Shown one piece after another: positions 1 through 64,000 of a DNA stretch of 64,000 bases. The notes beneath the pieces were generated by a model, which saw only the letters and a program-made list of their open reading frames with translations, was not told where the DNA came from and ran no database searches. The stretch covers positions 1-64,000 of the forward strand of contig CANRCT010000004.1 of NCBI GenBank assembly GCA_947629175.1, given 5' to 3'. A program made the translations under genes and the position numbers. Each line of letters opens with the position of its first letter. The stretch's first letter is position 1. This DNA is from an uncultured Muribaculaceae bacterium (GTDB lineage: Bacteria > Bacteroidota > Bacteroidia > Bacteroidales > Muribaculaceae).

Positions 1-49
1 CCAAATCCGGCAAAGCTTATCCGTTGATAATCAGAAGATAAATTTTTAA

Positions 50-2892
50 GTCCTTAAAAATGACGAAAACAGGAAAGGGAAATGGCACAAAGTGACAGTA
101 CCCGGCGAGCTCGCCATGCAGGGACTTGCAGTGAATCACGACACTCCGGTCACATACCGCCGGGGATTTACCGTACCGGCAGATTTCGCGGGCAAAAAGC
201 TGATACTGCGTTTCAACGGCGCATACAGCTACGCCACTCTGATGATCAACGGCAAGGAGGTGAGACAACACCGTGGCGGATTCACCCGCTGGGAGACCGA
301 CGTGACTCCATATATCAAGCCCGGCAAATCAAATGAAATCGGACTCACGCTGATCGATCCGGTAGAAGAGATATCCTATGCCTCCGGCTATGCCCACCAC
401 CCTGTCGCAGGCATTCTGCGAAGCGTGACGCTCTATGCGCAGCCAAAGAACTTTTTCAAGGATCTGCGCATTGACGCCATGCTCGACACGACTTATACTG
501 ACGGCGAACTGCTGATCTCCATGGACTGCGACAACGCCATTGAATCGGATGATCAACTCGCCGCCGTACTGACAGCACCGGCCGGAAATCTCGTCGCAAA
601 AAACCGTTTCAATCTCCATCCGGGGATCAACCGGATTTCCATCCCGGTGAAGAAACCTCTGAAATGGGATGCCGAGCATCCGCGGCTCTATACCGTAGAT
701 CTGCGCGTGCTCCACGATGGCAAGGAGACCGCCGACCTGACGAAAAAGTAGGATTCAGAAAGATAGAGATCAAAGGCAGCCGCATGCTCGTCAACGGAAT
801 GCCCGTAAAGCTCCGCGGCGCGTGCCGCCACGACATCCATCCGACTCTCGGCCGCTCTACCGACCGTGCCAACGACAGCATCGACGCAATCCTCTTCAAG
901 GAAGCCAACATGAACTTCGTCAGGACATCACATTATCCTCCTACCGAGGATTTCCTGGAATTCTGCGACCGCTACGGCATATACGTCGAGAGCGAGAGCG
1001 CCGTATGCTTCGTCGACACGCACCGGCAGCGCAACTATGCTCCCGGAGCCTCACAGGACGACACCACCCATACCGCGCAGTATCTCGGACAGCTCTCCGA
1101 AATGGTCAAGAACTTCCAGAGTCATCCCTCGATACTCTTCTGGAGCATCGGTAACGAAAGCAAATATGGCGACAATTTCCAGAAAAGCTACGACTGGGTA
1201 AAATCCTATGATACTACCCGTCCGGCTATATTCAGCTACCCCGGCTCCGTGCCGGCCGACCGCAAACCGATCTATGATATAGCCAGCATGCACTACAACG
1301 ATGTCAACGGAAATCTATGGCAGTGGGGCGTGGAGAGCCGCGGATTCGAGGTGAAAGGCTATCCGACTATCTTCGACGAATGGGCCCATCCCGCATGCTA
1401 CACCTACGCCACCCTGCAGCATGATCCGGGCATACGCGAATTCTGGGGAAAGTCGCTCGACATGATGTGGGATGGCGTCTACCGCACCCCCGGAGCCCTC
1501 GGAGGCGCGATTTGGGGCTATGTCGACGAGATATTCTTCCTTCCTAAACCCAAGGAGGGCACGCCCTACTGGAAAGAATTCGCCCACACGGCCAAGCCTG
1601 AAGGGTTCCGCGGCGACTGCGTAGGCTACGGCGAATGGGGCATAGTCGACGTATACCGCCGCAAAAAGCCCGAATTCTGGGCCACGAAGAAAGCCTATTC
1701 TCCCGTAAAGATCGAATCGCCCCGGCGCATCAGCATCGCCCCGGGCACCGATCTGCTCCTCGACGTCTACAACCGTTTTGACCATACCGATCTGGCGGAA
1801 ACGAAAGCGATCGTCAGTCACCGTGGCGACAAGAGCGTCATGACCATGCCGCAGGCCGCCCCGCATCAGAGAGCCGCCCTCCGCCTACCGGCCCGCGACT
1901 GGCAGCCGGGCGACAGCCTCACAGTAGACATAGCCGACGGATCAGGCAGCATCATCGACAGCTACGTTTTCACCATCGGCCATAAAACATCAAAGGTCTC
2001 AATAGCCAGCACAGGCATCGCACCGCTCCATATGACCGACAGCGCCGGTTATGTAGTGGTAGGAAATTCCACCATAAGAGTGCCGTTCAGCACGTCGACA
2101 GGACTCATCACAGGCGCGACAGTCAACGGCGACACCGTGATCGCCGCAGGCCCTTATCTCAACGCATATATCAACTACAACCATCTGACGGGCGCTGAGG
2201 TCCGCAAGATTTCAGATCATCTGACCATATCGCCTGCCGACTGGCAAAAAACATCGTTCACCACCCGACAGCTCCCCTCAGGCGACGTCGTGGCAGAGAT
2301 CGCCGGAACGTATAAGGATATAAAGGTCATATTCCAAATCGTCATCACTCCCCGCGGCGAAATCACCACAGCCTATACGGCCGACGGCATACCTGACGGC
2401 TACCTGCGCGAGACAGGCATCTCGTTCAGTCTACCCGACAGCTTCCAGCGCCTACAATGGCTGCGCGAAGGCTACTGGGACAATTATCCTGCCGATGCGA
2501 TGTCGGGCAACACCGGCGATGCTGCTCTATATGACAGCAAGCCGCACGTCTATGGTCAGCGTCCGCCCCACGACGACTGGGCGTCAGACACCAAGAACTT
2601 CTATTACTGGGCCGACAAAGGCACCGACGCCGACCGGCCCCTGACCATGCGCGCCAAGGCCATGAAAGAGAATATAGAGCACTATACTCTCGTCAATCCC
2701 TCGGGCACGACGCTGACCGTATGCGCTCCCGATGCCGACGTGGCATGCCGTCTCGACAAACCCGACGGCCGACAGCTCACACTCTACGCCGACAACAAAT
2801 GGGATTATCCCGAAATCGCATGGGGCAACTATTGCAAAGTCATCTCACCCCTACCCTTCCACGGCCAGATAACCCTGCAGCTGAAACCATAA
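50..2892 (+). pseudogene. GH2 family glycoside hydrolase, frameshifted and lacking its N-terminus
   Basis: This is a beta-galactosidase/beta-glucuronidase-type GH2 protein read in two frames. The N-terminal sugar-binding part runs in one frame to a stop at 749-751 (motifs KWHKVTVPGE, FNGAYSYA, GGFTRW). The immunoglobulin-like and TIM-barrel parts continue in another frame from about 742 (EKVGFRKIEIKG). One base missing in the A-rich stretch 741-747 would explain the break. Candidate catalytic residues survive: the acid/base Glu in SIGNES (near 1156) and the nucleophile Glu in FDEW (near 1378). Upstream the frame closes at 47-49 with no signal peptide or convincing start, so the 5' end is also lost or rearranged. 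Either a true pseudogene or a gene with a sequencing error; a strong terminator follows. Confidence 0.7.
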
Positions 2893-2924
2893 CCGCCAGC
2901 TTGTTCAACTTATATATAAATATC

Positions 2925-2966
2925 CCGGCTCATGATCCGATTACAGTCATGAGCCGGATATTTTTT
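2925..2966 (+). terminator. Rho-independent terminator after the GH2 gene
   Basis: An 11-bp perfect stem (CCGGCTCATGA at 2925-2935 with its complement at 2947-2957) has an 11-nt loop and is followed by a T run at 2961-2966. It lies 33 nt after the GH2 stop codon. Confidence 0.85.
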
Positions 2967-2985
2967 ATTGAGAACAAATAAACAA

Positions 2986-3016
2986 GAGGGGGTCGGGCAC
3001 GATGCGCGACCCCCTC
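2986..3016 (-). terminator. Terminator of the mutA-mutB operon
   Basis: A 10-bp GC-rich stem (GAGGGGGTCG at 2986-2995 with 3007-3016) lies 24 nt beyond the mutB stop. On the minus strand it is followed by a T-rich stretch, so it should end the methylmalonyl-CoA mutase transcript and back-to-back insulate the converging GH2 gene. Confidence 0.75.
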
Positions 3017-3040
3017 GGGATGAATTGCTGAAGATGAGGA

Positions 3041-5179
3041 TTACTCGGCTTCGAGCAGCTCGATCATCTTGATGGCACTGTCGGGGATACGGGTGCCGGG
3101 GCCGAAGATAGCGGCCACGCCGGCACGGTAGAGGAAGTCGTAGTCCTGCGCGGGGATAACACCGCCGGCTGTCACGAGGATATCCTCACGGCCGAGCTTG
3201 CGGAGCTCCTCGATCACCTGCGGAATGAGGGTCTTGTGACCGGCGGCCAGCGAGCTTACGCCGAGTATGTGGACGTCGTTCTCCACAGCCTGGCGCGCAG
3301 CCTCGGCCGGAGTCTGGAAAAGCGGGCCCATATCGACATCGAAGCCGCAGTCGGCATAACCGGTGGCCACCACTTTTGCGCCACGGTCATGGCCGTCCTG
3401 GCCCATCTTGGCGATCATGATACGCGGCTGACGACCTTCGCGCTTAGCGAATTCCTCAACCTTCTTCTGCGCCCTGACGAAGTCGGGGTCGTTGTTTGTC
3501 TCGTTGCTGTACACTCCTGAAATAGTTTGGATCTGTGCTTTGTATCGTCCTACCACTTCCTCGCATGCGTCGGAAATCTCTCCGAGCGTGGCACGGAGTC
3601 CGGCGGCCTTCACCGCGAGGTCGAGAAGATTGCCCTTCTTGGTGCGCACGCACTCGGTGATGGCAGCCAGAGCCTCTTTCACCTTGGCCTCGTCGCGGTG
3701 GGCCTTCACATCGTTGAGGCGCTCGATCTGCTCCTTGCGCACCTCCGTGTTGTCGATCTCGAGGATATCGATGGGATCCTCATGGTCGAGACGGTACTTA
3801 TTGATACCGACGATCGTCTGGCGTCCGGAGTCGATGCGGGCCTGAGTGCGCGCTGCAGCGCCCTCGATACGGAGCTTGGGCAGACCGGTCTCGATGGCCT
3901 TAGCCATGCCGCCAAGCTTCTCGATCTCCTGGATATGCTCCCAGGCGCGGTGAGCGATCTCATTGGTAAGAGCTTCCACATAATATGAACCGGCCCACGG
4001 GTCGATCTCCTTGGTCACCATCGTCTCCTCCTGGATATAGATCTGCGTATTGCGCGCGATACGTGCGGAGAAGTCGGTGGGCAGCGCGATAGCCTCGTCG
4101 AGAGCATTGGTATGGAGCGACTGCGTGTGGCCGAGAGCCGCTCCCATAGCCTCGATACAGGTGCGCCCGACATTGTTGAACGGATCCTGCTCGGTCAGCG
4201 ACCAGCCCGATGTCTGCGAGTGGGTGCGGAGCGCGAGCGACTTCGGATTCTTGGGATTGAACTGCTTGACGATCTTGGCCCAGAGCATGCGGGCAGCGCG
4301 CATCTTGGCTATCTCCATGAAGAAGTTCATGCCGATAGCCCAGAAGAACGACAGACGCGGAGCGAACGAGTCGATATCCATGCCGGCGTTGACGCCTGCA
4401 CGGAGATACTCCAGACCGTCGGCCAGAGTGTAGGCCAGCTCGATATCGCAGGTCGCTCCTGCCTCCTGCATGTGGTAGCCGGAGATCGAGATGGAGTTGA
4501 ACTTCGGCATGTTCTGCGAAGTGTATTCGAAGATGTCGGCGATAATACGCATCGAGAACTCCGGCGGATAGATGTAGGTGTTGCGCACCATAAACTCCTT
4601 GAGGATATCGTTCTGGATCGTTCCGGCCATCTCCTCAAGCTTGGCGCCCTGTTCGAGTCCGGCGTTGATATAGAATGCCAGCACGGGGAGCACCGCACCG
4701 TTCATGGTCATCGAGACCGACATCTTGTTGAGGGGTATGCCGTCGAAGAGCACCTTCATGTCGTCGAGCGAGCAGATCGACACGCCTGCCTTGCCCACAT
4801 CGCCAACAACACGCGGATGATCGGCGTCATAGCCGCGGTGAGTAGCGAGGTCGAAGGCCACCGACAGTCCCTTCTGGCCGGCCGCGAGGTTGCGGCGGTA
4901 GAAAGCGTTGGATTCAGCGGCTGTGGAGAATCCGGCATACTGGCGGATAGTCCATGGACGCATCGGATACATGGCGCTGTACGGGCCGCGGAGGAACGGC
5001 GGAAGTCCCGACACGTAGTTGAGGTGTTCGAGTCCTTCGAGATCGCTCTTGGTATAGATTGGTTTTACGGGGATGAGTTCGGGCGTGAGCCATTCCTCAC
5101 CCTTTGCCTCTGCGGGGACCTGAACAGGAGCCGTAAAGGCATCTTTCGTTATGTCGATATTCTTAAAATCGGGTCTCAT
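3041..5179 (-). CDS. mutB: Methylmalonyl-CoA mutase, large (catalytic) subunit
   Basis: Adenosylcobalamin-dependent enzyme that interconverts succinyl-CoA and (R)-methylmalonyl-CoA in the cytosol, a step in propionate formation in Bacteroidales. At 712 aa it has the usual length. The N-terminal two-thirds is the CoA-binding TIM barrel, with the typical [20 protein letters not shown] segment near residue 66. The C-terminal 125 residues form the B12 domain with the base-off motif [11 protein letters not shown], where His597 is the predicted cobalt ligand. It starts 28 nt after the mutA stop on the same strand, so the two subunits should be co-transcribed. The MRPDF start agrees with the family. 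No anomaly seen. Confidence 0.97.
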
Positions 5180-5207
5180 TGTAAGATTTGTTTAGGATGG
5201 GGAATGA

Positions 5208-7067
5208 TCATTTGAGCAGACGGGCGTTGAACGCGCGCAGAGTGTCGAGCACATTGGAGCGCACATTGACGAAATTCTCTATGCCGACAGCCTTGAGATC
5301 GTCGGAGCATGCGGGAGCGCCTGCGACAACGAACTCGGCGCGTCCGTCGAGATACTTGAACGCCTTGGGAGCCAGCTCGGCATACTCATCGTCGCTCGAG
5401 CAGAGCACCACTACATCGGCGCCCTTTGCAAGAGCCTCGTCGACGCCTTGCTCAACAGTCTCGAAGCCGAGATTGTCGATAATCTCATATCCGGCGCATC
5501 CGAAGAAGTTGGTCGAGAACTGAGCGCGCGCCAGACGCATGGCCAGATTGCCTATGGTAAGCATAAATACCTTCGGACGGTTGGCAGCTGCCTCGGTAGC
5601 CAGACGCAGAGCCTCGAAATCGCTTGCCGCGCGGGAGGTGGGGAGCGATGTTCCGGCCTCGCAGGTCTCCTCCTCGTCGTGTCCGTGGCATCCGCAGGAG
5701 CATCCGGTGGTTTCAATCTTGCCGGCTGCCATCTCGTTGATGTTGGGATACTGGTTCGTACCGAGAAGTATCTCCTTGCGACGGGCCACGTCGGTATGAC
5801 GCTTCTCGGATGTCTCGCGTACTGCACGCTGAACCTCGCCTTCGTTGACTGCTGCAAGGAATCCGCCCTTCCCCTCCACTTCGAGGAAGAGCTTCCAGGC
5901 CTCCTTGGCTATGGCTACCGTAAGGGTCTCCACATAGTAGGAGCCGCCGGCAGGGTCAACAACCTTGTCGAGATGGCTCTCCTCCTTGAGAAGGAACTGC
6001 TGGTTGCGGGCGATGCGCTCCGAGAAATCGTCGGGCGTGCGGTAAGGCGTGTCGAACGGAGTGACTGTAATCGAGTCGACGCCTGCGAGAGCGGCCGACA
6101 TGCATTCGGTCTGGCTGCGGAGGAGATTGACGTGGGCGTCGTAGATGGTCTGGTTGTATTTCGAAGTGGTGGCATGCACGGCCATCTTGCAGGCATCGGT
6201 CGATGCGGGCTTATACTGCTCGACGATCTGCGCCCAAAGCATGCGGGCCGCACGGAACTTGGCTATCTCCATGAAATAGTTGCTCGAAATACCCATGTTG
6301 AATTTCACGCGCGAGGCCACCTCGTCGGCCGACAGTCCCTTGTCGGTGAGAAGCGTGAGCCACTCGGCGCCCCAGGCGAGAGCATATCCGAGTTCCTGGT
6401 ATATATAGGCTCCGGCATCGCTGAGCATAACGCTGTCGACACCAAGCAGACGCAGCCCCTTGACATCCGCGGCTGCAGCGATCATCGACGCGGCCATACC
6501 GGCGATATCGCCGGGGAATGCCTTGCCATGCTTGAGAGCTTTCTTGAAAGGATTGAAATCGATGCTGCCACGGAAAGTATCTGCTGCACCCTGGGCCTTG
6601 ACATACTTCACGAGGTTGTCGCAAAGTTCCTGGGCGTGACGCGGACAAGTGGTGAAATTGATCTCCACCTTAACGATATCGATATCTTTCAAGAGTGTGG
6701 CGAGCGTGTCGGCATCGCATTCCTTGAGCTTGAATCCGAGAGAGGTGATTCCCTTGCCGAGCACTTCGACAGCCTTGGAGTTGGCTGCAGCCGCATCGGC
6801 GGCATTGATCTCCTGACGCGCAAGCCAGTCATTGTCGGTGTGTGTGCCGCGGACGAAAGGATATTCTCCGGGCAAGGAATTCGTCGTGTCGAGATTCTCG
6901 ATGTCTTCGGCACGATACATAGGCTGCACATTGAAGCCTTCGTTGGTACGCCACACCAGTTTCTTGTCGAAGGGCACACCCTTCAGATCGGCTTCCACTT
7001 TCTCGCGCCATTCGGCGGTGGTCACCGGCGGAAACTGGTCAAACAACTTTTCTTTTTTTTCTGCCAT
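5208..7067 (-). CDS. mutA: Methylmalonyl-CoA mutase, small subunit
   Basis: Partner subunit of the heterodimeric mutase, homologous to MutB but not expected to bind cobalamin: the C-terminal B12-like domain lacks the DxHxxG signature. I place the start at the ATG at 7067 (MAEKKEKLFDQF, 619 aa). An in-frame GTG at 7106 would add 13 residues of low-complexity leader. Around residues 450-466, between the barrel and the C-terminal domain, there is a Cys/His-rich insert (CSCGCHGHDEEETC) that could bind a metal; I do not know whether it is conserved. It is the first gene of the mutA-mutB pair and lies downstream of fumarase. Confidence 0.95.
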   Translation of the reverse strand: MAEKKEKLFDQFPPVTTAEWREKVEADLKGVPFDKKLVWRTNEGFNVQPMYRAEDIENLDTTNSLPGEYPFVRGTHTDNDWLARQEINAADAAAANSKAVEVLGKGITSLGFKLKECDADTLATLLKDIDIVKVEINFTTCPRHAQELCDNLVKYVKAQGAADTFRGSIDFNPFKKALKHGKAFPGDIAGMAASMIAAAADVKGLRLLGVDSVMLSDAGAYIYQELGYALAWGAEWLTLLTDKGLSADEVASRVKFNMGISSNYFMEIAKFRAARMLWAQIVEQYKPASTDACKMAVHATTSKYNQTIYDAHVNLLRSQTECMSAALAGVDSITVTPFDTPYRTPDDFSERIARNQQFLLKEESHLDKVVDPAGGSYYVETLTVAIAKEAWKLFLEVEGKGGFLAAVNEGEVQRAVRETSEKRHTDVARRKEILLGTNQYPNINEMAAGKIETTGCSCGCHGHDEEETCEAGTSLPTSRAASDFEALRLATEAAANRPKVFMLTIGNLAMRLARAQFSTNFFGCAGYEIIDNLGFETVEQGVDEALAKGADVVVLCSSDDEYAELAPKAFKYLDGRAEFVVAGAPACSDDLKAVGIENFVNVRSNVLDTLRAFNARLLK

Positions 7068-7102
7068 GATTTGGTATTGGGTATTAAGATTATTTTCAGT
7101 AA

Positions 7103-7138
7103 ACACGCTCCTGAATGCCGCGGCATCCAGAAGCGTGT
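7103..7138 (-). terminator. Stem-loop between fumarase and mutA
   Basis: ACACGCT (7103-7109) pairs with AGCGTGT (7132-7138), and an inner ATGCC/GGCAT helix extends the hairpin. It lies just after the fumarase stop. The following minus-strand sequence is only moderately T-rich, so it may be a weak terminator or a processing and stability element in a fumarase-mutAB transcript. Confidence 0.5.
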
Positions 7139-7151
7139 GTAATCTACAGAA

Positions 7152-8798
7152 TTATTTGAGTCCGCATGCGCTGCACTTCTGCGCTATCTGCTGGAAGAAA
7201 TCGTTGCCCTTGTCATCGACGAGGATGAATGCGGGGAAGTCCTCCACTTCGATTTTCCAGATAGCCTCCATGCCGAGTTCGGGATACTCAAGGCATTCGA
7301 CCTTCTTGATGGAGTTCTGCGCGAGGATCGCGGCGGGTCCGCCGATAGATCCGAGATAGAAGCCGCCGTGCTTGTGGCATGCGTCGGTCACCTGCTTGCT
7401 GCGGTTGCCTTTGGCGATCATCACCATCGATCCTCCCTCCGACTGGAACTGATCAACATACGGATCCATGCGGCCGGCCGTCGTCGGGCCGAACGATCCC
7501 GAAGGCATTCCCTTAGGAGTCTTTGCGGGTCCGGCATAATAAATGGGATGATTCTGCATGTATTCAGGCATCGGCTCGCCGCGGTCGAGGCGTTCCTTGA
7601 TCTTGGCGTGTGCGATGTCGCGGCCCACGATGATGGTGCCGTTAAGAGAGAGACGGGTAGCTACGGGATACTTCGTAAGCTCCTTGAGAATCTCGGGCAT
7701 AGGACGGTTGAGATCGATTTTCACTACTTTGCCCTCGCCCTCGCGACGCATTTCCTCAGGGATTAGTTCTCCGGGATTGGAATCGAGTTTCTCGATCCAG
7801 AGACCCTTGCTGTTGATCTTGGCCTTTATATTGCGGTCGGCCGAGCAGCTTACTCCGAGGCCCACCGGGCACGAAGCGCCGTGACGCGGCAGACGGATCA
7901 CCCGGATGTCGTGGGCGAAATATTTGCCGCCGAACTGTGCGCCCAGACCGATACGCTGAGCCTCTTCGAGGAGCTGCTTCTCAAGCTCCACGTCGCGGAA
8001 CGCATGGCCGAGCTCATTGCCTTTGGTGGGGAGATTGTCGTAATATTTCACGGAAGCCTTCTTGACTGTGGCGAGATTCATTTCAGCCGATGTGCCACCG
8101 ATGACGAATGCGATATGATAGGGAGGGCATGCGGCAGTGCCGAGGCTCTTCATTTTCTCCACGAGGAAAGGCACGAGCTTCTCGGGAGTCAGCAGGGCCT
8201 TGGTCTCCTGGTAAAGGTAGGTCTTGTTGGCCGAGCCGCCGCCCTTGGCCACGAAGAGGAACTTGTATTCATTGCCGTCCACTGCATGCAGGTCGATCTG
8301 CGCGGGAAGGTTGCAGCCCGTGTTGACCTCGTCGAACATAGTCAGAGGAGCGTTCTGCGAGTAGCGGAGATTGTCCTCCGTATAGGTCAGATAGACACCC
8401 TTGGAGAGGCGTTCCTCGTCGCCTCCGCCGGTGTATACATTCTGTCCCTTGTTGCCATGGATAATGGCTGTGCCGGTGTCCTGGCAGAACGGGAGCTGAC
8501 CCTTGGCGGCCACCTCGGCGTTGCGCAGCATGGTAAGCGCCACGAACTTGTCGTTCTCACTTGCCTCGGGATCGTGAAGTATCTTGGCCACCATCTCGTT
8601 GTGCTCCCTGCGGAGCATGAAAGCGTTGTCGTGTGTAGCCTGGCGGGCGAGCACGGTGAGAGCTTCCGGATCTACGACGAGCATCTCGTGGCCGTTCCAG
8701 TCCTCGGTCTTCACATAATCGGATGTCAGATGATAATACTCCGTAGTGTCGGCCGACATCGGAAACATTTCCTGGTATCGGAATGGTTTGGTTGCCAT
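7152..8798 (-). CDS. Fumarate hydratase, class I (iron-sulfur type)
   Basis: Reversible hydration of fumarate to malate. The single 548-aa chain joins the alpha (Fe-S) and beta domains, as in class I fumarases of the FumA/FumB type. Cysteines in the contexts PFCQDTGTA (near residue 103), TAACPPYH (near 218) and GVSCSADR (near 313) are the likely [4Fe-4S] ligands. The C-terminal half has the beta-domain motifs [16 protein letters not shown] and [20 protein letters not shown]. It feeds the reductive branch fumarate-succinate-methylmalonyl-CoA, which fits its position upstream of mutA and mutB. A well-matched promoter lies 33 nt upstream of the ATG at 8798. Confidence 0.96.
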
Positions 8799-8830
8799 AG
8801 TCTGATATGTTTATATTTGGATATGATTGG

Positions 8831-8862
8831 CAAAGTTAGCAAATTTGGCATCATAAAGCAAA
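8831..8862 (-). promoter_or_regulatory. Bacteroidetes-type promoter for fumarase
   Basis: On the minus strand TTTG (8862-8859), a 20-nt spacer, then TAACTTTG (8838-8831). This matches the primary-sigma consensus TTTG-N19-21-TAnnTTTG, with transcription expected to start near 8824. Confidence 0.75.
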
Positions 8863-8930
8863 ACTTTCAGGAGGCTATTCGTGTTGGAATATTAAAAAGC
8901 ATCAACAATAACGAATAAACATCAACAACT

Positions 8931-9539
8931 ATGCTGAAATCAGTAGTCATAGCATCGATAGCCCTTGCATCGCTGTCGCTAACATCCTGCGACGAGACCG
9001 CCCGTCTGGCAAAAGATATCCAGGGCAGCTGGTGCGGCACACCCGAACGCATGTCGGACGACATGTCGGGCACTACAGAGATCGTGGAGACATTCAATTT
9101 TGTACGGGATACCGACAAAAACGGCGGCCCGATCATCATATCGGCCATGATAAGCGCATCCGGCCCACTCCAGCCGACCGACCAGATAGTACAGCCCTAC
9201 GCTCTCACCGCATCGGCCGAAGCATCCGCACAGGGCACATGGACAGCCATCGACGACGATGAATTAAGCGTGGTCATTGATCCGCAGTCGATCGAAATCA
9301 AGATTGATCCCTCCGGCATAGCATTCGACACCAATCTTCTCACCGGACAGGAGACGCCGGCAATCGATTCGATACGTCCGCTCGCCGCTTCAGCACTGAA
9401 AGCCAGGCTGAAAAGAGAAGTGATGACCCGTTTCCTTGAAATGAAACATCTTGATGACGTAAAAGTGAAAAAGAACCTTCTGCGCTACGAGATCGGCAAA
9501 GATGACTTCACTATGTCAAGACTCGGCGATATCGAATAG
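8931..9539 (+). CDS. Putative lipoprotein of unknown function
   Basis: A 202-aa protein with a lipoprotein signal peptide: hydrophobic residues 4-18, then the lipobox LTSC with Cys20. The mature part begins with an acidic stretch and the pattern QGSWCGTPE, reminiscent of small calycin/lipocalin-like Bacteroidetes lipoproteins. A charged helical C-terminus follows (residues 150-200). It is probably anchored in the outer membrane. It is transcribed divergently from fumarase and converges with the next gene only 7 nt past its stop. I do not recognise a named family. Confidence 0.75.
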   Translation: MLKSVVIASIALASLSLTSCDETARLAKDIQGSWCGTPERMSDDMSGTTEIVETFNFVRDTDKNGGPIIISAMISASGPLQPTDQIVQPYALTASAEASAQGTWTAIDDDELSVVIDPQSIEIKIDPSGIAFDTNLLTGQETPAIDSIRPLAASALKARLKREVMTRFLEMKHLDDVKVKKNLLRYEIGKDDFTMSRLGDIE

Positions 9540-9546
9540 CTGAAAA

Positions 9547-11211
9547 TTATTGCGCGAGAAGAGCGTCAAGATCCACGGCGCGGTTGTGATCGTTAAGATA
9601 ACGCCGCGCCGGTTTTTTGTATCCCCGGGAGACCAGCGATAGCGACGGATCAAACAGCGGCGATCCTACTGCCCCAAGCTGCATGGCCGTATGGTAGACC
9701 GACCGCGATGTGCTGACCGGCGACTGCCTGTTGGCGCCGGCTGCCTGAAGATATTCGGGATGACGCGCCGACATACTGTCGGACATCCATAGAATCATGG
9801 GCACATCAACCTGCCATCGGCTCGGAACCGGCGAGGCGTGCAGAAAAAGATGACGGTCATCATCGAAAATATCCTCTCCATGATCGGAGGCATAGACCAT
9901 GGCTGACTCGGCATCGCAGGCATTCAGGCATCCGGCGACCGAATCGAGCATCGCGGCTGTATATAAAATAGTGTTGTCGTAAGCATTGTCCAGACAATCC
10001 TTGGCAGCCAGGGAAGCATCGGCATAGCTGTCGGGGGTGAAACGTGCGAACGACTCCGGATAACGGTCGGCATAGCTGAAATGGGAACCATAAGTGTGGA
10101 GGACTATGAGCTGGCGGTTATGGCCGAGCGACAGCTCTTCGCGCAGCAGCGGCAAGAGCTCCATGTCGTATCTGTCGGCTGCCGAACCCGGCTGCTCCTT
10201 GATAAACAGAGTTGTATCAGCCTCATTGCCGAAAAAGTCGATAAACGAGCGGTTGTAGCGCTGATTTGAGAAGAAAGCCGTGCGGAAGCCGGCCTCACGG
10301 AATGCCGTGATTATGCTCTTGACGGAGTAGATCGAGTCGCCGAACGAATCCGCGTCAAGATGCGACAGAAGCATAGGCACGCTCTTATGAGTGGTGTTCG
10401 ACTCGGAATACGCATCCGGAAAGCTGATGAATCCGCCTTCGTCAAGCTGTGGCGACGTGGGACGTTCATAGCCATTGATCTGCCACCGGTCGCCCCGGGC
10501 TGTCTCACCGATGACGATGACCACCACTCGCCTGACCGAGTCGGCCGGCTGACGGTCAAACGCTCCGGCCGAGAAATGAGCCGACGTAAGCGAATAATTG
10601 CCTACACGCTCCGTACGGTCTACGGCAAGCACGATGTTGTAAAGTATATCGACAGGATATATGTCAAGCAGAGGGCGCACAGGCCTTTTGCCAGGCAATG
10701 ATACGGCAATAGCTGCCAGGGCTGCTATAAGAGCAACCAACGACAGGCGCCGGACTCCTCTCACGACGCTAAGGCTTATGCGCCAACGGTGAGACACACC
10801 GGCTATAGCAAGAGAAAGCGACGGAAGATACATGAGGCACACCGTCAGAATAGCAGAGAGAAGATTGCCCAGCAGCTCGCCCACCTCGGTAGGATTGGTG
10901 GTAACGACATTCAGAAACATGTCGACAGCGATTATAGAGCGGCCATAGAGAAACAGCAACACTATCTGAAAAGCTCCGAGCACCATGAAAGGGAATACAG
11001 TCAATACCGTCACACCAATTTTACGGGAACATGTCAGCCAGAGACCGAACGCGCCCAAAGGGAAGAGAAAATTGGCCAGCCTGCCGGCCAATGACAATGA
11101 CTCCGTGACCGACAGAGCCGCAGCAGGGATCACAAGCATGGCGAGTGTCCAAAGCAGCAAGGCGTCGGGCAGATGAGCTGAAATATGTGAAGAAAGCGTG
11201 TGTGTTTTCAT
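9547..11211 (-). CDS. Phosphoethanolamine transferase (sulfatase superfamily)
   Basis: An inner-membrane enzyme of the EptA/CptA type that transfers phosphoethanolamine from phosphatidylethanolamine to lipid A or core sugars. About five N-terminal transmembrane helices fill residues 15-180; a periplasmic alkaline-phosphatase-fold domain follows. Metal and catalytic motifs are present: IGETARGDRW (Glu near 232), SNTTHKSVP with the nucleophilic Thr near 272, and YASDHGEDIFDD (Asp/His near 443). Bacteroides-type lipid A is known to carry phosphoethanolamine, which suggests the substrate. The Omp85-like barrel gene ends 12 nt upstream on the same strand, so the two are probably one operon acting on the envelope. 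Confidence 0.9.
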   Translation of the reverse strand: MKTHTLSSHISAHLPDALLLWTLAMLVIPAAALSVTESLSLAGRLANFLFPLGAFGLWLTCSRKIGVTVLTVFPFMVLGAFQIVLLFLYGRSIIAVDMFLNVVTTNPTEVGELLGNLLSAILTVCLMYLPSLSLAIAGVSHRWRISLSVVRGVRRLSLVALIAALAAIAVSLPGKRPVRPLLDIYPVDILYNIVLAVDRTERVGNYSLTSAHFSAGAFDRQPADSVRRVVVIVIGETARGDRWQINGYERPTSPQLDEGGFISFPDAYSESNTTHKSVPMLLSHLDADSFGDSIYSVKSIITAFREAGFRTAFFSNQRYNRSFIDFFGNEADTTLFIKEQPGSAADRYDMELLPLLREELSLGHNRQLIVLHTYGSHFSYADRYPESFARFTPDSYADASLAAKDCLDNAYDNTILYTAAMLDSVAGCLNACDAESAMVYASDHGEDIFDDDRHLFLHASPVPSRWQVDVPMILWMSDSMSARHPEYLQAAGANRQSPVSTSRSVYHTAMQLGAVGSPLFDPSLSLVSRGYKKPARRYLNDHNRAVDLDALLAQ

Positions 11212-11223
11212 ATTATATATTTG

Positions 11224-12387
11224 TCAGAATGCTTCATTTATATTGAAAGAAAAAGAGGAGGATCCTTTGCCTATGCCATAATCGAACCTCACGTTACAGC
11301 GTTTTTTGAACTCCCACCTGTAGCCGACACCAAAACAAGGCAAGACCTGCCGCCAGCGCATAGTTCCTATCGACGGAGTGACGGTGGAGGCACCGGCCCA
11401 CACGACGGCACCGCTTCTGCGCCAGACATGCTGTCGAAGCTCAGCTACGACATTCAATGCACATTTATCGCGATAACGGCCTTCATAATAGCTGCGCATG
11501 CCTCCACCCTCATCCAGACCGGACAGCATGCTCCAGCACACATTGCCATAAGCAAAACGTCCTGCTATCTGGGCCGCAAGCACACCACCGCGCCACAGCG
11601 GAGTATAGCGGGCCAGCCTGAAAGATGTGAAACTGAAAGCATAACTGTTGCTGAAGAACCTCGGACAAAACTTCTGGTCAACCGACACCAGCCAGCCCGA
11701 CGAGGGGCCTGTATGTGAATCGCGCGAGTCATATTGAAGCCGCAGACCTGCGCCGAACGTATTGGTGACCATATCCTGTCCCTGCCATAACTCGGGGCGT
11801 GCAACCTTGCGTGCGTCATAGTGGTGACACTCTATTGCCGGCCCTATGAACAGGCCCGGGCCGAAACGCCACATAAAGGTGGCCGAGGCACGGTATGACA
11901 ACAGGCGGTATGACGACTCATTTGAGTCATGGCGCTGATTGTCAAAACCGAGACCCCAGAATTTCGTGGGGAATGAATAAAAAAATATGTTATAGTCTAT
12001 ACGATAACGGTCGGAGGGAAATATATGCGTGCCACGGAGACCGAGCAAAGCGAATCCGGCAGTAGACAGATCGGAGTAAAGCGACACATTGGATGGTATC
12101 GACGCGGTGTCATTGCGGTCTGAAAGGTAATTGCCTGCCGCAACCAGACCGATGCCGAGCTTTGTGTCCGACGCATAGTGCGGGCCACCTATAAAACTGA
12201 TGTCAAGTCCCTTGCTGTAATCCGGCTTATTTGACTTTTCAAAATAGTCAAGCAGCCGATCGATAACATTGCCGCGTCGTGGCAAAGTGTCAGCCTGCTG
12301 CTTGTCCTGCTCCTCCAGTGCCAGTCCCGACAACGGGACTATGGCCATGATTAGCGTCAACAATATTTTGAAAAACTGATCGGTCAT
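11224..12387 (-). CDS. Omp85/D15-like outer-membrane beta-barrel protein
   Basis: A 387-aa protein starting MTDQFFKILLTL, with a signal peptide ending near residue 25. An in-frame ATG 15 nt upstream is less likely. Alternating amphipathic strands and a final Phe (INEAF) indicate a 16-strand type barrel inserted by BAM. The segment GGGMRSYYEGRYRDK resembles the barrel-lumen loop motif of the Omp85 superfamily. POTRA domains are missing, so this is the short surface-antigen form without the periplasmic module. It is co-oriented with and immediately upstream of the phosphoethanolamine transferase. Substrate unknown. Confidence 0.75.
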   Translation of the reverse strand: MTDQFFKILLTLIMAIVPLSGLALEEQDKQQADTLPRRGNVIDRLLDYFEKSNKPDYSKGLDISFIGGPHYASDTKLGIGLVAAGNYLSDRNDTASIPSNVSLYSDLSTAGFALLGLRGTHIFPSDRYRIDYNIFFYSFPTKFWGLGFDNQRHDSNESSYRLLSYRASATFMWRFGPGLFIGPAIECHHYDARKVARPELWQGQDMVTNTFGAGLRLQYDSRDSHTGPSSGWLVSVDQKFCPRFFSNSYAFSFTSFRLARYTPLWRGGVLAAQIAGRFAYGNVCWSMLSGLDEGGGMRSYYEGRYRDKCALNVVAELRQHVWRRSGAVVWAGASTVTPSIGTMRWRQVLPCFGVGYRWEFKKRCNVRFDYGIGKGSSSFSFNINEAF

Positions 12388-12578
12388 GACTTCAGGCGGC
12401 AAAGTTAGTCAAAAATATAATAAAGCGGGACACCAAACTTTTCCGAATTATTCCAATTATTATCCTTAACGTCCATAAATGTTCGTTCGAGCCGAACAAC
12501 CGCGAAAAAATGATGTTAAAATAAGAAACAAGGATATTACAAATGTGTTACAATGTCAAAATCCTTCAACTTTTTTGA

Positions 12579-13508
12579 ATGATGAGAAAAATTATCGGCA
12601 TATTTTTGACGATCGTATCAGCCGCATGGCCCGGAGCTTACGCGCTATCCGCATCATCGCTGCAACCCTTGGCGGCATCGATGCCAAGCATGTCGATTCC
12701 GGAGACGCCCCCGGCAGCCATGACGTTACGGTCGCTTGTCGCCGATAAACATGCGCATGACTCCGTCGGCAGAATCATTCAGGCGCCGATCGAAGAGGGA
12801 TGCTGGTCGAAAAAACCGAGTCTATATGATTATCCATATTCACCCACACGCTCCATGCGCGACTGGAACCGCCTTTGGGCCAACACTGCCGTGCTGATGG
12901 GGGGCGGCCTGACGGCTCTCGGCGTGCTCGAACTGCTACCGCAGGAATCAACCGCATGGAACAGCCATGAGAACGGCAAGACTCCGCTTTTCAAACGCTG
13001 GCTGCGCCATGTGAAGGAGGGGCCCGTGTGGGATGGTGACAAGTTCATATTCAACTTCATACTCCATCCATATGCCGGAGCGGCCTACTATATGAGCGCC
13101 CGAAGCTGCGGCTTCAACTACTGGGGATCGTTTGTCTACTGTTTCTGTGTCTCGACCTTTTTCTGGGAATACGGATTCGAAGCATTCAACGAGATACCCT
13201 CGGCTCAGGATATAGTAGTGACTTCGGTCGTAGGATCGATCATGGGCGAAGCATTCTACCACGCCAAGAGACATATCGTTTCAAACGGCTACCGGGTACT
13301 CGGATCCCGCGCACTGGGCTACGTCACAGCCTTTTTCTGTGATCCGGTCAACGAGGTGATGGGCTACTTCCGAGGCGATCAGCGCAGAGCCATACGGCAT
13401 TTCGACGGTCAGTCAAAAGCACAGGCGAGCGCTTCGGGCGGCTTCGTATTCAATCCGGCGGCTTCCGTCGGCATGCGCTACGGTATCAGCCTTAAATGTT
13501 CGTTTTAG
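12579..13508 (+). CDS. DUF3943 domain-containing protein
   Basis: A 309-aa protein with a signal peptide (residues 1-25) and a long conserved core with a hydrophobic, Tyr/Trp-rich middle: KFIFNFILHPYAGAAYY, then NYWGSFVYCFCVSTFFWEYGFEAF and IPSAQDIVVTSVVGSIMGE. This is the recognisable signature of DUF3943, a Bacteroidetes/Proteobacteria envelope family of unknown role. The C-terminus ends in the aromatic-rich YGISLKCSF, as in outer-membrane-inserted proteins. ATGATG at the start allows two adjacent initiation codons. It lies in an envelope gene cluster but has its own upstream gap of 176 nt. Confidence 0.8.
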   Translation: MMRKIIGIFLTIVSAAWPGAYALSASSLQPLAASMPSMSIPETPPAAMTLRSLVADKHAHDSVGRIIQAPIEEGCWSKKPSLYDYPYSPTRSMRDWNRLWANTAVLMGGGLTALGVLELLPQESTAWNSHENGKTPLFKRWLRHVKEGPVWDGDKFIFNFILHPYAGAAYYMSARSCGFNYWGSFVYCFCVSTFFWEYGFEAFNEIPSAQDIVVTSVVGSIMGEAFYHAKRHIVSNGYRVLGSRALGYVTAFFCDPVNEVMGYFRGDQRRAIRHFDGQSKAQASASGGFVFNPAASVGMRYGISLKCSF

Positions 13509-13548
13509 AGAAAAATCAATTAACTTTGCACAACCATAGCCATAACAT

Positions 13549-14514
13549 ATGAAGATCTCACACACGATATACGTTGCGGCACTACTGGCTTCGGCCCTGA
13601 CATCGACCGCACAGACCAAGACCGAAATGATACCCTTCGGCGACTTCGAACACTGGGTGCGCCGTACCATCCGCGAGTCGGTGGTCATCGGCGGCCATGA
13701 GAAGGTGCTTTACGAAGTAGGGCCGGAAAAGAACATCGAAGGGAAAGACAATGTGGCCTATCACAATATGGGAGGTTCGCCCTGGGCCACAAGCAATGTC
13801 TACGCGAAAGTCTCCGGAGTGACAAAAGGCTCTAATGCCGTGTATCCCGCCAACCGTACGGCCACCGACCGTTGCGCGAAACTCTGCACGCAGATGGAGC
13901 GGGTGAAGGTGCTCGGACTCATCAACATGGACGTGATGGTAGCCGGCTCGATGTTTCTCGGAGAGATGCTCGAACCGGTGACGAGTACAAAAGATCCATA
14001 TTCAAAGATGGAGATGGGCATACCATACGCCAGGCGCCCCAAGGCGCTGGTGATGGATTATTCCGTGGATATGCCGCAGACCGATACCAGAGTGAAATCC
14101 ACCGGTTTCGGAGGCAAGAAGGTGCTTCCGGGACGCGACGAGGCGGTGGTGTTCATAATGCTTCAACGGCGCTGGGAGGATGCCAACGGGCAGATACATG
14201 CCAGACGTGTGGCCACGGGGGGAGAAAAATTCACGCGGGGCACAGCGTGGCAGTCGGGCCATAAAGTGCCGCTTGTTTACGGGGATATTTCATCCGACAA
14301 GTCACTGTCGTGGCTCCCTCTGCGCAATGGCGAGAACGCTTATTACGCGCATAATTCCAAAGGCAAGCTTGTAAAAATCCAGGAGGAAGGGTGGGATTCA
14401 CCCGACGCTACTCCCACACATGCCATAGTGATGTTCTCGGCAGGCAACGGCGAACCATATGTGGGGACTGAGGGTCTGACACTTTATGTCGACAACGTCG
14501 GATTCGCATTCTGA
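13549..14514 (+). CDS. PCMD-domain (putative carbohydrate metabolism) secreted protein
   Basis: A 321-aa protein with a cleavable signal peptide ending ...TSTAQ (residues 1-21). The core matches the PCMD family, known from putative glycan-binding proteins of Bacteroidetes: an N-terminal FGDFEHWV motif, KPKALVMDY-like strand (ARRPKALVMDY) and the end LTLYVDNVGFAF. It is probably periplasmic or surface-exposed. A TAACTTTG box at 13521-13528 gives a likely -7 element 20 nt upstream of the start. A second PCMD protein is encoded at 42530-43657. Ligand unknown. Confidence 0.8.
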   Translation: MKISHTIYVAALLASALTSTAQTKTEMIPFGDFEHWVRRTIRESVVIGGHEKVLYEVGPEKNIEGKDNVAYHNMGGSPWATSNVYAKVSGVTKGSNAVYPANRTATDRCAKLCTQMERVKVLGLINMDVMVAGSMFLGEMLEPVTSTKDPYSKMEMGIPYARRPKALVMDYSVDMPQTDTRVKSTGFGGKKVLPGRDEAVVFIMLQRRWEDANGQIHARRVATGGEKFTRGTAWQSGHKVPLVYGDISSDKSLSWLPLRNGENAYYAHNSKGKLVKIQEEGWDSPDATPTHAIVMFSAGNGEPYVGTEGLTLYVDNVGFAF

Positions 14515-14648
14515 AACCTCATCACTGCGATCCCCATGGATGATGTCGCAGCCGGCAATGGTCATCGGGACGTAGCAATACCGGCGGCAGACTGCCGAGA
14601 CAGAAATACCGTTTTTGGTGAAACATAAATTTCCGAGCAAATAAAACG

Positions 14649-14690
14649 AACCGTTGGGAGCAAGCCTATACAAGCTGATTCCCAACGGTT
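14649..14690 (-). terminator. Terminator downstream of tRNA-Pro
   Basis: AACCGTTGGGA (14649-14659) pairs perfectly with 14680-14690 over 11 bp. On the minus strand the stem is followed by a T-rich stretch. It lies 10 nt beyond the tRNA 3' end. Confidence 0.75.
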
Positions 14691-14700
14691 TACATTTTGT

Positions 14701-14774
14701 CGGGGTGAAAGGATTCGAACCTTCGACCCCCTGGTCCCAAACCAGGTGCGCTAACCGGACTGCGCTACACCCCG
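14701..14774 (-). tRNA. tRNA-Pro (anticodon TGG)
   Basis: A 74-nt cloverleaf on the minus strand. The acceptor arms CGGGGTG and CACCCCG pair at 7 bp, the T arm carries GGTTCGAATCC, and the anticodon stem-loop CTGGTTTGGGACCAG shows TGG. A divergent -7 box (TAACTTTG, complement at 14815-14822) lies about 40 nt upstream. The 3' CCA is not encoded. Confidence 0.95.
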
Positions 14775-14868
14775 CCGAAAAAGAGTGCCTGCGGCCAAAC
14801 CCTGATCGACGCTGCAAAGTTAATCATTTTTTCGTAATTTTGCCGAACGTAACCAATATTTATTCTGC

Positions 14869-15477
14869 ATGAGAGGTAAATTGTCATACATTATTCCGGG
14901 GCTGCTGGTGGTCATCGGAATATTCGCGTGGGGAGGAGGGATAGCGTTGTCGTCGCAGACACTGTCGCCACGCTGGGGAGCCATGACCGCAGCTCTTGTA
15001 CTGGCACTCACATCATTGCCCGTCACCTTAAAAAGAGCCGGCCAAGGGAAAAAGATTTCAGAAAAGGCTTTGCGCAGCATAGCACATGTGTTTATTGCCG
15101 GAGGGATCGGTTATTTTGCCATATTAGGCATAAACCGTCTCGGAGCCACAGAAGATAAAGCTGAAACAGTGACCGGCGAAGTGACCCAACGCCTGCGTCA
15201 TACCCATACCCGTCAGCGCCGTGTCGGGCGCAACCGCTATGTGGCCGACGGACATTATTATACCTACGGCGCCCTGATCACTCTCCCCGACGGAACCCAG
15301 ACCGAACAGCATCTCAGCCTGGATGAATACAACCGCTTGAAAACAGGCTCAAGACGTCAGGTGAAAATAGCCCGCGGATGGCTCGGGATGCCGGTGGTAC
15401 TGAGTGTGCGGGATACAAAGGATAATGCCCGAACCGGGAGCAGAATTAACAGAAAAATACATAATGAGGCTAAATAA
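14869..15477 (+). CDS. Membrane protein of unknown function with a C-terminal soluble domain
   Basis: A 202-aa protein with three predicted membrane helices at about residues 7-28, 37-53 and 64-85. A basic, Arg-rich stretch (residues 103-122, HTRQRRVGRNR) and a small beta-rich soluble domain follow. This arrangement resembles DUF3592-like membrane proteins, whose soluble part contains a short SH3-like fold, but I cannot confirm that. A -7 box (TAATTTTG, 14835-14842) lies 27 nt before the ATG. Not recognised with certainty; it sits alone between tRNA-Pro and aroE. Confidence 0.65.
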   Translation: MRGKLSYIIPGLLVVIGIFAWGGGIALSSQTLSPRWGAMTAALVLALTSLPVTLKRAGQGKKISEKALRSIAHVFIAGGIGYFAILGINRLGATEDKAETVTGEVTQRLRHTHTRQRRVGRNRYVADGHYYTYGALITLPDGTQTEQHLSLDEYNRLKTGSRRQVKIARGWLGMPVVLSVRDTKDNARTGSRINRKIHNEAK

Positions 15478-15707
15478 TGACTCATAATTGGGTCATAAGG
15501 CTGTAAGATTCGACTATTTTTCGTATATTTGCCGAAAATATAAGCGACTGACAGCATCGCGGAAACGATTGCACCCAGTCGCAGGCAATCCAATGGCCGC
15601 GGCCCTGCCAGCAAATGCACCCTTGACATAGCCCTCCGACCACGGAACAGTGCGAGATCAATACTTATCGTCAACCCACCTTATAATCAGCAAACGATTG
15701 AATTTGC

Positions 15708-16463
15708 ATGGCTAAACTTCCCGAACACCTCTACGGCCTCATAGGGTTCCCTTTGGGACACTCTTTTTCACAGAACTACTTCAATCAGAAGTTTGAGGCG
15801 GAAAACATATCGGCCAAGTATGTCAACTTCGAGATCGACGACATAGGGCGCCTGATGGAAATCATCGCCCAATATCCCAATCTCGCCGGACTGAATGTCA
15901 CAATTCCATACAAGCAGCAGGTAATTCCCTATATGGACGAGATGGATCCTGACGCGGCCCAGATAGGCGCGGTCAATGTGATAAAATTCATAGGATCGGG
16001 AAAGAATCTCAAGCTCAAGGGCTTCAACAGCGACATAATAGGATTTTCCGACTCTATCGCTCCCCTGCTCAATGAGGAGCGCCGGCATGCACTGGTGCTC
16101 GGCACCGGCGGAGCGGCAAGGGCGGTCAGCCGCGGTCTGATCAATCTCGGGGTGGAAGTTACGGCCGTATCGCGCACCAAACGCGAAGGGATGCTGACTT
16201 ACGGTGAACTGACGCCTGAAATCATGAGTTCCCACAAGGTTATCGTGAACACCACGCCGCTTGGCATGTACCCTCATGTCGACGAGTGCCCCGACATTCC
16301 TTATCAGGAACTCACGCCTGCTCATCTGTGCTACGACCTGCTCTACAACCCCGACGTCACACTCTTCATGAAGCGGGCGCAGGCCTACGGAGCCGAGACA
16401 AAAAACGGCCTTGAGATGCTTCTTCTGCAGGCATTCGCCGCATGGAATATCTGGAATTCATAA
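15708..16463 (+). CDS. aroE: Shikimate dehydrogenase
   Basis: NADPH-dependent reduction of 3-dehydroshikimate to shikimate in aromatic amino acid synthesis. The 251-aa length is normal for short Bacteroidetes AroE. The substrate domain has GFPLGHSFSQNYFN near residue 12 and NVTIPYK with the catalytic Lys; the partner Asp is in the FNSDIIGF segment. The cofactor loop GTGGAARAV lies at residues 129-137, and the C-terminus KNGLEMLLLQAFAAW closes the active site. It has a 230-nt upstream region with a -7-like box TATATTTG at 15524-15531, leaving an unusually long leader of about 175 nt in which I see no ORF. Confidence 0.95.
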   Translation: MAKLPEHLYGLIGFPLGHSFSQNYFNQKFEAENISAKYVNFEIDDIGRLMEIIAQYPNLAGLNVTIPYKQQVIPYMDEMDPDAAQIGAVNVIKFIGSGKNLKLKGFNSDIIGFSDSIAPLLNEERRHALVLGTGGAARAVSRGLINLGVEVTAVSRTKREGMLTYGELTPEIMSSHKVIVNTTPLGMYPHVDECPDIPYQELTPAHLCYDLLYNPDVTLFMKRAQAYGAETKNGLEMLLLQAFAAWNIWNS

Positions 16464-16499
16464 TCATCTTTCAAACATAACCAAACCTATTTTCAAACC

Positions 16500-17534
16500 A
16501 TGTTTACCGAAAAACGCAGCAGCATGCTCCACGGAGTACTGCTCATAGCGCTCTTCTCATGCGCGGCCTTCTATATAGGCAGCGCCCAGGTTGTGCGCGA
16601 TCTTTCCCTCAGCCCGATGATCATAGGCATCGTCCTCGGCATGCTCTATGCCAACTCTCTGCGCAACAATCTTCCCGAGACATGGGTGCCAGGCATACAG
16701 TTCTGCTCGAAGCGCATTCTCCGTGTAGGCATCATTCTTTATGGTTTTCGACTGACATTCCAGGACATACTCAATGTCGGAGCTGCAGGAATTATAATCG
16801 ACGCAATAGTAGTGGTCACCACCATCCTCGGAGGCGTCCTGATAGGTCGTCTCATGAAAATGGACCGCGACATCGCGTTGCTCACGTCCATAGGAAGCGG
16901 CATTTGCGGAGCGGCGGCAGTGCTCGGAGCCGAATCCACCATTCAGACCAAACCCTACAAGACAGCCGTAGCTGTGGCCACAGTGGTCATATTCGGCACG
17001 CTGTCAATGTTCCTTTACCCGATAGCCTACCGTTCGGGCATTCTTGAGATGACTCCTCAGGAGGTGGGCATCTACGCAGGCGCCACGCTCCATGAAGTAG
17101 CCCATGCAGTCGGCGCCGGAAATGCTATGGGCCCCGACGTGGCCAACGTGGCCATCATCGTGAAGATGATCCGTGTGATGCTCCTCGTACCCGTGCTTCT
17201 CGTGCTCGGTTGGTGGGTCGCACGCCGCGCTGCCCGTTCGGCCGAAGGCGGAGCCGCCAAAGGCAAGGTTGCCATTCCATGGTTTGCAGTAGGTTTTCTT
17301 GCTGTGATCGGTTTCAATTCCTTCGATCTGCTCCCGATGCCGGTGGTCGACGCGATCAACTATATCGACACATTCCTTCTGACAATGGCCATGGCCGCTC
17401 TTGGAGCCGAGACAAGTATCGACAAATTCAAGAAAGCGGGCGCCAAGCCGTTCATTCTCGCATTCTGGCTCTACCTCTGGCTTATCGGAGGCGGCTATCT
17501 TCTCTCCAAGTATCTCGCTCCGCTCTGGCTGTAA
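16500..17534 (+). CDS. YeiH/UPF0324 family putative sulfate exporter
   Basis: A 344-aa polytopic membrane protein with about ten helices and the family motifs MIIGIVLGMLYAN, LRVGIILYGFRLTFQDI, GSGICGAAAVLGAES and GATLHEVAHAVGAG. This is the conserved YeiH family, commonly annotated as putative sulfate exporters on limited evidence; the actual substrate is unproven. It starts 36 nt after aroE and ends 15 nt before comEC, so the three may be co-transcribed, though their functions do not obviously connect. Confidence 0.85.
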   Translation: MFTEKRSSMLHGVLLIALFSCAAFYIGSAQVVRDLSLSPMIIGIVLGMLYANSLRNNLPETWVPGIQFCSKRILRVGIILYGFRLTFQDILNVGAAGIIIDAIVVVTTILGGVLIGRLMKMDRDIALLTSIGSGICGAAAVLGAESTIQTKPYKTAVAVATVVIFGTLSMFLYPIAYRSGILEMTPQEVGIYAGATLHEVAHAVGAGNAMGPDVANVAIIVKMIRVMLLVPVLLVLGWWVARRAARSAEGGAAKGKVAIPWFAVGFLAVIGFNSFDLLPMPVVDAINYIDTFLLTMAMAALGAETSIDKFKKAGAKPFILAFWLYLWLIGGGYLLSKYLAPLWL

Positions 17535-17549
17535 GCAACCCGCCGACAC

Positions 17550-19601
17550 ATGCGTCCTCCCCTCTCTCTCATGCCATTGATTCCCATAGCCGTTGCCATG
17601 GCTGTGGGAATCATTCTGTCGGACTGTATGGGATCCGCCGCGGTCGGTTTCGGAGCCGTGGCCGTCTCCATTGCACTGGCTGCCTTGAAACGCAACCATG
17701 CAGCCATTACGGGATGCGCTGTGGCCGCAGGCGCATTGGCTTTCGGGCTCGGCACACCGCAGTCGGGGCGCCTTCCATATGACCGACCGGTCATTCTTGA
17801 AGCCGACATAAGAGAAGTGAGCGATGGCGATGTCACGTGCCGGCTTATAGCCGAGCCGATACGGTATGCCGACGACAGCGGCTCATACCGTTTCGATCGG
17901 GCAGAGCACCTTTACCTTTATATACCGTCGACCGAACCCTATATAGAGGCCGGCGACCGCATAGCAATCGCGACCCGAATCCAGCGTCCGTCGGATCTCA
18001 CCTATTTTCCCGAAGAGACCAGCGAACATCAGCGCATGCGCCGCAACGGCGCCGGCGGCAAAGCGTTTGTCCATCCCGACAGCGTCATCTCGGTGAAGGA
18101 TTCGCCTGATATCTTCATGAAGCTGCTGAAGCTGCGACGCGCTGTCACGGGTATCATATACTCAAGCGGCATGGATGGCCCTACGAAACAGCTGGTCAAC
18201 ATACTTCTTACGGGCGACACCTCCGGCATTGACCAGGAGCTCCGGCAACGTTTCTCGGGCGCCGGGATAGCCCATGTGCTTGCACTGAGCGGACTTCACG
18301 TCGGCATCATAGCGTCGCTGCTAATAGTGATGCTATATCCCCTGCGACTATGCGGACTCCGAGCGGCTGCATCAGTAGCCGTCATAGTGTTGCTGTGGGC
18401 CTACGCGGCCCTGACAGGCATGTCGGCATCGGTGACGAGAGCTGTGGTCATGGCATCGGTGCTGCTTCTCGCATCTTTGCTGCAGCGCCGCCACAGCGCG
18501 GCCAATGCACTCTGCCTTGCGGCAATCCTGATTATGGCATTCGATCCCGGAGCGCTGTTCACCGTCAGCTTCCAACTGTCGTTCGCGGCAGTGGCCGGCA
18601 TTCTTCTTTTAGCGACGCCGCTAAATCCGGTGTCTCCCCGCCGCCGGATACTCCACGGTCTGACCGGCATGCTGACCGTCACGGTCGCAGCGATGCTGGC
18701 CACCGGTGCAGTAGCGGCATATTACTTTCATGCCTTCCCTATATATTTTCTTATCGCCAATGTGGCCATAGCTCCCCTGCTGCCGGTTCTTGTAGCGACA
18801 TCCATATTTGCCATTATCCTTGAAAGCTGCGGATGCGGGATCGGATGGCTTAACCATATCGTTGACCTGCTCGCGTCTGGTGTCACCGGGATAGCCGAAA
18901 CATGCAGCAGTCTGCCTGGAGCGACAGTGACGGGAATATATTTCAGTCCGTGGCTTCTGACGGGAGTGGCGGCAGCCATCGGCGCTTTAGCTTACGGGCT
19001 TCACCGGCACCGCACTGCCGGACTTCTCGCCTCGGCTCTTTGCGCGGCGATCACCGTCTGCGTGGCCCTTATTGCCCCGCCACGCGACGCATCGGGCATA
19101 TACATGATCCCGTCCTACCATTACACCTGCATAGCTGCTGCAACCCCGGGCAATGTCACTGTCATCTCTAATGCAGGCGACAGGATGCTGCATGAGATCG
19201 CCGCCCGCGAACAGCCCCGGTTCCGCGACTATATGTCGCGAAGAGGCATCGACTCCCTTACGGCCGTCAACCGCCGCTTCGATCTCCCGGGCTTAAGATA
19301 CCGGTATCCGGTGCTTCAGGTCGGCACATCTTCGGTAGTGCTTGCCGACGATGCGACCGCGATGCCCGTAGCACTTGAAACGCCCCCGGTGTATTTGATT
19401 GTATGTCGCGGCTATCGCGGAACGATGACCGACCTCGCAGCCACCTACCGCCCCGACACAATCGTTTTTTCATCAGATCTCAACTCCAGACTCTCGGCAA
19501 GATATCTCGGCGAATGCTACGACATCGGCCAGCCGGCCTACCTGATGCGCCCCGACCGCGTCCCCGACCTCAACGCCCTGCTCCACCGGCCCGCTAAATA
19601 A
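17550..19601 (+). CDS. comEC: ComEC/Rec2-family DNA-uptake channel protein
   Basis: An inner-membrane protein for translocating single-stranded DNA during transformation. The 683 aa comprise an N-terminal pair of helices, a DUF4131-like periplasmic OB-type domain (about residues 70-190) and the multi-helix competence domain with the hallmark HVLALSGLHVGIIASL near residue 240. The C-terminal metallo-beta-lactamase nuclease domain seen in Firmicutes ComEC is absent: the protein ends at a roughly 150-residue soluble tail without an HxHxDH motif. It follows the YeiH gene by 15 nt. Natural competence in this organism is not shown by this gene alone. Confidence 0.88.
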   Translation: MRPPLSLMPLIPIAVAMAVGIILSDCMGSAAVGFGAVAVSIALAALKRNHAAITGCAVAAGALAFGLGTPQSGRLPYDRPVILEADIREVSDGDVTCRLIAEPIRYADDSGSYRFDRAEHLYLYIPSTEPYIEAGDRIAIATRIQRPSDLTYFPEETSEHQRMRRNGAGGKAFVHPDSVISVKDSPDIFMKLLKLRRAVTGIIYSSGMDGPTKQLVNILLTGDTSGIDQELRQRFSGAGIAHVLALSGLHVGIIASLLIVMLYPLRLCGLRAAASVAVIVLLWAYAALTGMSASVTRAVVMASVLLLASLLQRRHSAANALCLAAILIMAFDPGALFTVSFQLSFAAVAGILLLATPLNPVSPRRRILHGLTGMLTVTVAAMLATGAVAAYYFHAFPIYFLIANVAIAPLLPVLVATSIFAIILESCGCGIGWLNHIVDLLASGVTGIAETCSSLPGATVTGIYFSPWLLTGVAAAIGALAYGLHRHRTAGLLASALCAAITVCVALIAPPRDASGIYMIPSYHYTCIAAATPGNVTVISNAGDRMLHEIAAREQPRFRDYMSRRGIDSLTAVNRRFDLPGLRYRYPVLQVGTSSVVLADDATAMPVALETPPVYLIVCRGYRGTMTDLAATYRPDTIVFSSDLNSRLSARYLGECYDIGQPAYLMRPDRVPDLNALLHRPAK

Positions 19602-19634
19602 TCGAGCGTTATAACAGCAGACCGACGGCTCACA

Positions 19635-20090
19635 TCATTCAACAGCCTCTACGGCCTCTATAGTATCCTTAAAAGCATGATACTCCCCGTTTGGGAAATA
19701 TGTCGACATTTGAAATTCCTCTATTGTCGGAGATTCCGATAAAGCCTTGTCAAACTTAGCTGGAGTCATCTCATAGAAAATATCGAGTGATGTTTCTTCA
19801 ATATACCACCATTCATGAACGCCCAACGCCTCACAAAGTGACCTTACATATTTCCGAAACCTTGTCCCATTAAGAACGTCACTCCAGTAAGCAAAAAAAC
19901 AGAAACACAGATATGGGAACAAATAGTCACATTCCAAATATCCTGCCCAAGGCCCTGCAATATCTATTGAGCCTCGGCTCTTTCGCTCCACCGCACCTGG
20001 AACAGCTTCGTCTATCATCCTAGCCTGCTGATGAATATCATTATAATCACAGCCGAAAGGCTGAAAAAATACATATAATCTCTGCGACAT
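19635..20090 (-). CDS. Hypothetical protein
   Basis: A 151-aa protein, rich in aromatic residues (YVFFQPFGCDYND, WAGYLECDYLFPYLCFCFFAYW) and acidic overall, with no signal peptide. The central hydrophobic stretch (residues 54-70) could be buried or membrane-associated. The C-terminus is an acidic helix ending EAVEAVE. It stands alone on the minus strand between comEC and the tRNA-Met locus. Base composition is lower in GC than in comEC, so it may be accessory. I do not recognise a family. Confidence 0.55.
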   Translation of the reverse strand: MSQRLYVFFQPFGCDYNDIHQQARMIDEAVPGAVERKSRGSIDIAGPWAGYLECDYLFPYLCFCFFAYWSDVLNGTRFRKYVRSLCEALGVHEWWYIEETSLDIFYEMTPAKFDKALSESPTIEEFQMSTYFPNGEYHAFKDTIEAVEAVE

Positions 20091-20406
20091 AATTTCTTCA
20101 ATAATCTCGATATTTAATACACCATTGCAAATGTAATCAAATTCTTAATATAGATTTATCTGCTCATCAAAAAGTTATAAGGCAACAACCTCGCAAAGAA
20201 TAAAATCCATAAAATTATTATACATTGCAGATAGGCTTATCTATTATATAACCAATTATAAGTGAACCTCATATTTTCCACCATCCATCTTGGATAAAAC
20301 GGAATCCCGCAGAATTAAAATAAAAACACGATAACATTTGTATGACTCAAAAAAAAGATTTAACTTTGCAGACGCAATCGGGAAATCAACAACACACTCA
20401 TTGCCC
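20091..20406. other. AT-rich intergenic region before tRNA-Met
   Basis: 316 nt without an ORF. It contains the upstream region of the minus-strand hypothetical gene (a TACATTTG -7-like box, complement at 20128-20135) and, at its right end, the tRNA-Met promoter. Nothing else is apparent. Confidence 0.5.
20337..20368 (+). promoter_or_regulatory. tRNA-Met promoter
   Basis: TTTG (20337-20340), a 20-nt spacer, then TAACTTTG (20361-20368). It is a full match to the Bacteroidetes housekeeping consensus, 38 nt upstream of the tRNA 5' end. Confidence 0.8.
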
Positions 20407-20480
20407 GGTCCCATAGCTCAGTTGGTTAGAGCACCTGACTCATAATCAGGGAGTCCTTGGTTCAAGCCCAAGTGGGACCA
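20407..20480 (+). tRNA. tRNA-Met-type (anticodon CAT), integration target
   Basis: A 74-nt cloverleaf: acceptor GGTCCCA/TGGGACC with discriminator A, D arm AGCTCAGTTGGTTAGAGC, anticodon loop CTCATAA, T loop GGTTCAAGCCC. CCA is not encoded. CAT could be elongator Met or lysidine-modified Ile2; I cannot separate these by eye. The 3' half is duplicated at 27542-27585, so the gene remains intact after integration of the element. Confidence 0.93.
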
Positions 20481-20481
20481 C
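20438..20481 (+). repeat. attL: 44-bp direct repeat within tRNA-Met
   Basis: Identical over 44 bp to 27542-27585. It begins in the anticodon loop (ACTCATAATCAGG) and runs one base past the tRNA discriminator. It is the left junction of the element and supplies the intact tRNA 3' end. Confidence 0.93.
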
Positions 20482-20493
20482 AACCTAACAGTC

Positions 20494-20526
20494 AAGCACT
20501 TACATTTACTTGTAGGTGCTTTTCTT
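20494..20526 (+). terminator. Element-encoded terminator for tRNA-Met
   Basis: AAGCACTTAC (20494-20503) pairs with GTAGGTGCTT (20512-20521), followed by a T-rich tail. The same 10-bp architecture occurs at the right flank (27598-27627), where a C-G pair is replaced by G-C. The element thus restores a terminator to the interrupted tRNA transcript. Confidence 0.8.
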
Positions 20527-20535
20527 TTTGAGGTA

Positions 20536-20555
20536 CGGAACTTATTCGGAACTTT
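20536..20555 (+). repeat. Left arm-type direct repeat pair (CGGAACTT)
   Basis: Two CGGAACTT units 11 bp apart. The whole 20-bp block is identical and in the same orientation at 27406-27425, near the right end. A further GGAACTT lies at 20589-20595. These are candidate recombinase or excisionase arm sites. Confidence 0.7.
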
Positions 20556-20737
20556 GATTTTCGATTCCTACTTTTCGCCATCTTCTTGGGAACTTCAACG
20601 AGCGCAGTATTGGGCTTAGTATATATCAAAAGCAAATGAGCCATCACCACGAGTGGCAACGGCTCATCTTCATAAGGGGTGCAGGGGGTATCACGCCCCA
20701 CGGCTCATTTTCTGATAGTGCGACTCTGAAAAAATTT

Positions 20738-21121
20738 TTATTTCATTTTACGGAATGTAGTACTTGTTTCGCCAAAGTAGCTACTCTCGTAATAAACGGT
20801 TAAAGTATTACCTTGTAACTTTGCGCTCTTGAATGTCATGATTTCGGTATTATAGTTTCCTTCAAAATTATGGAATGTTATCTCGCTTCCATTTTTAGAA
20901 TAAGTCCCTGAGCCAACTTTACCTATAAGTGCATCGTTTTTTGTGTGATAATACTCCACTTGAGTATCAGAAGTAAACTCTATGTGTTCCACGCGTTCAG
21001 TTAACCCATGTGTCCACTCTGTCCCCTTGAGGGTGTCTTTTGGCTCATCATCATCGCCGCCACAAGCAGAGAATGTGAGCAGTGTTGCAAGTAGCAACAT
21101 GAGCGAAAATACTTTTTTCAT
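20738..21121 (-). CDS. Small lipocalin-like lipoprotein (element cargo)
   Basis: A 127-aa lipoprotein: signal MKKVFSLMLLLATLLTF, lipobox FSAC with Cys20, then a GGDDDEP acidic surface-export-like tether. Acidic residues straight after the lipid Cys are typical of Bacteroidetes surface lipoproteins. The mature domain (LKGTEWTHGL, then about eight short strands such as VEHIEFTSDTQVEYY, ending TFRKMK) has the look of a small calycin-like barrel. It is the last gene on the left of the element and the most likely accessory cargo. It might alter the host surface, for example against phage, but there is no direct evidence for that. Confidence 0.75.
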   Translation of the reverse strand: MKKVFSLMLLLATLLTFSACGGDDDEPKDTLKGTEWTHGLTERVEHIEFTSDTQVEYYHTKNDALIGKVGSGTYSKNGSEITFHNFEGNYNTEIMTFKSAKLQGNTLTVYYESSYFGETSTTFRKMK

Positions 21122-21463
21122 TTACTTGTAATGTTATTCGTTTTGTGCATTATTGCCATTATGTCGTTTGACTTGGTATGCGCACATGCTAACAAAACAA
21201 AAGCGCAGACTTTCGTCATACGCAGTCTTGGCTCACCACAAGCCATAATAATCCTACGAGAAAGTCCGCGCCGTATGGCACGCACTCACGGATTATTATT
21301 TTAGCTCGTTCTTTTGTCGAGGTGGTGATTCAGACTGCGATTGAGCTAATATATAAGGGTGCAATACCCCAAAAGAATACTGCACCGCAAATTTACAAAG
21401 ATTTTCTGACTTGGCAATGAAGTAATTGCCTTTCTTTTCTATTGATAGGCATTTATGCGCCTT
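21122..21463. other. Stem-loop-rich noncoding region of the element
   Basis: 342 nt without an ORF. Inverted repeats: AGACT/AGTCT (21207-21211, 21224-21228); GGCT/AGCC (21230-21233, 21241-21244); TAATAATCC/GGATTATTA (21246-21254, 21290-21298); TTAGCTC/GAGCTAA (21301-21307, 21343-21349); GGTGCA/TGCACC (21358-21363, 21381-21386). A long-range pair, CGCAGTCT (21221-21228) with AGACTGCG (21332-21339), competes with the first stem. It could be a replication or transfer origin, or a structured RNA. The lipoprotein's promoter should also lie here. Confidence 0.6.
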
Positions 21464-21619
21464 TTAATGAGTGTTGCGCTCGATTGCGTCTAAATTCTCT
21501 TTCAAAGGAATCAGAAAATCGTTGAGGAGGTCAAGCATCTTTTTTGCCATCGCATTTGCGATTGCTTCCACGGACTCTTGGGATAGGGTTACTTCGATTG
21601 TTGTGCTTTTATTTTCCAT
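21464..21619 (-). CDS. Small hypothetical protein of the element (51 aa)
   Basis: Reads MENKSTTIEVTLSQESVEAI and continues as an amphipathic helix (ANAMAKKMLDLLNDFLIPLK), ending ERNTH. It starts 4 nt after the stop of the upstream element gene, so translational coupling is likely. The N-terminal beta strand followed by a helix resembles small accessory DNA- or protein-binding subunits, but no family is recognised. Confidence 0.55.
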   Translation of the reverse strand: MENKSTTIEVTLSQESVEAIANAMAKKMLDLLNDFLIPLKENLDAIERNTH

Positions 21620-21623
21620 ATCA

Positions 21624-21935
21624 TTACGGTATTGGGTTGAACTTCAATTTATCTTCAAGGCGGAGGTCATAGAGGGCTTGGAAATATTCGCTTACCCATT
21701 CTTCTTGGCTGCGGCGTGTTGCCATCGCCGCTAACGAGTTGCGGCTTGCCTTGGTCTGCGGATAGGCTGTAAGGAACGCATCGACTTTGCTCATGCCCAG
21801 CCACATCATCAGGCAAAACACGACATCGGCACGGGTCATCTTCTTTGACAGATGAATCTTCGCAGGGTATTTCGCCAACTCCCACGCCGTTTGCCATACC
21901 GGTTTATCTTGGCGTTTCTTCTTCGTATGCTTCAT
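21624..21935 (-). CDS. Hypothetical protein, possibly terminase-small-subunit-like
   Basis: A 103-aa protein from the ATG at 21935 (MKHTKKKRQ). A frame extension to 22031 looks untranslated and has no plausible start. It is basic at the N-terminus; then come a helix-turn-helix-like pair (MTRADVVFCLMMWLGMSKVDAFLTAYP) and a helical end (RRSQEEWVSEYFQALYDLR). The pattern FLTAYPQTKASRNSLAAMATRR is loosely reminiscent of phage terminase small subunits, which have a Tyr-Pro-containing N-terminal recognition helix set. That would fit a phage satellite, but the resemblance is by eye only. It lies in the minus-strand element operon. Confidence 0.55.
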   Translation of the reverse strand: MKHTKKKRQDKPVWQTAWELAKYPAKIHLSKKMTRADVVFCLMMWLGMSKVDAFLTAYPQTKASRNSLAAMATRRSQEEWVSEYFQALYDLRLEDKLKFNPIP

Positions 21936-22044
21936 AAGAATAAAACTTGACTTGTTGTTGTTTACTTCAAGCATTGACGGCAACCAACATATTTCTTGAC
22001 TTTTATCGCGGCATCTGCTGACCCCCGCCATGCTTTTTCTTACA

Positions 22045-22284
22045 TCAGTTGAGGTTTAAGGCGGCAAGCGCAGGTGAACCGCAGTTGTCTATCCTTATCC
22101 ATTCGGGTATCTCCAGTTTTGGTGAACCCTTGGCGATTTCCGCTTTAAGGTGTTCAAGGTTATAGTAACCATTCGCTTCTGCCACGTTATTATTGAGCTT
22201 CATTTCAACAACCCCAGTAATGAAGTCGAAGCGAAACTGAATATCAAGCCGATTGTCGTAGCGCATAGTTTTATAAGTCCACAT
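22045..22284 (-). CDS. Small hypothetical protein of the element (79 aa)
   Basis: A 79-aa protein, MWTYKTMRYDNRLDIQF, with an N-terminal beta-rich half (DIQFRFDFITGVVEMKLNN) and a helical middle (YYNLEHLKAEIAKG). It has no signal peptide or membrane segment. It starts 17 nt after the stop of the Toprim-like gene and precedes the terminase-like gene by 109 nt, so it should be in the same transcript. No family recognised. Confidence 0.5.
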   Translation of the reverse strand: MWTYKTMRYDNRLDIQFRFDFITGVVEMKLNNNVAEANGYYNLEHLKAEIAKGSPKLEIPEWIRIDNCGSPALAALNLN

Positions 22285-22301
22285 ATCTTTGATAGTTTAA
22301 G

Positions 22302-23411
22302 TTATACAATTTTCCACTGACCGTGATAGCCGTAGCACGTTGTTATCAAATCCCATATCGGCTTCCCTGCCTTGACGTATCGTAGAATGACATCATCGAA
22401 GCCATCGCCATCTTCAATCTCACATTCTATATTGTAAGGGTGAAGACTCCTTTCCATAGCCGTACTTATCCACACTTCCTTGCTGAATCCTTTGAGCTGC
22501 TCGCCCCTTGATTTCCATTCCTCAAATTTGCCATTGTCGGGGAATAGTACAATTTTTCGATTCTTCAAGACTTGAATTTTATCGTAGGGATTTCTACGAG
22601 AATCCAAAGTTGGATTTATGTTACCGCATCCGCAGGTCGCCATCGGAACTGCCGTCATTCTGCATCCGCCCCACATCAGAGCAATCGACATAATGACTGC
22701 CGCTTTGGGCGATTCAAATAAGTAGATGATAGGCTCTACTTCACATTTCGGCATATTCGGCATAGCATCCCATTCTTGATGAATTTCAGCAACGACTTTA
22801 TCAGCGGAATTGATGAGGTGACTGCCGAAATAGCATTGTTCAAGTTTGAAGTCGGGATATTCCGATTCCATCACCGAATGAACCCAGTTTTGTTGCTTGT
22901 GATTCCGCTTTCCAGTTGTGGAGTCGTAGCCTATAATCTGCCCGCTTCGGATTCTGCCGAACTGGTCTATCTGCCAAAAGATAGTCGAGCCATCATATCT
23001 TGATGAGGTGCCAACGGCATAACGCTCGATGTTGGCTTGAACAATGTCCGCGCCTGCTTTTGAGTCGAATGTCGAGTGCAGGAACTTGGCAAGAGGATTC
23101 TGCTCATAACCGCGCATTGTTTCCATCATCAAAGATGAGTCTATATAGCTTGGCGCTTTTACGACTGGTCGCTTGCGTTGAGGTCTGAATCGGGTGTATC
23201 TCGCAGAATCGAAACTTGGATTATCCTTGAAGTACTCCCTTGGGGGGTAGTGAACGCCGCAGTTATCGGCTCTATCGCACTTGCCACATACGCCATCCGC
23301 TACTGGCGAACCATCAGAATAGATGTAGTTGACAAATGTCTTTTTGCCGCAGTACGAGCAAACGACTTTTCCACGCTTGGCAAGTTGTATGTCTTGACTA
23401 TATCTTCTCAT
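22302..23411 (-). CDS. Zinc-finger/Toprim-like protein (DUF6371-type, primase-like)
   Basis: A 369-aa protein. The N-terminal CSYCGKK...CGKCDRADNC pattern (residues 18-50) is a likely zinc ribbon, as in DNA primases. The C-terminal half has a Toprim-like arrangement, IYLFESPKAAVIMSI (Glu/Lys) and IVLFPDNGKFEEW (Asp), similar to DUF6371 proteins of Bacteroidetes mobile elements. It probably acts in replication of the element with the neighbouring RepA-like ATPase, making primers or binding single-stranded DNA. It begins 83 nt after the ATPase gene on the same strand. The function is inferred from motifs and context. Confidence 0.7.
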   Translation of the reverse strand: MRRYSQDIQLAKRGKVVCSYCGKKTFVNYIYSDGSPVADGVCGKCDRADNCGVHYPPREYFKDNPSFDSARYTRFRPQRKRPVVKAPSYIDSSLMMETMRGYEQNPLAKFLHSTFDSKAGADIVQANIERYAVGTSSRYDGSTIFWQIDQFGRIRSGQIIGYDSTTGKRNHKQQNWVHSVMESEYPDFKLEQCYFGSHLINSADKVVAEIHQEWDAMPNMPKCEVEPIIYLFESPKAAVIMSIALMWGGCRMTAVPMATCGCGNINPTLDSRRNPYDKIQVLKNRKIVLFPDNGKFEEWKSRGEQLKGFSKEVWISTAMERSLHPYNIECEIEDGDGFDDVILRYVKAGKPIWDLITTCYGYHGQWKIV

Positions 23412-23494
23412 AATCCTAAAATCTTATTGTTCACGTTGTTCATCTGTTCACTCCTTGAACACGTGAACAAAATGAACATTGCGAACATCGGTTA

Positions 23495-24592
23495 TCATTT
23501 GTTATGAGATTTAATGATTTTGTTGACCTTGCCAAGACTGACCCCGATTTCTCGACTTATCTCACGTTGCTTTTTGCCTTGACGGTGCAACTCCATCACT
23601 CGACTATCAATTTCAGTTTCATCTTTATCTGACACTTCTTTCAGATGTTCGCGCTCCTTAGCGTAGCCGATATGGTTGAACTTCAAGAAGCCATTCTCCT
23701 TTGATATGTCAGCGACAATGACATTATCCGCGCCATACTCAAATGAGCCGTAACGACATTTTATCTGCTTGATATATCGTAGTGCTTCATCTTTGGCACT
23801 CCTGCCGATAGCGAAAGCACTATCAAAGAAGTTAATCAACTTCTTACTCCCTGCAAGTGTGTTTTGGTCGATTGGCGAAGTCAGAGGTCTTTTCGGGGTG
23901 TGGGCGATAATCAGCAACGACCATCCATGTTTCTTTTTGAGTCGCACCAAATTCACCATTAGACGCCCTGCCGCATCTCCTTTCTCGCTTGCGTTGCATA
24001 TCCAACTAAGATTGTCGATGATGATAACCTTGACGGAATGAGCGATTGCCGCGCTTTCAATGTCTTGAACGACTATATCTTCATAGTCTGCTCCCATTAC
24101 ACTTTCCCCCATAGCTTCGGGGTCTATCTCGGCACGCTTGAAGTTTGCGGGGAATTTGTAAAGTGTTCCAGTTGCATCATCGGAATAGCGAAGTTGAAAA
24201 GCCTTGTCGGAAAGCTCGAAGTCGCAGTATAAAACTGGCTCATTCTTGGCTATTTCATTGGCTATCTGAACGGCATAAATGCTTTTGCCAAGATTGGAAT
24301 CAGCGAATAGACACGCACATTCGCCCTCATACCATAGCGACATCCACAACTGCTTGGGGTCGGGTCGTTGAGCCGCTTCTTCGCACCATTCGTTTGCATC
24401 CTTGATACATAGAATCCCGATAGAGGACTTGTCGATTTCGGGTTCAGTCGGATTGCTGACGAGAGCCATCAAGGAATTAAGCTCACTGCTTTGCTCATGT
24501 CGCTGATTTTCGCTATCTTTGCACCGGAACTTAGTAACGCTTGACGTTGCTGCCCCTGCTTCTTCGGGAGTGGGGGTATTTGTTTTAGTCAT
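23495..24592 (-). CDS. RepA-like AAA/RecA-fold ATPase with C-terminal HTH
   Basis: A 365-aa protein. Residues 95-105 hold a Walker A variant (ADSNLGKSIYA, Lys103), and VIIIDNLSW near residue 195 is Walker B. This is the AAA_25/RepA hexameric-helicase style ATPase common in plasmids and integrative elements. The last 35 residues (KKQREISREIGVSLGKVNKII) form a helix-turn-helix for DNA binding. It overlaps the upstream HTH gene by 4 nt (ATGA), indicating coupled translation. It is probably the replication helicase of the excised element. The classical P4-like single-chain primase-helicase is here split between this gene and the next. Confidence 0.8.
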   Translation of the reverse strand: MTKTNTPTPEEAGAATSSVTKFRCKDSENQRHEQSSELNSLMALVSNPTEPEIDKSSIGILCIKDANEWCEEAAQRPDPKQLWMSLWYEGECACLFADSNLGKSIYAVQIANEIAKNEPVLYCDFELSDKAFQLRYSDDATGTLYKFPANFKRAEIDPEAMGESVMGADYEDIVVQDIESAAIAHSVKVIIIDNLSWICNASEKGDAAGRLMVNLVRLKKKHGWSLLIIAHTPKRPLTSPIDQNTLAGSKKLINFFDSAFAIGRSAKDEALRYIKQIKCRYGSFEYGADNVIVADISKENGFLKFNHIGYAKEREHLKEVSDKDETEIDSRVMELHRQGKKQREISREIGVSLGKVNKIIKSHNK

Positions 24593-24933
24593 ACTGCCGC
24601 ACCTCCTTTCAGAGCCGCATCCACTTCTGACGGATAGAAGAGATAGCGATTACCAACTTGACGGAACGGAATCTTATCCGCTTTCATCATTTTGTTGAGC
24701 GTTGCTGTGCTCATTCCGTAGTGACGGCACAAGGCACGTACACCACGCAGGGGTTTTTCACCAGTCGCACACGGCTCGACTTCTTTCTTGTCGGGAATAA
24801 TGCCTATCAGTCTGCTTGCGACCTTGTCGGCAACTGAATCGGTAAACTCATCCCACGACTTACCGCTCATCGCCATTGACAATGCCAATTCAGCGAGATT
24901 GGGATTTGGAGTTGATGTTATAATTCTTGTCAT
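24589..24933 (-). CDS. Helix-turn-helix protein, excisionase/AlpA-like
   Basis: A 114-aa protein from the ATG at 24933 (MTRIITSTPN). The C-terminal part LRGVRALCRHYGMSTATLNKMMKADKIPFRQVGNRYLFYPSEVDAAL is a MerR-like winged helix of the excisionase/DNA-binding type, and resembles DUF3853 proteins of Bacteroides elements. The N-terminal half is a helical extension. Its position after the recombinase and the unknown gene, and its coupling to the ATPase, suit a role as recombination directionality factor or as activator of the replication genes. Confidence 0.75.
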   Translation of the reverse strand: MTRIITSTPNPNLAELALSMAMSGKSWDEFTDSVADKVASRLIGIIPDKKEVEPCATGEKPLRGVRALCRHYGMSTATLNKMMKADKIPFRQVGNRYLFYPSEVDAALKGGAAV

Positions 24934-25029
24934 ATCTAATAATTTTAGAATCTGACGCAAAGTTATAACAACCTAAAACACAAGTCAATAGATAAAATTT
25001 GATTCAAATTATCATCAAATATTATCAAG

Positions 25030-25944
25030 TTATTTTGTGCAGTTTTTAAACACTTCTACAATCGCATTATATTCTTTTCCCTTGCAATGCCCATAATGAG
25101 GGCTATATGCTTGAGGTGTTCCAATATTTGGAAAATATGATTCAACCTGCGGAAATGTAGGCTCGCAAAGTTTCCCAGCTTCTACACATGCTTGAATCAC
25201 CATAGCAACCCGCTTGCCCTTTCTTCCGTCAATAAGAGCGCGTAATTGATTAAGGATTTTGTTGCGTTCTTCGGCAGTGCCAATTAACAAAGAAGTAAAT
25301 GGAACATCGGTGCTGCTCGGTCTGCCCGCCTTTACGCGATAACTCTCCTTTGGTACAACACTACCCCCATTTAACTTTGATAAATGATATTCCGCTAATT
25401 GGGGTGTTCCGAAGACCATCCATAAATCATTAACATCAAGACGCTCGATTATGGTAATACCGCATCGACTCTGTATATCCAAAATATTTATCCCAAGTTT
25501 GACAAGAATGACGGCAAGTTTTTCAGCGAACGACCGAAATGCACTTCTCCATGTAAAAAAGAAGTCTTCAATAGAGTGAAGTCTTATGGAGTTGCTGACC
25601 GAATCTAATTTTTCTTTTGATAGAGAGTAGAGCCATACCCACGTCTGCATCTTGCATAGCAATTCTTCTGCATACATTTGTCGGCCATCATCGGGGAGCG
25701 AGGCGAGATTATCCGCTATCTCATCCATCAGAGGACTGCAATTACCAACACCGCCCCACGGCCACGTATTGAACGTTTCCGTACGTTCTCGAATTTCAGC
25801 AAGAACGCCATCGGGATAATCTTTTCTTCCTGCCGTACCATTGCCGATGCCACAATATTCAAAGTGCATCATGTCGAGCGTCATTATTGCCGCCCCGTCA
25901 TATTGGAACTCTTTGAAAAATTTGTATTCTAATTCTCTTTTCAT
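25030..25944 (-). CDS. Hypothetical protein of the element (304 aa)
   Basis: A 304-aa soluble protein with an N-terminal acidic/aromatic domain (MKRELEYKFFKEFQYDGAA), a helical middle (EEFFFTWRSAF-like segment, residues 125-160) and a C-terminal part containing RKGKRVAMVIQACVEAGKL and YFPNIGTPQAYSPHYGH. The C-terminal pattern hints at a DNA-binding or element-specific accessory protein. It starts 17 nt after the recombinase stop and is surely co-transcribed with it. Similar-sized unknown genes accompany recombinases in other Bacteroides elements, but I cannot name the family. Confidence 0.6.
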   Translation of the reverse strand: MKRELEYKFFKEFQYDGAAIMTLDMMHFEYCGIGNGTAGRKDYPDGVLAEIRERTETFNTWPWGGVGNCSPLMDEIADNLASLPDDGRQMYAEELLCKMQTWVWLYSLSKEKLDSVSNSIRLHSIEDFFFTWRSAFRSFAEKLAVILVKLGINILDIQSRCGITIIERLDVNDLWMVFGTPQLAEYHLSKLNGGSVVPKESYRVKAGRPSSTDVPFTSLLIGTAEERNKILNQLRALIDGRKGKRVAMVIQACVEAGKLCEPTFPQVESYFPNIGTPQAYSPHYGHCKGKEYNAIVEVFKNCTK

Positions 25945-25961
25945 AGTTGGTCGAGGTGCTA

Positions 25962-27347
25962 TCAGTTTTGAGGAATCGGCGGAATGATGAAGATTTTCTC
26001 ATTGTACGCCTGCATCGCTTCATCTGATAGATTATTGATGTAGCCTGCGAGAAGTGCGGACACTTCCGAAGTTGTATGCCCCACGGCATAGTCGATATAA
26101 GAAGCCATCACGCCATGATGAGCCAACGCGGAAATGAAACTATTGCGGGCATATTGCGGTGTTATGCGCTGAATATCGAGCGAGTCACACACTTCTGCGA
26201 TATTCTTTGATATGCGTCTATTGAAGTCGTGAACGCGAATCACCTTTGCTTCATCGGTGACGGCATTGCCAAATATATCGGGGAACACTGGCGCACCTGC
26301 TCTGAACGGACTGGCATACTCATTGAGCAACTGCCGAAGTTGAGGTATTATCGGAATGATAGTCACATCGAGCTGCTTGCCTACTGGCTTGTTTGCGCGG
26401 TCTATCTTGGAGCGTATGAAGCTAAGTTGAGGATAATCCTCATCAGCCGAACTATTGTCCTGCCATACCAACTTAGCCATGTCGATAGCGTTGAGTCCAT
26501 TGAGCGAGTAGAGCATAAGCCATCGACCAACGGCACGACCTTTGGCGGACTGCTTGCCACGGCTATCAAGAGAAGTCCAGTAGTCCCATAGTTTGAGGAC
26601 ATCTTCGACTGATATAGCGTTTGTGCGTCGACGATTCCCAGTGTGCATGAAGTCCTTGAACTCTGGAACTGCATCAATCAAGCCATCTTTCTTTGCTTGA
26701 TTCAGCACGGCACGAAGCGCACGAAGTATCATCATGCGAGTATCAAGCGACAACGGCTTATTCGGCTTCTCGCCCTTGCGTACGACTCCCGATTTTTGCT
26801 TCATGAGCCACTTGTCGAACTTGCCGATTAAGTCAGTAGTGACATCGGGTAACTGGATAGATGAGCCATTGCGGAACTCACGGAATCTTTTCAGTGCCAT
26901 GTCGTACATCTGACGGGTCTTGACCTTTTCCTTTCCTGCCGATAAATTCTCCCAGTAGGTGAATGTATCATTGACAACTGGCTTGAATCCCTTGGCTACT
27001 TCTTCTTGCAGGCGTTCAAGCGTGAATCGACCTTTGCTTGATAAGATGATAGACTTGACTACATCGAGAATCATATTGAAGTAGTCGAGTTGTTCTTTTC
27101 GGTCGGGTCGGGAATCACGCGCACTTACGAATGATAGGTATTCCTTTGATGAGGACATCTTCATTCCAGTACGGAAATACTTCTTATCTTTGTCGTATGA
27201 CACGCGCACAGCAAGGGGAACATCTTCACCACGCTCAAATTTGGCGTGACGAACATCGGCTATCAGAGATAGGAACACGCCGCCGAAGTCTGCTTTCATA
27301 GCGACTGGCAAGCGTTTAGCCGAATTTACGGAACTTTCGTTTGACAT
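25962..27347 (-). CDS. Tyrosine recombinase / integrase
   Basis: A 461-aa site-specific recombinase that should catalyse integration at the tRNA-Met core. The N-terminal arm-binding domain covers about residues 1-110, the SAM-like core-binding domain about 120-220 (TFTYWENLSAGKEKVKT), then the catalytic domain. Visible catalytic features are the beta-hairpin Lys region SKIDRANKPV, the box-II Arg in QYARNSF, AVGHTTSE (His) and the Tyr in GYIN. The usual first Arg position reads YSLNGLNAID, without Arg, as in several Bacteroidetes recombinases related to IntDOT, and the box-II His is Asn. The gene ends at the left of the att-proximal region, 195 nt from attR. Confidence 0.92.
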   Translation of the reverse strand: MSNESSVNSAKRLPVAMKADFGGVFLSLIADVRHAKFERGEDVPLAVRVSYDKDKKYFRTGMKMSSSKEYLSFVSARDSRPDRKEQLDYFNMILDVVKSIILSSKGRFTLERLQEEVAKGFKPVVNDTFTYWENLSAGKEKVKTRQMYDMALKRFREFRNGSSIQLPDVTTDLIGKFDKWLMKQKSGVVRKGEKPNKPLSLDTRMMILRALRAVLNQAKKDGLIDAVPEFKDFMHTGNRRRTNAISVEDVLKLWDYWTSLDSRGKQSAKGRAVGRWLMLYSLNGLNAIDMAKLVWQDNSSADEDYPQLSFIRSKIDRANKPVGKQLDVTIIPIIPQLRQLLNEYASPFRAGAPVFPDIFGNAVTDEAKVIRVHDFNRRISKNIAEVCDSLDIQRITPQYARNSFISALAHHGVMASYIDYAVGHTTSEVSALLAGYINNLSDEAMQAYNEKIFIIPPIPQN

Positions 27348-27405
27348 TGCTTTATCTAATTAGTTGGAACTTAGTATTGTTACAGACATCAGTCACGGAA
27401 CTTTG

Positions 27406-27425
27406 CGGAACTTATTCGGAACTTT
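27406..27425 (+). repeat. Right arm-type direct repeat pair (CGGAACTT)
   Basis: Identical 20-bp copy of 20536-20555. Another GGAACTT unit lies just upstream (27397-27403) and one inside the 5' end of the recombinase gene (27330-27336), giving four units at this end. Confidence 0.7.
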
Positions 27426-27541
27426 CAATCTGAAACAATGCAAAATTAGCAAAAACAATCGACATACGCAACTATCTAATCTAAAATATTTTACTAACTT
27501 TGCACCACGATAGAAAACAATGAAAAACACTATTGGATATA

Positions 27542-27585
27542 ACTCATAATCAGGGAGTCCTTGGTTCAAGCCCAAGTGGGACCAC
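27542..27585 (+). repeat. attR: 44-bp direct repeat of the tRNA-Met 3' half
   Basis: A perfect duplicate of 20438-20481. It lacks the tRNA 5' half, so no functional tRNA can form here. It marks the right junction between element and chromosome. Confidence 0.93.
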
Positions 27586-27597
27586 TCCTTAAAAATC

Positions 27598-27632
27598 AAG
27601 CAGTTACGAGACGGATCGTAGCTGCTTTTTCT
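27598..27632 (+). terminator. Original chromosomal tRNA-Met terminator
   Basis: AAGCAGTTAC (27598-27607) pairs with GTAGCTGCTT (27618-27627), followed by a T-rich run. Before integration this stem lay directly downstream of the tRNA. It is homologous in structure to the element copy at 20494-20521. Confidence 0.75.
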
Positions 27633-27774
27633 TTCCCATTGAACACAAATCTGAACACAACTCCGCGCCAATGCGCTTCAGCTGCCAACGGCAGCTACTG
27701 TGTTCATGCCCCTTTTCAAATTCTGTGTTCACATAATGACTGATGAAAAGGTAGAGACCCTCTTTTGCTGAACC

Positions 27775-28461
27775 CTATATGTTTTTGACTGTCAGCATAT
27801 AGCCGAAGCCGCGTTGATTTATGATCGAGATTGACGGGTCTTGGCGCAGAGCCTGACGTAGCTTGTGGATGTAGCCATGGAGTGAGTTGCGGTTGCTGGG
27901 CTCATCGCGCTGCCACACGGCAATCATCAATTCCGATGCATCGACCGTTTTCCCAATATTAGTAGCTAACAGTTCAAGTATCCGCGCTTCGAAGTGCGAC
28001 AATTCCACACTTTGACCATCCAGTAAAAGCGTCTGGGTGGGAACATTAAAAATATATCGGCCAATAAAAAAATTACTTTCCTCGACCCGGTTGCTATTAT
28101 ATCTGCGGAGCAGAGCCTTTATTCTGACAATAAGTTCGCGAAGTTCAAAAGGCTTTTTAAGATAGTCATTGGCTCCAATTTCAAATCCTTCCTCAACATC
28201 ATCAATCGTGCTTTTGGCTGTGAGAAAGAGCAGAGGAACTGTCGGTGATAACTTCCTTATCTCCTTCGCCATCGAGAAGCCGTCCATCTTAGGCATCATG
28301 ACATCTGCAACGACGACATCCGCGCCTTCGGACTTGAATCTTTCAAGTCCGGCTATGCCGTCTGCAGCCGTGATGACCCCGTATCCCTGTCCGCGCAACG
28401 TGTCGGCGACAATCAGAGTGAGATCTTCTTCATCCTCAACCAATAGTATTTTATTGCCCAT
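27775..28461 (-). CDS. OmpR-family response regulator
   Basis: A 228-aa DNA-binding response regulator starting MGNKILLVEDEED at 28461; the longer frame to 28539 overlaps the kinase gene and is unlikely. In the receiver domain (residues 1-120) Asp53 in VVADVMMPKMDG is the phosphoacceptor and the switch Lys is in LFLTAKS. The winged-helix domain (about 130-225) has the typical IWQRDEPSNRNSLHGYIHKLR recognition helix. Its start overlaps the kinase stop by 11 nt. It probably controls the divergent barrel gene at 30026, whose promoter carries two 18-bp direct repeats suited to a tandem dimer. Confidence 0.93.
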   Translation of the reverse strand: MGNKILLVEDEEDLTLIVADTLRGQGYGVITAADGIAGLERFKSEGADVVVADVMMPKMDGFSMAKEIRKLSPTVPLLFLTAKSTIDDVEEGFEIGANDYLKKPFELRELIVRIKALLRRYNSNRVEESNFFIGRYIFNVPTQTLLLDGQSVELSHFEARILELLATNIGKTVDASELMIAVWQRDEPSNRNSLHGYIHKLRQALRQDPSISIINQRGFGYMLTVKNI

Positions 28462-29875
28462 CGTTGCTGATTTTGATTGTGAATACCGAGCCTTCCCTCT
28501 CTTTGCTCCTGACATCAATGTTCCAACCCATTTTGTCAAGCATGCTCTTTACATAGTATAACCCTATACCGTACCCTCTGACATCCTGCCGGTTGCCGTG
28601 AGGGACCCGATAAAATTTATTAAACAGATATGGGATGGATTTGGCAGGTATTCCGATACCGTTGTCTGCGACAGAAATTTCTCTCCCGTTGCCGGATATG
28701 GTTATTGCGACGTTGTCACCGGAGTATTTGATTGCATTGTCAATCAAGTTGTTCAATATATTAGAGAGATGTGTCTTGTCCGCTTCGATCGAAACATTCT
28801 CATCCACATTTACATTGATAACGATATCCTTTTCGCCCCTCATACGCTGAGCGGTGGCAATTTCCTCCACAAACGGTCGCAATAGAATAGTCTCCGGTTT
28901 GAGTTTCATAGTCTTGCGCCGTTCCATACTCATCGCCAGGATATTTTCCACCAGTTCCCCGAGTCGTCTAAGCTGTTTATTGGCTATATTGAGATATGTC
29001 ACTTTTCTCTGCTGATCATTGGCGGTGTCATAATTGAGCAATGCATCGTTGGCTGAATAAGCGATGGCGATAGGCGTTTTCAGTTCATGGGTCATATTGC
29101 CGACAAAATCATCTTTCATTTCCTCAATGGTTCGCAGTCGTGATACCGTCCGGAATAAATACCAAAACGCTATAGTAAACGATGTCATCAGAAGAAAGAC
29201 AGTAACAATGACACCAAACATCTGCGACAATATATGACGGGTGATCGGTGTCATGTATGCACGATAAAACATATCCGATTCCGGATTAAAACACAGCGAA
29301 AAGGCATCGTATCGGGCACGGTTCTCAGGAATATGGCTATTACCTCTGATTACCTTCTCACTTGAATTGATAATCTCTACGGCTACAAAATCCGGATATA
29401 TGTGGCGGTCAGCGAGACGTTCAAGCACTATACTATCCATTATAGACACATTAAAGTCTACAAACGGATCCAGATTCTCATGCATCTGCTGACTCATTTC
29501 GTTGACCATCTGATTGGTATATGACCGGTCGCGGCGTAAAGGAGTCTTGTTTATACGTGTTTCGCCTTCACGGTTTTGGGAAGTTGTTACAAAGTTTCCA
29601 TCTTCATCCTTTACGCCGGAGACCTGACCATGACCTTCAATAATTGAGTCTCCATTTTCAAGATAAGCTTTTTTTGCTGCTTCAGCGGCTCGATTTGCCC
29701 GGTCGGCACGCTCCCACATATCATCAATATCGGCATCAGCCAAAGCCGTCATCACATCTCGCTCAACATTGGCCTTTATCGAATTATAAAGGGATATAAG
29801 ATAATAGACATTGCACCCGAAAATGACTGCAATGACAAAAATAAAGGTGACCGATATTGTCTTAAAGCGTTTCAT
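28451..29875 (-). CDS. Two-component sensor histidine kinase
   Basis: A 474-aa membrane kinase. Transmembrane helices lie at about residues 8-30 and 212-234, enclosing a roughly 180-residue periplasmic sensor rich in charged helices (ERADRANRAAEAAKKAYLEN). HisKA has NMTHELKTPIA with His near 262. The ATPase domain shows NILNNLIDNAIKYSG (N box), VADNGIGIPAKS (G1) and GYGIGLYYVKSML (G2). The domain order resembles RprX-type Bacteroides kinases, a resemblance by eye. It is transcribed first, with the response regulator following in an 11-nt overlap. Signal unknown. Confidence 0.93.
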   Translation of the reverse strand: MKRFKTISVTFIFVIAVIFGCNVYYLISLYNSIKANVERDVMTALADADIDDMWERADRANRAAEAAKKAYLENGDSIIEGHGQVSGVKDEDGNFVTTSQNREGETRINKTPLRRDRSYTNQMVNEMSQQMHENLDPFVDFNVSIMDSIVLERLADRHIYPDFVAVEIINSSEKVIRGNSHIPENRARYDAFSLCFNPESDMFYRAYMTPITRHILSQMFGVIVTVFLLMTSFTIAFWYLFRTVSRLRTIEEMKDDFVGNMTHELKTPIAIAYSANDALLNYDTANDQQRKVTYLNIANKQLRRLGELVENILAMSMERRKTMKLKPETILLRPFVEEIATAQRMRGEKDIVINVNVDENVSIEADKTHLSNILNNLIDNAIKYSGDNVAITISGNGREISVADNGIGIPAKSIPYLFNKFYRVPHGNRQDVRGYGIGLYYVKSMLDKMGWNIDVRSKEREGSVFTIKISNDGQ

Positions 29876-29925
29876 GGCAGTAAAATTACTAATAATCCGA
29901 CATACAATCGGTTAAGTCATGTTAG

Positions 29926-29965
29926 ATTTAAGACTAAATAAGGGAGCATTTAAGACTAAATAAGG
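29926..29965 (+). promoter_or_regulatory. Tandem 18-bp direct repeats, probable response-regulator site
   Basis: ATTTAAGACTAAATAAGG occurs at 29926-29943 and again at 29948-29965, offset by 22 bp (two helical turns). The pair lies between the divergent kinase and barrel genes, about 30 bp upstream of a TAATTTTG -7 box (29998-30005). This is the geometry expected for an OmpR-type dimer. Confidence 0.7.
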
Positions 29966-30025
29966 TTGGCTGTGGTGATGTTGAATGTAAGTGCCGGTAA
30001 TTTTGCATCAGAAAAATATAACGCA

Positions 30026-32062
30026 ATGAAAAAAGCATTCCTTTTCATAACAATCCTGCACAGCATAGCCGCCTATGCTCAGACAGTAGTGCCCGATACG
30101 ATCTCAGCCCAACAGCTCGATGAAGTTGTTGTGCATGGTGAAAAGCCACAGGTGAAAGGCGAAGACGGTATTATGGTAGTTGACCTCCCCGGAATAGTCA
30201 AAGACAAACCGGTTAACAATATTCTTGAGGCCCTTGGTTATATGCCCGGCGTCGCGAACAATAACGGTATGATATGGCTTACCGGAGCCTCAAATGTCAC
30301 CATTATTCTCAATGGTGAACTTACCAATATGCCGCTCCAGAATCTTTATCAACTTCTCTACAACACTCCGGTTGACAGATTGAAAAATGTGGAGATTATG
30401 TATTCCGCTCCGGCTAAGTATCATGTCAACGGTGCAGTTATCAATGTGATTCTGAAAACTCCGACACCTCTTGACGGCTTGCAGGGACAGGTCAGAGCCG
30501 GATATAATCAGGCTCACTATGATTCGTATGGCGGTGTAATGGCAGCAACTTACGCTATAAAGGATTGGGCTTTTGACTTAAACTACGGACTGACGCGCAG
30601 TAAATCGTGGAGCCGCGAGGAAACATGGTCGAATCATCTATATGATGGCGAACGGGCTATGATTGAGGATGATATGCGACGCATCGGTCAGAACTGGAGC
30701 AATACCATATTTGCTTCCGCCGCATGGAAAACGCTCAAACTCACTTACAACGGTCAGATAATCTCCGATTCACATAGCCGGGCACTATCATCGGGCACGT
30801 TGGGCAACTATACAAATGCCTACAAGATGCTGTCGCCTGTCGGTTATCATAATATAGCTTTGCGTTACACGGCCCCATTCGGTATGACTGTCGGCGGTGA
30901 CTATACCCGCTATTCCGAAAACCGTTCCCAGTCATTGTTTAAGGATGCCGATTATCTGCTTGGCTCTGAAAACCGTCAGGCGATCGACCGCTGGCATGTA
31001 TATATCGACCAACAGCATCAGATTGGCAAATGGAAACTGGACTATGGCACGGAGTATCAGCACTCAAGAGATCATAGTTCGCAACATTATGCATTGTCCG
31101 GAAATCCTGATTTCGATGATTGCCTCAACGAGGATGTAGCGAGTTTCTATGCCGGCACACAGCGGTCGTTTGACGGGGGTCTGTCGTTCAACGTCTCGGC
31201 AAAGGGTGAGTATTATCACAATAAATATCAGCACAACTGGAATTTCATTCCTCAACTCGGAGCAACTTACTACAAGACACCGAAAAGCATATTCCAGCTT
31301 AATCTCAGCACCCGACGTATCTATCCCTCATATTGGGAACTTCATGGAGGGACAAGCCATATCAACGACTACTCAACTGTCGTGGGTAATCCTGAATTAC
31401 AGCCATATATACAGTACGATGCACAGTTCAATTATATTCTGAGGCAAAAATATGTGGCGACACTCTATTTTCAGTATGGCGACAAATCCACAGTACAATT
31501 GCCGTACCAGTCACCTGAGGTTCTCAATCTCATCTATCAGACCATCAACATGAACTATGAGCGTGTGTGCGGACTCAATCTATATGCTCCATTCGGAGTA
31601 GGATATGTCTGGAATGCCACAGCCACCGCCAACGTGATGAACAGGCGTGCGAAGGCCAATCATTTTCATGACATCAGCTTTGACAATAGCAAATGGATAT
31701 TTTATGGGGCGTTGAGCAACTCTTTCAAGTTCAGTAAGAATAGCCCAATATCGTTGTCAGTTGATTTCAGTTATATATCTCCATCACTACAAGGGATAGC
31801 CGACCTTTCCAGTATCTGGAAAGTTGATGCCGGCATTAAATGGCAATTCGGAAAAAGCCGCTGTTGTGAGCTGGATCTGAAAGCTGATGACATATTCAAT
31901 AAATGGTCGCCGACCATGACCATCAACCATGCCGGTCAGGACTATCGGATGAAAGTCCGCGACATGGCCCGCAATCTCAAGCTGACATTTATCTGGCGAT
32001 TCAACGGCTTCAAGCCAAAAGACACAAGCATTGACACCTCGCGTTTTGGCACAGGCAAATAA
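30026..32062 (+). CDS. TonB-dependent receptor-like outer-membrane barrel protein
   Basis: A 678-aa outer-membrane protein from the ATG at 30026 (MKKAFLFITILHSIAAYAQ, signal peptide). The frame extends upstream to 29966, but that would place the start before the -7 box at 29998. An N-terminal plug-like domain (DEVVVHGEKPQ, ILEALGYMPGVANNNG, GASNVTIILNGE) is followed by a barrel of the OMP_b-brl_3 kind with many Tyr/Trp-ended strands. No SusD partner is adjacent. It has no carboxypeptidase-regulatory-like domain. Given the divergent two-component system, it is likely an inducible uptake or export-signal barrel; the substrate is unknown. Confidence 0.85.
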   Translation: MKKAFLFITILHSIAAYAQTVVPDTISAQQLDEVVVHGEKPQVKGEDGIMVVDLPGIVKDKPVNNILEALGYMPGVANNNGMIWLTGASNVTIILNGELTNMPLQNLYQLLYNTPVDRLKNVEIMYSAPAKYHVNGAVINVILKTPTPLDGLQGQVRAGYNQAHYDSYGGVMAATYAIKDWAFDLNYGLTRSKSWSREETWSNHLYDGERAMIEDDMRRIGQNWSNTIFASAAWKTLKLTYNGQIISDSHSRALSSGTLGNYTNAYKMLSPVGYHNIALRYTAPFGMTVGGDYTRYSENRSQSLFKDADYLLGSENRQAIDRWHVYIDQQHQIGKWKLDYGTEYQHSRDHSSQHYALSGNPDFDDCLNEDVASFYAGTQRSFDGGLSFNVSAKGEYYHNKYQHNWNFIPQLGATYYKTPKSIFQLNLSTRRIYPSYWELHGGTSHINDYSTVVGNPELQPYIQYDAQFNYILRQKYVATLYFQYGDKSTVQLPYQSPEVLNLIYQTINMNYERVCGLNLYAPFGVGYVWNATATANVMNRRAKANHFHDISFDNSKWIFYGALSNSFKFSKNSPISLSVDFSYISPSLQGIADLSSIWKVDAGIKWQFGKSRCCELDLKADDIFNKWSPTMTINHAGQDYRMKVRDMARNLKLTFIWRFNGFKPKDTSIDTSRFGTGK

Positions 32063-32177
32063 TCTAAACGAGTTGTTGTTACGACAAGAGGATAACAACA
32101 ATACCGTCAGGCTGAAATCATAGCCTCCTGACAGAGACGGTGTGGCTCCGAGCCGGGAGATGAGCAGAAGCGAACAA

Positions 32178-32375
32178 TCAGCCGGCTGACTGCACCATGG
32201 CTTTTTTGAAACAGGTTCTGACGCACTTGCCGCACTCTATGCAGAGATCATGGTCAATCACTGGATATCCCTCGGCGTCCTGGGTGATCGCTCCTATGGG
32301 ACAGGTCTTGATCAGGGGGCACACGTGGTTGTGGGGGCAGATGTTTTTGTCTACTTTTATCATAACTGATTTCAT
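32178..32375 (-). CDS. Small 4Fe-4S ferredoxin-like protein
   Basis: A 65-aa cytosolic protein. The C-terminal half has the full motif CIECGKCVRTC for one [4Fe-4S] cluster, and the N-terminal half has a less regular set (CPHNHVCPLIKTCPIGAI) that can hold a second. It resembles small bacterial ferredoxins that donate electrons to reductases. It is divergent from the OxyR-like regulator, with a strong promoter and a perfect palindrome in the 79-nt gap, so it is probably part of an oxidative-stress regulon. Confidence 0.85.
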   Translation of the reverse strand: MKSVMIKVDKNICPHNHVCPLIKTCPIGAITQDAEGYPVIDHDLCIECGKCVRTCFKKAMVQSAG

Positions 32376-32382
32376 TTTGGCG

Positions 32383-32413
32383 CAAAATTAGAATGATACA
32401 GTCATTTAACAAA
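32383..32413 (-). promoter_or_regulatory. Promoter of the ferredoxin gene
   Basis: Minus-strand TTTG (32413-32410), a 19-nt spacer, TAATTTTG (32390-32383). It is a full Bacteroidetes consensus, immediately adjacent to the palindrome at 32417-32446. Confidence 0.75.
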
Positions 32414-32416
32414 ACA

Positions 32417-32446
32417 GATTTTGTCTATTTTTGTATCGACAAAATC
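32417..32446. promoter_or_regulatory. Palindromic operator, probably of the OxyR-like regulator
   Basis: GATTTTGTC (32417-32425) and GACAAAATC (32438-32446) form a perfect 9-bp inverted repeat with a 12-nt spacer. The spacer contains a plus-strand TATTTTTG -7 box (32426-32433), so a bound regulator would cover its own promoter while sitting just upstream of the ferredoxin -33 element. This is typical LysR autorepression and divergent activation. Confidence 0.7.
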
Positions 32447-32454
32447 GAACAGAC

Positions 32455-33381
32455 ATGAATCTCCAGCAATTAGAATATATCGTGGCGGTGGACAAGCATC
32501 GCCATTTCGCGCGGGCGGCTGAATCGTGTGGCGTCACTCAATCCACGCTATCGTCAATGGTTCAGAAGCTTGAACAGGAACTCGATGTGACAATATTCGA
32601 CCGCACTGCCCATCCCGTCAGCCCCACCGATATCGGGTCGGAGATCATTGATCGGATCAGACAAGTGCTTTTCAGCGCCGATCAACTCAGGGAACTCGTA
32701 TCGGAACGCAAAGGAGAGTCGGCGGGATCCTTGTCCATCGGACTGACATCTACCATCGCTCCGTATCTGCTGCCCGGCATGTTCAGATTCATGACAGTCA
32801 GCCATCCCGATATTCGTCTCCGGGTAGAGGAATCCCGGGTGTCGGCCATAGTGGAGCGGCTTGAACATGGTGATATCGACGTAGCCTTGATGGCTATCCC
32901 CGCCGGCAACAGCGATCTTCTCGAAATACCTGTTTACCGTGAACGGCTCATGGCATATGTCTCACCGAAGGAAGAGATTCACAGCCGGGCTGCATTGCCT
33001 ACTGCCGGGCTACCGCCGGAGCGCGCATGGGTGCTTCGCGAAGGATATTGCCCCAACCGCAATATATTTCCGTTCTGCGGATGCCAGCAGGAACGACGGG
33101 CCGTATATGAAGCCGGCAGCGTGGAGACTCTGATAAGAATCGTAGACGAGAACGGTGGATACGCCATAATTCCGGAGCTGCAGATTCCGCTTCTTGACGA
33201 AAAGCAGCGACAGAACGTGCGGCCGCTTTACGATCCGGAACCATTCAGGGAGATCGCTCTTGTGATCCATCGTCATTTTGTGCGGGAGAGGGCGCTCAAC
33301 ATTCTCGCCGATACGATAAAATCAGTGATACCTCAGGAAATGGTCAGCGAACGTCTGAAAAAGTACCGAATCACGCTCTGA
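32455..33381 (+). CDS. oxyR: LysR-family regulator, OxyR-like
   Basis: A 308-aa regulator from the ATG at 32455 (MNLQQLEYIVAVDKH); an upstream in-frame start at 32431 would lie inside the operator. The N-terminal HTH is the standard LysR form (ARAAESCGVTQSTLSSMVQKLE). The substrate domain has the OxyR-like segment LREGYCPNRNIFPFCGCQQE near residue 200, whose Cys residues are placed like the peroxide-sensing pair, and SVETLIRIVDENGGYAIIPEL after it. It probably senses peroxide and controls the ferredoxin and itself. The neighbouring polyferredoxin may also be a target. Confidence 0.85.
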   Translation: MNLQQLEYIVAVDKHRHFARAAESCGVTQSTLSSMVQKLEQELDVTIFDRTAHPVSPTDIGSEIIDRIRQVLFSADQLRELVSERKGESAGSLSIGLTSTIAPYLLPGMFRFMTVSHPDIRLRVEESRVSAIVERLEHGDIDVALMAIPAGNSDLLEIPVYRERLMAYVSPKEEIHSRAALPTAGLPPERAWVLREGYCPNRNIFPFCGCQQERRAVYEAGSVETLIRIVDENGGYAIIPELQIPLLDEKQRQNVRPLYDPEPFREIALVIHRHFVRERALNILADTIKSVIPQEMVSERLKKYRITL

Positions 33382-33414
33382 TCTACAACATCAATATCGC
33401 AATCGACCATATAG

Positions 33415-33446
33415 TTTGTGTCAATCGCAAATGGTGAGTAATTTTG
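33415..33446 (+). promoter_or_regulatory. Promoter of the polyferredoxin gene
   Basis: TTTG (33415-33418), a 20-nt spacer, TAATTTTG (33439-33446), 28 nt before the ATG. It is a full consensus, so this gene does not depend on oxyR read-through. Confidence 0.75.
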
Positions 33447-33474
33447 CGGTAAACGACCTAAAGATCTCATCAAA

Positions 33475-34185
33475 ATGGCCAGAAAACGATTCTTCCGCCA
33501 CTTCCCCAGAAAAGGATATCCTCTATACTGGATCCTGATAGCATATCTGATAGTCGGATATTTCTACCCGGTCGTAGGAATGCTTGCCCTGATATGCATG
33601 ATCGCTCCGGTATCGTTCGCCGTGAAGAAGGGACGCTGGTGGTGTGGCAATGCCTGTCCGAGAGGGAGCCTCTACGACAGAGTGCTGTCAAAATATTCGC
33701 CCCACCGTCCTATACCTGAATTCGTCAGAACCAAGGGATTCCGCATATTCATGGTGCTGTTCATCTTCACGATGTTCGGCTTACAGATGCACGGGGCTTG
33801 GGGCGACTGGAATGCTGCCGGACGAGTGTTCTGGAACATCATCCTCGCAACGACCATTGTGGGCGTCATCCTGTCGTTCATATATGCTCCGCGCACATGG
33901 TGTTCATTCTGTCCGATGGGGACATTGTCGGCGTGGGTCACACCGCGCAGCGGCCGCCTGCCCAAAGATTACATGCGGATATACGTGGATGACAGATGCA
34001 CGACACGATGCAAACTGTGTTCAGCCGTCTGCCCGATGCAGCTCAAACCGTTCGACAGCAAAAACCATGCGGAAGGACTGCTCCACCCCGACTGCCTGAA
34101 ATGCGGCCGATGCGTCGAGGGATGTCCGCTGAAAGTTCCGGCCATGACATCGGGGGAGATGAACAAAGTGGCGTCGGAAGCGTAA
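33475..34185 (+). CDS. NapH-like membrane 4Fe-4S polyferredoxin
   Basis: A 236-aa membrane protein with three or four helices (residues 18-50, 92-110, 122-142) and two extended Cys motifs facing the cytoplasm, WCGNACPRG and WCSFCPMG. The C-terminal ferredoxin domain has CTTRCKLCSAVCP and CLKCGRCVEGCP for two [4Fe-4S] clusters. This architecture belongs to the NapH/CcoG/RnfB-like electron-transfer family, moving electrons between the quinone pool and soluble ferredoxins. Together with the ferredoxin and regulator it forms a small redox cluster. The exact donor and acceptor are not visible. Confidence 0.85.
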   Translation: MARKRFFRHFPRKGYPLYWILIAYLIVGYFYPVVGMLALICMIAPVSFAVKKGRWWCGNACPRGSLYDRVLSKYSPHRPIPEFVRTKGFRIFMVLFIFTMFGLQMHGAWGDWNAAGRVFWNIILATTIVGVILSFIYAPRTWCSFCPMGTLSAWVTPRSGRLPKDYMRIYVDDRCTTRCKLCSAVCPMQLKPFDSKNHAEGLLHPDCLKCGRCVEGCPLKVPAMTSGEMNKVASEA

Positions 34186-34200
34186 CGTATCGCCAATAAA

Positions 34201-34635
34201 TCACATAAAGAGATGTAGGATCGGGAAAGGGCGCCCGCAATCGTCGACCTCATCGCGTGAGATCATGTGAAAACCTTTGGCAAGATAAAATTTCAAAGCG
34301 GCGGGATTCTGTTCGTTCACATCGACCGATAAAGCTCCACGTGCTATCGCGAAATCAATCAGGCGGGAGCCATATCCATGCCTGATCCACATGCTGTCGA
34401 TAAAAAGCATTTCGATCTTCCGCCCCGACAGACCGATGAATCCCGTCAGAGAGCCATCGGCCCCAACCGCTCCAAACAGCTCCACAGTCTGGAAACAGTC
34501 CGCCATCAGCGACTCCCTGATAGATACAATATCAGCTTCAGACAGAAAGCTGTGGGTAACGCGCACCGACCGCTCCCATATCCCGGCGAGCAAAAGATAA
34601 TCGCTCTTGCCGCATCGCCTGATATCATCAGCCAT
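34201..34635 (-). CDS. GNAT-family N-acetyltransferase
   Basis: A 144-aa acetyl-CoA-dependent acetyltransferase. The GNAT core is visible: IEMLFIDSMWIRHGYGSRLIDFAI carries the beta4-alpha3 pyrophosphate-binding loop (R-H-G-Y-G), and the C-terminal NPAALKFYLAKGFHMI is the beta6-alpha4 motif. It resembles YjaB-like enzymes. Substrate unknown. It is the third gene of a minus-strand operon (ECF sigma, yjbQ, GNAT), overlapping yjbQ by 8 nt. Confidence 0.85.
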   Translation of the reverse strand: MADDIRRCGKSDYLLLAGIWERSVRVTHSFLSEADIVSIRESLMADCFQTVELFGAVGADGSLTGFIGLSGRKIEMLFIDSMWIRHGYGSRLIDFAIARGALSVDVNEQNPAALKFYLAKGFHMISRDEVDDCGRPFPILHLFM

Positions 34636-35041
34636 ATACAGTCAGTATGACAGAGCGCGCGCCTCCACAGTCGCGAAATTCACAAAGATATATACCCTGC
34701 CACCTGCCCAAAGCCACGCGCCCTGACCTGACGGGTATAGTCAGCGACACTCCCATGAACGAGGATTTGGCATGGGCCGGCATATCGTCATCGCCCTCTG
34801 CCGTATGTTCATAATACGGCTGCCGTTCAGGCACAAGCCTGTCGAGAATACGATCCATATCCCTGCGCACATCCGGATCGGCATTCTCATTGATCGTCAG
34901 GGCGCACGACGTATGCCTCACGAATATGTTGAGCAGTCCGGTCTGAGGCATCTCCGCCGGCAGATGACTCAGGATATCTCCTGTGACCAGATGGCACCCG
35001 CGTTTCTTCGCAGGGATCTTGAACTCCGTCTGTATTACCAT
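34628..35041 (-). CDS. YjbQ/UPF0047 family protein
   Basis: A 137-aa conserved protein. The signature HTSCALTINENADPDVRRDMDR with a YEHTAEGDDDMPAHAKSS segment (two conserved His plus acidic residues) marks the YjbQ family, some members of which act as secondary thiamine-phosphate synthases; the physiological role is unsettled. The length is normal. It lies 4 nt after the ECF sigma gene and overlaps the GNAT gene by 8 nt, so it is co-expressed with both. Confidence 0.88.
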   Translation of the reverse strand: MVIQTEFKIPAKKRGCHLVTGDILSHLPAEMPQTGLLNIFVRHTSCALTINENADPDVRRDMDRILDRLVPERQPYYEHTAEGDDDMPAHAKSSFMGVSLTIPVRSGRVALGRWQGIYLCEFRDCGGARSVILTVYG

Positions 35042-35045
35042 GGAT

Positions 35046-35642
35046 TCAGTTGACGGTGAGTGCTATCCGGTAACGTTCGGCCATGCGGCGCATATTGATG
35101 AGGGCGTAACGCATCCTGCCGAGAGCAGTGTTGATGCTCACGTTGGTCAGATCAGCGATCTCCTTGAACGACATGTCACGATAATAACGCATCTCAAGCA
35201 CTTCGCGCTGGTTGTCGGGGAGAGCGGCTACAAGGCGGCGCACGTCACGATCGATCTGCACAGCCGCAAGATGATCCTCAATATTTCCCTCTGCCAGCTC
35301 ACGCCGGTTGAGCATATCAGTCTCACCGGCATCGGTCGACACAACGTTTTCTGACTTTACCTGCCTGAAAGCGTCGATAATACGGTTATGTGCGATCCGT
35401 GTCAGCCACGGAAAGAATCTGCCGCTCTCGCTGTAACGTCCCTGCCGGATGGTAATTATAGCCTTGACGAATGTATCCTGAAAAATATCATCGGCCAGAT
35501 CCCTGTTTTTAACTACTGACAAAATATAAGAAAACAGACGTGACTGATGACGGCGGAGAAGCACATCAAACGCCTCGTTGCATCCTGATGCATATTCCGC
35601 TACCAGACGTTCGTCAGGCAGCGTGACCATGTCCTGTATCAC
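35046..35642 (-). CDS. ECF-type RNA polymerase sigma factor
   Basis: A 198-aa sigma-70 family protein. Region 2 (residues 20-85) has the core-binding and -10-recognition segments DIFQDTFVKAIITIRQ and FFPWLTRIAHNRIIDAFR; region 4 (about 130-185) contains the helix-turn-helix QREVLEMRYYRDMSFKEIADLTNVSINTALGRMRYALINMR. No anti-sigma gene follows; instead yjbQ and GNAT do. It has its own consensus promoter about 110 nt upstream, so it is expressed constitutively and regulated at another level. Targets cannot be read from the sequence. Confidence 0.9.
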   Translation of the reverse strand: MIQDMVTLPDERLVAEYASGCNEAFDVLLRRHQSRLFSYILSVVKNRDLADDIFQDTFVKAIITIRQGRYSESGRFFPWLTRIAHNRIIDAFRQVKSENVVSTDAGETDMLNRRELAEGNIEDHLAAVQIDRDVRRLVAALPDNQREVLEMRYYRDMSFKEIADLTNVSINTALGRMRYALINMRRMAERYRIALTVN

Positions 35643-35972
35643 TGTTCTAATCTTTTAGTTTATATAGAGTAGCAGTGTTCCGATAGGCGTCGATGTTTGT
35701 GATTGAATTGCTTATGATTTTGAATAATCCTGTCCCTGCTTTATTTAGGAGGGTTCGCAAAGTTAAATATTTTTTCACTTCAGACGCAAAAAATGTCACC
35801 ATTTCTTAACATCTTTTTTGCTCTCTATATATAGTTAGCGATCTGACATCGTCAAGGCTAAAAAATCGGACTGACCGCGTCAACTATATGGTGGGAGAAT
35901 GACACTTTTTTCAAAAAAAGTAGTAATTTTGCCACTTAATCCAACTGACTTCAAAAGTTAGCAGACCAACCG
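35643..35972. other. Divergent promoter region, ECF sigma / cdsA
   Basis: 330 nt without an ORF. It holds the minus-strand sigma promoter (35790-35758), a leader of about 108 nt for the sigma mRNA, and a plus-strand TAATTTTG -7 box at 35924-35931 for cdsA. No further structure stands out. Confidence 0.6.
35758..35790 (-). promoter_or_regulatory. Promoter of the ECF sigma-yjbQ-GNAT operon
   Basis: Minus-strand TTTG (35790-35787), a 21-nt spacer, TAACTTTG (35765-35758). Confidence 0.72.
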
Positions 35973-36836
<864 letters not shown>

Positions 36837-36884
36837 GACAACCACATAACTCTCCCGCATACATATAACTTTCATTATCACCTT

Positions 36885-38051
36885 ATGAGCGACCAACGTT
36901 ACAATCTGCGCGGCGTCAGCGCATCGAAAGAAGACGTGCACAACGCCATCAAAAACGTCGACAAGGGCATATTCCCCGGAGCTTTCTGCAAAATCATACC
37001 CGACATACTGGGGGGCGACCCCGAGTGGTGCAACATCATGCACGCCGACGGAGCCGGCACCAAATCCTCTCTTGCCTACGTCTACTGGCGCGAGACCGGC
37101 GATCTCTCGGTATGGAAAGGGATAGCACAGGACGCTCTGATAATGAATATCGACGACCTGCTGTGTGTTGGCGCTACCGACAACATTCTCGTAAGCTCAA
37201 CGATAGGCCGCAACAAGATGCTGATACCCGGCGAGGTGATCGCAGCAATCATCAACGGCACCGAAGAGCTGCTCGCCGACCTTCGCGACAAGGGCGTGGG
37301 AGTATGGAGCACCGGGGGCGAAACGGCCGATGTAGGCGACCTCGTGCGAACGATCATAGTCGACTCCACAGTGACGTGCCGTATGAAACGCTCCGATGTG
37401 ATCGACAACGCCAACATCGCCGCAGGCGACGTCATAGTAGGCCTCGCATCGTTCGGAAAGGCTTCGTATGAAAAAGAGTACAACGGCGGAATGGGAAGCA
37501 ACGGACTTACCTCGGCGCGCCACGACGTTTTCGCCAAATATATAGCCGAACGCTACCCCGAAAGCTTCGACGCTGCCGTCCCGGAAGAGCTCGTCTACTC
37601 GGGTGCGACCCGACTCGACACTCCGGTGGAACACACCGGTCTGACAGCAGGCAAGCTCGTACTGTCGCCCACGCGCACGTATGCTCCGGTCATCAAGCAG
37701 ATCCTTGCCGAAATGCGCGGACAGATCCACGGAATGGTTCACTGCTCGGGAGGCGCACAGACCAAGGTGATGCATTTCGTCAGCGGCAAACATGTCATCA
37801 AGGACAACCTTTTCCCCATCCCCCCGCTTTTCAAGCTCATCCAGCAACAGTCGGGCACCGACTGGTCGGAAATGTACAAAGTGTTCAACATGGGTCACCG
37901 CATGGAGATCTATGTAAGCCCTTCGGATGCCGCCCGCGTCATGGAGATTTCCGAGGCATTCGGCATAGAGGCCCGCATAGTAGGCCGAGTAGAAGAAGCT
38001 CCATCCAACCGGCTTACCATCAAGTCGGAAAAAGGAGTATTTGAGTACTGA
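36885..38051 (+). CDS. purM: Phosphoribosylformylglycinamidine cyclo-ligase (AIR synthase)
   Basis: ATP-dependent ring closure giving aminoimidazole ribonucleotide in purine synthesis. At 388 aa it is the longer Bacteroidetes form. The N-terminal AIRS domain has ADGAGTKSSLAYVY and SVWKGIAQDALIMNIDDLLCVGA, and the ligand loop is STGGETADVGDLVRTI. The C-terminal domain has VHCSGGAQTKVMHFV and FNMGHRMEIYVSP. It lies between cdsA and mltF. Confidence 0.93.
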   Translation: MSDQRYNLRGVSASKEDVHNAIKNVDKGIFPGAFCKIIPDILGGDPEWCNIMHADGAGTKSSLAYVYWRETGDLSVWKGIAQDALIMNIDDLLCVGATDNILVSSTIGRNKMLIPGEVIAAIINGTEELLADLRDKGVGVWSTGGETADVGDLVRTIIVDSTVTCRMKRSDVIDNANIAAGDVIVGLASFGKASYEKEYNGGMGSNGLTSARHDVFAKYIAERYPESFDAAVPEELVYSGATRLDTPVEHTGLTAGKLVLSPTRTYAPVIKQILAEMRGQIHGMVHCSGGAQTKVMHFVSGKHVIKDNLFPIPPLFKLIQQQSGTDWSEMYKVFNMGHRMEIYVSPSDAARVMEISEAFGIEARIVGRVEEAPSNRLTIKSEKGVFEY

Positions 38052-38078
38052 TCCTCACAGCAATTATAAGCGATCACG

Positions 38079-39497
38079 ATGCGCCGAACGACACACCGTC
38101 ATATAGCTTCCCTGCTCTTACCGGCAGTCATGGCTGCGACGGTATGGCTGGGTGCATGCGGCCGATCGTCAACGACAGGCGACTCCGACAGCGATACACT
38201 CCGTCGTCAGCTCCCCGACACTCTCCGTGTCGGCACTCTCTACAGCCCGACGTCATATTTCATCTACCGTCAGGAACCGATGGGATACGACTACGACCTT
38301 GTCAGCCGGTTTGCGGCCGACAAAGGACTGCATCTCAGTCTGGAGATAGCCCCGTCGCTTGCCAGAGCGGTAGAGATGCTCGACTCCGGACTGATAGATC
38401 TTCTTGCCTACGAGGTGCCTGTCACCGGCGAATACCGTCAGAAAGTGATCCCCTGCGGAATAGAGAATATCACCTACCAGGTGCTCGTGCAGCCCAAGAG
38501 AAGCAAGGATCAGCTGATTTCCGACGTCACGCAGCTCGTGGGACGCGAAGTATATGTGGAGGAGAGTTCCAAATACCTGCAGCGTCTCAGCAATCTGAAT
38601 GAGGAGCTTGGCGGAGGCATAATCATCCATCAGGTCGACCGCGACACGCTCATCACGGAGGATCTTATGGAGATGGTGTCGAAAGGAGAGATACCGCTCA
38701 CGGTAGTCGACAGCGACATCGGCCGCCTCAACAAAACCTATTACAACGACCTCGATATCTCGCTTCAGATCTCTTTTCCGCAGCGTTCGGCATGGGGCGT
38801 CGCGCCCGACCATCAGTGGCTTGCCGACAGCATCAATGCATGGAGCAGCGGAGAGAAACCGCGCCGACAGCAGGCCTCGCTGCTCAAACGCTACTTCGAG
38901 CTCAGCAAAGGGACCATTTCCGGACGCGCGGCTGTGAAGATCGACCTTTCCAGAGGTGTCGTGTCGCCATTCGACCATCTGTTCAGACGCTATGCGGCCA
39001 CCATCGGCTGGGACTGGCGGCTGATAGCCTCTCAGGCATTCAAGGAGAGCAGATTCGACTCTACCGTAGTGTCATGGGCCGGCGCACGCGGGATCATGCA
39101 GATAATGCCTCGCACCGCCCGCGCCCACGGACTCACGGATGAGATGATGACCCACAACGATGCGAGCATCTCCACGGCAGTCAAGGTGATTGCAGCCCTT
39201 GACAAGTCGCTTGCATCAAGGGTGCCCGACCGGGAAGAACGGCGCAAATTCGTCGTAGCGGCCTACAACTCAGGCCTCGCCCACATACTCGACGCCATAG
39301 CGCTGGCGGCCAAACACGGCATGAATCCTCAGATATGGGAGGGCAATGTAGAGCAGGCTCTGCTGCTCAAGTCAAAACCGGAATACTACAACGACCCGGT
39401 GTGTAAATACGGCTATTTCCACGGACGTCAGACCTACGACTATGTCCATGAGGTGTTCGCATTCTACGACCAGGTGCGTCAGAAAATACAGCAATGA
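38079..39497 (+). CDS. mltF: MltF-like lytic transglycosylase with solute-binding domain
   Basis: A 472-aa periplasmic enzyme that cleaves peptidoglycan glycan strands. A signal peptide (residues 1-28; lipobox LGAC at Cys27) is followed by a bacterial solute-binding-like domain (about 45-265, LRVGTLYSPTSYFIYRQEPMGYDYDL), then the SLT catalytic domain with ASQAFKESRFDSTVVSWAGARGIMQIMPRTA near residue 325; the Glu in FKESRF is the catalytic acid. The C-terminal part has VAAYNSGLAHILDA. Domain order and length agree with MltF. It starts 28 nt after purM. Confidence 0.92.
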   Translation: MRRTTHRHIASLLLPAVMAATVWLGACGRSSTTGDSDSDTLRRQLPDTLRVGTLYSPTSYFIYRQEPMGYDYDLVSRFAADKGLHLSLEIAPSLARAVEMLDSGLIDLLAYEVPVTGEYRQKVIPCGIENITYQVLVQPKRSKDQLISDVTQLVGREVYVEESSKYLQRLSNLNEELGGGIIIHQVDRDTLITEDLMEMVSKGEIPLTVVDSDIGRLNKTYYNDLDISLQISFPQRSAWGVAPDHQWLADSINAWSSGEKPRRQQASLLKRYFELSKGTISGRAAVKIDLSRGVVSPFDHLFRRYAATIGWDWRLIASQAFKESRFDSTVVSWAGARGIMQIMPRTARAHGLTDEMMTHNDASISTAVKVIAALDKSLASRVPDREERRKFVVAAYNSGLAHILDAIALAAKHGMNPQIWEGNVEQALLLKSKPEYYNDPVCKYGYFHGRQTYDYVHEVFAFYDQVRQKIQQ

Positions 39498-39557
39498 CAG
39501 ATATGTTTTTCTGTGCCAGAAACTTAATATAAACCTTTTTTATTCATCTACGTCATT

Positions 39558-40103
39558 ATGAAGAAAAGATATCTTTCAGTGGCTCTCGTCGTGGCTCTCG
39601 CAGGCTCGATGGTGATGACATCATGTATCGGCAGCTTCTCGCTGACCAACAAACTCCTGTCGTGGAACCGTCAGGTTGGCAACAAATTCGTCAACGAACT
39701 CGTATTCTTCGCATTCTGGATCATTCCGGTGTATGAAGTTTCGGCGCTTGCCGACGTGCTCGTGATCAACAGCATCGAGTTCTGGAGCGGCACGAATCCT
39801 GTGGCCAAAGGCAAGAAAGTGGTCGACGGTCACGACGGCCGCTACCTCGTGGAATGCGACGGCAAAGGCTATACCATCACTTCGGAAAACGATGGATCGG
39901 TGGTCCGCTTTGACTTCGACACCGACGCGCAGACCTGGAGCGTCGACGCCGGCCAGGGCGCGATGCCGTTCATGACTTTTGTCGACGACAACCATGTCAG
40001 CATGCCTGCCGCCGACGGCACCATGCAGACCATCGAGCTCTCCCAGGCCGGCGTGATGGCCTACTCGCAGGCAGCCTCCTCGCAGCTCTTCGCCGCCCGC
40101 TGA
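39558..40103 (+). CDS. DUF3332 lipoprotein
   Basis: A 181-aa protein with signal MKKRYLSVALVVALAGSMVM and lipobox MTSC (Cys22). The core IGSFSLTNKLLSWNRQVGNKFVNELVFFAFWIIPVYEVSALADVLVINSIEFWSG is the recognisable DUF3332 pattern with a hydrophobic central helix. A short beta-rich C-terminal part follows. The role is unknown; it is probably an inner- or outer-membrane-associated lipoprotein. It follows mltF by 60 nt and is separated from the next, opposite-strand gene by a strong terminator. Confidence 0.85.
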   Translation: MKKRYLSVALVVALAGSMVMTSCIGSFSLTNKLLSWNRQVGNKFVNELVFFAFWIIPVYEVSALADVLVINSIEFWSGTNPVAKGKKVVDGHDGRYLVECDGKGYTITSENDGSVVRFDFDTDAQTWSVDAGQGAMPFMTFVDDNHVSMPAADGTMQTIELSQAGVMAYSQAASSQLFAAR

Positions 40104-40131
40104 TCCTCTCACCTGAAACAAACCGACGCAA

Positions 40132-40166
40132 AACGCCCGGCAGCCGTTGACGACTTGCCGGGCGTT
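40132..40166. terminator. Bidirectional terminator between DUF3332 and the MFS gene
   Basis: AACGCCCGGCA (40132-40142) pairs perfectly with 40156-40166 (11 bp, 13-nt loop). It lies between two convergent genes and should serve both. Confidence 0.75.
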
Positions 40167-40200
40167 ATTACTTATGCCGAAGCAGCAATGCAAGCGGGGA

Positions 40201-41631
40201 TCACTCTTCGGCCGATTCGGCCTCAGCAGCCTCCACGTCGGGTGTCGACTTGATATTGGGAAGTTCGAGGCCGTAATGCTTGCGTGTGTCGAGAATCTTC
40301 AGCCAGAGAGCGAATATCAGCGCCAGCACTCCGAAGCCGGCGAACATCAGCATCGGGTTGGTATAATCATATTCCATCGGATCGGTGACGCCTGCGTTGC
40401 TTGCCGCAAGAACGTTGCCGAAGAGGATAGGCACACCGAAGAGACCGATATTCTGCACCCAGAATATCAGCGAATAGGCACTGCCGAGATATCGCTTGTC
40501 CATTACCTTGGGGACAGAAGGCCAGAGAGCCGCAGGCACCAGAGCGAACGAGACGCCAAGCACGAGTATCGTAGTCAGAGCCAGAGCCTGACTCGGAACC
40601 GACGGCAGCAGCAGCGCGAAGATCAGATGACAGCCGATCAGCAGCAGCGAGCCGAGGATCAGCATAGTGGCTCCGCGTCCGATTTTGTCGAGCAGATATC
40701 CGAGCGGAGGAGTCAGCACAAGAGCGCCGATAGGGAACCAGCGCAACAGATCGGCAGCCTGTTCGGCCGATATGCCGAGGTTGCACTGAAGCATATTTGT
40801 GCCGAAACGCTGGAAGGGGAATATGGCCGAATAATAGAGCACACAGAGCAGAGCTATGATCCAGAAGAGACGTGAGCGGAACAGACCGCCGACATCGCTG
40901 AGCTTGAACTCTTCTTCGGAACTGCCCGATGTCGCGCCTACCCCGGTCTGATGATCGAGCTTGCGGTCCATCACGGTGAAGACGATAAAGCATATCAGTC
41001 CGATCAGCAGAAGAGCCGTGCAGAACGCCACCGGCACCACTACCGAAGGATCGCCGCCCATGGCCTGCGACAGACGAGGCGAAAGAGAAAGCACTGCAAA
41101 CACGCCCAGACGTGCCAGAGCCATCTCGCAACCCATCGCCAACGCCATCTCCTTGCCCTCAAACCACCGGGCGATCGCTTTGCTGACCGTGATGCCTGCC
41201 ATCTCGCAGCCGCAGCCGAATATCATGAAGCCGAGAGCGGCAAGCTTTGCCGATCCGGGCATTGCAGTCCACCACGACGAAAGCCACGTGTCGAAGCCTG
41301 TCCCGGCAAACCATGGACTTATGGCGTAGAGCTTTATCACGGCGCCACCTACCATCAGCGAGGCTGAAAGGGTGCCGGTGAATCTCACCCCCATCTTGTC
41401 GAGGATTATACCGGCTACGATAAGGAAGCCGAACACATTGAGCATATACTCGGCGCCAGCATAATTGCCAAACGCCGTCGGGCTCCAGCCGAGCTGCACT
41501 TCAAGCAGCTCCTGCAGAGGCGACATCACATCGACAAACATGTAAGCGAAGAACATCATCGATGCTATAAGCACCAGCGCTGTCCAGCGAGCCCACGCCT
41601 TGTCGTTGAGTACCTGTCTTACTTTTTCCAT
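40201..41631 (-). CDS. MFS transporter
   Basis: A 476-aa protein with about twelve membrane helices and two matching halves. The first intracellular loop region has LDKMGVRFTGT and the second half has LDKIGRGATMLILGS, matching the MFS D-R/K-x-G-R/K loop pattern. The cytoplasmic middle loop (GVGATSGSSEEEFKL) and the acidic C-terminal tail (AAEAESAEE) are both acidic. It resembles MFSD1-like carriers by eye. Substrate unknown. It is upstream (in transcription) of nothing, and stands alone between the terminator and the barrel gene. Confidence 0.85.
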   Translation of the reverse strand: MEKVRQVLNDKAWARWTALVLIASMMFFAYMFVDVMSPLQELLEVQLGWSPTAFGNYAGAEYMLNVFGFLIVAGIILDKMGVRFTGTLSASLMVGGAVIKLYAISPWFAGTGFDTWLSSWWTAMPGSAKLAALGFMIFGCGCEMAGITVSKAIARWFEGKEMALAMGCEMALARLGVFAVLSLSPRLSQAMGGDPSVVVPVAFCTALLLIGLICFIVFTVMDRKLDHQTGVGATSGSSEEEFKLSDVGGLFRSRLFWIIALLCVLYYSAIFPFQRFGTNMLQCNLGISAEQAADLLRWFPIGALVLTPPLGYLLDKIGRGATMLILGSLLLIGCHLIFALLLPSVPSQALALTTILVLGVSFALVPAALWPSVPKVMDKRYLGSAYSLIFWVQNIGLFGVPILFGNVLAASNAGVTDPMEYDYTNPMLMFAGFGVLALIFALWLKILDTRKHYGLELPNIKSTPDVEAAEAESAEE

Positions 41632-41732
41632 TGATTTTTATCCTATATTATATTGTTGATTGTCTTCCTGAACAGCGTCAGACGGCATAACGTATCCGGC
41701 TGACCCGATATGGCATTGCCGCAAGTCGGGCA

Positions 41733-42494
41733 TCAGAACAGGTATCCGAATCCGAAATTAAGATATATCGGATACATGTTGAAGCTTATAGTCTTGAACG
41801 ACGACACGAAAATATCGTTGAGGCCCCACGACAGATTGGCATTGACCGCGAGGTGACTGTAGGCCATCCAGGTCACTCCGGCCTGCAGTCCCCAGTTGAA
41901 TTTGCGCAGTTCGCTGCCGAAATCATATGATGCTCTCGAATCGCCCTCAAACACATATTTGTCGCCGGTCGGATCGCCTTCGCGAAGATATCCCTCATAG
42001 ACATACCCGTCGAAGTCGTTCTGATAGGCGTAGGCGAGATATGGGCCGAATGACAGGGTGGTACGCGGATGCACACGCAGGTTGGCCAGTATCGGCACAA
42101 GAAGCTGCTGTGAATGATATTTGGTACGTACCATTCCGGTCCAGCGGCCCTTGAGTTTCTTGCCGTCGTCGAGTATCTCCATACCGTAGTTTTTCACCCG
42201 GGCCTTTGTCTCCATGCCTCTTGTGCCGAGCTGAAGTCCGACCGTCACTCCCCACTTCCGGTCGGGGGTCAGCCATTTTGTCGCCACGGCCCCGAGCTGC
42301 AGGTTGAGCTTCGGATCAAAAGATTTTATCTTGCGTATCTCGGCTGGCAGCGGAATAGGCGAAGTACCTCCAAGGTTGAGTCCGGCATTGACCTGATACT
42401 CTATATCGCGGAAAAAGCCCTCGGCTCCGGCCGGCACACTGGCGGCAGTCAGCATTAGCGTCGCCGCAGCTATAATGCGTATGATTGATTTCAT
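41733..42494 (-). CDS. PorT-like outer-membrane beta-barrel protein
   Basis: A 253-aa protein with a signal peptide (residues 1-24, ...VPAGA) and alternating short strands ending in an aromatic C-terminus (YLNFGFGYLF). It resembles the eight- or ten-strand PorT/OmpW-type barrels of Bacteroidetes. The pattern RTTLSFGPYLAYAYQ is typical of outward strands. It lies 35 nt from the PCMD lipoprotein gene on the same strand, so the two may be a surface-glycan binding pair. Ligand unknown. Confidence 0.75.
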   Translation of the reverse strand: MKSIIRIIAAATLMLTAASVPAGAEGFFRDIEYQVNAGLNLGGTSPIPLPAEIRKIKSFDPKLNLQLGAVATKWLTPDRKWGVTVGLQLGTRGMETKARVKNYGMEILDDGKKLKGRWTGMVRTKYHSQQLLVPILANLRVHPRTTLSFGPYLAYAYQNDFDGYVYEGYLREGDPTGDKYVFEGDSRASYDFGSELRKFNWGLQAGVTWMAYSHLAVNANLSWGLNDIFVSSFKTISFNMYPIYLNFGFGYLF

Positions 42495-42529
42495 TTCTCT
42501 TCGGTTTTAATGAAGCCTTGTTATTAAGA

Positions 42530-43657
42530 TTATTCGGAGCATGTGATCTGCAGCATATCGACCTGCAGCGTACTGCCTATCGCGCCTCTGAAATAGTCGC
42601 CGTCCTCACTCGAACTCATCACGATCGCGATGTTGTATTTGCCCTCACGCAACTTTTCGGGATCTATCTGTTTGCCCTGACGGTAGGTAAACGGCACTGA
42701 AAATTCACGCCACTCGGAAGTGATCTGCCTGTCGGGGATTTCCGCAGTGGATATGATCATCGGATTGTCGGCAGAAAGCACATTCGTCCCGTCGAGCCAT
42801 TCATGACCTGCCGATGTCTCATACATCACCGCATACAGATTAAACATATCGGTCTTTCCGGGCACCTCCACCAGATTGCCGTCGGCGTCGGGCACGCAAT
42901 AGGAAGCTCCCGGCTTATACTTGTAATAGCCGCTGAACATTACAGGCACCTGATTGAAAGGTATGCCGAAATGAGTGGCCGCAAGCGGGTTGGACATTGC
43001 ATTCGTACCGTCAAACTTACCAAAAAACAGATTGCCGGCCGCCATGGGCTTCTTGGCCCGCTGGCCGAACGAACCGGTCGAACGGGTGACGAGCACCACG
43101 CATTTGCCCCCGTCAACTCCTCCGTCGCCCTGATAGGTCGGGAACGTTTCCGGAGTAGAACCCTGCAGCGTCAGAGCGAAAGCGGAGTTGGCGCTGGCCC
43201 ATACGAGAGCATCCTTTCCGGAAGGATCCGGCTCATAGAATTCGTCGTAGGTGCACACTCCTCCCAGAGCCTTTATGTGACGTACATGGTCGAAGTCGTA
43301 TTCGAGATTGATGCTGTTGTTGCGCTGCACCTCCACGATATAGTCTTTGTGCCATTTTCCGTCTTCGGCTGTCACGATATAAGTCTGCGGAAACTCGAAG
43401 TTGCGCACCGTACCGCTCGGCGGCTCGATGGTAGCTCCCGGCGACAGCACAAACTCCGGCGCCAGAGCCGTGACCGGCTGATTGTTCTTCACTATCAGAA
43501 GCACCTTGCTGTTGGAGATATTCGGCTCACGGTTGAGCACATCTCCCGGCACAGTCACCTCAATAATATCGCATTCGGCGTTTTTGGGCTCCTCACGGAT
43601 ACATGAAACCGAGAGGAAACCTGTCATTACGAATGCTGCGATTGTTCTAACTGTCAT
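42530..43657 (-). CDS. PCMD-domain lipoprotein
   Basis: A 375-aa protein from the ATG at 43657 (MTVRTIAAFVMTGFLSVSC); the 23 residues encoded upstream are not a plausible N-terminus. The lipobox SVSC is followed by an Ig-like domain (residues 30-110, VTVPGDVLNREPNISNSKVLLIV) and the PCMD domain (about 130-375, NSINLEYDFDHVRHIKALGGVCTYDEFYEP, GKQIDPEKLREGKYNIAIVMSSSEDGDYFRGAIGSTLQVDMLQI). It is probably a surface lipoprotein binding a carbohydrate. It is upstream of the barrel gene at 41733 and may form an operon with it. Confidence 0.85.
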   Translation of the reverse strand: MTVRTIAAFVMTGFLSVSCIREEPKNAECDIIEVTVPGDVLNREPNISNSKVLLIVKNNQPVTALAPEFVLSPGATIEPPSGTVRNFEFPQTYIVTAEDGKWHKDYIVEVQRNNSINLEYDFDHVRHIKALGGVCTYDEFYEPDPSGKDALVWASANSAFALTLQGSTPETFPTYQGDGGVDGGKCVVLVTRSTGSFGQRAKKPMAAGNLFFGKFDGTNAMSNPLAATHFGIPFNQVPVMFSGYYKYKPGASYCVPDADGNLVEVPGKTDMFNLYAVMYETSAGHEWLDGTNVLSADNPMIISTAEIPDRQITSEWREFSVPFTYRQGKQIDPEKLREGKYNIAIVMSSSEDGDYFRGAIGSTLQVDMLQITCSE

Positions 43658-43917
43658 ACTATTATATTGAATTTGCCAATATTTCATCGGCGGACACCGC
43701 TTCGGCCTCCGCAAATAATCTGTCAAAATTAGTTGATTTATTCTTTGTGAATGGTCAAATGGTAGAAAAAGTTGTCACTGTTAAAGATATTTAACCAAAA
43801 TAAATTAGTGTGACGAAGAATAAAGTCTAATTTCGCACCGTCATTTTGCAACATAGTATAACCAAACATTAAACAAAAGCCTTCATACACCAAGGCATAA
43901 ACCAAAAACAAACTACA

Positions 43918-45612
43918 ATGAGAAAATTTTTCACCTGCATGCTTGTCGCCGCGACAATTGCCGGCTTCACATCATGTAGCGACGACAACGACGAGCCCAA
44001 ACTCTTTGAGCTCCCCGAGGAAATGAAGACGATGACTCCCGCCTCCGGATTGACAATGATCAGCAACGGCCAGTCGCTCAGCGACGTCACCTTGCTCTAT
44101 ACCCCTGCACCCGACGGCAAGACCGCCACACTCGTTATCGAGGGCAGCAATGCGGAAGTAGGAAAAAGCCGCGCGGATAATCCGGTCATCGCTCCGGGCG
44201 ACGTGCTTCCCGGCACTGCTACAGTAATCCTCAACATCACCCCGAAATTCGAGGCTGACCGCGCCACATTCGAGGGTGACTCTGAGTCGACCTACTGCAC
44301 GTTCCACTACGACGGCAACATCACCTCCACTACTATCAACGTCAATTTCACCAATATCGTGATGAAGAACGGTGTGATCTTCTCTACCCTCAGCTTCACC
44401 GATTCCGACGTCGACCACATGCTCGAACTCACCTACAATGCCGCTCCGCTCATAGGCAAGATGGTGACATTCAAGCCTAATTCCAGCAACCTCACCAAAG
44501 GCATCCTGACACTTGCCGGACAGACGCTCGATCTAAGCGACCTGCTCAAGACGGCCCAGCTACCGGTCGATTTCTCGAAGATCGCGAAGATACCGACCCC
44601 CGGAGTACTCCCCGGCACGCCCAGCTTTGATCTTCCTGTCGTTCTGGGTGAAGGCAACAGCTTCAGCGGCTCGGCCGAGACCGATTTCGTTACCTTCAAA
44701 TACGAAGGCACTGTCGCTACCGAGAAACTTGTCCTCAACATCACCGAGGCCAAGCTCAAGAACGCTCCCCTCTCCGAAAACAAGTGGTACGTTCCTCAAT
44801 ATTTCTATAATGAAGACACATGGGAATATGAGGGCAACCCCGTGCACTTCGTATGGGAAAGCAGCGCGAAATTCAATATCGATCTTGGTGGCGGATGGGT
44901 TCTTCCACTCCCTCCATCGGCCCTCGTAGGCATGATGCTTCAGATGGGACTGATACCTCAAGGCGACGAAACAGCCAGCGTCACTCAAATGCTCTCGCGC
45001 GCCCTTAAGACTGTTGAATTCCGACCCGACGGCAATATCGTTGCAGGTTATGTTGACAAGGGTCTCGTAGGCGGTCCCGTCATCCAGTCGCCGGCAGGTC
45101 TGGCACAGTATGTAGTCGCAGCCGATGGCACACTTTTGCTCTTCCTCAACCCCCAGGCTATCATCATGAATGTGATGAAAGCACAAAACGAGACAGCTAA
45201 ATCACGTGCGGTTGATTTCACTCAGTATCAGGCCACGATCGACGGATTGGCTGAAATGCTTGTAAAATGCGTCAACCAAGGCTTCCCCATCTCCTACGCC
45301 AAAGGAATCTATCAGGCGCCGGAAGAAGAAGGCGAATCCGGGTCGTACATTGACACTGACGAAAACATCTCGGTATACGCCGGTACGGAGTTCATACTTC
45401 CGCTCCTTAAAGCAATAGCTCCCATCTTCAACGACGAGGAGGTGCGTCAGACGATTCTGGATCTTGCAGGACAGAATGAGGATTTCGCCGACATGACACC
45501 AACGCTCGACGGCATTCTTAAGTCTTTGCCTGAAGTTGTTGAAAAGACAACCAAAATAGAAGCTGGACTCATCCTGACCAAACCCACTGTTCCCGAGACA
45601 TCGGCTGAATAA
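43918..45612 (+). CDS. DUF4925-like lipoprotein
   Basis: A 564-aa protein with signal MRKFFTCMLVAATIAGF and lipobox TSC (Cys20), then an acidic tether SDDNDEP, the usual surface-export-like sequence. It contains at least two tandem beta-rich domains with similar internal patterns (LLYTPAPDGKTATLVIEG near residue 60 and GKMVTFKPNSSNLTKGILTLAGQ near 180), matching DUF4925-like Bacteroides lipoproteins. The C-terminal third is helical (VEKTTKIEAGLILTKPTV). Role unknown. It is followed by a strong terminator, so it is monocistronic. Confidence 0.75.
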   Translation: MRKFFTCMLVAATIAGFTSCSDDNDEPKLFELPEEMKTMTPASGLTMISNGQSLSDVTLLYTPAPDGKTATLVIEGSNAEVGKSRADNPVIAPGDVLPGTATVILNITPKFEADRATFEGDSESTYCTFHYDGNITSTTINVNFTNIVMKNGVIFSTLSFTDSDVDHMLELTYNAAPLIGKMVTFKPNSSNLTKGILTLAGQTLDLSDLLKTAQLPVDFSKIAKIPTPGVLPGTPSFDLPVVLGEGNSFSGSAETDFVTFKYEGTVATEKLVLNITEAKLKNAPLSENKWYVPQYFYNEDTWEYEGNPVHFVWESSAKFNIDLGGGWVLPLPPSALVGMMLQMGLIPQGDETASVTQMLSRALKTVEFRPDGNIVAGYVDKGLVGGPVIQSPAGLAQYVVAADGTLLLFLNPQAIIMNVMKAQNETAKSRAVDFTQYQATIDGLAEMLVKCVNQGFPISYAKGIYQAPEEEGESGSYIDTDENISVYAGTEFILPLLKAIAPIFNDEEVRQTILDLAGQNEDFADMTPTLDGILKSLPEVVEKTTKIEAGLILTKPTVPETSAE

Positions 45613-45633
45613 TCAATATTGACCAGACATTAC

Positions 45634-45669
45634 AGAGGCTGCCCGTCACGACCCGACGCGGCAGCCTCT
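45634..45669 (+). terminator. Terminator after the DUF4925-like gene
   Basis: AGAGGCTGCC (45634-45643) and its complement (45660-45669) form a 10-bp stem, 21 nt after the stop codon. Confidence 0.65.
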
Positions 45670-45710
45670 CGTCATTTCGTCCTATTGCCATTTATTCACC
45701 GGCCCATCAA

Positions 45711-45732
45711 AAATCACACTGCATTGTGATTT
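45711..45732. promoter_or_regulatory. Operator 1 of the HipB-like regulator
   Basis: AAATCACA and TGTGATTT half-sites, an almost perfect 22-bp palindrome with one mismatched base pair. It lies immediately upstream of the -33 box. Confidence 0.75.
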
Positions 45733-45735
45733 CTG

Positions 45736-45766
45736 TTTGATTTTCCACATTATTTACCTATCTTTG
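45736..45766 (+). promoter_or_regulatory. Promoter of the HipB-like regulator
   Basis: TTTG (45736-45739), a 19-nt spacer, TATCTTTG (45759-45766): a full consensus flanked by the two operators. Confidence 0.75.
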
Positions 45767-45770
45767 CGTC

Positions 45771-45794
45771 CAAATCACAATGCATTGTGATTTG
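45771..45794. promoter_or_regulatory. Operator 2 of the HipB-like regulator
   Basis: A perfect 24-bp palindrome with half-sites CAAATCACAATG. It covers the expected transcription start of the HTH gene and lies 61 bp (centre to centre) from operator 1. Occupancy should repress the gene. Confidence 0.8.
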
Positions 45795-45809
45795 TAGACA
45801 GCCTCAATC

Positions 45810-46013
45810 ATGAACTATCAGAAAATCGGCGAAATAATCAAAGACCGAAGAAAATCATTGAATATAAACCAGCCCACATTGGCGGCCTTGGCCGGTGTGG
45901 GACTTAATACGCTGGTCGCTGTGGAACGTGCCAACGGCAATCCGAAACTGCTGACGCTGATGGCGATCCTTGACACACTCGGCTTGCAGATAAATATCGA
46001 CCTTAAAGATTAA
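45810..46013 (+). CDS. HipB-like XRE-family regulator, orphan antitoxin candidate
   Basis: A 67-aa Cro/CI-type HTH protein (IGEIIKDRRKSLNINQPTLAALAGVGLNTLVAVERANGNPKLLTLMAILDTLGLQINI), the size and pattern of HipB antitoxins. HipB normally represses its own operon at palindromic operators, as seen here, and is followed by the kinase gene hipA. No hipA is present: after a 3-nt gap an ATGAGGAAAACA start-like sequence reads only about 30 codons before a stop, and the convergent GH2 gene begins. It looks like a toxin-antitoxin locus that has lost its toxin. Confidence 0.8.
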   Translation: MNYQKIGEIIKDRRKSLNINQPTLAALAGVGLNTLVAVERANGNPKLLTLMAILDTLGLQINIDLKD

Positions 46014-46041
46014 TTATGAGGAAAACATTTCTTGCGCGCGG

Positions 46042-48156
46042 TTACCAGCTGCCGTGTTCCTGCTCATGCTCGCTGAAGTCGGCGCTGCGGTCGCAGTCGC
46101 CATTGTAATGCCATACGATAGTGTCGTTCAGCTGTCGGCCGTCGGTGTCGGCTGCTGATGCGCGGAGCAGATTCTCGCCATCGTCAAGGCTGACATTGTC
46201 GAATACGTAATGCACGCCGGTAGTGCCGCGACGTGGTGTGCCGAGATCACGGCCGTTGAGCGTGACGCGTGGAGTCCCTATGTTTGAATAGACCGTGACC
46301 GATGTCACCCGGCGTTCGCGTCGGTCATTCCGCCGCTGCGTCATGTACAGCACCGGATCCTTGCTCCAGTTGGCCTTATACCAATAATAGGCATCCTTCT
46401 TCGTCTTGCGGTCAAAGGTGATCAGTCCCTTCATATTGCGCGCCTCGACGCTGCCACGCTTCGATGTCGGTACTGCGAAATCAAACATATTCCAGAGATA
46501 GGAAGCGATGATCTGCGGATGGCTTGCTATGACAGGCCATTGGATCTCGTGCGTCTTGGTCTGGAAGGTCTCTGGATAAAACGGGCTTGTCCAGTCGAGC
46601 GCGTCGCCGAGCAGTTCGGTCTGATGAGCGATATTGGCATCTGCACCATATTCGCTCAGTATCAGCGGACACCACGGATAGTCGCGCTCAATCCCCTCTA
46701 TCCACGGCACTATATCCTGCAGCTTCCGCTCATACCATCCGAAATACCGGTTCATTCCCTGGATATCGGCATTGCCGTTGACCGGATGACCGACGGCGCC
46801 ATATCCGTTGACCGACGCTGTATAGCGGTCAGGATCCTCCGTCTTGCACAGATCGTGGATACTCTGCGTCAGGGCAGCCGTATATCCATGAGGATGATAT
46901 ACTTCATTATGGATGCCCCATACATAGATCGACGGGTGGTTGAAGCTCTGCCGGATCAGTTCACGCATCTGCTGGTGGGCATTATCCCACTCCTGCCCTG
47001 TCACGCTGTTGACAAACGGTATCTCGGCCCATATCACCAGACCAAGCGAATCGCATCTGGAATAGAGATAGTCCGACTGCTGGTAATGTGCAAACCTCAC
47101 CGTCGTGGCTCCTATATCCATTATCTGTTCCAGATCGAAGTCATGCTCCCTGTTGGTCAGCGCGCTGCCCAGCCCCCACCAGTCCTGATGGCGTGTAACA
47201 CCATACATGGGATACTTCCTGCCATTGAGAAAAAATCCTTTGCCGGCCACGACTTCATAATGGCGCAATCCCAAGGGCTGCACTACCTCGTCGATCTTCC
47301 GGTCATCCTGGTAAAGAGACGTGACCACCCGATAAAGATACGGATCATCTCTGCCCTGCCACAGATGCGGATTTCCGATACGGAACTTCGACACGCATGA
47401 CTGCACGCCCTGAGGAGTCAGAATGAATGTCTGGCTATGGGTCTTGATCAGGCGCCCCTCCATGTCATAGACCGAATTGTCAAGTCTGATGTCGGCGGGA
47501 GTCTTCGCAGCATTGTCCATTTTAACCTTTACGGCCACTTCCGCCGACTTGGCCGAGACATTTTTCTGTGTGACATATACCCCCGGCGACGCGCAGTCGT
47601 TGACCACTATGGCACAAGGCTCAGTAACGACAAACCACACCGGGCGATAGATACCTCCATATACGCCGAACAGCACATGATTGACCGGAATCACGTCGGG
47701 ACGGGCGGCATTGTCGGCCTTGACAATTATTTCATTCTCCTCACCATACTTCAGCTGCCTGCCGATCTCGCAGACGAAGGCCGAATAAGCCCCTTTGTGA
47801 GATCCGACAAGATAACCGTTGACATAGACCTCGGCACATGATCCCACCCCCTCGAAACGGAGATATACCCGCTTGTCTGTCAGACAGGAATCGGGGGTGA
47901 AACGCTTTCGATAATAGGCCTCTCCGGCATAGAATGACGATGCCTTGCGCTGCATGTCGTCGGCGTTCCATGTATGCGGGATGCCGACAGCCTCCCAGTC
48001 GGCATTCCATTTCCTGTCACTCTTTATCATGTCGGCAGAAAACGGTCCTTTCTTAAACTCCCAGCCGTCGCAGAACGATGTCACCTCGCTGGCCTCGCCG
48101 ACACCTGCAATCATCAGCATGCCGATCAAGAAAAACGCTACACGAATCCTATTCAT
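46042..48156 (-). CDS. GH2 family glycoside hydrolase (beta-galactosidase-like)
   Basis: A 704-aa secreted enzyme with signal MNRIRVAFFLIGMLMIAGVGEA. A sugar-binding domain (residues 40-190, DWEAVGIPHTWNADD), an immunoglobulin-like domain and the GH2 TIM barrel follow. The acid/base Glu is in WGIHNEVYHP (near 416) and the nucleophile Glu in ILSEYGAD (near 500). The C-terminal jelly roll ends near residue 700. The specificity could be beta-galactoside, beta-glucuronide or another; it is not decided by these motifs. It is the last gene of the minus-strand operon from 54621 and lies 36 nt after a short ORF. No SusC/D partner is visible. Confidence 0.93.
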   Translation of the reverse strand: MNRIRVAFFLIGMLMIAGVGEASEVTSFCDGWEFKKGPFSADMIKSDRKWNADWEAVGIPHTWNADDMQRKASSFYAGEAYYRKRFTPDSCLTDKRVYLRFEGVGSCAEVYVNGYLVGSHKGAYSAFVCEIGRQLKYGEENEIIVKADNAARPDVIPVNHVLFGVYGGIYRPVWFVVTEPCAIVVNDCASPGVYVTQKNVSAKSAEVAVKVKMDNAAKTPADIRLDNSVYDMEGRLIKTHSQTFILTPQGVQSCVSKFRIGNPHLWQGRDDPYLYRVVTSLYQDDRKIDEVVQPLGLRHYEVVAGKGFFLNGRKYPMYGVTRHQDWWGLGSALTNREHDFDLEQIMDIGATTVRFAHYQQSDYLYSRCDSLGLVIWAEIPFVNSVTGQEWDNAHQQMRELIRQSFNHPSIYVWGIHNEVYHPHGYTAALTQSIHDLCKTEDPDRYTASVNGYGAVGHPVNGNADIQGMNRYFGWYERKLQDIVPWIEGIERDYPWCPLILSEYGADANIAHQTELLGDALDWTSPFYPETFQTKTHEIQWPVIASHPQIIASYLWNMFDFAVPTSKRGSVEARNMKGLITFDRKTKKDAYYWYKANWSKDPVLYMTQRRNDRRERRVTSVTVYSNIGTPRVTLNGRDLGTPRRGTTGVHYVFDNVSLDDGENLLRASAADTDGRQLNDTIVWHYNGDCDRSADFSEHEQEHGSW

Positions 48157-48192
48157 ACCCGGTAATTTACTTACTTATTCGCAAATCTATAA

Positions 48193-48423
48193 TCATGTCA
48201 ACGCATCACGATAACGGTCGGCGCCGTCCGACGCCTCCTCTATCGTCAGTTTTATCACAAACGGCCCGTCGGGCGTGTTTTCAGGCACATCGACATTGTA
48301 TTCGTCGCGCGCAGTCTCTCTCACCGCCGTACCCTTGCCGCCTACCAGAGTGGCTCCGGTCACTTTGGTGCCTTCAGGTGTCTTGACCGTAAGATGACCG
48401 GAATAGACAACCACAGAGGCCAT
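48193..48423 (-). CDS. 76-aa ORF directly behind the DUF5107 stop, in the same frame
   Basis: Starts MASVVVYSGHLTVK immediately after the upstream TAA: the codons TAA and ATG are adjacent and in the same frame. The sequence forms a small all-beta unit (KVTGATLVGGKGTAVRET, YNVDVPENTPDGPFVIKLTI), resembling the C-terminal beta-sandwich of several secreted glycosidases such as GH29 fucosidases. It could be a remnant of a larger gene, an independent coupled protein, or an extension made by stop-codon readthrough. No signal peptide. Uncertain. Confidence 0.45.
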   Translation of the reverse strand: MASVVVYSGHLTVKTPEGTKVTGATLVGGKGTAVRETARDEYNVDVPENTPDGPFVIKLTIEEASDGADRYRDALT

Positions 48424-51400
48424 TTATCGGATGATTCCATTCGTCACAAGACGGACTATCAGGTCGAAGTCGACATCACGGTGGGAGGTTTCCCAAGGCG
48501 TGGTGTCAGCCTGATTGTTACGGCTCTTCAGCAAGTCGGCGGCTTTATTCATTTCACCCTTATAGACAGCGGCGCACCACTCCACAATACGATTATCGGG
48601 GAATGATTGCTGCCAGGAGGCTACCCACGCATCAGCTTCGGAAGTCTTACCCGACTCGCGCATACTCAGAGCCGTCAACAAATTGCCGGAGTTAAAAGAA
48701 GAAGAGCTGCGGCGATCAGCTACCTGTTTCAAAAACATTGCAGCTTTGTCGGAATTACCTCGTCCGGCAAAGATACGGCTCTGGATAAAGTCTTCCAGAC
48801 GGCTGTCAATCATATCATCGTAAGGCTTGCCTACACCTAAGTTTTCAGGCCACTCCTTTGAGGCAGCCAAAGCCGTCTGTGCCTTTCCGAAGTTGGATCG
48901 CTTCAGGAAATCCATCGCCTGATAAAGATTAGCAGCCCGGAAAACGGCGCGACCGGCATAAGCGCCTTCATTTGGCAAGACCATCAGCCGCTTCAACAGT
49001 CTGATGCAGGCGGAATATTGCCCGGTTTCGCAATAACCTTTGGCCAGCTTCAGTCCGATGTAATAGTTCTCCGGATACTTCCTGATATACCCCTCACCCA
49101 CGGCTACCACTTGTGGCCAGTCCTCTGTTGCCGTATAAGCATTGAGTAAGGCAAAGCCCGTGCGCCATGACATGCCGACCTGTTCGGCCTTCAACAGATC
49201 CTCCATGGAAGGTGCTTTGGCCAGCGACGGCAGTTGCTCGCGCAACTTCGCACGTGTAAGGTAGAATGGGGCGTAATCAGGTGTTCCGCATGCCTCCAGC
49301 AGTTCAAGAGCCTCTTTACCTCGCTTGTTCGCCCAGCATATTAATGCCCGGTAATAGTTGATCTTCCAGCAATCAGAAACCGAAGCGGCCCATGTCAATG
49401 CCTCCAGAGTTTCCGGACGGAAAGGAAATACCATCTCCGGAGAGCTTTCATCAGCCTGTTGCAGAAGGCGGCGGCTCTCGTCCTTTTTGCCGGACTGTTC
49501 CAGTAGATAGGCCCGTTTATAGAGGGCGATCGGGTAAGCGCCGGCACACGACAGGATAGCCTGAGCCTCATCATTACAGCCGACCGATTCATACCATCCG
49601 GCCAGCTCCATATATGTTTCAAAGGGCAACTCGTTACGCACCAATGACTGGAAGTCGTTTTGCACATGTCCCGATCCTTCACCGGCATATAGCTGTTCGA
49701 AGCGGGCGAAATGATAAAGAGGCATATCGGCCAATACAGTCCGGATCTGCTCTTTCGATTTTTCCGTTTGTGATGTCTTACGATAAGCCACCATCAATAT
49801 CTGGCGGGCAGCCAGGTTCATGGTGTTGTAATCCAGGCTACGGAGAGCATAGTGTTCGGCTTTCTTCCAGTCTTTCTCCTTTAATGACATTTCGGCCAGT
49901 TTCGCATAGGCTGCACTACGGAAAGCCGGCGAATAGGAGGCGACCGAAAAGCCATCTTTAGCATCGGCTGAATGATGTTCGGCCAAATTACACAAGCCGT
50001 ACAGGTAGTTGGCCTCACCATCGTAGGCATTCAGCGAAAGCGACTTCTTCAACAGGGGCAATGCTTCATCCAGGCGTCCCTGCCTGTAATAAAGCGATGC
50101 CAGTCGGTTCAGGGCCGGAGCGAAAAAGGCATCTTTGGCTAATGCCTGTTTCAGATATTCCTCGGCCTTGTCATTGACCTTTTGATTCATCCATTGTTCG
50201 CCTTGTGTATATAGACCGTACACCGAGTTCCAGTCGAAGTCGGCAGGCAGCTTCTTCGGACGGTTGAGCCGGTAATCATCCTTCACCTCCGAATATACTA
50301 AATCGTTGTCGCCGATGACGATCTTCAGACGCCCTTCCGGTATTGAACCCAGACCCGTGATACTGCTCTTCCATGGTTTCATGATTTCCGCATCCAGAGG
50401 GATGGTGCGGAGTTCTTTCTCTCCGTCACACAAATGAATGGTTGTTGACAGGTTCTGCAACGGCGAGAAGGCTAAATTAAGCTGGTCGCCCTCTCTTGTC
50501 ACGTGTAACGCACCGATACGGCTGACTTTTGAGATACCGTCAATCCCCTTGACCGGGAACCAGTATTCAGTCCACTTATCGGTCATCTGTGCTCCGAAAG
50601 CATAATGTTTGAAGGGAGAATATGTGCTGTTGGAAGCCGGCTGGTTATACATACGCCCCGACTGCAGTTCGATATACTGGCCGTCGGTATCGGTCAACAG
50701 GTCTTCCCATATAGCTCCGTCGCGCGCTTGTCCCCAGAGGAAGATCTTCATTCCGAGCTTCTCGTCGTAGCCGGCATGGTGTACGGATCCGAAATCATCG
50801 TCGTGCCAGTAGATACCGTAGTAGTCGTTATAGTAGCCAAGCACGTGTTCTGATTTTGAACTGCCGAAGCCGTTGTTCCTGTACCAGCCGATATCGCGTC
50901 CCTCCTCATCCACCGGAAAAGAAAACAATTCCCCGCCGTGTCCGATGTAATGGTCGCCGGGATAACAGAATTCGGCATCACCGGCAGCCCGGTATCCGGC
51001 ATTCATCCACTGATAATAGGGTTGATCTACGGAAGAGTGATTATACCACGTTGTTGTGGTAGTGAAATAGGCTTTGTCTTTCGGAAGATTTACCTCGACA
51101 TTCCAATAGGTGCGCGTTATCCAATCGTAAGAAGCGATGTAGCAACTGACGCTGCCGTCGTCTTTCTCCTGTGTATAATAATCGATGGGGGTACTTGAGG
51201 TCGGCGCATGGCCGATAATCCCGAAATTGAATTCTATACCGCCCGATGTCCACGGGCCTCGCATTGCAATGTCGCGGAACTTCACCACGTGATTGTGATA
51301 GATAAACTCCTTGCCTGTCGACTTGTCCACTGCTCCCCATATTTTTCCGCCCACTTCGGGAAACAATGTCAGTTTGATATACTCGTTTTCCAGATCTACG

Positions 51401-51609
51401 TTTTTCCAGGACTTGTCATGTCCCTCGGCAGCAAAGCCATCGAAACGGAAATAGGGATAAAACAGATCGGACGGATCGGCTGCCGGATCCGGATCGGAGA
51501 ATGGATAACTCTTTATGGTCTGCACCGTCTCCTTTACTGTCGCTTTTTGTTGTGCTGGCACTGGCTGGATAGCCGCGACCGCGCACATAAATAAAAAGAG
51601 TCTATTCAT
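48424..51609 (-). CDS. DUF5107 and TPR-repeat protein, glycan-related
   Basis: A 1061-aa secreted protein with a signal peptide (MNRLFLFMCAVAAIQPVPA). The N-terminal DUF5107 domain (about 30-330, LTLFPEVGGKIWGAVDKSTGKEFIYHN, RGPWTSGGIEFNFGIIGHAP) has a galactose-mutarotase-like beta-sandwich pattern. A long series of TPR repeats follows (about 430-1000; consensus YYRQGRLDEALPLLKKSLSLN). DUF5107 proteins occur in Bacteroidetes polysaccharide-utilisation loci. It probably binds, and may act on, oligosaccharides in the periplasm. It starts 12 nt after the DUF6067 gene. Base composition is lower in GC than the flanking genes, hinting at transfer. Confidence 0.85.
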   Translation of the reverse strand: MNRLFLFMCAVAAIQPVPAQQKATVKETVQTIKSYPFSDPDPAADPSDLFYPYFRFDGFAAEGHDKSWKNVDLENEYIKLTLFPEVGGKIWGAVDKSTGKEFIYHNHVVKFRDIAMRGPWTSGGIEFNFGIIGHAPTSSTPIDYYTQEKDDGSVSCYIASYDWITRTYWNVEVNLPKDKAYFTTTTTWYNHSSVDQPYYQWMNAGYRAAGDAEFCYPGDHYIGHGGELFSFPVDEEGRDIGWYRNNGFGSSKSEHVLGYYNDYYGIYWHDDDFGSVHHAGYDEKLGMKIFLWGQARDGAIWEDLLTDTDGQYIELQSGRMYNQPASNSTYSPFKHYAFGAQMTDKWTEYWFPVKGIDGISKVSRIGALHVTREGDQLNLAFSPLQNLSTTIHLCDGEKELRTIPLDAEIMKPWKSSITGLGSIPEGRLKIVIGDNDLVYSEVKDDYRLNRPKKLPADFDWNSVYGLYTQGEQWMNQKVNDKAEEYLKQALAKDAFFAPALNRLASLYYRQGRLDEALPLLKKSLSLNAYDGEANYLYGLCNLAEHHSADAKDGFSVASYSPAFRSAAYAKLAEMSLKEKDWKKAEHYALRSLDYNTMNLAARQILMVAYRKTSQTEKSKEQIRTVLADMPLYHFARFEQLYAGEGSGHVQNDFQSLVRNELPFETYMELAGWYESVGCNDEAQAILSCAGAYPIALYKRAYLLEQSGKKDESRRLLQQADESSPEMVFPFRPETLEALTWAASVSDCWKINYYRALICWANKRGKEALELLEACGTPDYAPFYLTRAKLREQLPSLAKAPSMEDLLKAEQVGMSWRTGFALLNAYTATEDWPQVVAVGEGYIRKYPENYYIGLKLAKGYCETGQYSACIRLLKRLMVLPNEGAYAGRAVFRAANLYQAMDFLKRSNFGKAQTALAASKEWPENLGVGKPYDDMIDSRLEDFIQSRIFAGRGNSDKAAMFLKQVADRRSSSSFNSGNLLTALSMRESGKTSEADAWVASWQQSFPDNRIVEWCAAVYKGEMNKAADLLKSRNNQADTTPWETSHRDVDFDLIVRLVTNGIIR

Positions 51610-51621
51610 GATATATAAGTC

Positions 51622-54621
51622 TTATTCTATGATTATCAATAATCCTTTACCCTTGGGTACCGTAATGGATTCTCCGGGTTTCCAGTCCTGTTCTTCCTGG
51701 AAATTATCAATAGCCGGAGCATGTAGAGTAGCCTTGGCAGGATCCAGTCCCAATGCATTCCAGTCAATTGACAGGTCAACCGTGGCATCTGTCTCTTCCC
51801 AGGTAGCCAACGACAACAGTGTTTTCTTGCCGGAGGCATGACGGTAGATGGTGGCCAATGTCTTGTCTTTACCTGTCTTCACCGGATTGTCGGAAACCCA
51901 GTAGCCGACCATTTCGCTGCCTTTCATACCGAATGCATCCCAAAAGTTCCACAATGGACGGTTATCGACGCCGTAGCCGGGGTTACGGCCTGTCATTCCA
52001 TACAGCATACCGCGCCACTTGTTGCCACCCTCCCACAGCATCTCGCCCATCAGGCCGTAGGGAATACCCGACACCTCAGTCAGCCAGAATTCAGGCGGCA
52101 TATTGTAATCGAAGTATTCCCCGAACCACAGACGATCCAGATAGGGGAAATGCTCCAGATAGAGGTTCGCACTGTTGGCGAAACCATCGCTCTTGTTATA
52201 CTGGTTGGCCGAGTGCATGTCAATCAATGCGCCGGGATTCGTTCGGTTCAGAATTTTGCGGACACGTTTCATCGACATCCGGTCGAAAGCCAGATCATCA
52301 ATATAAATACCATCTATGCCGACATGCTTCAACAGCCAGTCCAATCCTTCCATATAATAGTTGTGCCAGCGGGATACACCCGTGTTCACAATCGCAGCAT
52401 CCTTTACCGTGTAGGCAAACCAGGCAGCGATATAGTCTTGATCCAGATGTTCCTGCAGCCAGGAGTAGCCTCCTCCCTTCCCTTGTGAGAAGATCTCGCC
52501 GTTCAGGCTGCGCAGGGCAAACAGCTCGACACAACTGTTCGACAGCTCACGTACCGTATTATATATTTTCACCTTCATATCACGGGCATGGGCACCGTCA
52601 ATATAGGCCTTCATCTCCCTGGTGCGCAAGAACGGATAGTTGATGAACGGGTTGATGGCGTTTGCATGATGGATATTGACGACACTGGCACCGAAATCGG
52701 CTGTCTGGTCGATAAACTGATAGCCGTGGAAATAGCGGTCGTGCCACTGCTTGTCGGTGTTGATAGTGCGGAATGGAGTGATCAGTATATTGAAATAATA
52801 ATAGAGGCGGTCGCCTTTCTTCACCTCGCGCTTTCCGGAGTAAGCATTGAGCGACGTCCCCTGCGCATCGTGGGTTATCCGGATGCCGCCCTTCCCGTTG
52901 TTGCACCATGATGCCGGCATGTGGAGCGGTTTCTGGTGGTAGAAATTCGTATTCAACGGACGTTCATACTTGTCATCATAGAAGCGGAGCTGCAGGCCGG
53001 CATTCACATCACCGGTCCAGACGGCGTCCTGATTTTTCTCCACGCTCCATTTCCAGTCGAAGTTATCCGGGCAGAAGCCCCCTTTCTCGCCCAGTCCCAT
53101 CATATATTTGCCAACTCCCGGAGCCAGTTCGGCACGCAAAGCCACATCATCGACTGAAGCATCTTCGCGAGCCACCAGAGTCACTTTGTAAGTAATGTTA
53201 CCGTCTGACTCCAGCTCCCCCTCAAGCTGCATGATGAAGCGGTCGTTCTGGTTCAACGCCTTCCACGCCACTGCAGCCGGTTTGTGCTTAGTGATGGCAA
53301 AGTCAAGGTTCTCCCACGCCCCACCATCGGCATCCAGCGCCATCGGCCGGGCCAACAACTCACGTCCGTCGGTTCCGACACCGGTAAGCGTCTCCTTGAA
53401 ATAACTGGTAATCGAAGCAGGGAAACCATCGGACGACAGCTGAATATCACGGCCTAAAATGGAGAGTTCCCGGCCTTTTAACACAACGGGGGTATAGGGA
53501 GCGACAACTTCGTCATCGAACCCGATCTGCGAGTTCAGCCAACGCAGGCGGGAATGACGCCACGGTTCATTGTCGCCATGGTCGGCAATCACCCGGTCTG
53601 TCACGGCCAGCTCTACCTCGACCCTCTTCGTCTCGGCATTTTCTGCCGAGACAGTTACGGTTCCTCTATAGATACCGGAAGAGAGCTGTTCCGGCACCAT
53701 CGTTCCGATCCAGAGTGCTTGCACCTTGCCCTTCGCTACCGAACAATCCTTCTCAAATACGGTTCCCGTCACATCAATTCCATCCGTATTGAAACAGGTA
53801 AAAACAGAAGCCGGAATCTGTTCGCCTGTAACCGTATTGGTCAATGCCGAATAATCCAAATGCAATTTGTTCACCGTATCGCGGGCCGCCCATATACCTA
53901 ACTGGAAGACATAATATTCGCCTTTGTCGGCAGTGCCCTCAAAATGATCGTGGCGTTTATCAGCCACCCATTTATAAGGGATATCTGAAGTCATGCGGAT
54001 GGGATAGCGGCGGTCTTCGGTAAAGAGCACATACTTGCCGTCAGGCTGTGCTTTCAGGATCACCTCCTTTTCAGCCTCCGTCGTGATTACTTCCATCGGA
54101 TAGAAGCTGTGGAACTCATTGATCGCCTGGTACTGTATCAGACGGGCAGCCGGCAGAGAGGGCGCTTTCTTGCCCGTCAGTCTGTTTTTCTTCAACCATT
54201 CATCGGAAGCCGTATTATCTGCCTTCATATAATGGACAGTCGGATAATAGCGGCTGCCTGTCATGATGTTCTTCAGATAATAGATATAATACTCGCCCGG
54301 TACAGTCTGCGGCTGGAACACGATCTCGCCCTTTTCGCGATTGATGGTGAAACGGGCCACGTTTGTCACCCGTTTTCCTGTGGCTGCATCCACGATAATC
54401 ACCCCTTTCTCTTCAGGATTAAGATCTTTACGGCGCCAGTCCAAAGTAGCCAACACTGCATCGGCCGGTTGATCGACAGCCACTACAATCCTATGATTCC
54501 CCAGCGAATCGGCATCCCACTGTCCTGTCCCGTACCGCTCTTGCGACGGCGGAATCTGCTGGGCAATGACGATAGCAGGTATCATCAGCATTAACGACAA
54601 GACAAAACATTTATTCTTCAT
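51622..54621 (-). CDS. DUF6067/GH123-N-like glycoside hydrolase domain protein
   Basis: A 999-aa secreted protein from the ATG at 54621 (MKNKCFVLSLMLMIPAIVIA, signal peptide); the frame runs 40 codons further upstream but a -7 box (TATCTTTG, complement at 54702-54709) lies in that stretch. N-terminal beta-sandwich domains are followed by a barrel-like region with LLKHVGIDGIYIDDLAFDRM, whose Asp pair is a candidate active-site motif. The overall pattern matches the DUF6067 family, related to GH123. It is the first gene of an operon with DUF5107, the short ORF and GH2, probably a glycan-degradation set. Substrate unknown. Confidence 0.8.
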   Translation of the reverse strand: MKNKCFVLSLMLMIPAIVIAQQIPPSQERYGTGQWDADSLGNHRIVVAVDQPADAVLATLDWRRKDLNPEEKGVIIVDAATGKRVTNVARFTINREKGEIVFQPQTVPGEYYIYYLKNIMTGSRYYPTVHYMKADNTASDEWLKKNRLTGKKAPSLPAARLIQYQAINEFHSFYPMEVITTEAEKEVILKAQPDGKYVLFTEDRRYPIRMTSDIPYKWVADKRHDHFEGTADKGEYYVFQLGIWAARDTVNKLHLDYSALTNTVTGEQIPASVFTCFNTDGIDVTGTVFEKDCSVAKGKVQALWIGTMVPEQLSSGIYRGTVTVSAENAETKRVEVELAVTDRVIADHGDNEPWRHSRLRWLNSQIGFDDEVVAPYTPVVLKGRELSILGRDIQLSSDGFPASITSYFKETLTGVGTDGRELLARPMALDADGGAWENLDFAITKHKPAAVAWKALNQNDRFIMQLEGELESDGNITYKVTLVAREDASVDDVALRAELAPGVGKYMMGLGEKGGFCPDNFDWKWSVEKNQDAVWTGDVNAGLQLRFYDDKYERPLNTNFYHQKPLHMPASWCNNGKGGIRITHDAQGTSLNAYSGKREVKKGDRLYYYFNILITPFRTINTDKQWHDRYFHGYQFIDQTADFGASVVNIHHANAINPFINYPFLRTREMKAYIDGAHARDMKVKIYNTVRELSNSCVELFALRSLNGEIFSQGKGGGYSWLQEHLDQDYIAAWFAYTVKDAAIVNTGVSRWHNYYMEGLDWLLKHVGIDGIYIDDLAFDRMSMKRVRKILNRTNPGALIDMHSANQYNKSDGFANSANLYLEHFPYLDRLWFGEYFDYNMPPEFWLTEVSGIPYGLMGEMLWEGGNKWRGMLYGMTGRNPGYGVDNRPLWNFWDAFGMKGSEMVGYWVSDNPVKTGKDKTLATIYRHASGKKTLLSLATWEETDATVDLSIDWNALGLDPAKATLHAPAIDNFQEEQDWKPGESITVPKGKGLLIIIE

Positions 54622-54992
54622 AGAAACATGATAATTATAGTCAAAGAGACATTCCGGCATTATCGCAGAAACGTCAGATAGTCTGACGGCAGTCTTCCTT
54701 GCAAAGATATAACTTATCGTGAGTTTTTGCCAGTATGCCATTGAAAAATTCTCATCAATTTCTCAATATTGGCGTTAATTATGCTCTTTTTGTGGCGGGG
54801 TCTGTCAGCCAGACTATTCCTCTCCACCCTGTTTCATGCAGTCATTTTTCAATGAGGTTCTACTAATATCAAGTTTTGTTGTATGCTTTGTTTCAAATAT
54901 AATTCAATCCTCATGACGCATTATTAATTATGAACCATACAGCGGATACAGGTGTTGAAATTGAATAGTAAATATATGTAATATTACAGTTT

Positions 54993-55343
54993 ATGACACA
55001 ATATCAATTAAAACGGGCTTACGAACCCGCTTCTCCGGAAGACGGCTTCAGGGTATATATAGACAGACTTTGGCCGAGAGGTCTCTCGCACGAGACTTTC
55101 CATTATGATTTGTGGGATAAGGATATCGCGCCGTCCACAGAACTCCGCGAATGGTTTCATGCGGATCCCGATAACCGATGGTCTGAATTTGAGACTCGAT
55201 ATTCCAAAGAACTGGAGACCAGCCCTTCGTTTGGGGCATTGCGACATCTTCTTGCACAGAAATCTGTAGTGACATTACTTTATTCGTCTCATGATGAACG
55301 ACATAACAATGCCATTGTGGTTTACAACTTATTGACAAAATAA
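54993..55343 (+). CDS. DUF488 family protein
   Basis: A 116-aa protein, [12 protein letters not shown], with the DUF488 signature [11 protein letters not shown] and [28 protein letters not shown] followed by [15 protein letters not shown]. The family is widespread and functionally unassigned. The basic and Trp-rich motif suggests nucleic-acid or nucleotide interaction, but this is not established. It starts 22 nt upstream of the hybrid-cluster protein gene, so they share a transcript, a common pairing in stress-related loci. Confidence 0.88.
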
Positions 55344-55365
55344 TCTCTTAACATATCCTCAACTT

Positions 55366-57036
55366 ATGAAAATGTTCTGTTACCAGTGCCAGGAGACCGC
55401 ACGCGGCAAAGGCTGCGAGATACAAGGTGTATGCGGAAAGAAACCCGAAACGTCTGCAAGAATGGATCAGCTGCTTTACATCGCCCGTGGTATGGCCATC
55501 GTAAACCGACAGTTGCGAGAGAAAGGCGCATCAAGCAAGGATGCATCCCGGTTCATCGTCGACGCACTGTTCACCACCATCACCAACGCGAACTTCGACA
55601 ATGATATGCTCGACGGCTATATCACAAAAGCCCTCGACCTGAAAAACGAACTCGAAGGAGAGTCGAAAAAGCGCGGCATGGAGCCTCCTTTCATGCCTGA
55701 GGTGTCGTATCATATCCCAAAGGAGGAATATGGCGTACATGAGGTAATCGAACACAGCGGCACTCTTGAAGAAGAAATCACAAGTGTGCTCCATGACAAG
55801 AACCCGAATATAAGAGGTCTCAAGCAGCTTGCCATGTACGGCTGCAAGGGTATGGCAGCCTATGCCCGCCACGCCTGTAATCTCGGTTATGAGGACGAAG
55901 ACATATATGTCGTGATAGAGAACGCCCTTGCCGAGATAAGCCGTCCTGACATAAGCGTGGATGAGCTGTTTTCGCTCGTACTCAATGTGGGTGACGGGGG
56001 TGTCAAGGCTATGGCTCTGCTTGACAAGGCAAACACATCGACCTACGGCAATCCCGAAATCACAAAGGTAAACATCGGGGTAAGGAACCGTCCGGGCATA
56101 CTCGTGAGCGGTCACGACCTCAAGGATCTTGAGGAACTGCTCGAACAGTCAGCAGGCAAAGGGGTTGACATCTACACCCACTCGGAGATGCTCCCTGCCC
56201 AGAGCTATCCTTTCTTCAAGAAATTCCCCCACTTTGCAGGTAACTACGGCAACGCATGGTGGCGGCAGATTGACGAGTTCGAGACATTCAACGGCATGTT
56301 CCTCTTCACCTCCAACTGCATCGTGCCCCCGCGTCCGAAAACCACCTACATAGACCGCGTCTACACGACCGGTGTCGTCGGAATGCCCGGCACACATTTT
56401 ATCCCCGAGGGGAAGGACGGCCAAAAGGATTTTTCCGAAATCATAGAGCGGGCGCAGACATGCCAGCCGCCGACAGAGATAGAGCACGGTGAGATTGTCG
56501 CCGGATTCGCCCATAACCAGGTGCTTGCTTTGGCGCCTAAGATTATCAACCTCATCAAAAGCGGTAAAATCCGCAAGTTTGTGGTCATGGCTGGCTGTGA
56601 CGGCAGAATGCCCTCGCGCAAATACTATACGGAATTTGCGGAAAGGCTTCCTAAAGACTGCGTGATTCTCACCGCAGGCTGTGCCAAATACCGCTACAAC
56701 AAGCTTCCGCTCGGTGATATCGAGGGTGTTCCGCGCGTGCTCGATGCCGGACAGTGTAACGACTCCTATTCGCTCGTCGTGATTGCCAATGCTCTCAAGG
56801 ACGCTTTCGACCTGGAGAGTGTCAACGATCTGCCAATTGTCTACAACATCGCATGGTATGAGCAGAAGGCGGTGATAGTGCTTCTGGCCCTGTTGAGCCT
56901 CGGAGTGAAGAATATCCACACCGGCCCGACGCTGCCGGCGTTTTTCACCCCCGAAATTCTGAAAGTGCTTCAGGAGAAGTTCAATATAGGTACCATCGCC
57001 ACCGTTGACGAAGATTTGGCTACCCTTATCGGTTGA
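55366..57036 (+). CDS. hcp: Hydroxylamine reductase / hybrid-cluster protein
   Basis: A 556-aa enzyme linked to nitrosative stress, reducing hydroxylamine and probably nitric oxide. The N-terminal motif [20 protein letters not shown] binds the [4Fe-4S] cluster. Hybrid-cluster ligands are visible further on: [30 protein letters not shown] and the His/Glu segments near residues 240-270. Length is normal for class I Hcp. It is followed by two small membrane proteins and a cupin in the same direction, all with very short gaps, suggesting one operon. Confidence 0.96.
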
Positions 57037-57041
57037 AAGAA

Positions 57042-57464
57042 ATGGACGGTCAGAATGTGAATCGATTTATCCATAAATATGTGATAGCGGCGGCGCACGC
57101 CATCCTTTGGCTGGCAGCGCTGTCTCTTGCCGCATATTTCCATCTTGACCACGGATATTCGGCTGCCGAGGCGCTTCTCGGCTCCACGCTCATGGCATAT
57201 TGTGCATATGTCTGTGAGTCCGGACTGGGCACATGGCGCGTGGCGGCCGCTGCCGGTGATGTTAGGATTGATTTCAGGAAGGCCGGATTGTGGGGATGGA
57301 TTATCGTGAACATAGCGGTAGCAATAACCCTGTCATTGCTTTTTCTGAAATACCCCGAATGGTGGATATTGCTCCTCATCATACTTAACGCCGGATGGCA
57401 GAAATATATGAACGGGCGAATACCCCCGCGTTTGCAGGAAACCTTCCAGTCTGTAAAGCTATGA
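57042..57464 (+). CDS. Small polytopic membrane protein next to hcp
   Basis: A 140-aa membrane protein from the ATG at 57042 (MDGQNVNRF); a TTG nine bases upstream would overlap the hcp stop. Predicted helices lie at about residues 14-33, 45-58 and 85-115. A stretch AAAAGDVRIDFRKAG between them is cytoplasmic. No known domain. It starts 5 nt after hcp, and its stop overlaps the ATG of the next small gene by four bases (ATGA), indicating translational coupling. It may anchor or supply electrons to the hybrid-cluster protein, a purely contextual idea. Confidence 0.7.
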   Translation: MDGQNVNRFIHKYVIAAAHAILWLAALSLAAYFHLDHGYSAAEALLGSTLMAYCAYVCESGLGTWRVAAAAGDVRIDFRKAGLWGWIIVNIAVAITLSLLFLKYPEWWILLLIILNAGWQKYMNGRIPPRLQETFQSVKL

Positions 57465-57580
57465 AAATATCATCCGAACTGTTCCTCTGCCTCGGGCTTG
57501 TCTTTGCCGCTTTATATTTTCTGATATTCGGCATCGGCTTTGTCATCACTATGAAGATTCGCAAAAAAAGAAACCTCTAA
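57461..57580 (+). CDS. Single-span 39-aa membrane protein
   Basis: MKISSELFLCLGLVFAALYF, continuing to a basic tail (KIRKKRNL). One transmembrane helix covers about residues 7-30, with a positive C-terminal end, so the N-terminus is probably outside. The ATGA overlap with the previous gene decides the start. It is too short for family assignment; it is likely a small subunit or regulator in the hcp operon. Confidence 0.65.
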   Translation: MKISSELFLCLGLVFAALYFLIFGIGFVITMKIRKKRNL

Positions 57581-57593
57581 ATAAATTTACGAC

Positions 57594-57893
57594 ATGTTCA
57601 GATTAAAAGACAGAATTCCATACGCTGACGGCTCCATAGCGAAGGAGATTGTCATGCAGAACCATAGCGGGCTTTCGCTCCTTATGGCAGTTGACAAGGG
57701 ACTTGAGATTCCCACACATACGGCTAATGCCGACGTGCTCGTCCAGGTAATAGATGGGAGCATGGAGTTCAACATTGAGGATAAAGTACTTGAGTTGAAA
57801 GAGGGTGATGCGCTCACTATGACACCGGGTGTGAAACATTCCTTAAAGGCTACGGAACGGTTCAAGGTTCTTGTCACAAAGCTCAACGCATGA
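57594..57893 (+). CDS. Single-domain cupin protein
   Basis: A 99-aa beta-barrel. Cupin motif 1 is partially visible (GLEIPTHTANADVLVQVIDGSMEF, with a single His) and motif 2 in LKEGDALTMTPGVKHSL (His near 89). It probably binds a metal and senses or modifies a small molecule. Cupins of this size often accompany hcp in Bacteroidetes stress operons. It ends 22 nt before a strong terminator, closing the DUF488-hcp-cupin cluster. Confidence 0.85.
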   Translation: MFRLKDRIPYADGSIAKEIVMQNHSGLSLLMAVDKGLEIPTHTANADVLVQVIDGSMEFNIEDKVLELKEGDALTMTPGVKHSLKATERFKVLVTKLNA

Positions 57894-57914
57894 GCACGGC
57901 ATCGTTCGGTCTTC

Positions 57915-57957
57915 AGGCATCCTGAGGGTATGGATTCCCCGGATGCCTTTTCTTTTT
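57915..57957 (+). terminator. Terminator of the hcp operon
   Basis: AGGCATCC (57915-57922) pairs with GGATGCCT (57941-57948), followed by a T-rich tail (57948-57957). Confidence 0.85.
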
Positions 57958-58432
57958 GAAACATCTATATTCGGAATATCAGACACACATGTTTCGGGAT
58001 AGTCAACGTTGAAAAGTCATAATATGCTACAGAATAGACACTTGTCCTATAAAGTATGCATTGACAAAGGTAGTCAATTTGAAAATCCATCGAAAAATTA
58101 TAGTCAATGGTTGACACTTTTTACTCTATATATTAATATTCTTTTCTTAGAGAAAAATAGATGAGATATAGTAATATAGGGAGTTACAGGCAATGCCGGA
58201 CTATGTTCAGTAGAGCCATAGTCAGTGTCAACGTTGACTATACCCAAATATACCGGTTCCACAATCTCCGGACAGTTATTCTCTTCCCGACAGCATGGAT
58301 TAGGCAGGAGGTAAACCATTATCCCCACAAGTAAACCAAATGCCTCTTAATGCCCCAAACCGCCGATTGTGAGGCACATAAATAAGCATTAACTTTGCAG
58401 TACCGAACCAATCTTCATCACATCATGTACTT
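57958..58432. other. AT-rich noncoding region with repeated TCAACGTTGA palindromes
   Basis: 475 nt with no convincing gene. The 10-bp palindrome TCAACGTTGA occurs at 58003-58012 and 58228-58237, and a near relative (TCAATGGTTGA) at 58104-58114. Further AGTCAA/TTGAC half-sites lie between. This looks like a regulator-binding array. A -7 box TAACTTTG (58390-58397) precedes the next gene. A minus-strand ORF of 74 codons (58104-58328) has no credible features. Confidence 0.55.
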
Positions 58433-58678
58433 ATGGATTGCCGAAAACACACAGTTGAGATTGTATCGGAACAACTCTACACCGTAGCGTATGCCTCCAG
58501 ATACCTCGGTGTTCACCGATGCACAATCTACGATTACATCAAGCATCCGGAGCGACCATTGAGGTTCTTCCATTCCCCGGATGAGAGAAGGCTACTGTTC
58601 AGAGGAGCAGACCTGATAACCTACAAAGAAGCGGGCCTTCCGAAGAAGGGTAGAAAACGTAAGACTGGAAAACAGTAA
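58433..58678 (+). CDS. Small MerR/excisionase-type HTH protein
   Basis: An 81-aa DNA-binding protein. Residues 13-65 (LYTVAYASRYLGVHRCTIYDYIKHPERPLRFFHSPDERRLLFRGADLITY) form a winged-helix like that of excisionases and AlpA. The C-terminus is strongly basic (KKGRKRKTGKQ). It is alone on the plus strand, beside minus-strand small genes of unknown function, so it may be a remnant of a mobile element or a local regulator that uses the upstream palindromes. Confidence 0.75.
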   Translation: MDCRKHTVEIVSEQLYTVAYASRYLGVHRCTIYDYIKHPERPLRFFHSPDERRLLFRGADLITYKEAGLPKKGRKRKTGKQ

Positions 58679-58694
58679 CGACCTTTATCTATCT

Positions 58695-59075
58695 TCAGTT
58701 CCAGCGGTACCACGGAAAGTTGAGAAGTTTATCCCCTTGCTCTGCGATTTCGGAAAGGTCTAAGGCGAGAAGCCAGGCACGGGTGCGGATGTCATCCATG
58801 TCTGTCACTGCTTGAAAATACCGCGACGGGGATAAGTCACCGGATATTTCAAGCCACTCGCCGGCATAACGCTCGGGGTCGAGCGCATCTACAAAGAAGA
58901 TGATTTCGTCTACGAGTGTGCCGACAAGTCCATCGGTAAGCTCGGCGGTGAAGCTGAACTGCAAGCCGCCGAGCGTCTGCCGATGAAAATCGCAGAAGAA
59001 GCCGCCCTCACTATCAGTTATCGAGACCTGCCAGCCATTCTTGACTGCTATCTTAATTATATAACTATGTAACAT
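58695..59075 (-). CDS. Hypothetical protein, paralogue of 59182-59559
   Basis: A 126-aa soluble protein. The pattern KNGWQVSITDSEGGFFCDFHR... QFSFTAELTD.LVGTLVDEIIFFVDALDPERYAGEWL... RAWLLALDLSEIAEQGDKLL is shared in outline with the 125-aa protein encoded 106 nt upstream: a GW-x-V start, an F-S-F strand followed by a D-x-x helix, and a C-terminal helix with Glu/Asp/Leu. Such families occur in conjugative-element cargo regions of Bacteroidetes. No known domain; no signal peptide. Confidence 0.6.
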   Translation of the reverse strand: MLHSYIIKIAVKNGWQVSITDSEGGFFCDFHRQTLGGLQFSFTAELTDGLVGTLVDEIIFFVDALDPERYAGEWLEISGDLSPSRYFQAVTDMDDIRTRAWLLALDLSEIAEQGDKLLNFPWYRWN

Positions 59076-59126
59076 GCCTACTTACTCGTTTTTCATAAAT
59101 TAATTGGGTACAATTCCGCGCACTCA

Positions 59127-59159
59127 GACCTGCCACGTCCGTGATGGATATGGCAGGTC
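59127..59159 (-). terminator. Stem-loop between the two paralogous genes
   Basis: GACCTGCCA (59127-59135) pairs with TGGCAGGTC (59151-59159), 9 bp with a 15-nt loop, 22 nt after the stop of the gene at 59182-59559. No long T run follows; it may attenuate read-through into the downstream paralogue. Confidence 0.5.
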
Positions 59160-59181
59160 GCTTTGTGGGCTTAAAGGGCAA

Positions 59182-59559
59182 TCAGTATTCTTCGGGAACC
59201 TCAATTTCCTTTATAGCGTCCAAAAGTTCCCCTATCATCTTCTCGGTGGCTTCCATATCTTCAAGCACGGCTCTCATTCTGTAAGGAGCGCCGTTTCTGC
59301 CATGTCTCGACTGGTCAAGCCATATATATGTCTCGGAGTCAACATCAAATCCCTCATAGTAATTGTCGATGTCCTCGATAAGAGAGTTGATGTTGGCGCA
59401 TTTCATTGTGGCGTTGAAAGAAAAGTCACGTCCGGCAGGGCTGTACTTGCCAAACTCAAACTCACTTTTCTGCTCCTTGTAGATGATGCCCGCTTCCACG
59501 TGCCAGCCTTTGGCTTCGGCACATGCAACCACCGCATCGGTCAAATCGTCGATTAACAT
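59182..59559 (-). CDS. Hypothetical protein, paralogue of 58695-59075
   Basis: A 125-aa acidic soluble protein, MLIDDLTDAVVACAEAKGW. It contains the shared strand-helix pattern RDFSFNATMKCANINSLIEDIDNYYEGFDVDSETYIWLD, and a helical C-terminus (MIGELLDAIKEIEVPEEY). The segment DQSRHGRNGAPYRMRAVLEDMEATEKM is longer here than in the paralogue. Function unknown. It belongs to the minus-strand cluster 60512-58695 of small proteins typical of mobile-element cargo. Confidence 0.6.
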   Translation of the reverse strand: MLIDDLTDAVVACAEAKGWHVEAGIIYKEQKSEFEFGKYSPAGRDFSFNATMKCANINSLIEDIDNYYEGFDVDSETYIWLDQSRHGRNGAPYRMRAVLEDMEATEKMIGELLDAIKEIEVPEEY

Positions 59560-59614
59560 AGTCTATAGGTATTTATGTCAACCATGGTGGAGAGTGCCAC
59601 GGCTGACAGATTGA

Positions 59615-59977
59615 TTAATCCTCAAACCTTGCGAGAAACTTCTGCAAGCGGTCATCGCGTAGGTTCTTCAATGCGGTCGGCTTGAAGTCGGTCTGTTGGC
59701 GCACTTGCAATTTGCCATAACCCCGCGCGGTCAGGTCAAGTTCTACGCCGGAGAGTTCTTTCAGCGACACATAGCCGTATTCATCTTCAAGCAAACCTAT
59801 GACTATACCGAACATGATAGTGTCATCGCCCTCCCTTTCGCCCTCAAGTATAAACCATCGGGCAGAGCCTATTGCGAATATTGCACGGCATATCGCCTCC
59901 TTTCCCTTGCCGTCCTGGGAGTACAGGGGGAAGCCGGTTAAGGCTTCCTCTAATTGGGGTGTCTGTAATCTGCACAT
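59615..59977 (-). CDS. DUF2958-like protein
   Basis: A 120-aa protein. FPLYSQDGKG...ARWFILEGEREGDDTIMFGIVIGLLEDEYGYVSLKEL follows the DUF2958 pattern: a 'Y-S-x-D/E' turn, a W-F/Y-I-L-E-G-E strand and the GYVSL-E-L end. DUF2958 is common in Bacteroidetes conjugative elements and plasmids; its function is unknown. The downstream gene is 55 nt away and the upstream one 11 nt, so it is probably within one operon. Confidence 0.7.
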   Translation of the reverse strand: MCRLQTPQLEEALTGFPLYSQDGKGKEAICRAIFAIGSARWFILEGEREGDDTIMFGIVIGLLEDEYGYVSLKELSGVELDLTARGYGKLQVRQQTDFKPTALKNLRDDRLQKFLARFED

Positions 59978-59988
59978 ATTATGATGCT

Positions 59989-60306
59989 TTAGTCAGATTG
60001 GAGCGTTGCGAAATCGGGGTCGAATATTAAGGCGGTCTCAATGAGGTGGCCGTATGCCTCGGCGGCGATACGTGAGGCCCACTCGTTGCGGTCATCATAA
60101 AGCCCCCTGCGGTAGTTGTGGGCCAGAGCCTTCATGTAGCCCATGAAGACCTTGAAAGCCTGCTGCTGGAGGTAGCGGTGCATGGTGGTCATTGCCATGC
60201 CGGTCTTTTCGGCGCTGCTCATCTTGCCGTTCACGAAGTTCTCGAACTCGTGGACGAAAGCCTTGTCTCCCTCGGCTATCTTCATGAAATCAATGTCTGT
60301 ATTCAT
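59989..60306 (-). CDS. Hypothetical protein of a mobile-element cargo cluster
   Basis: A 105-aa helical protein (FEMENFVNGKMSSAEK-type start: MNTDIDFMKIAEGDKAF). Long helices at about residues 15-60 and 75-100, no signal peptide, and a Tyr/Arg-containing middle (LAHNYRRGLYDDRNEW). It starts 11 nt after the 64-aa gene and is followed 11 nt later by the DUF2958-like gene. No family recognised; the whole cluster resembles passenger genes of Bacteroidetes integrative elements. Confidence 0.6.
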   Translation of the reverse strand: MNTDIDFMKIAEGDKAFVHEFENFVNGKMSSAEKTGMAMTTMHRYLQQQAFKVFMGYMKALAHNYRRGLYDDRNEWASRIAAEAYGHLIETALIFDPDFATLQSD

Positions 60307-60317
60307 ATCGGTTGGGG

Positions 60318-60512
60318 TTAGATTGTTGCCTGATTGTAGATTTGGGGTTCGGGCGACACATTATAGATATAGTCGCCACAACGCACCAAAAGGCAGTCCG
60401 CTCCATAATAGAGTTTCTTCATGCCTCGGACACTTCCTGTCTTGTGGAAGTTCGGGAAGCGGCTGATGCCTACGCGCTGGCCCTCCTCGATGGTCATTTT
60501 CTTTACTCTCAT
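60318..60512 (-). CDS. Small hypothetical protein (64 aa) downstream of a structured leader
   Basis: Reads MRVKKMTIEEGQRVGISRFP and ends PEPQIYNQATI. The middle has a short beta-rich pattern (MKKLYYGADCLLVRCGDYIYNVS). The longer frame to 60776 passes through the noncoding hairpin and is not credible, so I use the ATG at 60512; the inner ATG (MTIEEG) is also possible. It is the first gene of the 60512-58695 cluster and lies 66 nt from the left arm of the structured element at 60578-60800. No family recognised. Confidence 0.6.
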   Translation of the reverse strand: MRVKKMTIEEGQRVGISRFPNFHKTGSVRGMKKLYYGADCLLVRCGDYIYNVSPEPQIYNQATI

Positions 60513-60577
60513 ATAGTTCCTTATTATTTGTGAGTTCCTAAATGTCGATCCTTTTCCCTTTTGTGAAGCTCCTATGA

Positions 60578-60800
60578 GCTTCCCGGTCGGGAGAACCGTT
60601 TTTCGTGCAAGTGACCACTGCGGACACGAGGGAGTATAAGGCAAGGGTGTAGGCGAGACTGTGACCGGGATACCCATTTTTTGAGGCACGATAAAAATGT
60701 GGAGGCTCACGGGCGCAGTCATCGCCGGAAAGCGTAGCGGCTCTTGCCGTTGCTCCCGTCCGCAGTAACTTCGCACCGAAAAACCTCTCCGACCGGAAGC
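60578..60800. ncRNA. Long imperfect hairpin of about 223 nt, candidate structured RNA
   Basis: Nested inverted repeats run almost the whole length: 60578-60593 with 60785-60800; 60598-60608 with 60773-60784; ACTGCGGAC (60617-60625) with 60758-60766; GGGAG (60630-60634) with 60753-60757; GGCAAG (60640-60645) with 60743-60748; GGCGAGACTG (60652-60661) with 60716-60726; CATTTTT (60675-60681) with 60693-60699. No ORF explains it. GAAGCTC (60565-60571) can also pair with 60576-60582, competing with the outer stem. It may be a leader for the minus-strand cluster, a free sRNA, or a mobile-element DNA structure; the strand is not decided. Confidence 0.65.
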
Positions 60801-60886
60801 GCAAAGGGACTATAGCCAAAATAAAATTTGACAGAAAGTCTTATTATTGAAAGATTTTCATTAATTTTGTGGAAAACAATCCCGCT

Positions 60887-61117
60887 ATGGAGAATCGTCC
60901 GACCAATAGACTGAAAGTGGTACTCGCAGAGCGACGGCAGACCAACAAATGGCTTGCCGCCCAGCTTGGTGTTGACCAGACTACCGTCTCGAAATGGTGT
61001 ACCAACTCCAGTCAACCCGATATATTCACATTCTCCCGAATCTGCCGCCTACTTAATGTCAGCATGGAGGATATGATTCGCGAGGATTCAACCGTAAAGA
61101 CCGATGGCAATAGATAA
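60887..61117 (+). CDS. XRE-family HTH regulator paired with an AlbA_2 ATPase
   Basis: A 76-aa Cro/CI-type protein from the ATG at 60887 (MENRPTNRLKVVLAERRQ); a GTG 18 nt upstream overlaps the TAATTTTG -7 box at 60862-60869. The HTH is KWLAAQLGVDQTTVSKWCTNSSQPD, followed by a short C-terminal helix. Its 3' end overlaps the next gene by 14 nt, so the two are translationally coupled. It probably represses the pair or works with the ATPase as a defence or stress switch. Confidence 0.85.
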   Translation: MENRPTNRLKVVLAERRQTNKWLAAQLGVDQTTVSKWCTNSSQPDIFTFSRICRLLNVSMEDMIREDSTVKTDGNR

Positions 61118-62570
61118 AAACACAATACAAAGTCTGCTCAACGATATAGAGAGCGACCGGGCTGAAAGGACTATATCCGTAAACAACACAGATAAGTTCG
61201 GTCAGGCTATATGCGCATTTGCCAATGACCTACCCAACCACGGTAAGCCTGGCTATCTGATTATCGGTGCCGATGACAAGACTGGAAAGGTTATCGGCTT
61301 GAATATTACAGATGAGCTGTTAAAGAACCTCTCCGCAATCCGTACTGACGGCAACGTCCAGCCCCAGCCGTCAATGATTGTTCAAAAGGTCGAGCTTGCC
61401 GACGGCGATGTCGCAGTTGTTGAAGTACAGCCGTCACAGTTCCCTCCTATAAGATACAAAGGCCAGATATGGGTTCGCATAGGTCCTCGCAAAGGAGTCG
61501 CCAATGAACAGGACGAAAAGATTCTGATTGAGAAGCGCAACAGTCAGGCATTGACATACGATGCGCTTCCTTGCCTGCGTGCCACAATTGACGATATAGA
61601 CACGCAGCTTTTCTTTAACGGCTATCTGCCGAAGGCGTTCCCTGCCGATGTGCTCAAAGATGACAAGCGGGACATCAAGCACCAGATGCAGTCGCTCGGA
61701 TTCTTCGACACCCGATTTGACTGTCCCACCAATGCCGGAATAATCATGTTTGGCAACAATGTCGAACGGTTTCTGCCCGGTGCCTACATACAGTATGTCA
61801 AGTTCAGAGGCAAAGGCAAAGGCGGCGAGGTGGAGCGTGAGTACAAATTCTCAGGCAACCTGATGAAAGTGCTGTATCAGCTCGACACTTTCGTCGATAC
61901 CACCATCACCAACAGGCGCCCTGTTCCTGTATCGGTTCTCCGGGAAGAGACTATCGTGGATTATCCGCATTGGGCTACAAGAGAGCTGCTTATGAATTCG
62001 ATTTGTCATCGCACGTATGACTCGAATGGCCCGATACAGTTCTATCAGTATGACGACCGCATCGAGATCCTCAACCATGGTGGTCTTTATGGCAAGGCAA
62101 ATGCAGACAATTTTCCGAACGTAAATGACTATCGGAATACAATCATAGCAGAGGCCCTGCGTGTCCTTGGATTTGTCAACCGTTTCAGCCGTGGCGTTCA
62201 AAGGGTCGAGAACGATCTCTTGGAAAACGGTAACGGTAAACCGGAATTTGACCTGTCTTTGGGTACAGCTTTCAAGGTCATCGAGCGCAAGGCTCATATG
62301 GATGAGACAGAAAATGAGACTGTAAATGAGACTGTAAATGAGATTGCAAATTCAGCATCAAAGTTTTCATTATCAGATACTCACAAGAAGTTATTCCATC
62401 TGATTTGCATGGATAATACCATCACCTATGCTGGACTGATAAATGCGACTGGATTATCAAGAGGCCATGTCGCAAGGATTATTTCTGATTTAAAAGATAA
62501 TGGCTACATAGTTCGTAAAGGCAGTGACAAGTCAGGCAACTGGGAAATCCGCAAATCACTGACTGATTAG
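61104..62570 (+). CDS. AlbA_2/HATPase_c_4 ATP-binding protein with wHTH (Schlafen-like regulator)
   Basis: A 488-aa protein. The N-terminal AlbA_2 (Schlafen-type) domain spans about residues 1-135 (DPLNHGKPGYLIIGADD pattern as DLPNHGKPGYLIIGADDK, with WVRIGPRKGVAN). An HATPase_c_4-like region with NHGGLYGKANADNFPNVNDYRNTIIAEAL (about 325-360) and FSRGVQRVENDLLENG follows, then a linker of three 12-bp repeats and a winged helix (ITYAGLINATGLSRGHVARIISDLKDNGYIVRKG). Proteins with this set of domains act as transcriptional regulators or defence components. It pairs with the XRE gene. Confidence 0.88.
   Translation: MAIDKNTIQSLLNDIESDRAERTISVNNTDKFGQAICAFANDLPNHGKPGYLIIGADDKTGKVIGLNITDELLKNLSAIRTDGNVQPQPSMIVQKVELADGDVAVVEVQPSQFPPIRYKGQIWVRIGPRKGVANEQDEKILIEKRNSQALTYDALPCLRATIDDIDTQLFFNGYLPKAFPADVLKDDKRDIKHQMQSLGFFDTRFDCPTNAGIIMFGNNVERFLPGAYIQYVKFRGKGKGGEVEREYKFSGNLMKVLYQLDTFVDTTITNRRPVPVSVLREETIVDYPHWATRELLMNSICHRTYDSNGPIQFYQYDDRIEILNHGGLYGKANADNFPNVNDYRNTIIAEALRVLGFVNRFSRGVQRVENDLLENGNGKPEFDLSLGTAFKVIERKAHMDETENETVNETVNEIANSASKFSLSDTHKKLFHLICMDNTITYAGLINATGLSRGHVARIISDLKDNGYIVRKGSDKSGNWEIRKSLTD
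62312..62347 (+). repeat. Three 12-bp tandem repeats in the AlbA_2 gene
   Basis: AAATGAGACTGT at 62312-62323 and 62324-62335, then a two-mismatch copy to 62347. They encode a NETV repeat in the acidic linker before the winged helix. The units are in frame, so copy-number changes would alter only linker length. Confidence 0.8.
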
Positions 62571-62597
62571 TCCATGATTAAGGAGATGAGATTGTCT

Positions 62598-63407
62598 ATG
62601 AAAAGGATACTGTTTCTTCATGGCTTTACATCGAGTGGGGCATGTGAAATTGCCGAGACACTGAGAAAGGATTTGGAGGGAACCGCCGAGGTGGTTGCTC
62701 CGGACCTTCCACTCCACCCATACGAGGCGATGGATATGCTTCAGGACTTGTGCGAGGAGCAACAGTTCGACCTCATTGTCGGGTCGAGCTGCGGCTCATT
62801 CTACGGCCAGCAGCTTGTGAGATTCACAACTCTGCCGGCGATTCTTGTCAGTCCGTTCCTGAAGATGACGGAGTTTCTGGAGCCGCGCATCGGCATCCAC
62901 GAATACAAGTCGCCGCGCAAGGACGGCCAACAGCAGTTTGAGATTACTCCAGAGCTTATCGCCGAGTTTGCCGGGATGGAGGCTCATCAGTTCGACTGCT
63001 ACGACCCATTCAACCGCGACCGAGTCTGGGGAATGTTCGGCTCGCAGGACACGCTCGCCCATTTTCGGAATCTGTTCACTGAATATTATCCCAAGGCAAT
63101 CGACTTCGACGGCCCACACACCATGACCGCCGATAACGTCCGTCAAGACCTCGTCCCGGCAATAAAACGGTTGCTCGCCGAAATGCCAGCCGTCCGTGAA
63201 CGCTACTTCCGTCACTTCAAAGGCGGTAAATATCGGCTATGGCATATAGCAAAGGATTCCGAAACCCAGGAGCGCATGGTCGTCTATCAGGCTCTCTACG
63301 GCAAACACGGCTATTGGGTACGCCCCGAGCGGATGTTCTTCGAGCGCGTCACACGTGACGATCACACCTTCCCCCGCTTCACCGAAATCAAAAAAGGCGA
63401 GATATGA
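62598..63407 (+). CDS. YqiA-like alpha/beta-hydrolase fused to DUF1653
   Basis: A 269-aa protein from MKRILFLHGFTSSG; an ATG at 62574 would add eight residues. The N-terminal part (about 1-200) is a YqiA/YcfP-type esterase. The nucleophile elbow is VGSSCGSFYG, with the Asp in FGSQDTLAHF and the His in DGPHTMTADN. The C-terminal 65 residues (YFRHFKGGKYRLWHIAKDSETQERMVVYQALYG, VRPERMFFE) are a complete DUF1653 domain. The domains are joined in one chain, an unusual arrangement. It overlaps the following flavoprotein gene by 4 nt. Confidence 0.85.
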   Translation: MKRILFLHGFTSSGACEIAETLRKDLEGTAEVVAPDLPLHPYEAMDMLQDLCEEQQFDLIVGSSCGSFYGQQLVRFTTLPAILVSPFLKMTEFLEPRIGIHEYKSPRKDGQQQFEITPELIAEFAGMEAHQFDCYDPFNRDRVWGMFGSQDTLAHFRNLFTEYYPKAIDFDGPHTMTADNVRQDLVPAIKRLLAEMPAVRERYFRHFKGGKYRLWHIAKDSETQERMVVYQALYGKHGYWVRPERMFFERVTRDDHTFPRFTEIKKGEI

Positions 63408-63886
63408 GACCGATGAGAAAAGCGCAGCGTCAGCGCGACGCCGTCTGGGCGCTGCAAGTGTTCGACAAAGCGCCCTATGTCACAGTGAGCATGACACGCC
63501 CTGAAGGCACACCCTATGGATTGCCGCTGTCACTCGTAAGATGCGGCACCGACCGATTCTATTTCCATTGCGCCGGAGAGGGAGAGAAACTCGATTGCCT
63601 GAAAGTCAATCCGATAGTCAGCTTGTCGGCAGTCAGCAAATGCACGCCTAAATTTGAAGAAGAAAAGCATAACTTCACAGAATATTTCCATTCAGCGGTA
63701 GCCGTTGGAAGAGCCGAAATAGTCGAAGACGATTCCGAGAAGACATTGGCCCTGCGCCTGCTCTGCGAACGCTTTCTCCCCAACTACATGAGCCACTTCG
63801 ACGAAGCCATCACCCGCAGCCTGTCACGCACCACCATAGTAAGGATTACCCTTACCGAACCTCCGGTCGGCAAGTGCAAGCCCTGA
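63404..63886 (+). CDS. Pyridoxamine 5'-phosphate oxidase-family flavoprotein (Nim-like)
   Basis: A 160-aa FMN-binding split-barrel protein. RPEGTPYGLPLSLVRCGTDRFYFHCAGEGEKLDCLKVNPIVSLSAVSK is the usual FMN-contact region, and YFHSAVAVGRAEIVED and the C-terminal strand VRITLTEPPVGK complete the barrel. It resembles the NimA-like 5-nitroimidazole reductases and small flavin reductases; the actual activity and substrate are not determined by sequence. The ATG overlaps the stop of the fused hydrolase (ATGA). It ends the last operon in the window. Confidence 0.85.
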   Translation: MRPMRKAQRQRDAVWALQVFDKAPYVTVSMTRPEGTPYGLPLSLVRCGTDRFYFHCAGEGEKLDCLKVNPIVSLSAVSKCTPKFEEEKHNFTEYFHSAVAVGRAEIVEDDSEKTLALRLLCERFLPNYMSHFDEAITRSLSRTTIVRITLTEPPVGKCKP

Positions 63887-64000
63887 TCGAAGCAAAAGGC
63901 AACTAGACTTCTATTTGAATTGGAACAGTGTATTCAATATCATTTTACATTTCAGTGCAAAGATTTGGCACTGTATGTGACTAATTTTGCGATGTCATGG
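63887..64000. other. Intergenic end of the window with a promoter box
   Basis: 114 nt with no gene. A TAATTTTG -7 box (63982-63989) points rightward, so a plus-strand gene probably begins just after the window, and CAGTGC/GCACTG (63953-63958, 63968-63973) forms a short inverted repeat upstream of it. Confidence 0.5.

Follow-up and report, generated by a model that had tools for sequence, protein, structure and literature searches.

A 7.1-kb tRNA-integrated element of a Muribaculaceae bacterium with a TerS-like gene is probably a phage satellite

The window analyzed here, a stretch of 64,000 nucleotides from an uncultured Muribaculaceae bacterium, contains a tRNA gene with a CAT anticodon (called tRNA-Met) whose 3' 44 bp are regenerated by an inserted element. 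The two exact 44-bp copies lie 7104 bp apart from start to start, with a longer 66-bp match at 91% identity, and an exact repeat of this length is far beyond chance. The GC content of the element is 44.3%, against 52.1% in the remainder of the window. In five genomes of the same genus (G301, G346, G445, G396 and G527) the tRNA and the sequence right of the distal repeat are contiguous, which is the empty site that an earlier note on this DNA had proposed to look for. That note had taken the repeats, made from the 3' half of the tRNA, as the ends of the element, and its view holds: ARAGORN calls the tRNA, the empty site agrees with these ends and no larger enclosing element was found. Neither of the observations that it had named as telling against it, namely a larger element or the same repeats lacking the genes between them in many strains, was made. 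The sequence shows the element to be one discrete insert of 7,104 bp, joined to the 3' end of the tRNA gene. Inside both ends lie CGGAACTT repeats, candidate arm-type sites of the integrase, and those of the left end are kept in a second copy of the element in the complete genome G383. The features are collected in Table 1.

Table 1 Features of the element and its insertion site (positions in the window).
Feature	Position	Strand	Basis
tRNA, CAT anticodon, integration target	20407-20481	+	ARAGORN
attL core, exact 44-bp repeat	20438-20481	+	Repeat search
Tandem CGGAACTT repeats, inside left end; candidate integrase arm-type sites	20536-20555	+	20-bp exact repeat shared with 27406-27425
Cargo lipoprotein, Lipocalin_4 domain	20738-21121	-	PF13648, E 3.9e-5
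Structured RNA, precedes cargo gene	21194-21395	-	MFE z -5.9; covariation
orf51, small protein	21464-21619	-	ORF list
TerS-like DNA-binding protein (101 aa as read here)	21624-21929	-	Profiles, structure matches, selection
orf79, small conserved protein encoded between the primase and TerS-like genes	22045-22284	-	tblastn
Zn-ribbon and DUF6371 (PG0870-like) putative primase	22302-23411	-	PF19898, E 1.4e-33; PF21957, E 1.3e-13; NF040506
AAA_25 (RepA/primase-helicase-like) ATPase	23495-24592	-	PF13481, E 9e-15; phrog_239, E 3e-15
HTH_17 excisionase-like protein	24589-24960	-	PF12728, E 4.6e-6; phrog_66 and phrog_1840 (excisionase)
orf304, family-less	25030-25944	-	Scans without family match (Pfam, PHROG, NCBIfam)
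Tyrosine integrase, 461 aa	25962-27347	-	PF13102 (Phage_int_SAM_5), E 4.3e-14; phrog_1, E 8.9e-14
CGGAACTT repeats at 27396, 27406 and 27417, inside right end; candidate integrase arm-type sites	27396-27425	+	Repeat search
attR core, exact 44-bp repeat	27542-27585	+	Repeat search

All genes between the repeats are on the minus strand. Matches to Pfam, PHROG and NCBIfam bear out the tyrosine recombinase, the likely excisionase and the primase/helicase pair listed in the earlier note; small ORFs come after these. The family-less orf304 occupies the position of orf310 in G383, the C-terminal third being swapped between the two (tblastn; gap in blastn at 24999-25367). By eye, a 315-aa ORF of locus L082 resembles orf304, and small ORFs resembling orf51 come after TerS in loci L019 and L071. 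For orf79, dN is well under dS. The structured RNA shows covariation, with 72 two-sided cells compared with 23 in shuffles (0/500), and was found in 21 of 207 genomes; Rfam gave no match for it. Its transcript would start from a Bacteroidetes-type promoter, with a -7 box TAnnTTTG at 21395-21388, and end at a putative terminator made of a GAAA-loop hairpin (21223-21203) and a T-run. The cargo lipoprotein weakly resembles the BSAP-5i immunity protein family, far under the family cut-off (NF053773, E 5e-6).

No ORF of the element has a Pfam, PHROG or NCBIfam match to capsid, portal, tail or TerL families. Likewise, neither the family scans with these three collections nor four relaxase-like queries from related elements found a relaxase. 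There was no Pfam or PHROG match to psu, sid, delta or the capsid genes of P4-like and cfPICI satellites, no family match to ppi or cpm, and no PADLOC match except to the excisionase-like HTH protein. The earlier note had stated that transfer and capsid genes are lacking, which holds for relaxase and capsid in these scans and homology searches. It had overlooked a predicted packaging ORF, the TerS-like gene, so its statement that neither machinery is visible was wrong.

The TerS-like ORF may also start at an in-frame ATG a few bases upstream or, in a longer form, at 22031. A Pfam scan gives no TerS match for the TerS-like proteins. The top PHROG family for proteins of the same slot is phrog_51, 'terminase small subunit' (E 0.0038 for L071, 0.028 for L082 and 0.03 for G383). 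We aligned the profile of eight satellite proteins with that of 12 TerS proteins of Muribaculaceae prophages using hhalign and obtained a probability of 93.8, an E value of 1.7e-7 and a score of 48.4, the best score among 200 column shuffles being 17.8 and that of the reversed profile 14.1. An HMM built from the prophage TerS alone and run on 2,121 ORFs of 22 loci ranked seven of the eight satellite ORFs straight behind the true TerS (E 0.0034-0.13; next match 0.48). The five near-identical proteins of the window type, compared alone with phage TerS, gave a non-significant score of 20.4 (shuffle maximum 22.3). For the pooled slot set, the product is by these profiles a predicted DNA-binding domain homologous to phage TerS, a case that is built on pooling and hence assumes homology among the slot proteins. 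With dN/dS of about 0.06-0.11 in most of the informative pairs, the gene is under strong purifying selection.

Structure prediction points the same way. AlphaFold with the eight-sequence alignment gave a model of pLDDT 75 (core 85-89); for the window-type protein, modelling from its own family gave a poor result (pLDDT 50), which was set aside. In VIA, the three solved structures that match the model best are small-terminase domains (SF6 with Z 6.2 and 5.7, PaP3 with Z 5.0; next 4.1), and most of the named top matches in a viral-library comparison are terminase small subunits; model confidence is moderate, however, and a Z of about 6 can reflect a common helical arrangement.

Further gut bacteria of this family also harbour relatives of the element, and Heminiphilus faecis AM35 has a related locus. 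The copy in G383, a genome of a different genus, sits at the same tRNA type between repeats 6619 bp apart and shares 99% identity with the window element in the integrase, 99% in the ATPase and 86% in the primase, whereas the same slot holds a different TerS-like ORF (22-23% identity). The two elements are near-identical and differ mainly in the TerS/cargo module. Genome G343 carries two islands with a third TerS-like type, one of them with an unrelated DUF5906/Toprim replication pair. Across the closely read islands the TerS-like slot holds three sequence types, and the similarity that they share is to terminases. IMG/VR gave no match for the TerS-like proteins, the integrase, the primase or the G343 module protein, nor did phage records for the TerS-like proteins, which weighs against a phage satellite. 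Weak matches in G447, G451, G303, G351, G397 and G408 were rejected as relatives because the frame was interrupted, the match was short or the ORF was much longer. Faecal records named 'Bacteriophage sp.' that match the primase at first resembled packaged satellites; the longer ones have relaxases, restriction genes or no TerS, and we therefore do not count these records as evidence.

By definition, a phage satellite lacks a complete set of structural genes, is mobilised by a helper phage and has mechanisms or signals favouring its uptake into the particles of another phage (PMC11389934). The gene content read here is not that of a phage and includes no complete structural set. The element is probably an integrated phage satellite, one of a Bacteroidales family that would redirect the packaging of a helper through the TerS-like protein. 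The earlier note had offered two alternatives, a minimal mobilizable island and a phage satellite, and the TerS-like gene supports the latter. Upon infection or induction of the helper phage, the integrase and the excisionase-like protein would excise a circle by recombination at the 44-bp repeats, and the AAA/DUF6371 module would replicate it. The TerS-like protein would then recruit the large terminase of the helper to a site on the satellite, bringing satellite DNA into helper particles, and in the next cell the satellite would integrate at the same tRNA and deliver its lipoprotein cargo.

The TerS-like proteins are about 100 aa long, against 160-200 aa for prophage TerS, and the alignment spans the N-terminal domain only; judged by this length and alignment, the oligomerisation and TerL-binding C-terminal region is absent. 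As only the DNA-binding domain is present, the satellite protein may need helper components or compete with the helper TerS. Such a truncated protein would also suit an anti-phage island, in which it would act as a decoy on pac sites or TerL and block phage packaging while the island spreads by other means. We regard this as quite improbable, since PADLOC matched nothing beyond the excisionase-like protein, in known satellites TerS functions in packaging (PMC6092414), and the integrase and replication module are always present, which argues for a self-moving element.

Co-resident prophages, which the earlier note had suggested searching for, do occur and are of the tailed kind. In genome G334 a satellite is accompanied by a prophage that has genes for phrog_51 TerS, TerL, portal, protease and capsid, and the genome of the window has a contig with a Mu-like prophage; a PF04860 portal search of the latter genome was negative. 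A terminase-like match of 645 aa (G000:C23) was rejected as a prophage, as it lies among chromosomal genes. That prophages of this family carry phrog_51 TerS could mean that the element is itself a degenerate phage retaining integrase, replication and terS, but this is very improbable and in the main refuted by the same short architecture being kept across several genera. Moreover, the replication module is of the mobilizable-transposon and not the phage type, the genes are compact, show no decay and are under selection, and a nearly identical backbone with a sharp module replacement recurs at this tRNA type in a different genus.

The replication genes bring in a further alternative. The ATPase is 50% identical to that of a 10-kb circle, the cfxA mobilizable element of Bacteroides (CP103138), and the order excisionase-ATPase-DUF6371 primase is common to both; the primase, in turn, has relatives in faecal contigs that bear relaxases and in Bacteroides plasmids. 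We take this circle to be Tn4555-like from its gene content. The window element could accordingly be a mobilizable transposon of the cfxA-element or NBU kind whose relaxase was lost or which supplies an origin of transfer only, the TerS-like protein being a general DNA-binding accessory that marks the element for the relaxase of a conjugative element. We consider this unlikely, if the least so of the alternatives: no relaxase relative was found in the element, the slot of the mobilization gene of CP103138 is taken in the closely read islands by TerS-like genes of three sequence types with terminase similarity, and the TerS-like gene is strongly conserved by selection. Comparison of orf304 with the 'transposase' of CP103138 gave no match. 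We tentatively suggest, as somewhat less than an even chance, a Bacteroidales satellite family on a mobilizable-transposon chassis, in which an exchangeable TerS consisting only of the DNA-binding domain took the relaxase slot and a single module swap led from conjugation to phage packaging.

In the open-access literature that we searched, no phage satellite of Bacteroidales is described, and the satellite families of a 2024 review come from other phyla. If the satellite reading is true, satellites shape gene flow in dominant gut bacteria and carry lipoprotein genes as cargo from genus to genus, and the window/G383 pair would be a natural experiment on helper choice.

Compared with known systems, the element resembles SaPI/PICI (PMC6092414) in its tRNA-type or specific att site with att repeats, its integrase and excision protein, its own replication module and the absence of capsid genes. 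In some of these satellites a terS homolog redirects headful packaging (PMC6092414), and the element has a TerS-like gene. In contrast to SaPI/PICI, it is 7 kb long, has a Bacteroidales host and only the TerS DNA-binding domain, carries an AAA_25 and DUF6371 replication pair not homologous by family name to PICI pri-rep, and lacks recognisable stl/str, alpA, ppi and cpm genes, its HTH_17 protein matching excisionases. PICMI (PMC10803314) are similar in size (about 6-7 kb), in their minimal integrase, regulator and primase content and in lacking capsid remodelling genes; they lie at fis in Vibrionaceae and by that paper's account have no terS, whereas the element has a tRNA site and a TerS-like gene. 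CP103138 shares a tyrosine integrase in addition to the homologous ATPase and gene order, but a mobilization gene follows its primase where the element has orf79, the TerS-like gene and orf51. Finally, the phrog_51 TerS of Muribaculaceae prophages (e.g. G334 C3) is homologous in the DNA-binding domain by profile comparison; there TerS is full length and adjoins TerL, portal and capsid genes, whereas the satellite TerS-like protein is not full length.

The 3' half of the CAT-anticodon tRNA is copied exactly over 44 bp at a distance of 7,104 bp, and the GC content between the repeats is 44.3% versus 52.1% in the rest of the window. The earlier note had proposed a search for the uninterrupted site in related genomes, and five genomes of the same genus contain it, with the tRNA contiguous with the sequence that, in the window, flanks the distal repeat on its right. 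The element is therefore a clean insertion. A copy is present at the same tRNA type in G383, a complete genome of another genus of the family, where the repeats are 6,619 bp apart and the same two-component-system genes adjoin it. Short CGGAACTT repeats just inside both ends of the window and G383 copies may be integrase arm sites.

All genes of the element lie on the minus strand, in the order integrase, orf304, excisionase-like HTH_17, AAA_25 ATPase, Zn-ribbon/DUF6371 primase, orf79, a 101-codon ORF, orf51, a structured noncoding stretch and a lipoprotein gene. Family scans of these ORFs revealed no capsid, portal, large terminase or relaxase, in agreement with the lack of relaxase and capsid first reported. 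The further statement that neither transfer nor helper-phage machinery is visible had passed over the 101-codon ORF, which resembles phage terminase small subunits (TerS).

Coordinates of the features discussed (window positions unless a locus or genome is named)
Feature	Position	Strand	Remark
tRNA, CAT anticodon	20407-20481		
Copy of tRNA 3' half	27542-27585		
Segment replaced relative to G383	20612-22044		TerS-like gene, orf51, RNA, lipoprotein gene
Segment replaced relative to G383	24999-25367		C-terminal third of orf304
Cargo lipoprotein	20738-21121	-	Lipocalin_4 domain; weak similarity to BSAP-5i immunity proteins
Structured RNA, ~190 nt	21194-21395	-	5' of lipoprotein gene
TerS-like ORF	21624-21929	-	101 codons
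Direct repeats, 180 bp	L057:6004-6183 and 10489-10668		98% identity
Large-terminase-like ORF, ~640 codons	L123:9013-10944 (G000:C23); G383:C1:334140; G025:C23:257946; G334:C4:137306		

Of 397 genomes of the family, four besides that of the window contain close relatives of the TerS-like ORF, in records that include Heminiphilus faecis and Muribaculaceae Isolate-013. In three of these the ORF comes after orf79 and the primase. The remaining one, locus L016, lacks both genes and may be a remnant. A gene 83% identical to that of the window also occurs on a 4-kb contig (L022, CANOTH010000056.1) labelled Candidatus Saccharibacteria, probably through a binning error. Used as a query, the different protein that G383 encodes in the slot of the TerS-like ORF weakly re-found three window-type proteins and led to genome G343, in which two islands encode a third type of this small protein (79% identical to each other). 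One island, L082, is inserted at tRNA-Thr and has an excisionase-like HTH, an ATPase, a PG0870-like primase and an ORF resembling orf304 by eye; the replication pair of the other, L071, is unrelated and consists of DUF5906 and Toprim.

The terminase small subunit family phrog_51 was the top PHROG for the proteins of L071 (E 0.0038), L082 (0.028) and G383 (0.03), each match being weak singly. We compared the satellite proteins jointly with genuine prophage TerS from this bacterial family, the majority encoded next to a large terminase. The profile of eight pooled proteins matched with a probability of 93.8 (E 1.7e-7) and a score of 48.4, versus 17.8 for the best of 200 column-shuffled versions. 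For the G343 pair by itself the probability was 68.9 (E 4.5e-5); the window-type set alone had a score of 20.4, which is below its shuffle maximum of 22.3 and not significant. We also searched the 2,121 ORFs of 22 loci with an HMM built solely on prophage TerS. The genuine TerS of the prophage in genome G334 ranked first; the next hits (E 0.0034-0.13) were satellite proteins, seven out of eight, and background followed at 0.48. The pooled alignment raised the AlphaFold pLDDT from 50 to 75; the best three solved-structure matches of the model were SF6 and PaP3 small terminases (Z 6.2, 5.7 and 5.0; next 4.1), and terminase small subunits made up most of the named top matches in a viral-library structure search. 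Among relatives dN/dS is ~0.06-0.11 in informative pairs, reaching 0.35 for L018-L016 only. The satellite proteins are ~100 aa long versus 160-200 aa for prophage TerS, and the alignment is confined to the N-terminal DNA-binding domain; the short protein would either suffice with helper parts or compete with the helper TerS.

Of the two options originally left standing, a phage satellite and a minimal mobilizable island, the former is better supported, through the TerS-like gene, and a satellite new at the family level is the reading that the sequence evidence best supports. G334, which carries a satellite, also harbors a tailed prophage with a phrog_51 TerS, TerL, portal, protease and capsid, and in the window genome a contig of a Mu-like prophage encodes a Mu portal; both prophages are candidate helpers only. 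Portal, large-terminase-like and tail genes occur on contig C59 of the window genome (L124), a Mu-like prophage fragment. In several genomes of the family a large-terminase-like ORF has chromosomal genes around it and does not obviously belong to a prophage.

For most of their length the element of the window and that of G383 share 91-96% identity, and two segments are replaced between them. Within orf304 the swap between the two near-identical elements (24999-25367 versus L056) takes in just the C-terminal part, along with the TerS module; this part is possibly a specificity domain. At locus L017 the orf79 next to a window-type TerS-like gene (83%) is of the L018 type, and the modules therefore recombine separately. 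A related island at tRNA-Lys (L058) encodes an integrase, ATPase, primase, 154-aa ORF and orf79-like gene, and neither a TerS-like gene nor a relaxase was seen in it. The direct repeats of locus L057 enclose a DUF6371/AAA replication module and a PD-(D/E)XK-transposase-like ORF.

Of 207 Muribaculaceae genomes, 21 contain the structured RNA, outside these islands too, mostly directly 5' of a gene for a lipoprotein or another small, probably secreted, protein. Its covariation is strong: in 20 sequences 94.9% of pair cells were kept, two-sided changes numbered 72 where shuffles gave 23.3 (0/500), and slid controls collapsed. By eye, the RNA begins after a TAnnTTTG box (Bacteroidetes-type promoter) and ends at a hairpin and T-run (terminator). 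No Rfam family matched it, and it looks like a candidate new leader with a conditional terminator (attenuator), or a small RNA. The cargo lipoprotein itself might protect against a secreted antimicrobial.

Among known systems, a cfxA element of B. fragilis, a 10-kb circle, encodes an ATPase 50% identical to that of the window element, in the order excisionase, ATPase, DUF6371, mobilization protein. The window element has orf79, the TerS-like gene and orf51 where the cfxA element has its mobilization protein, which suggests that the transfer module of this chassis was swapped, in either direction.
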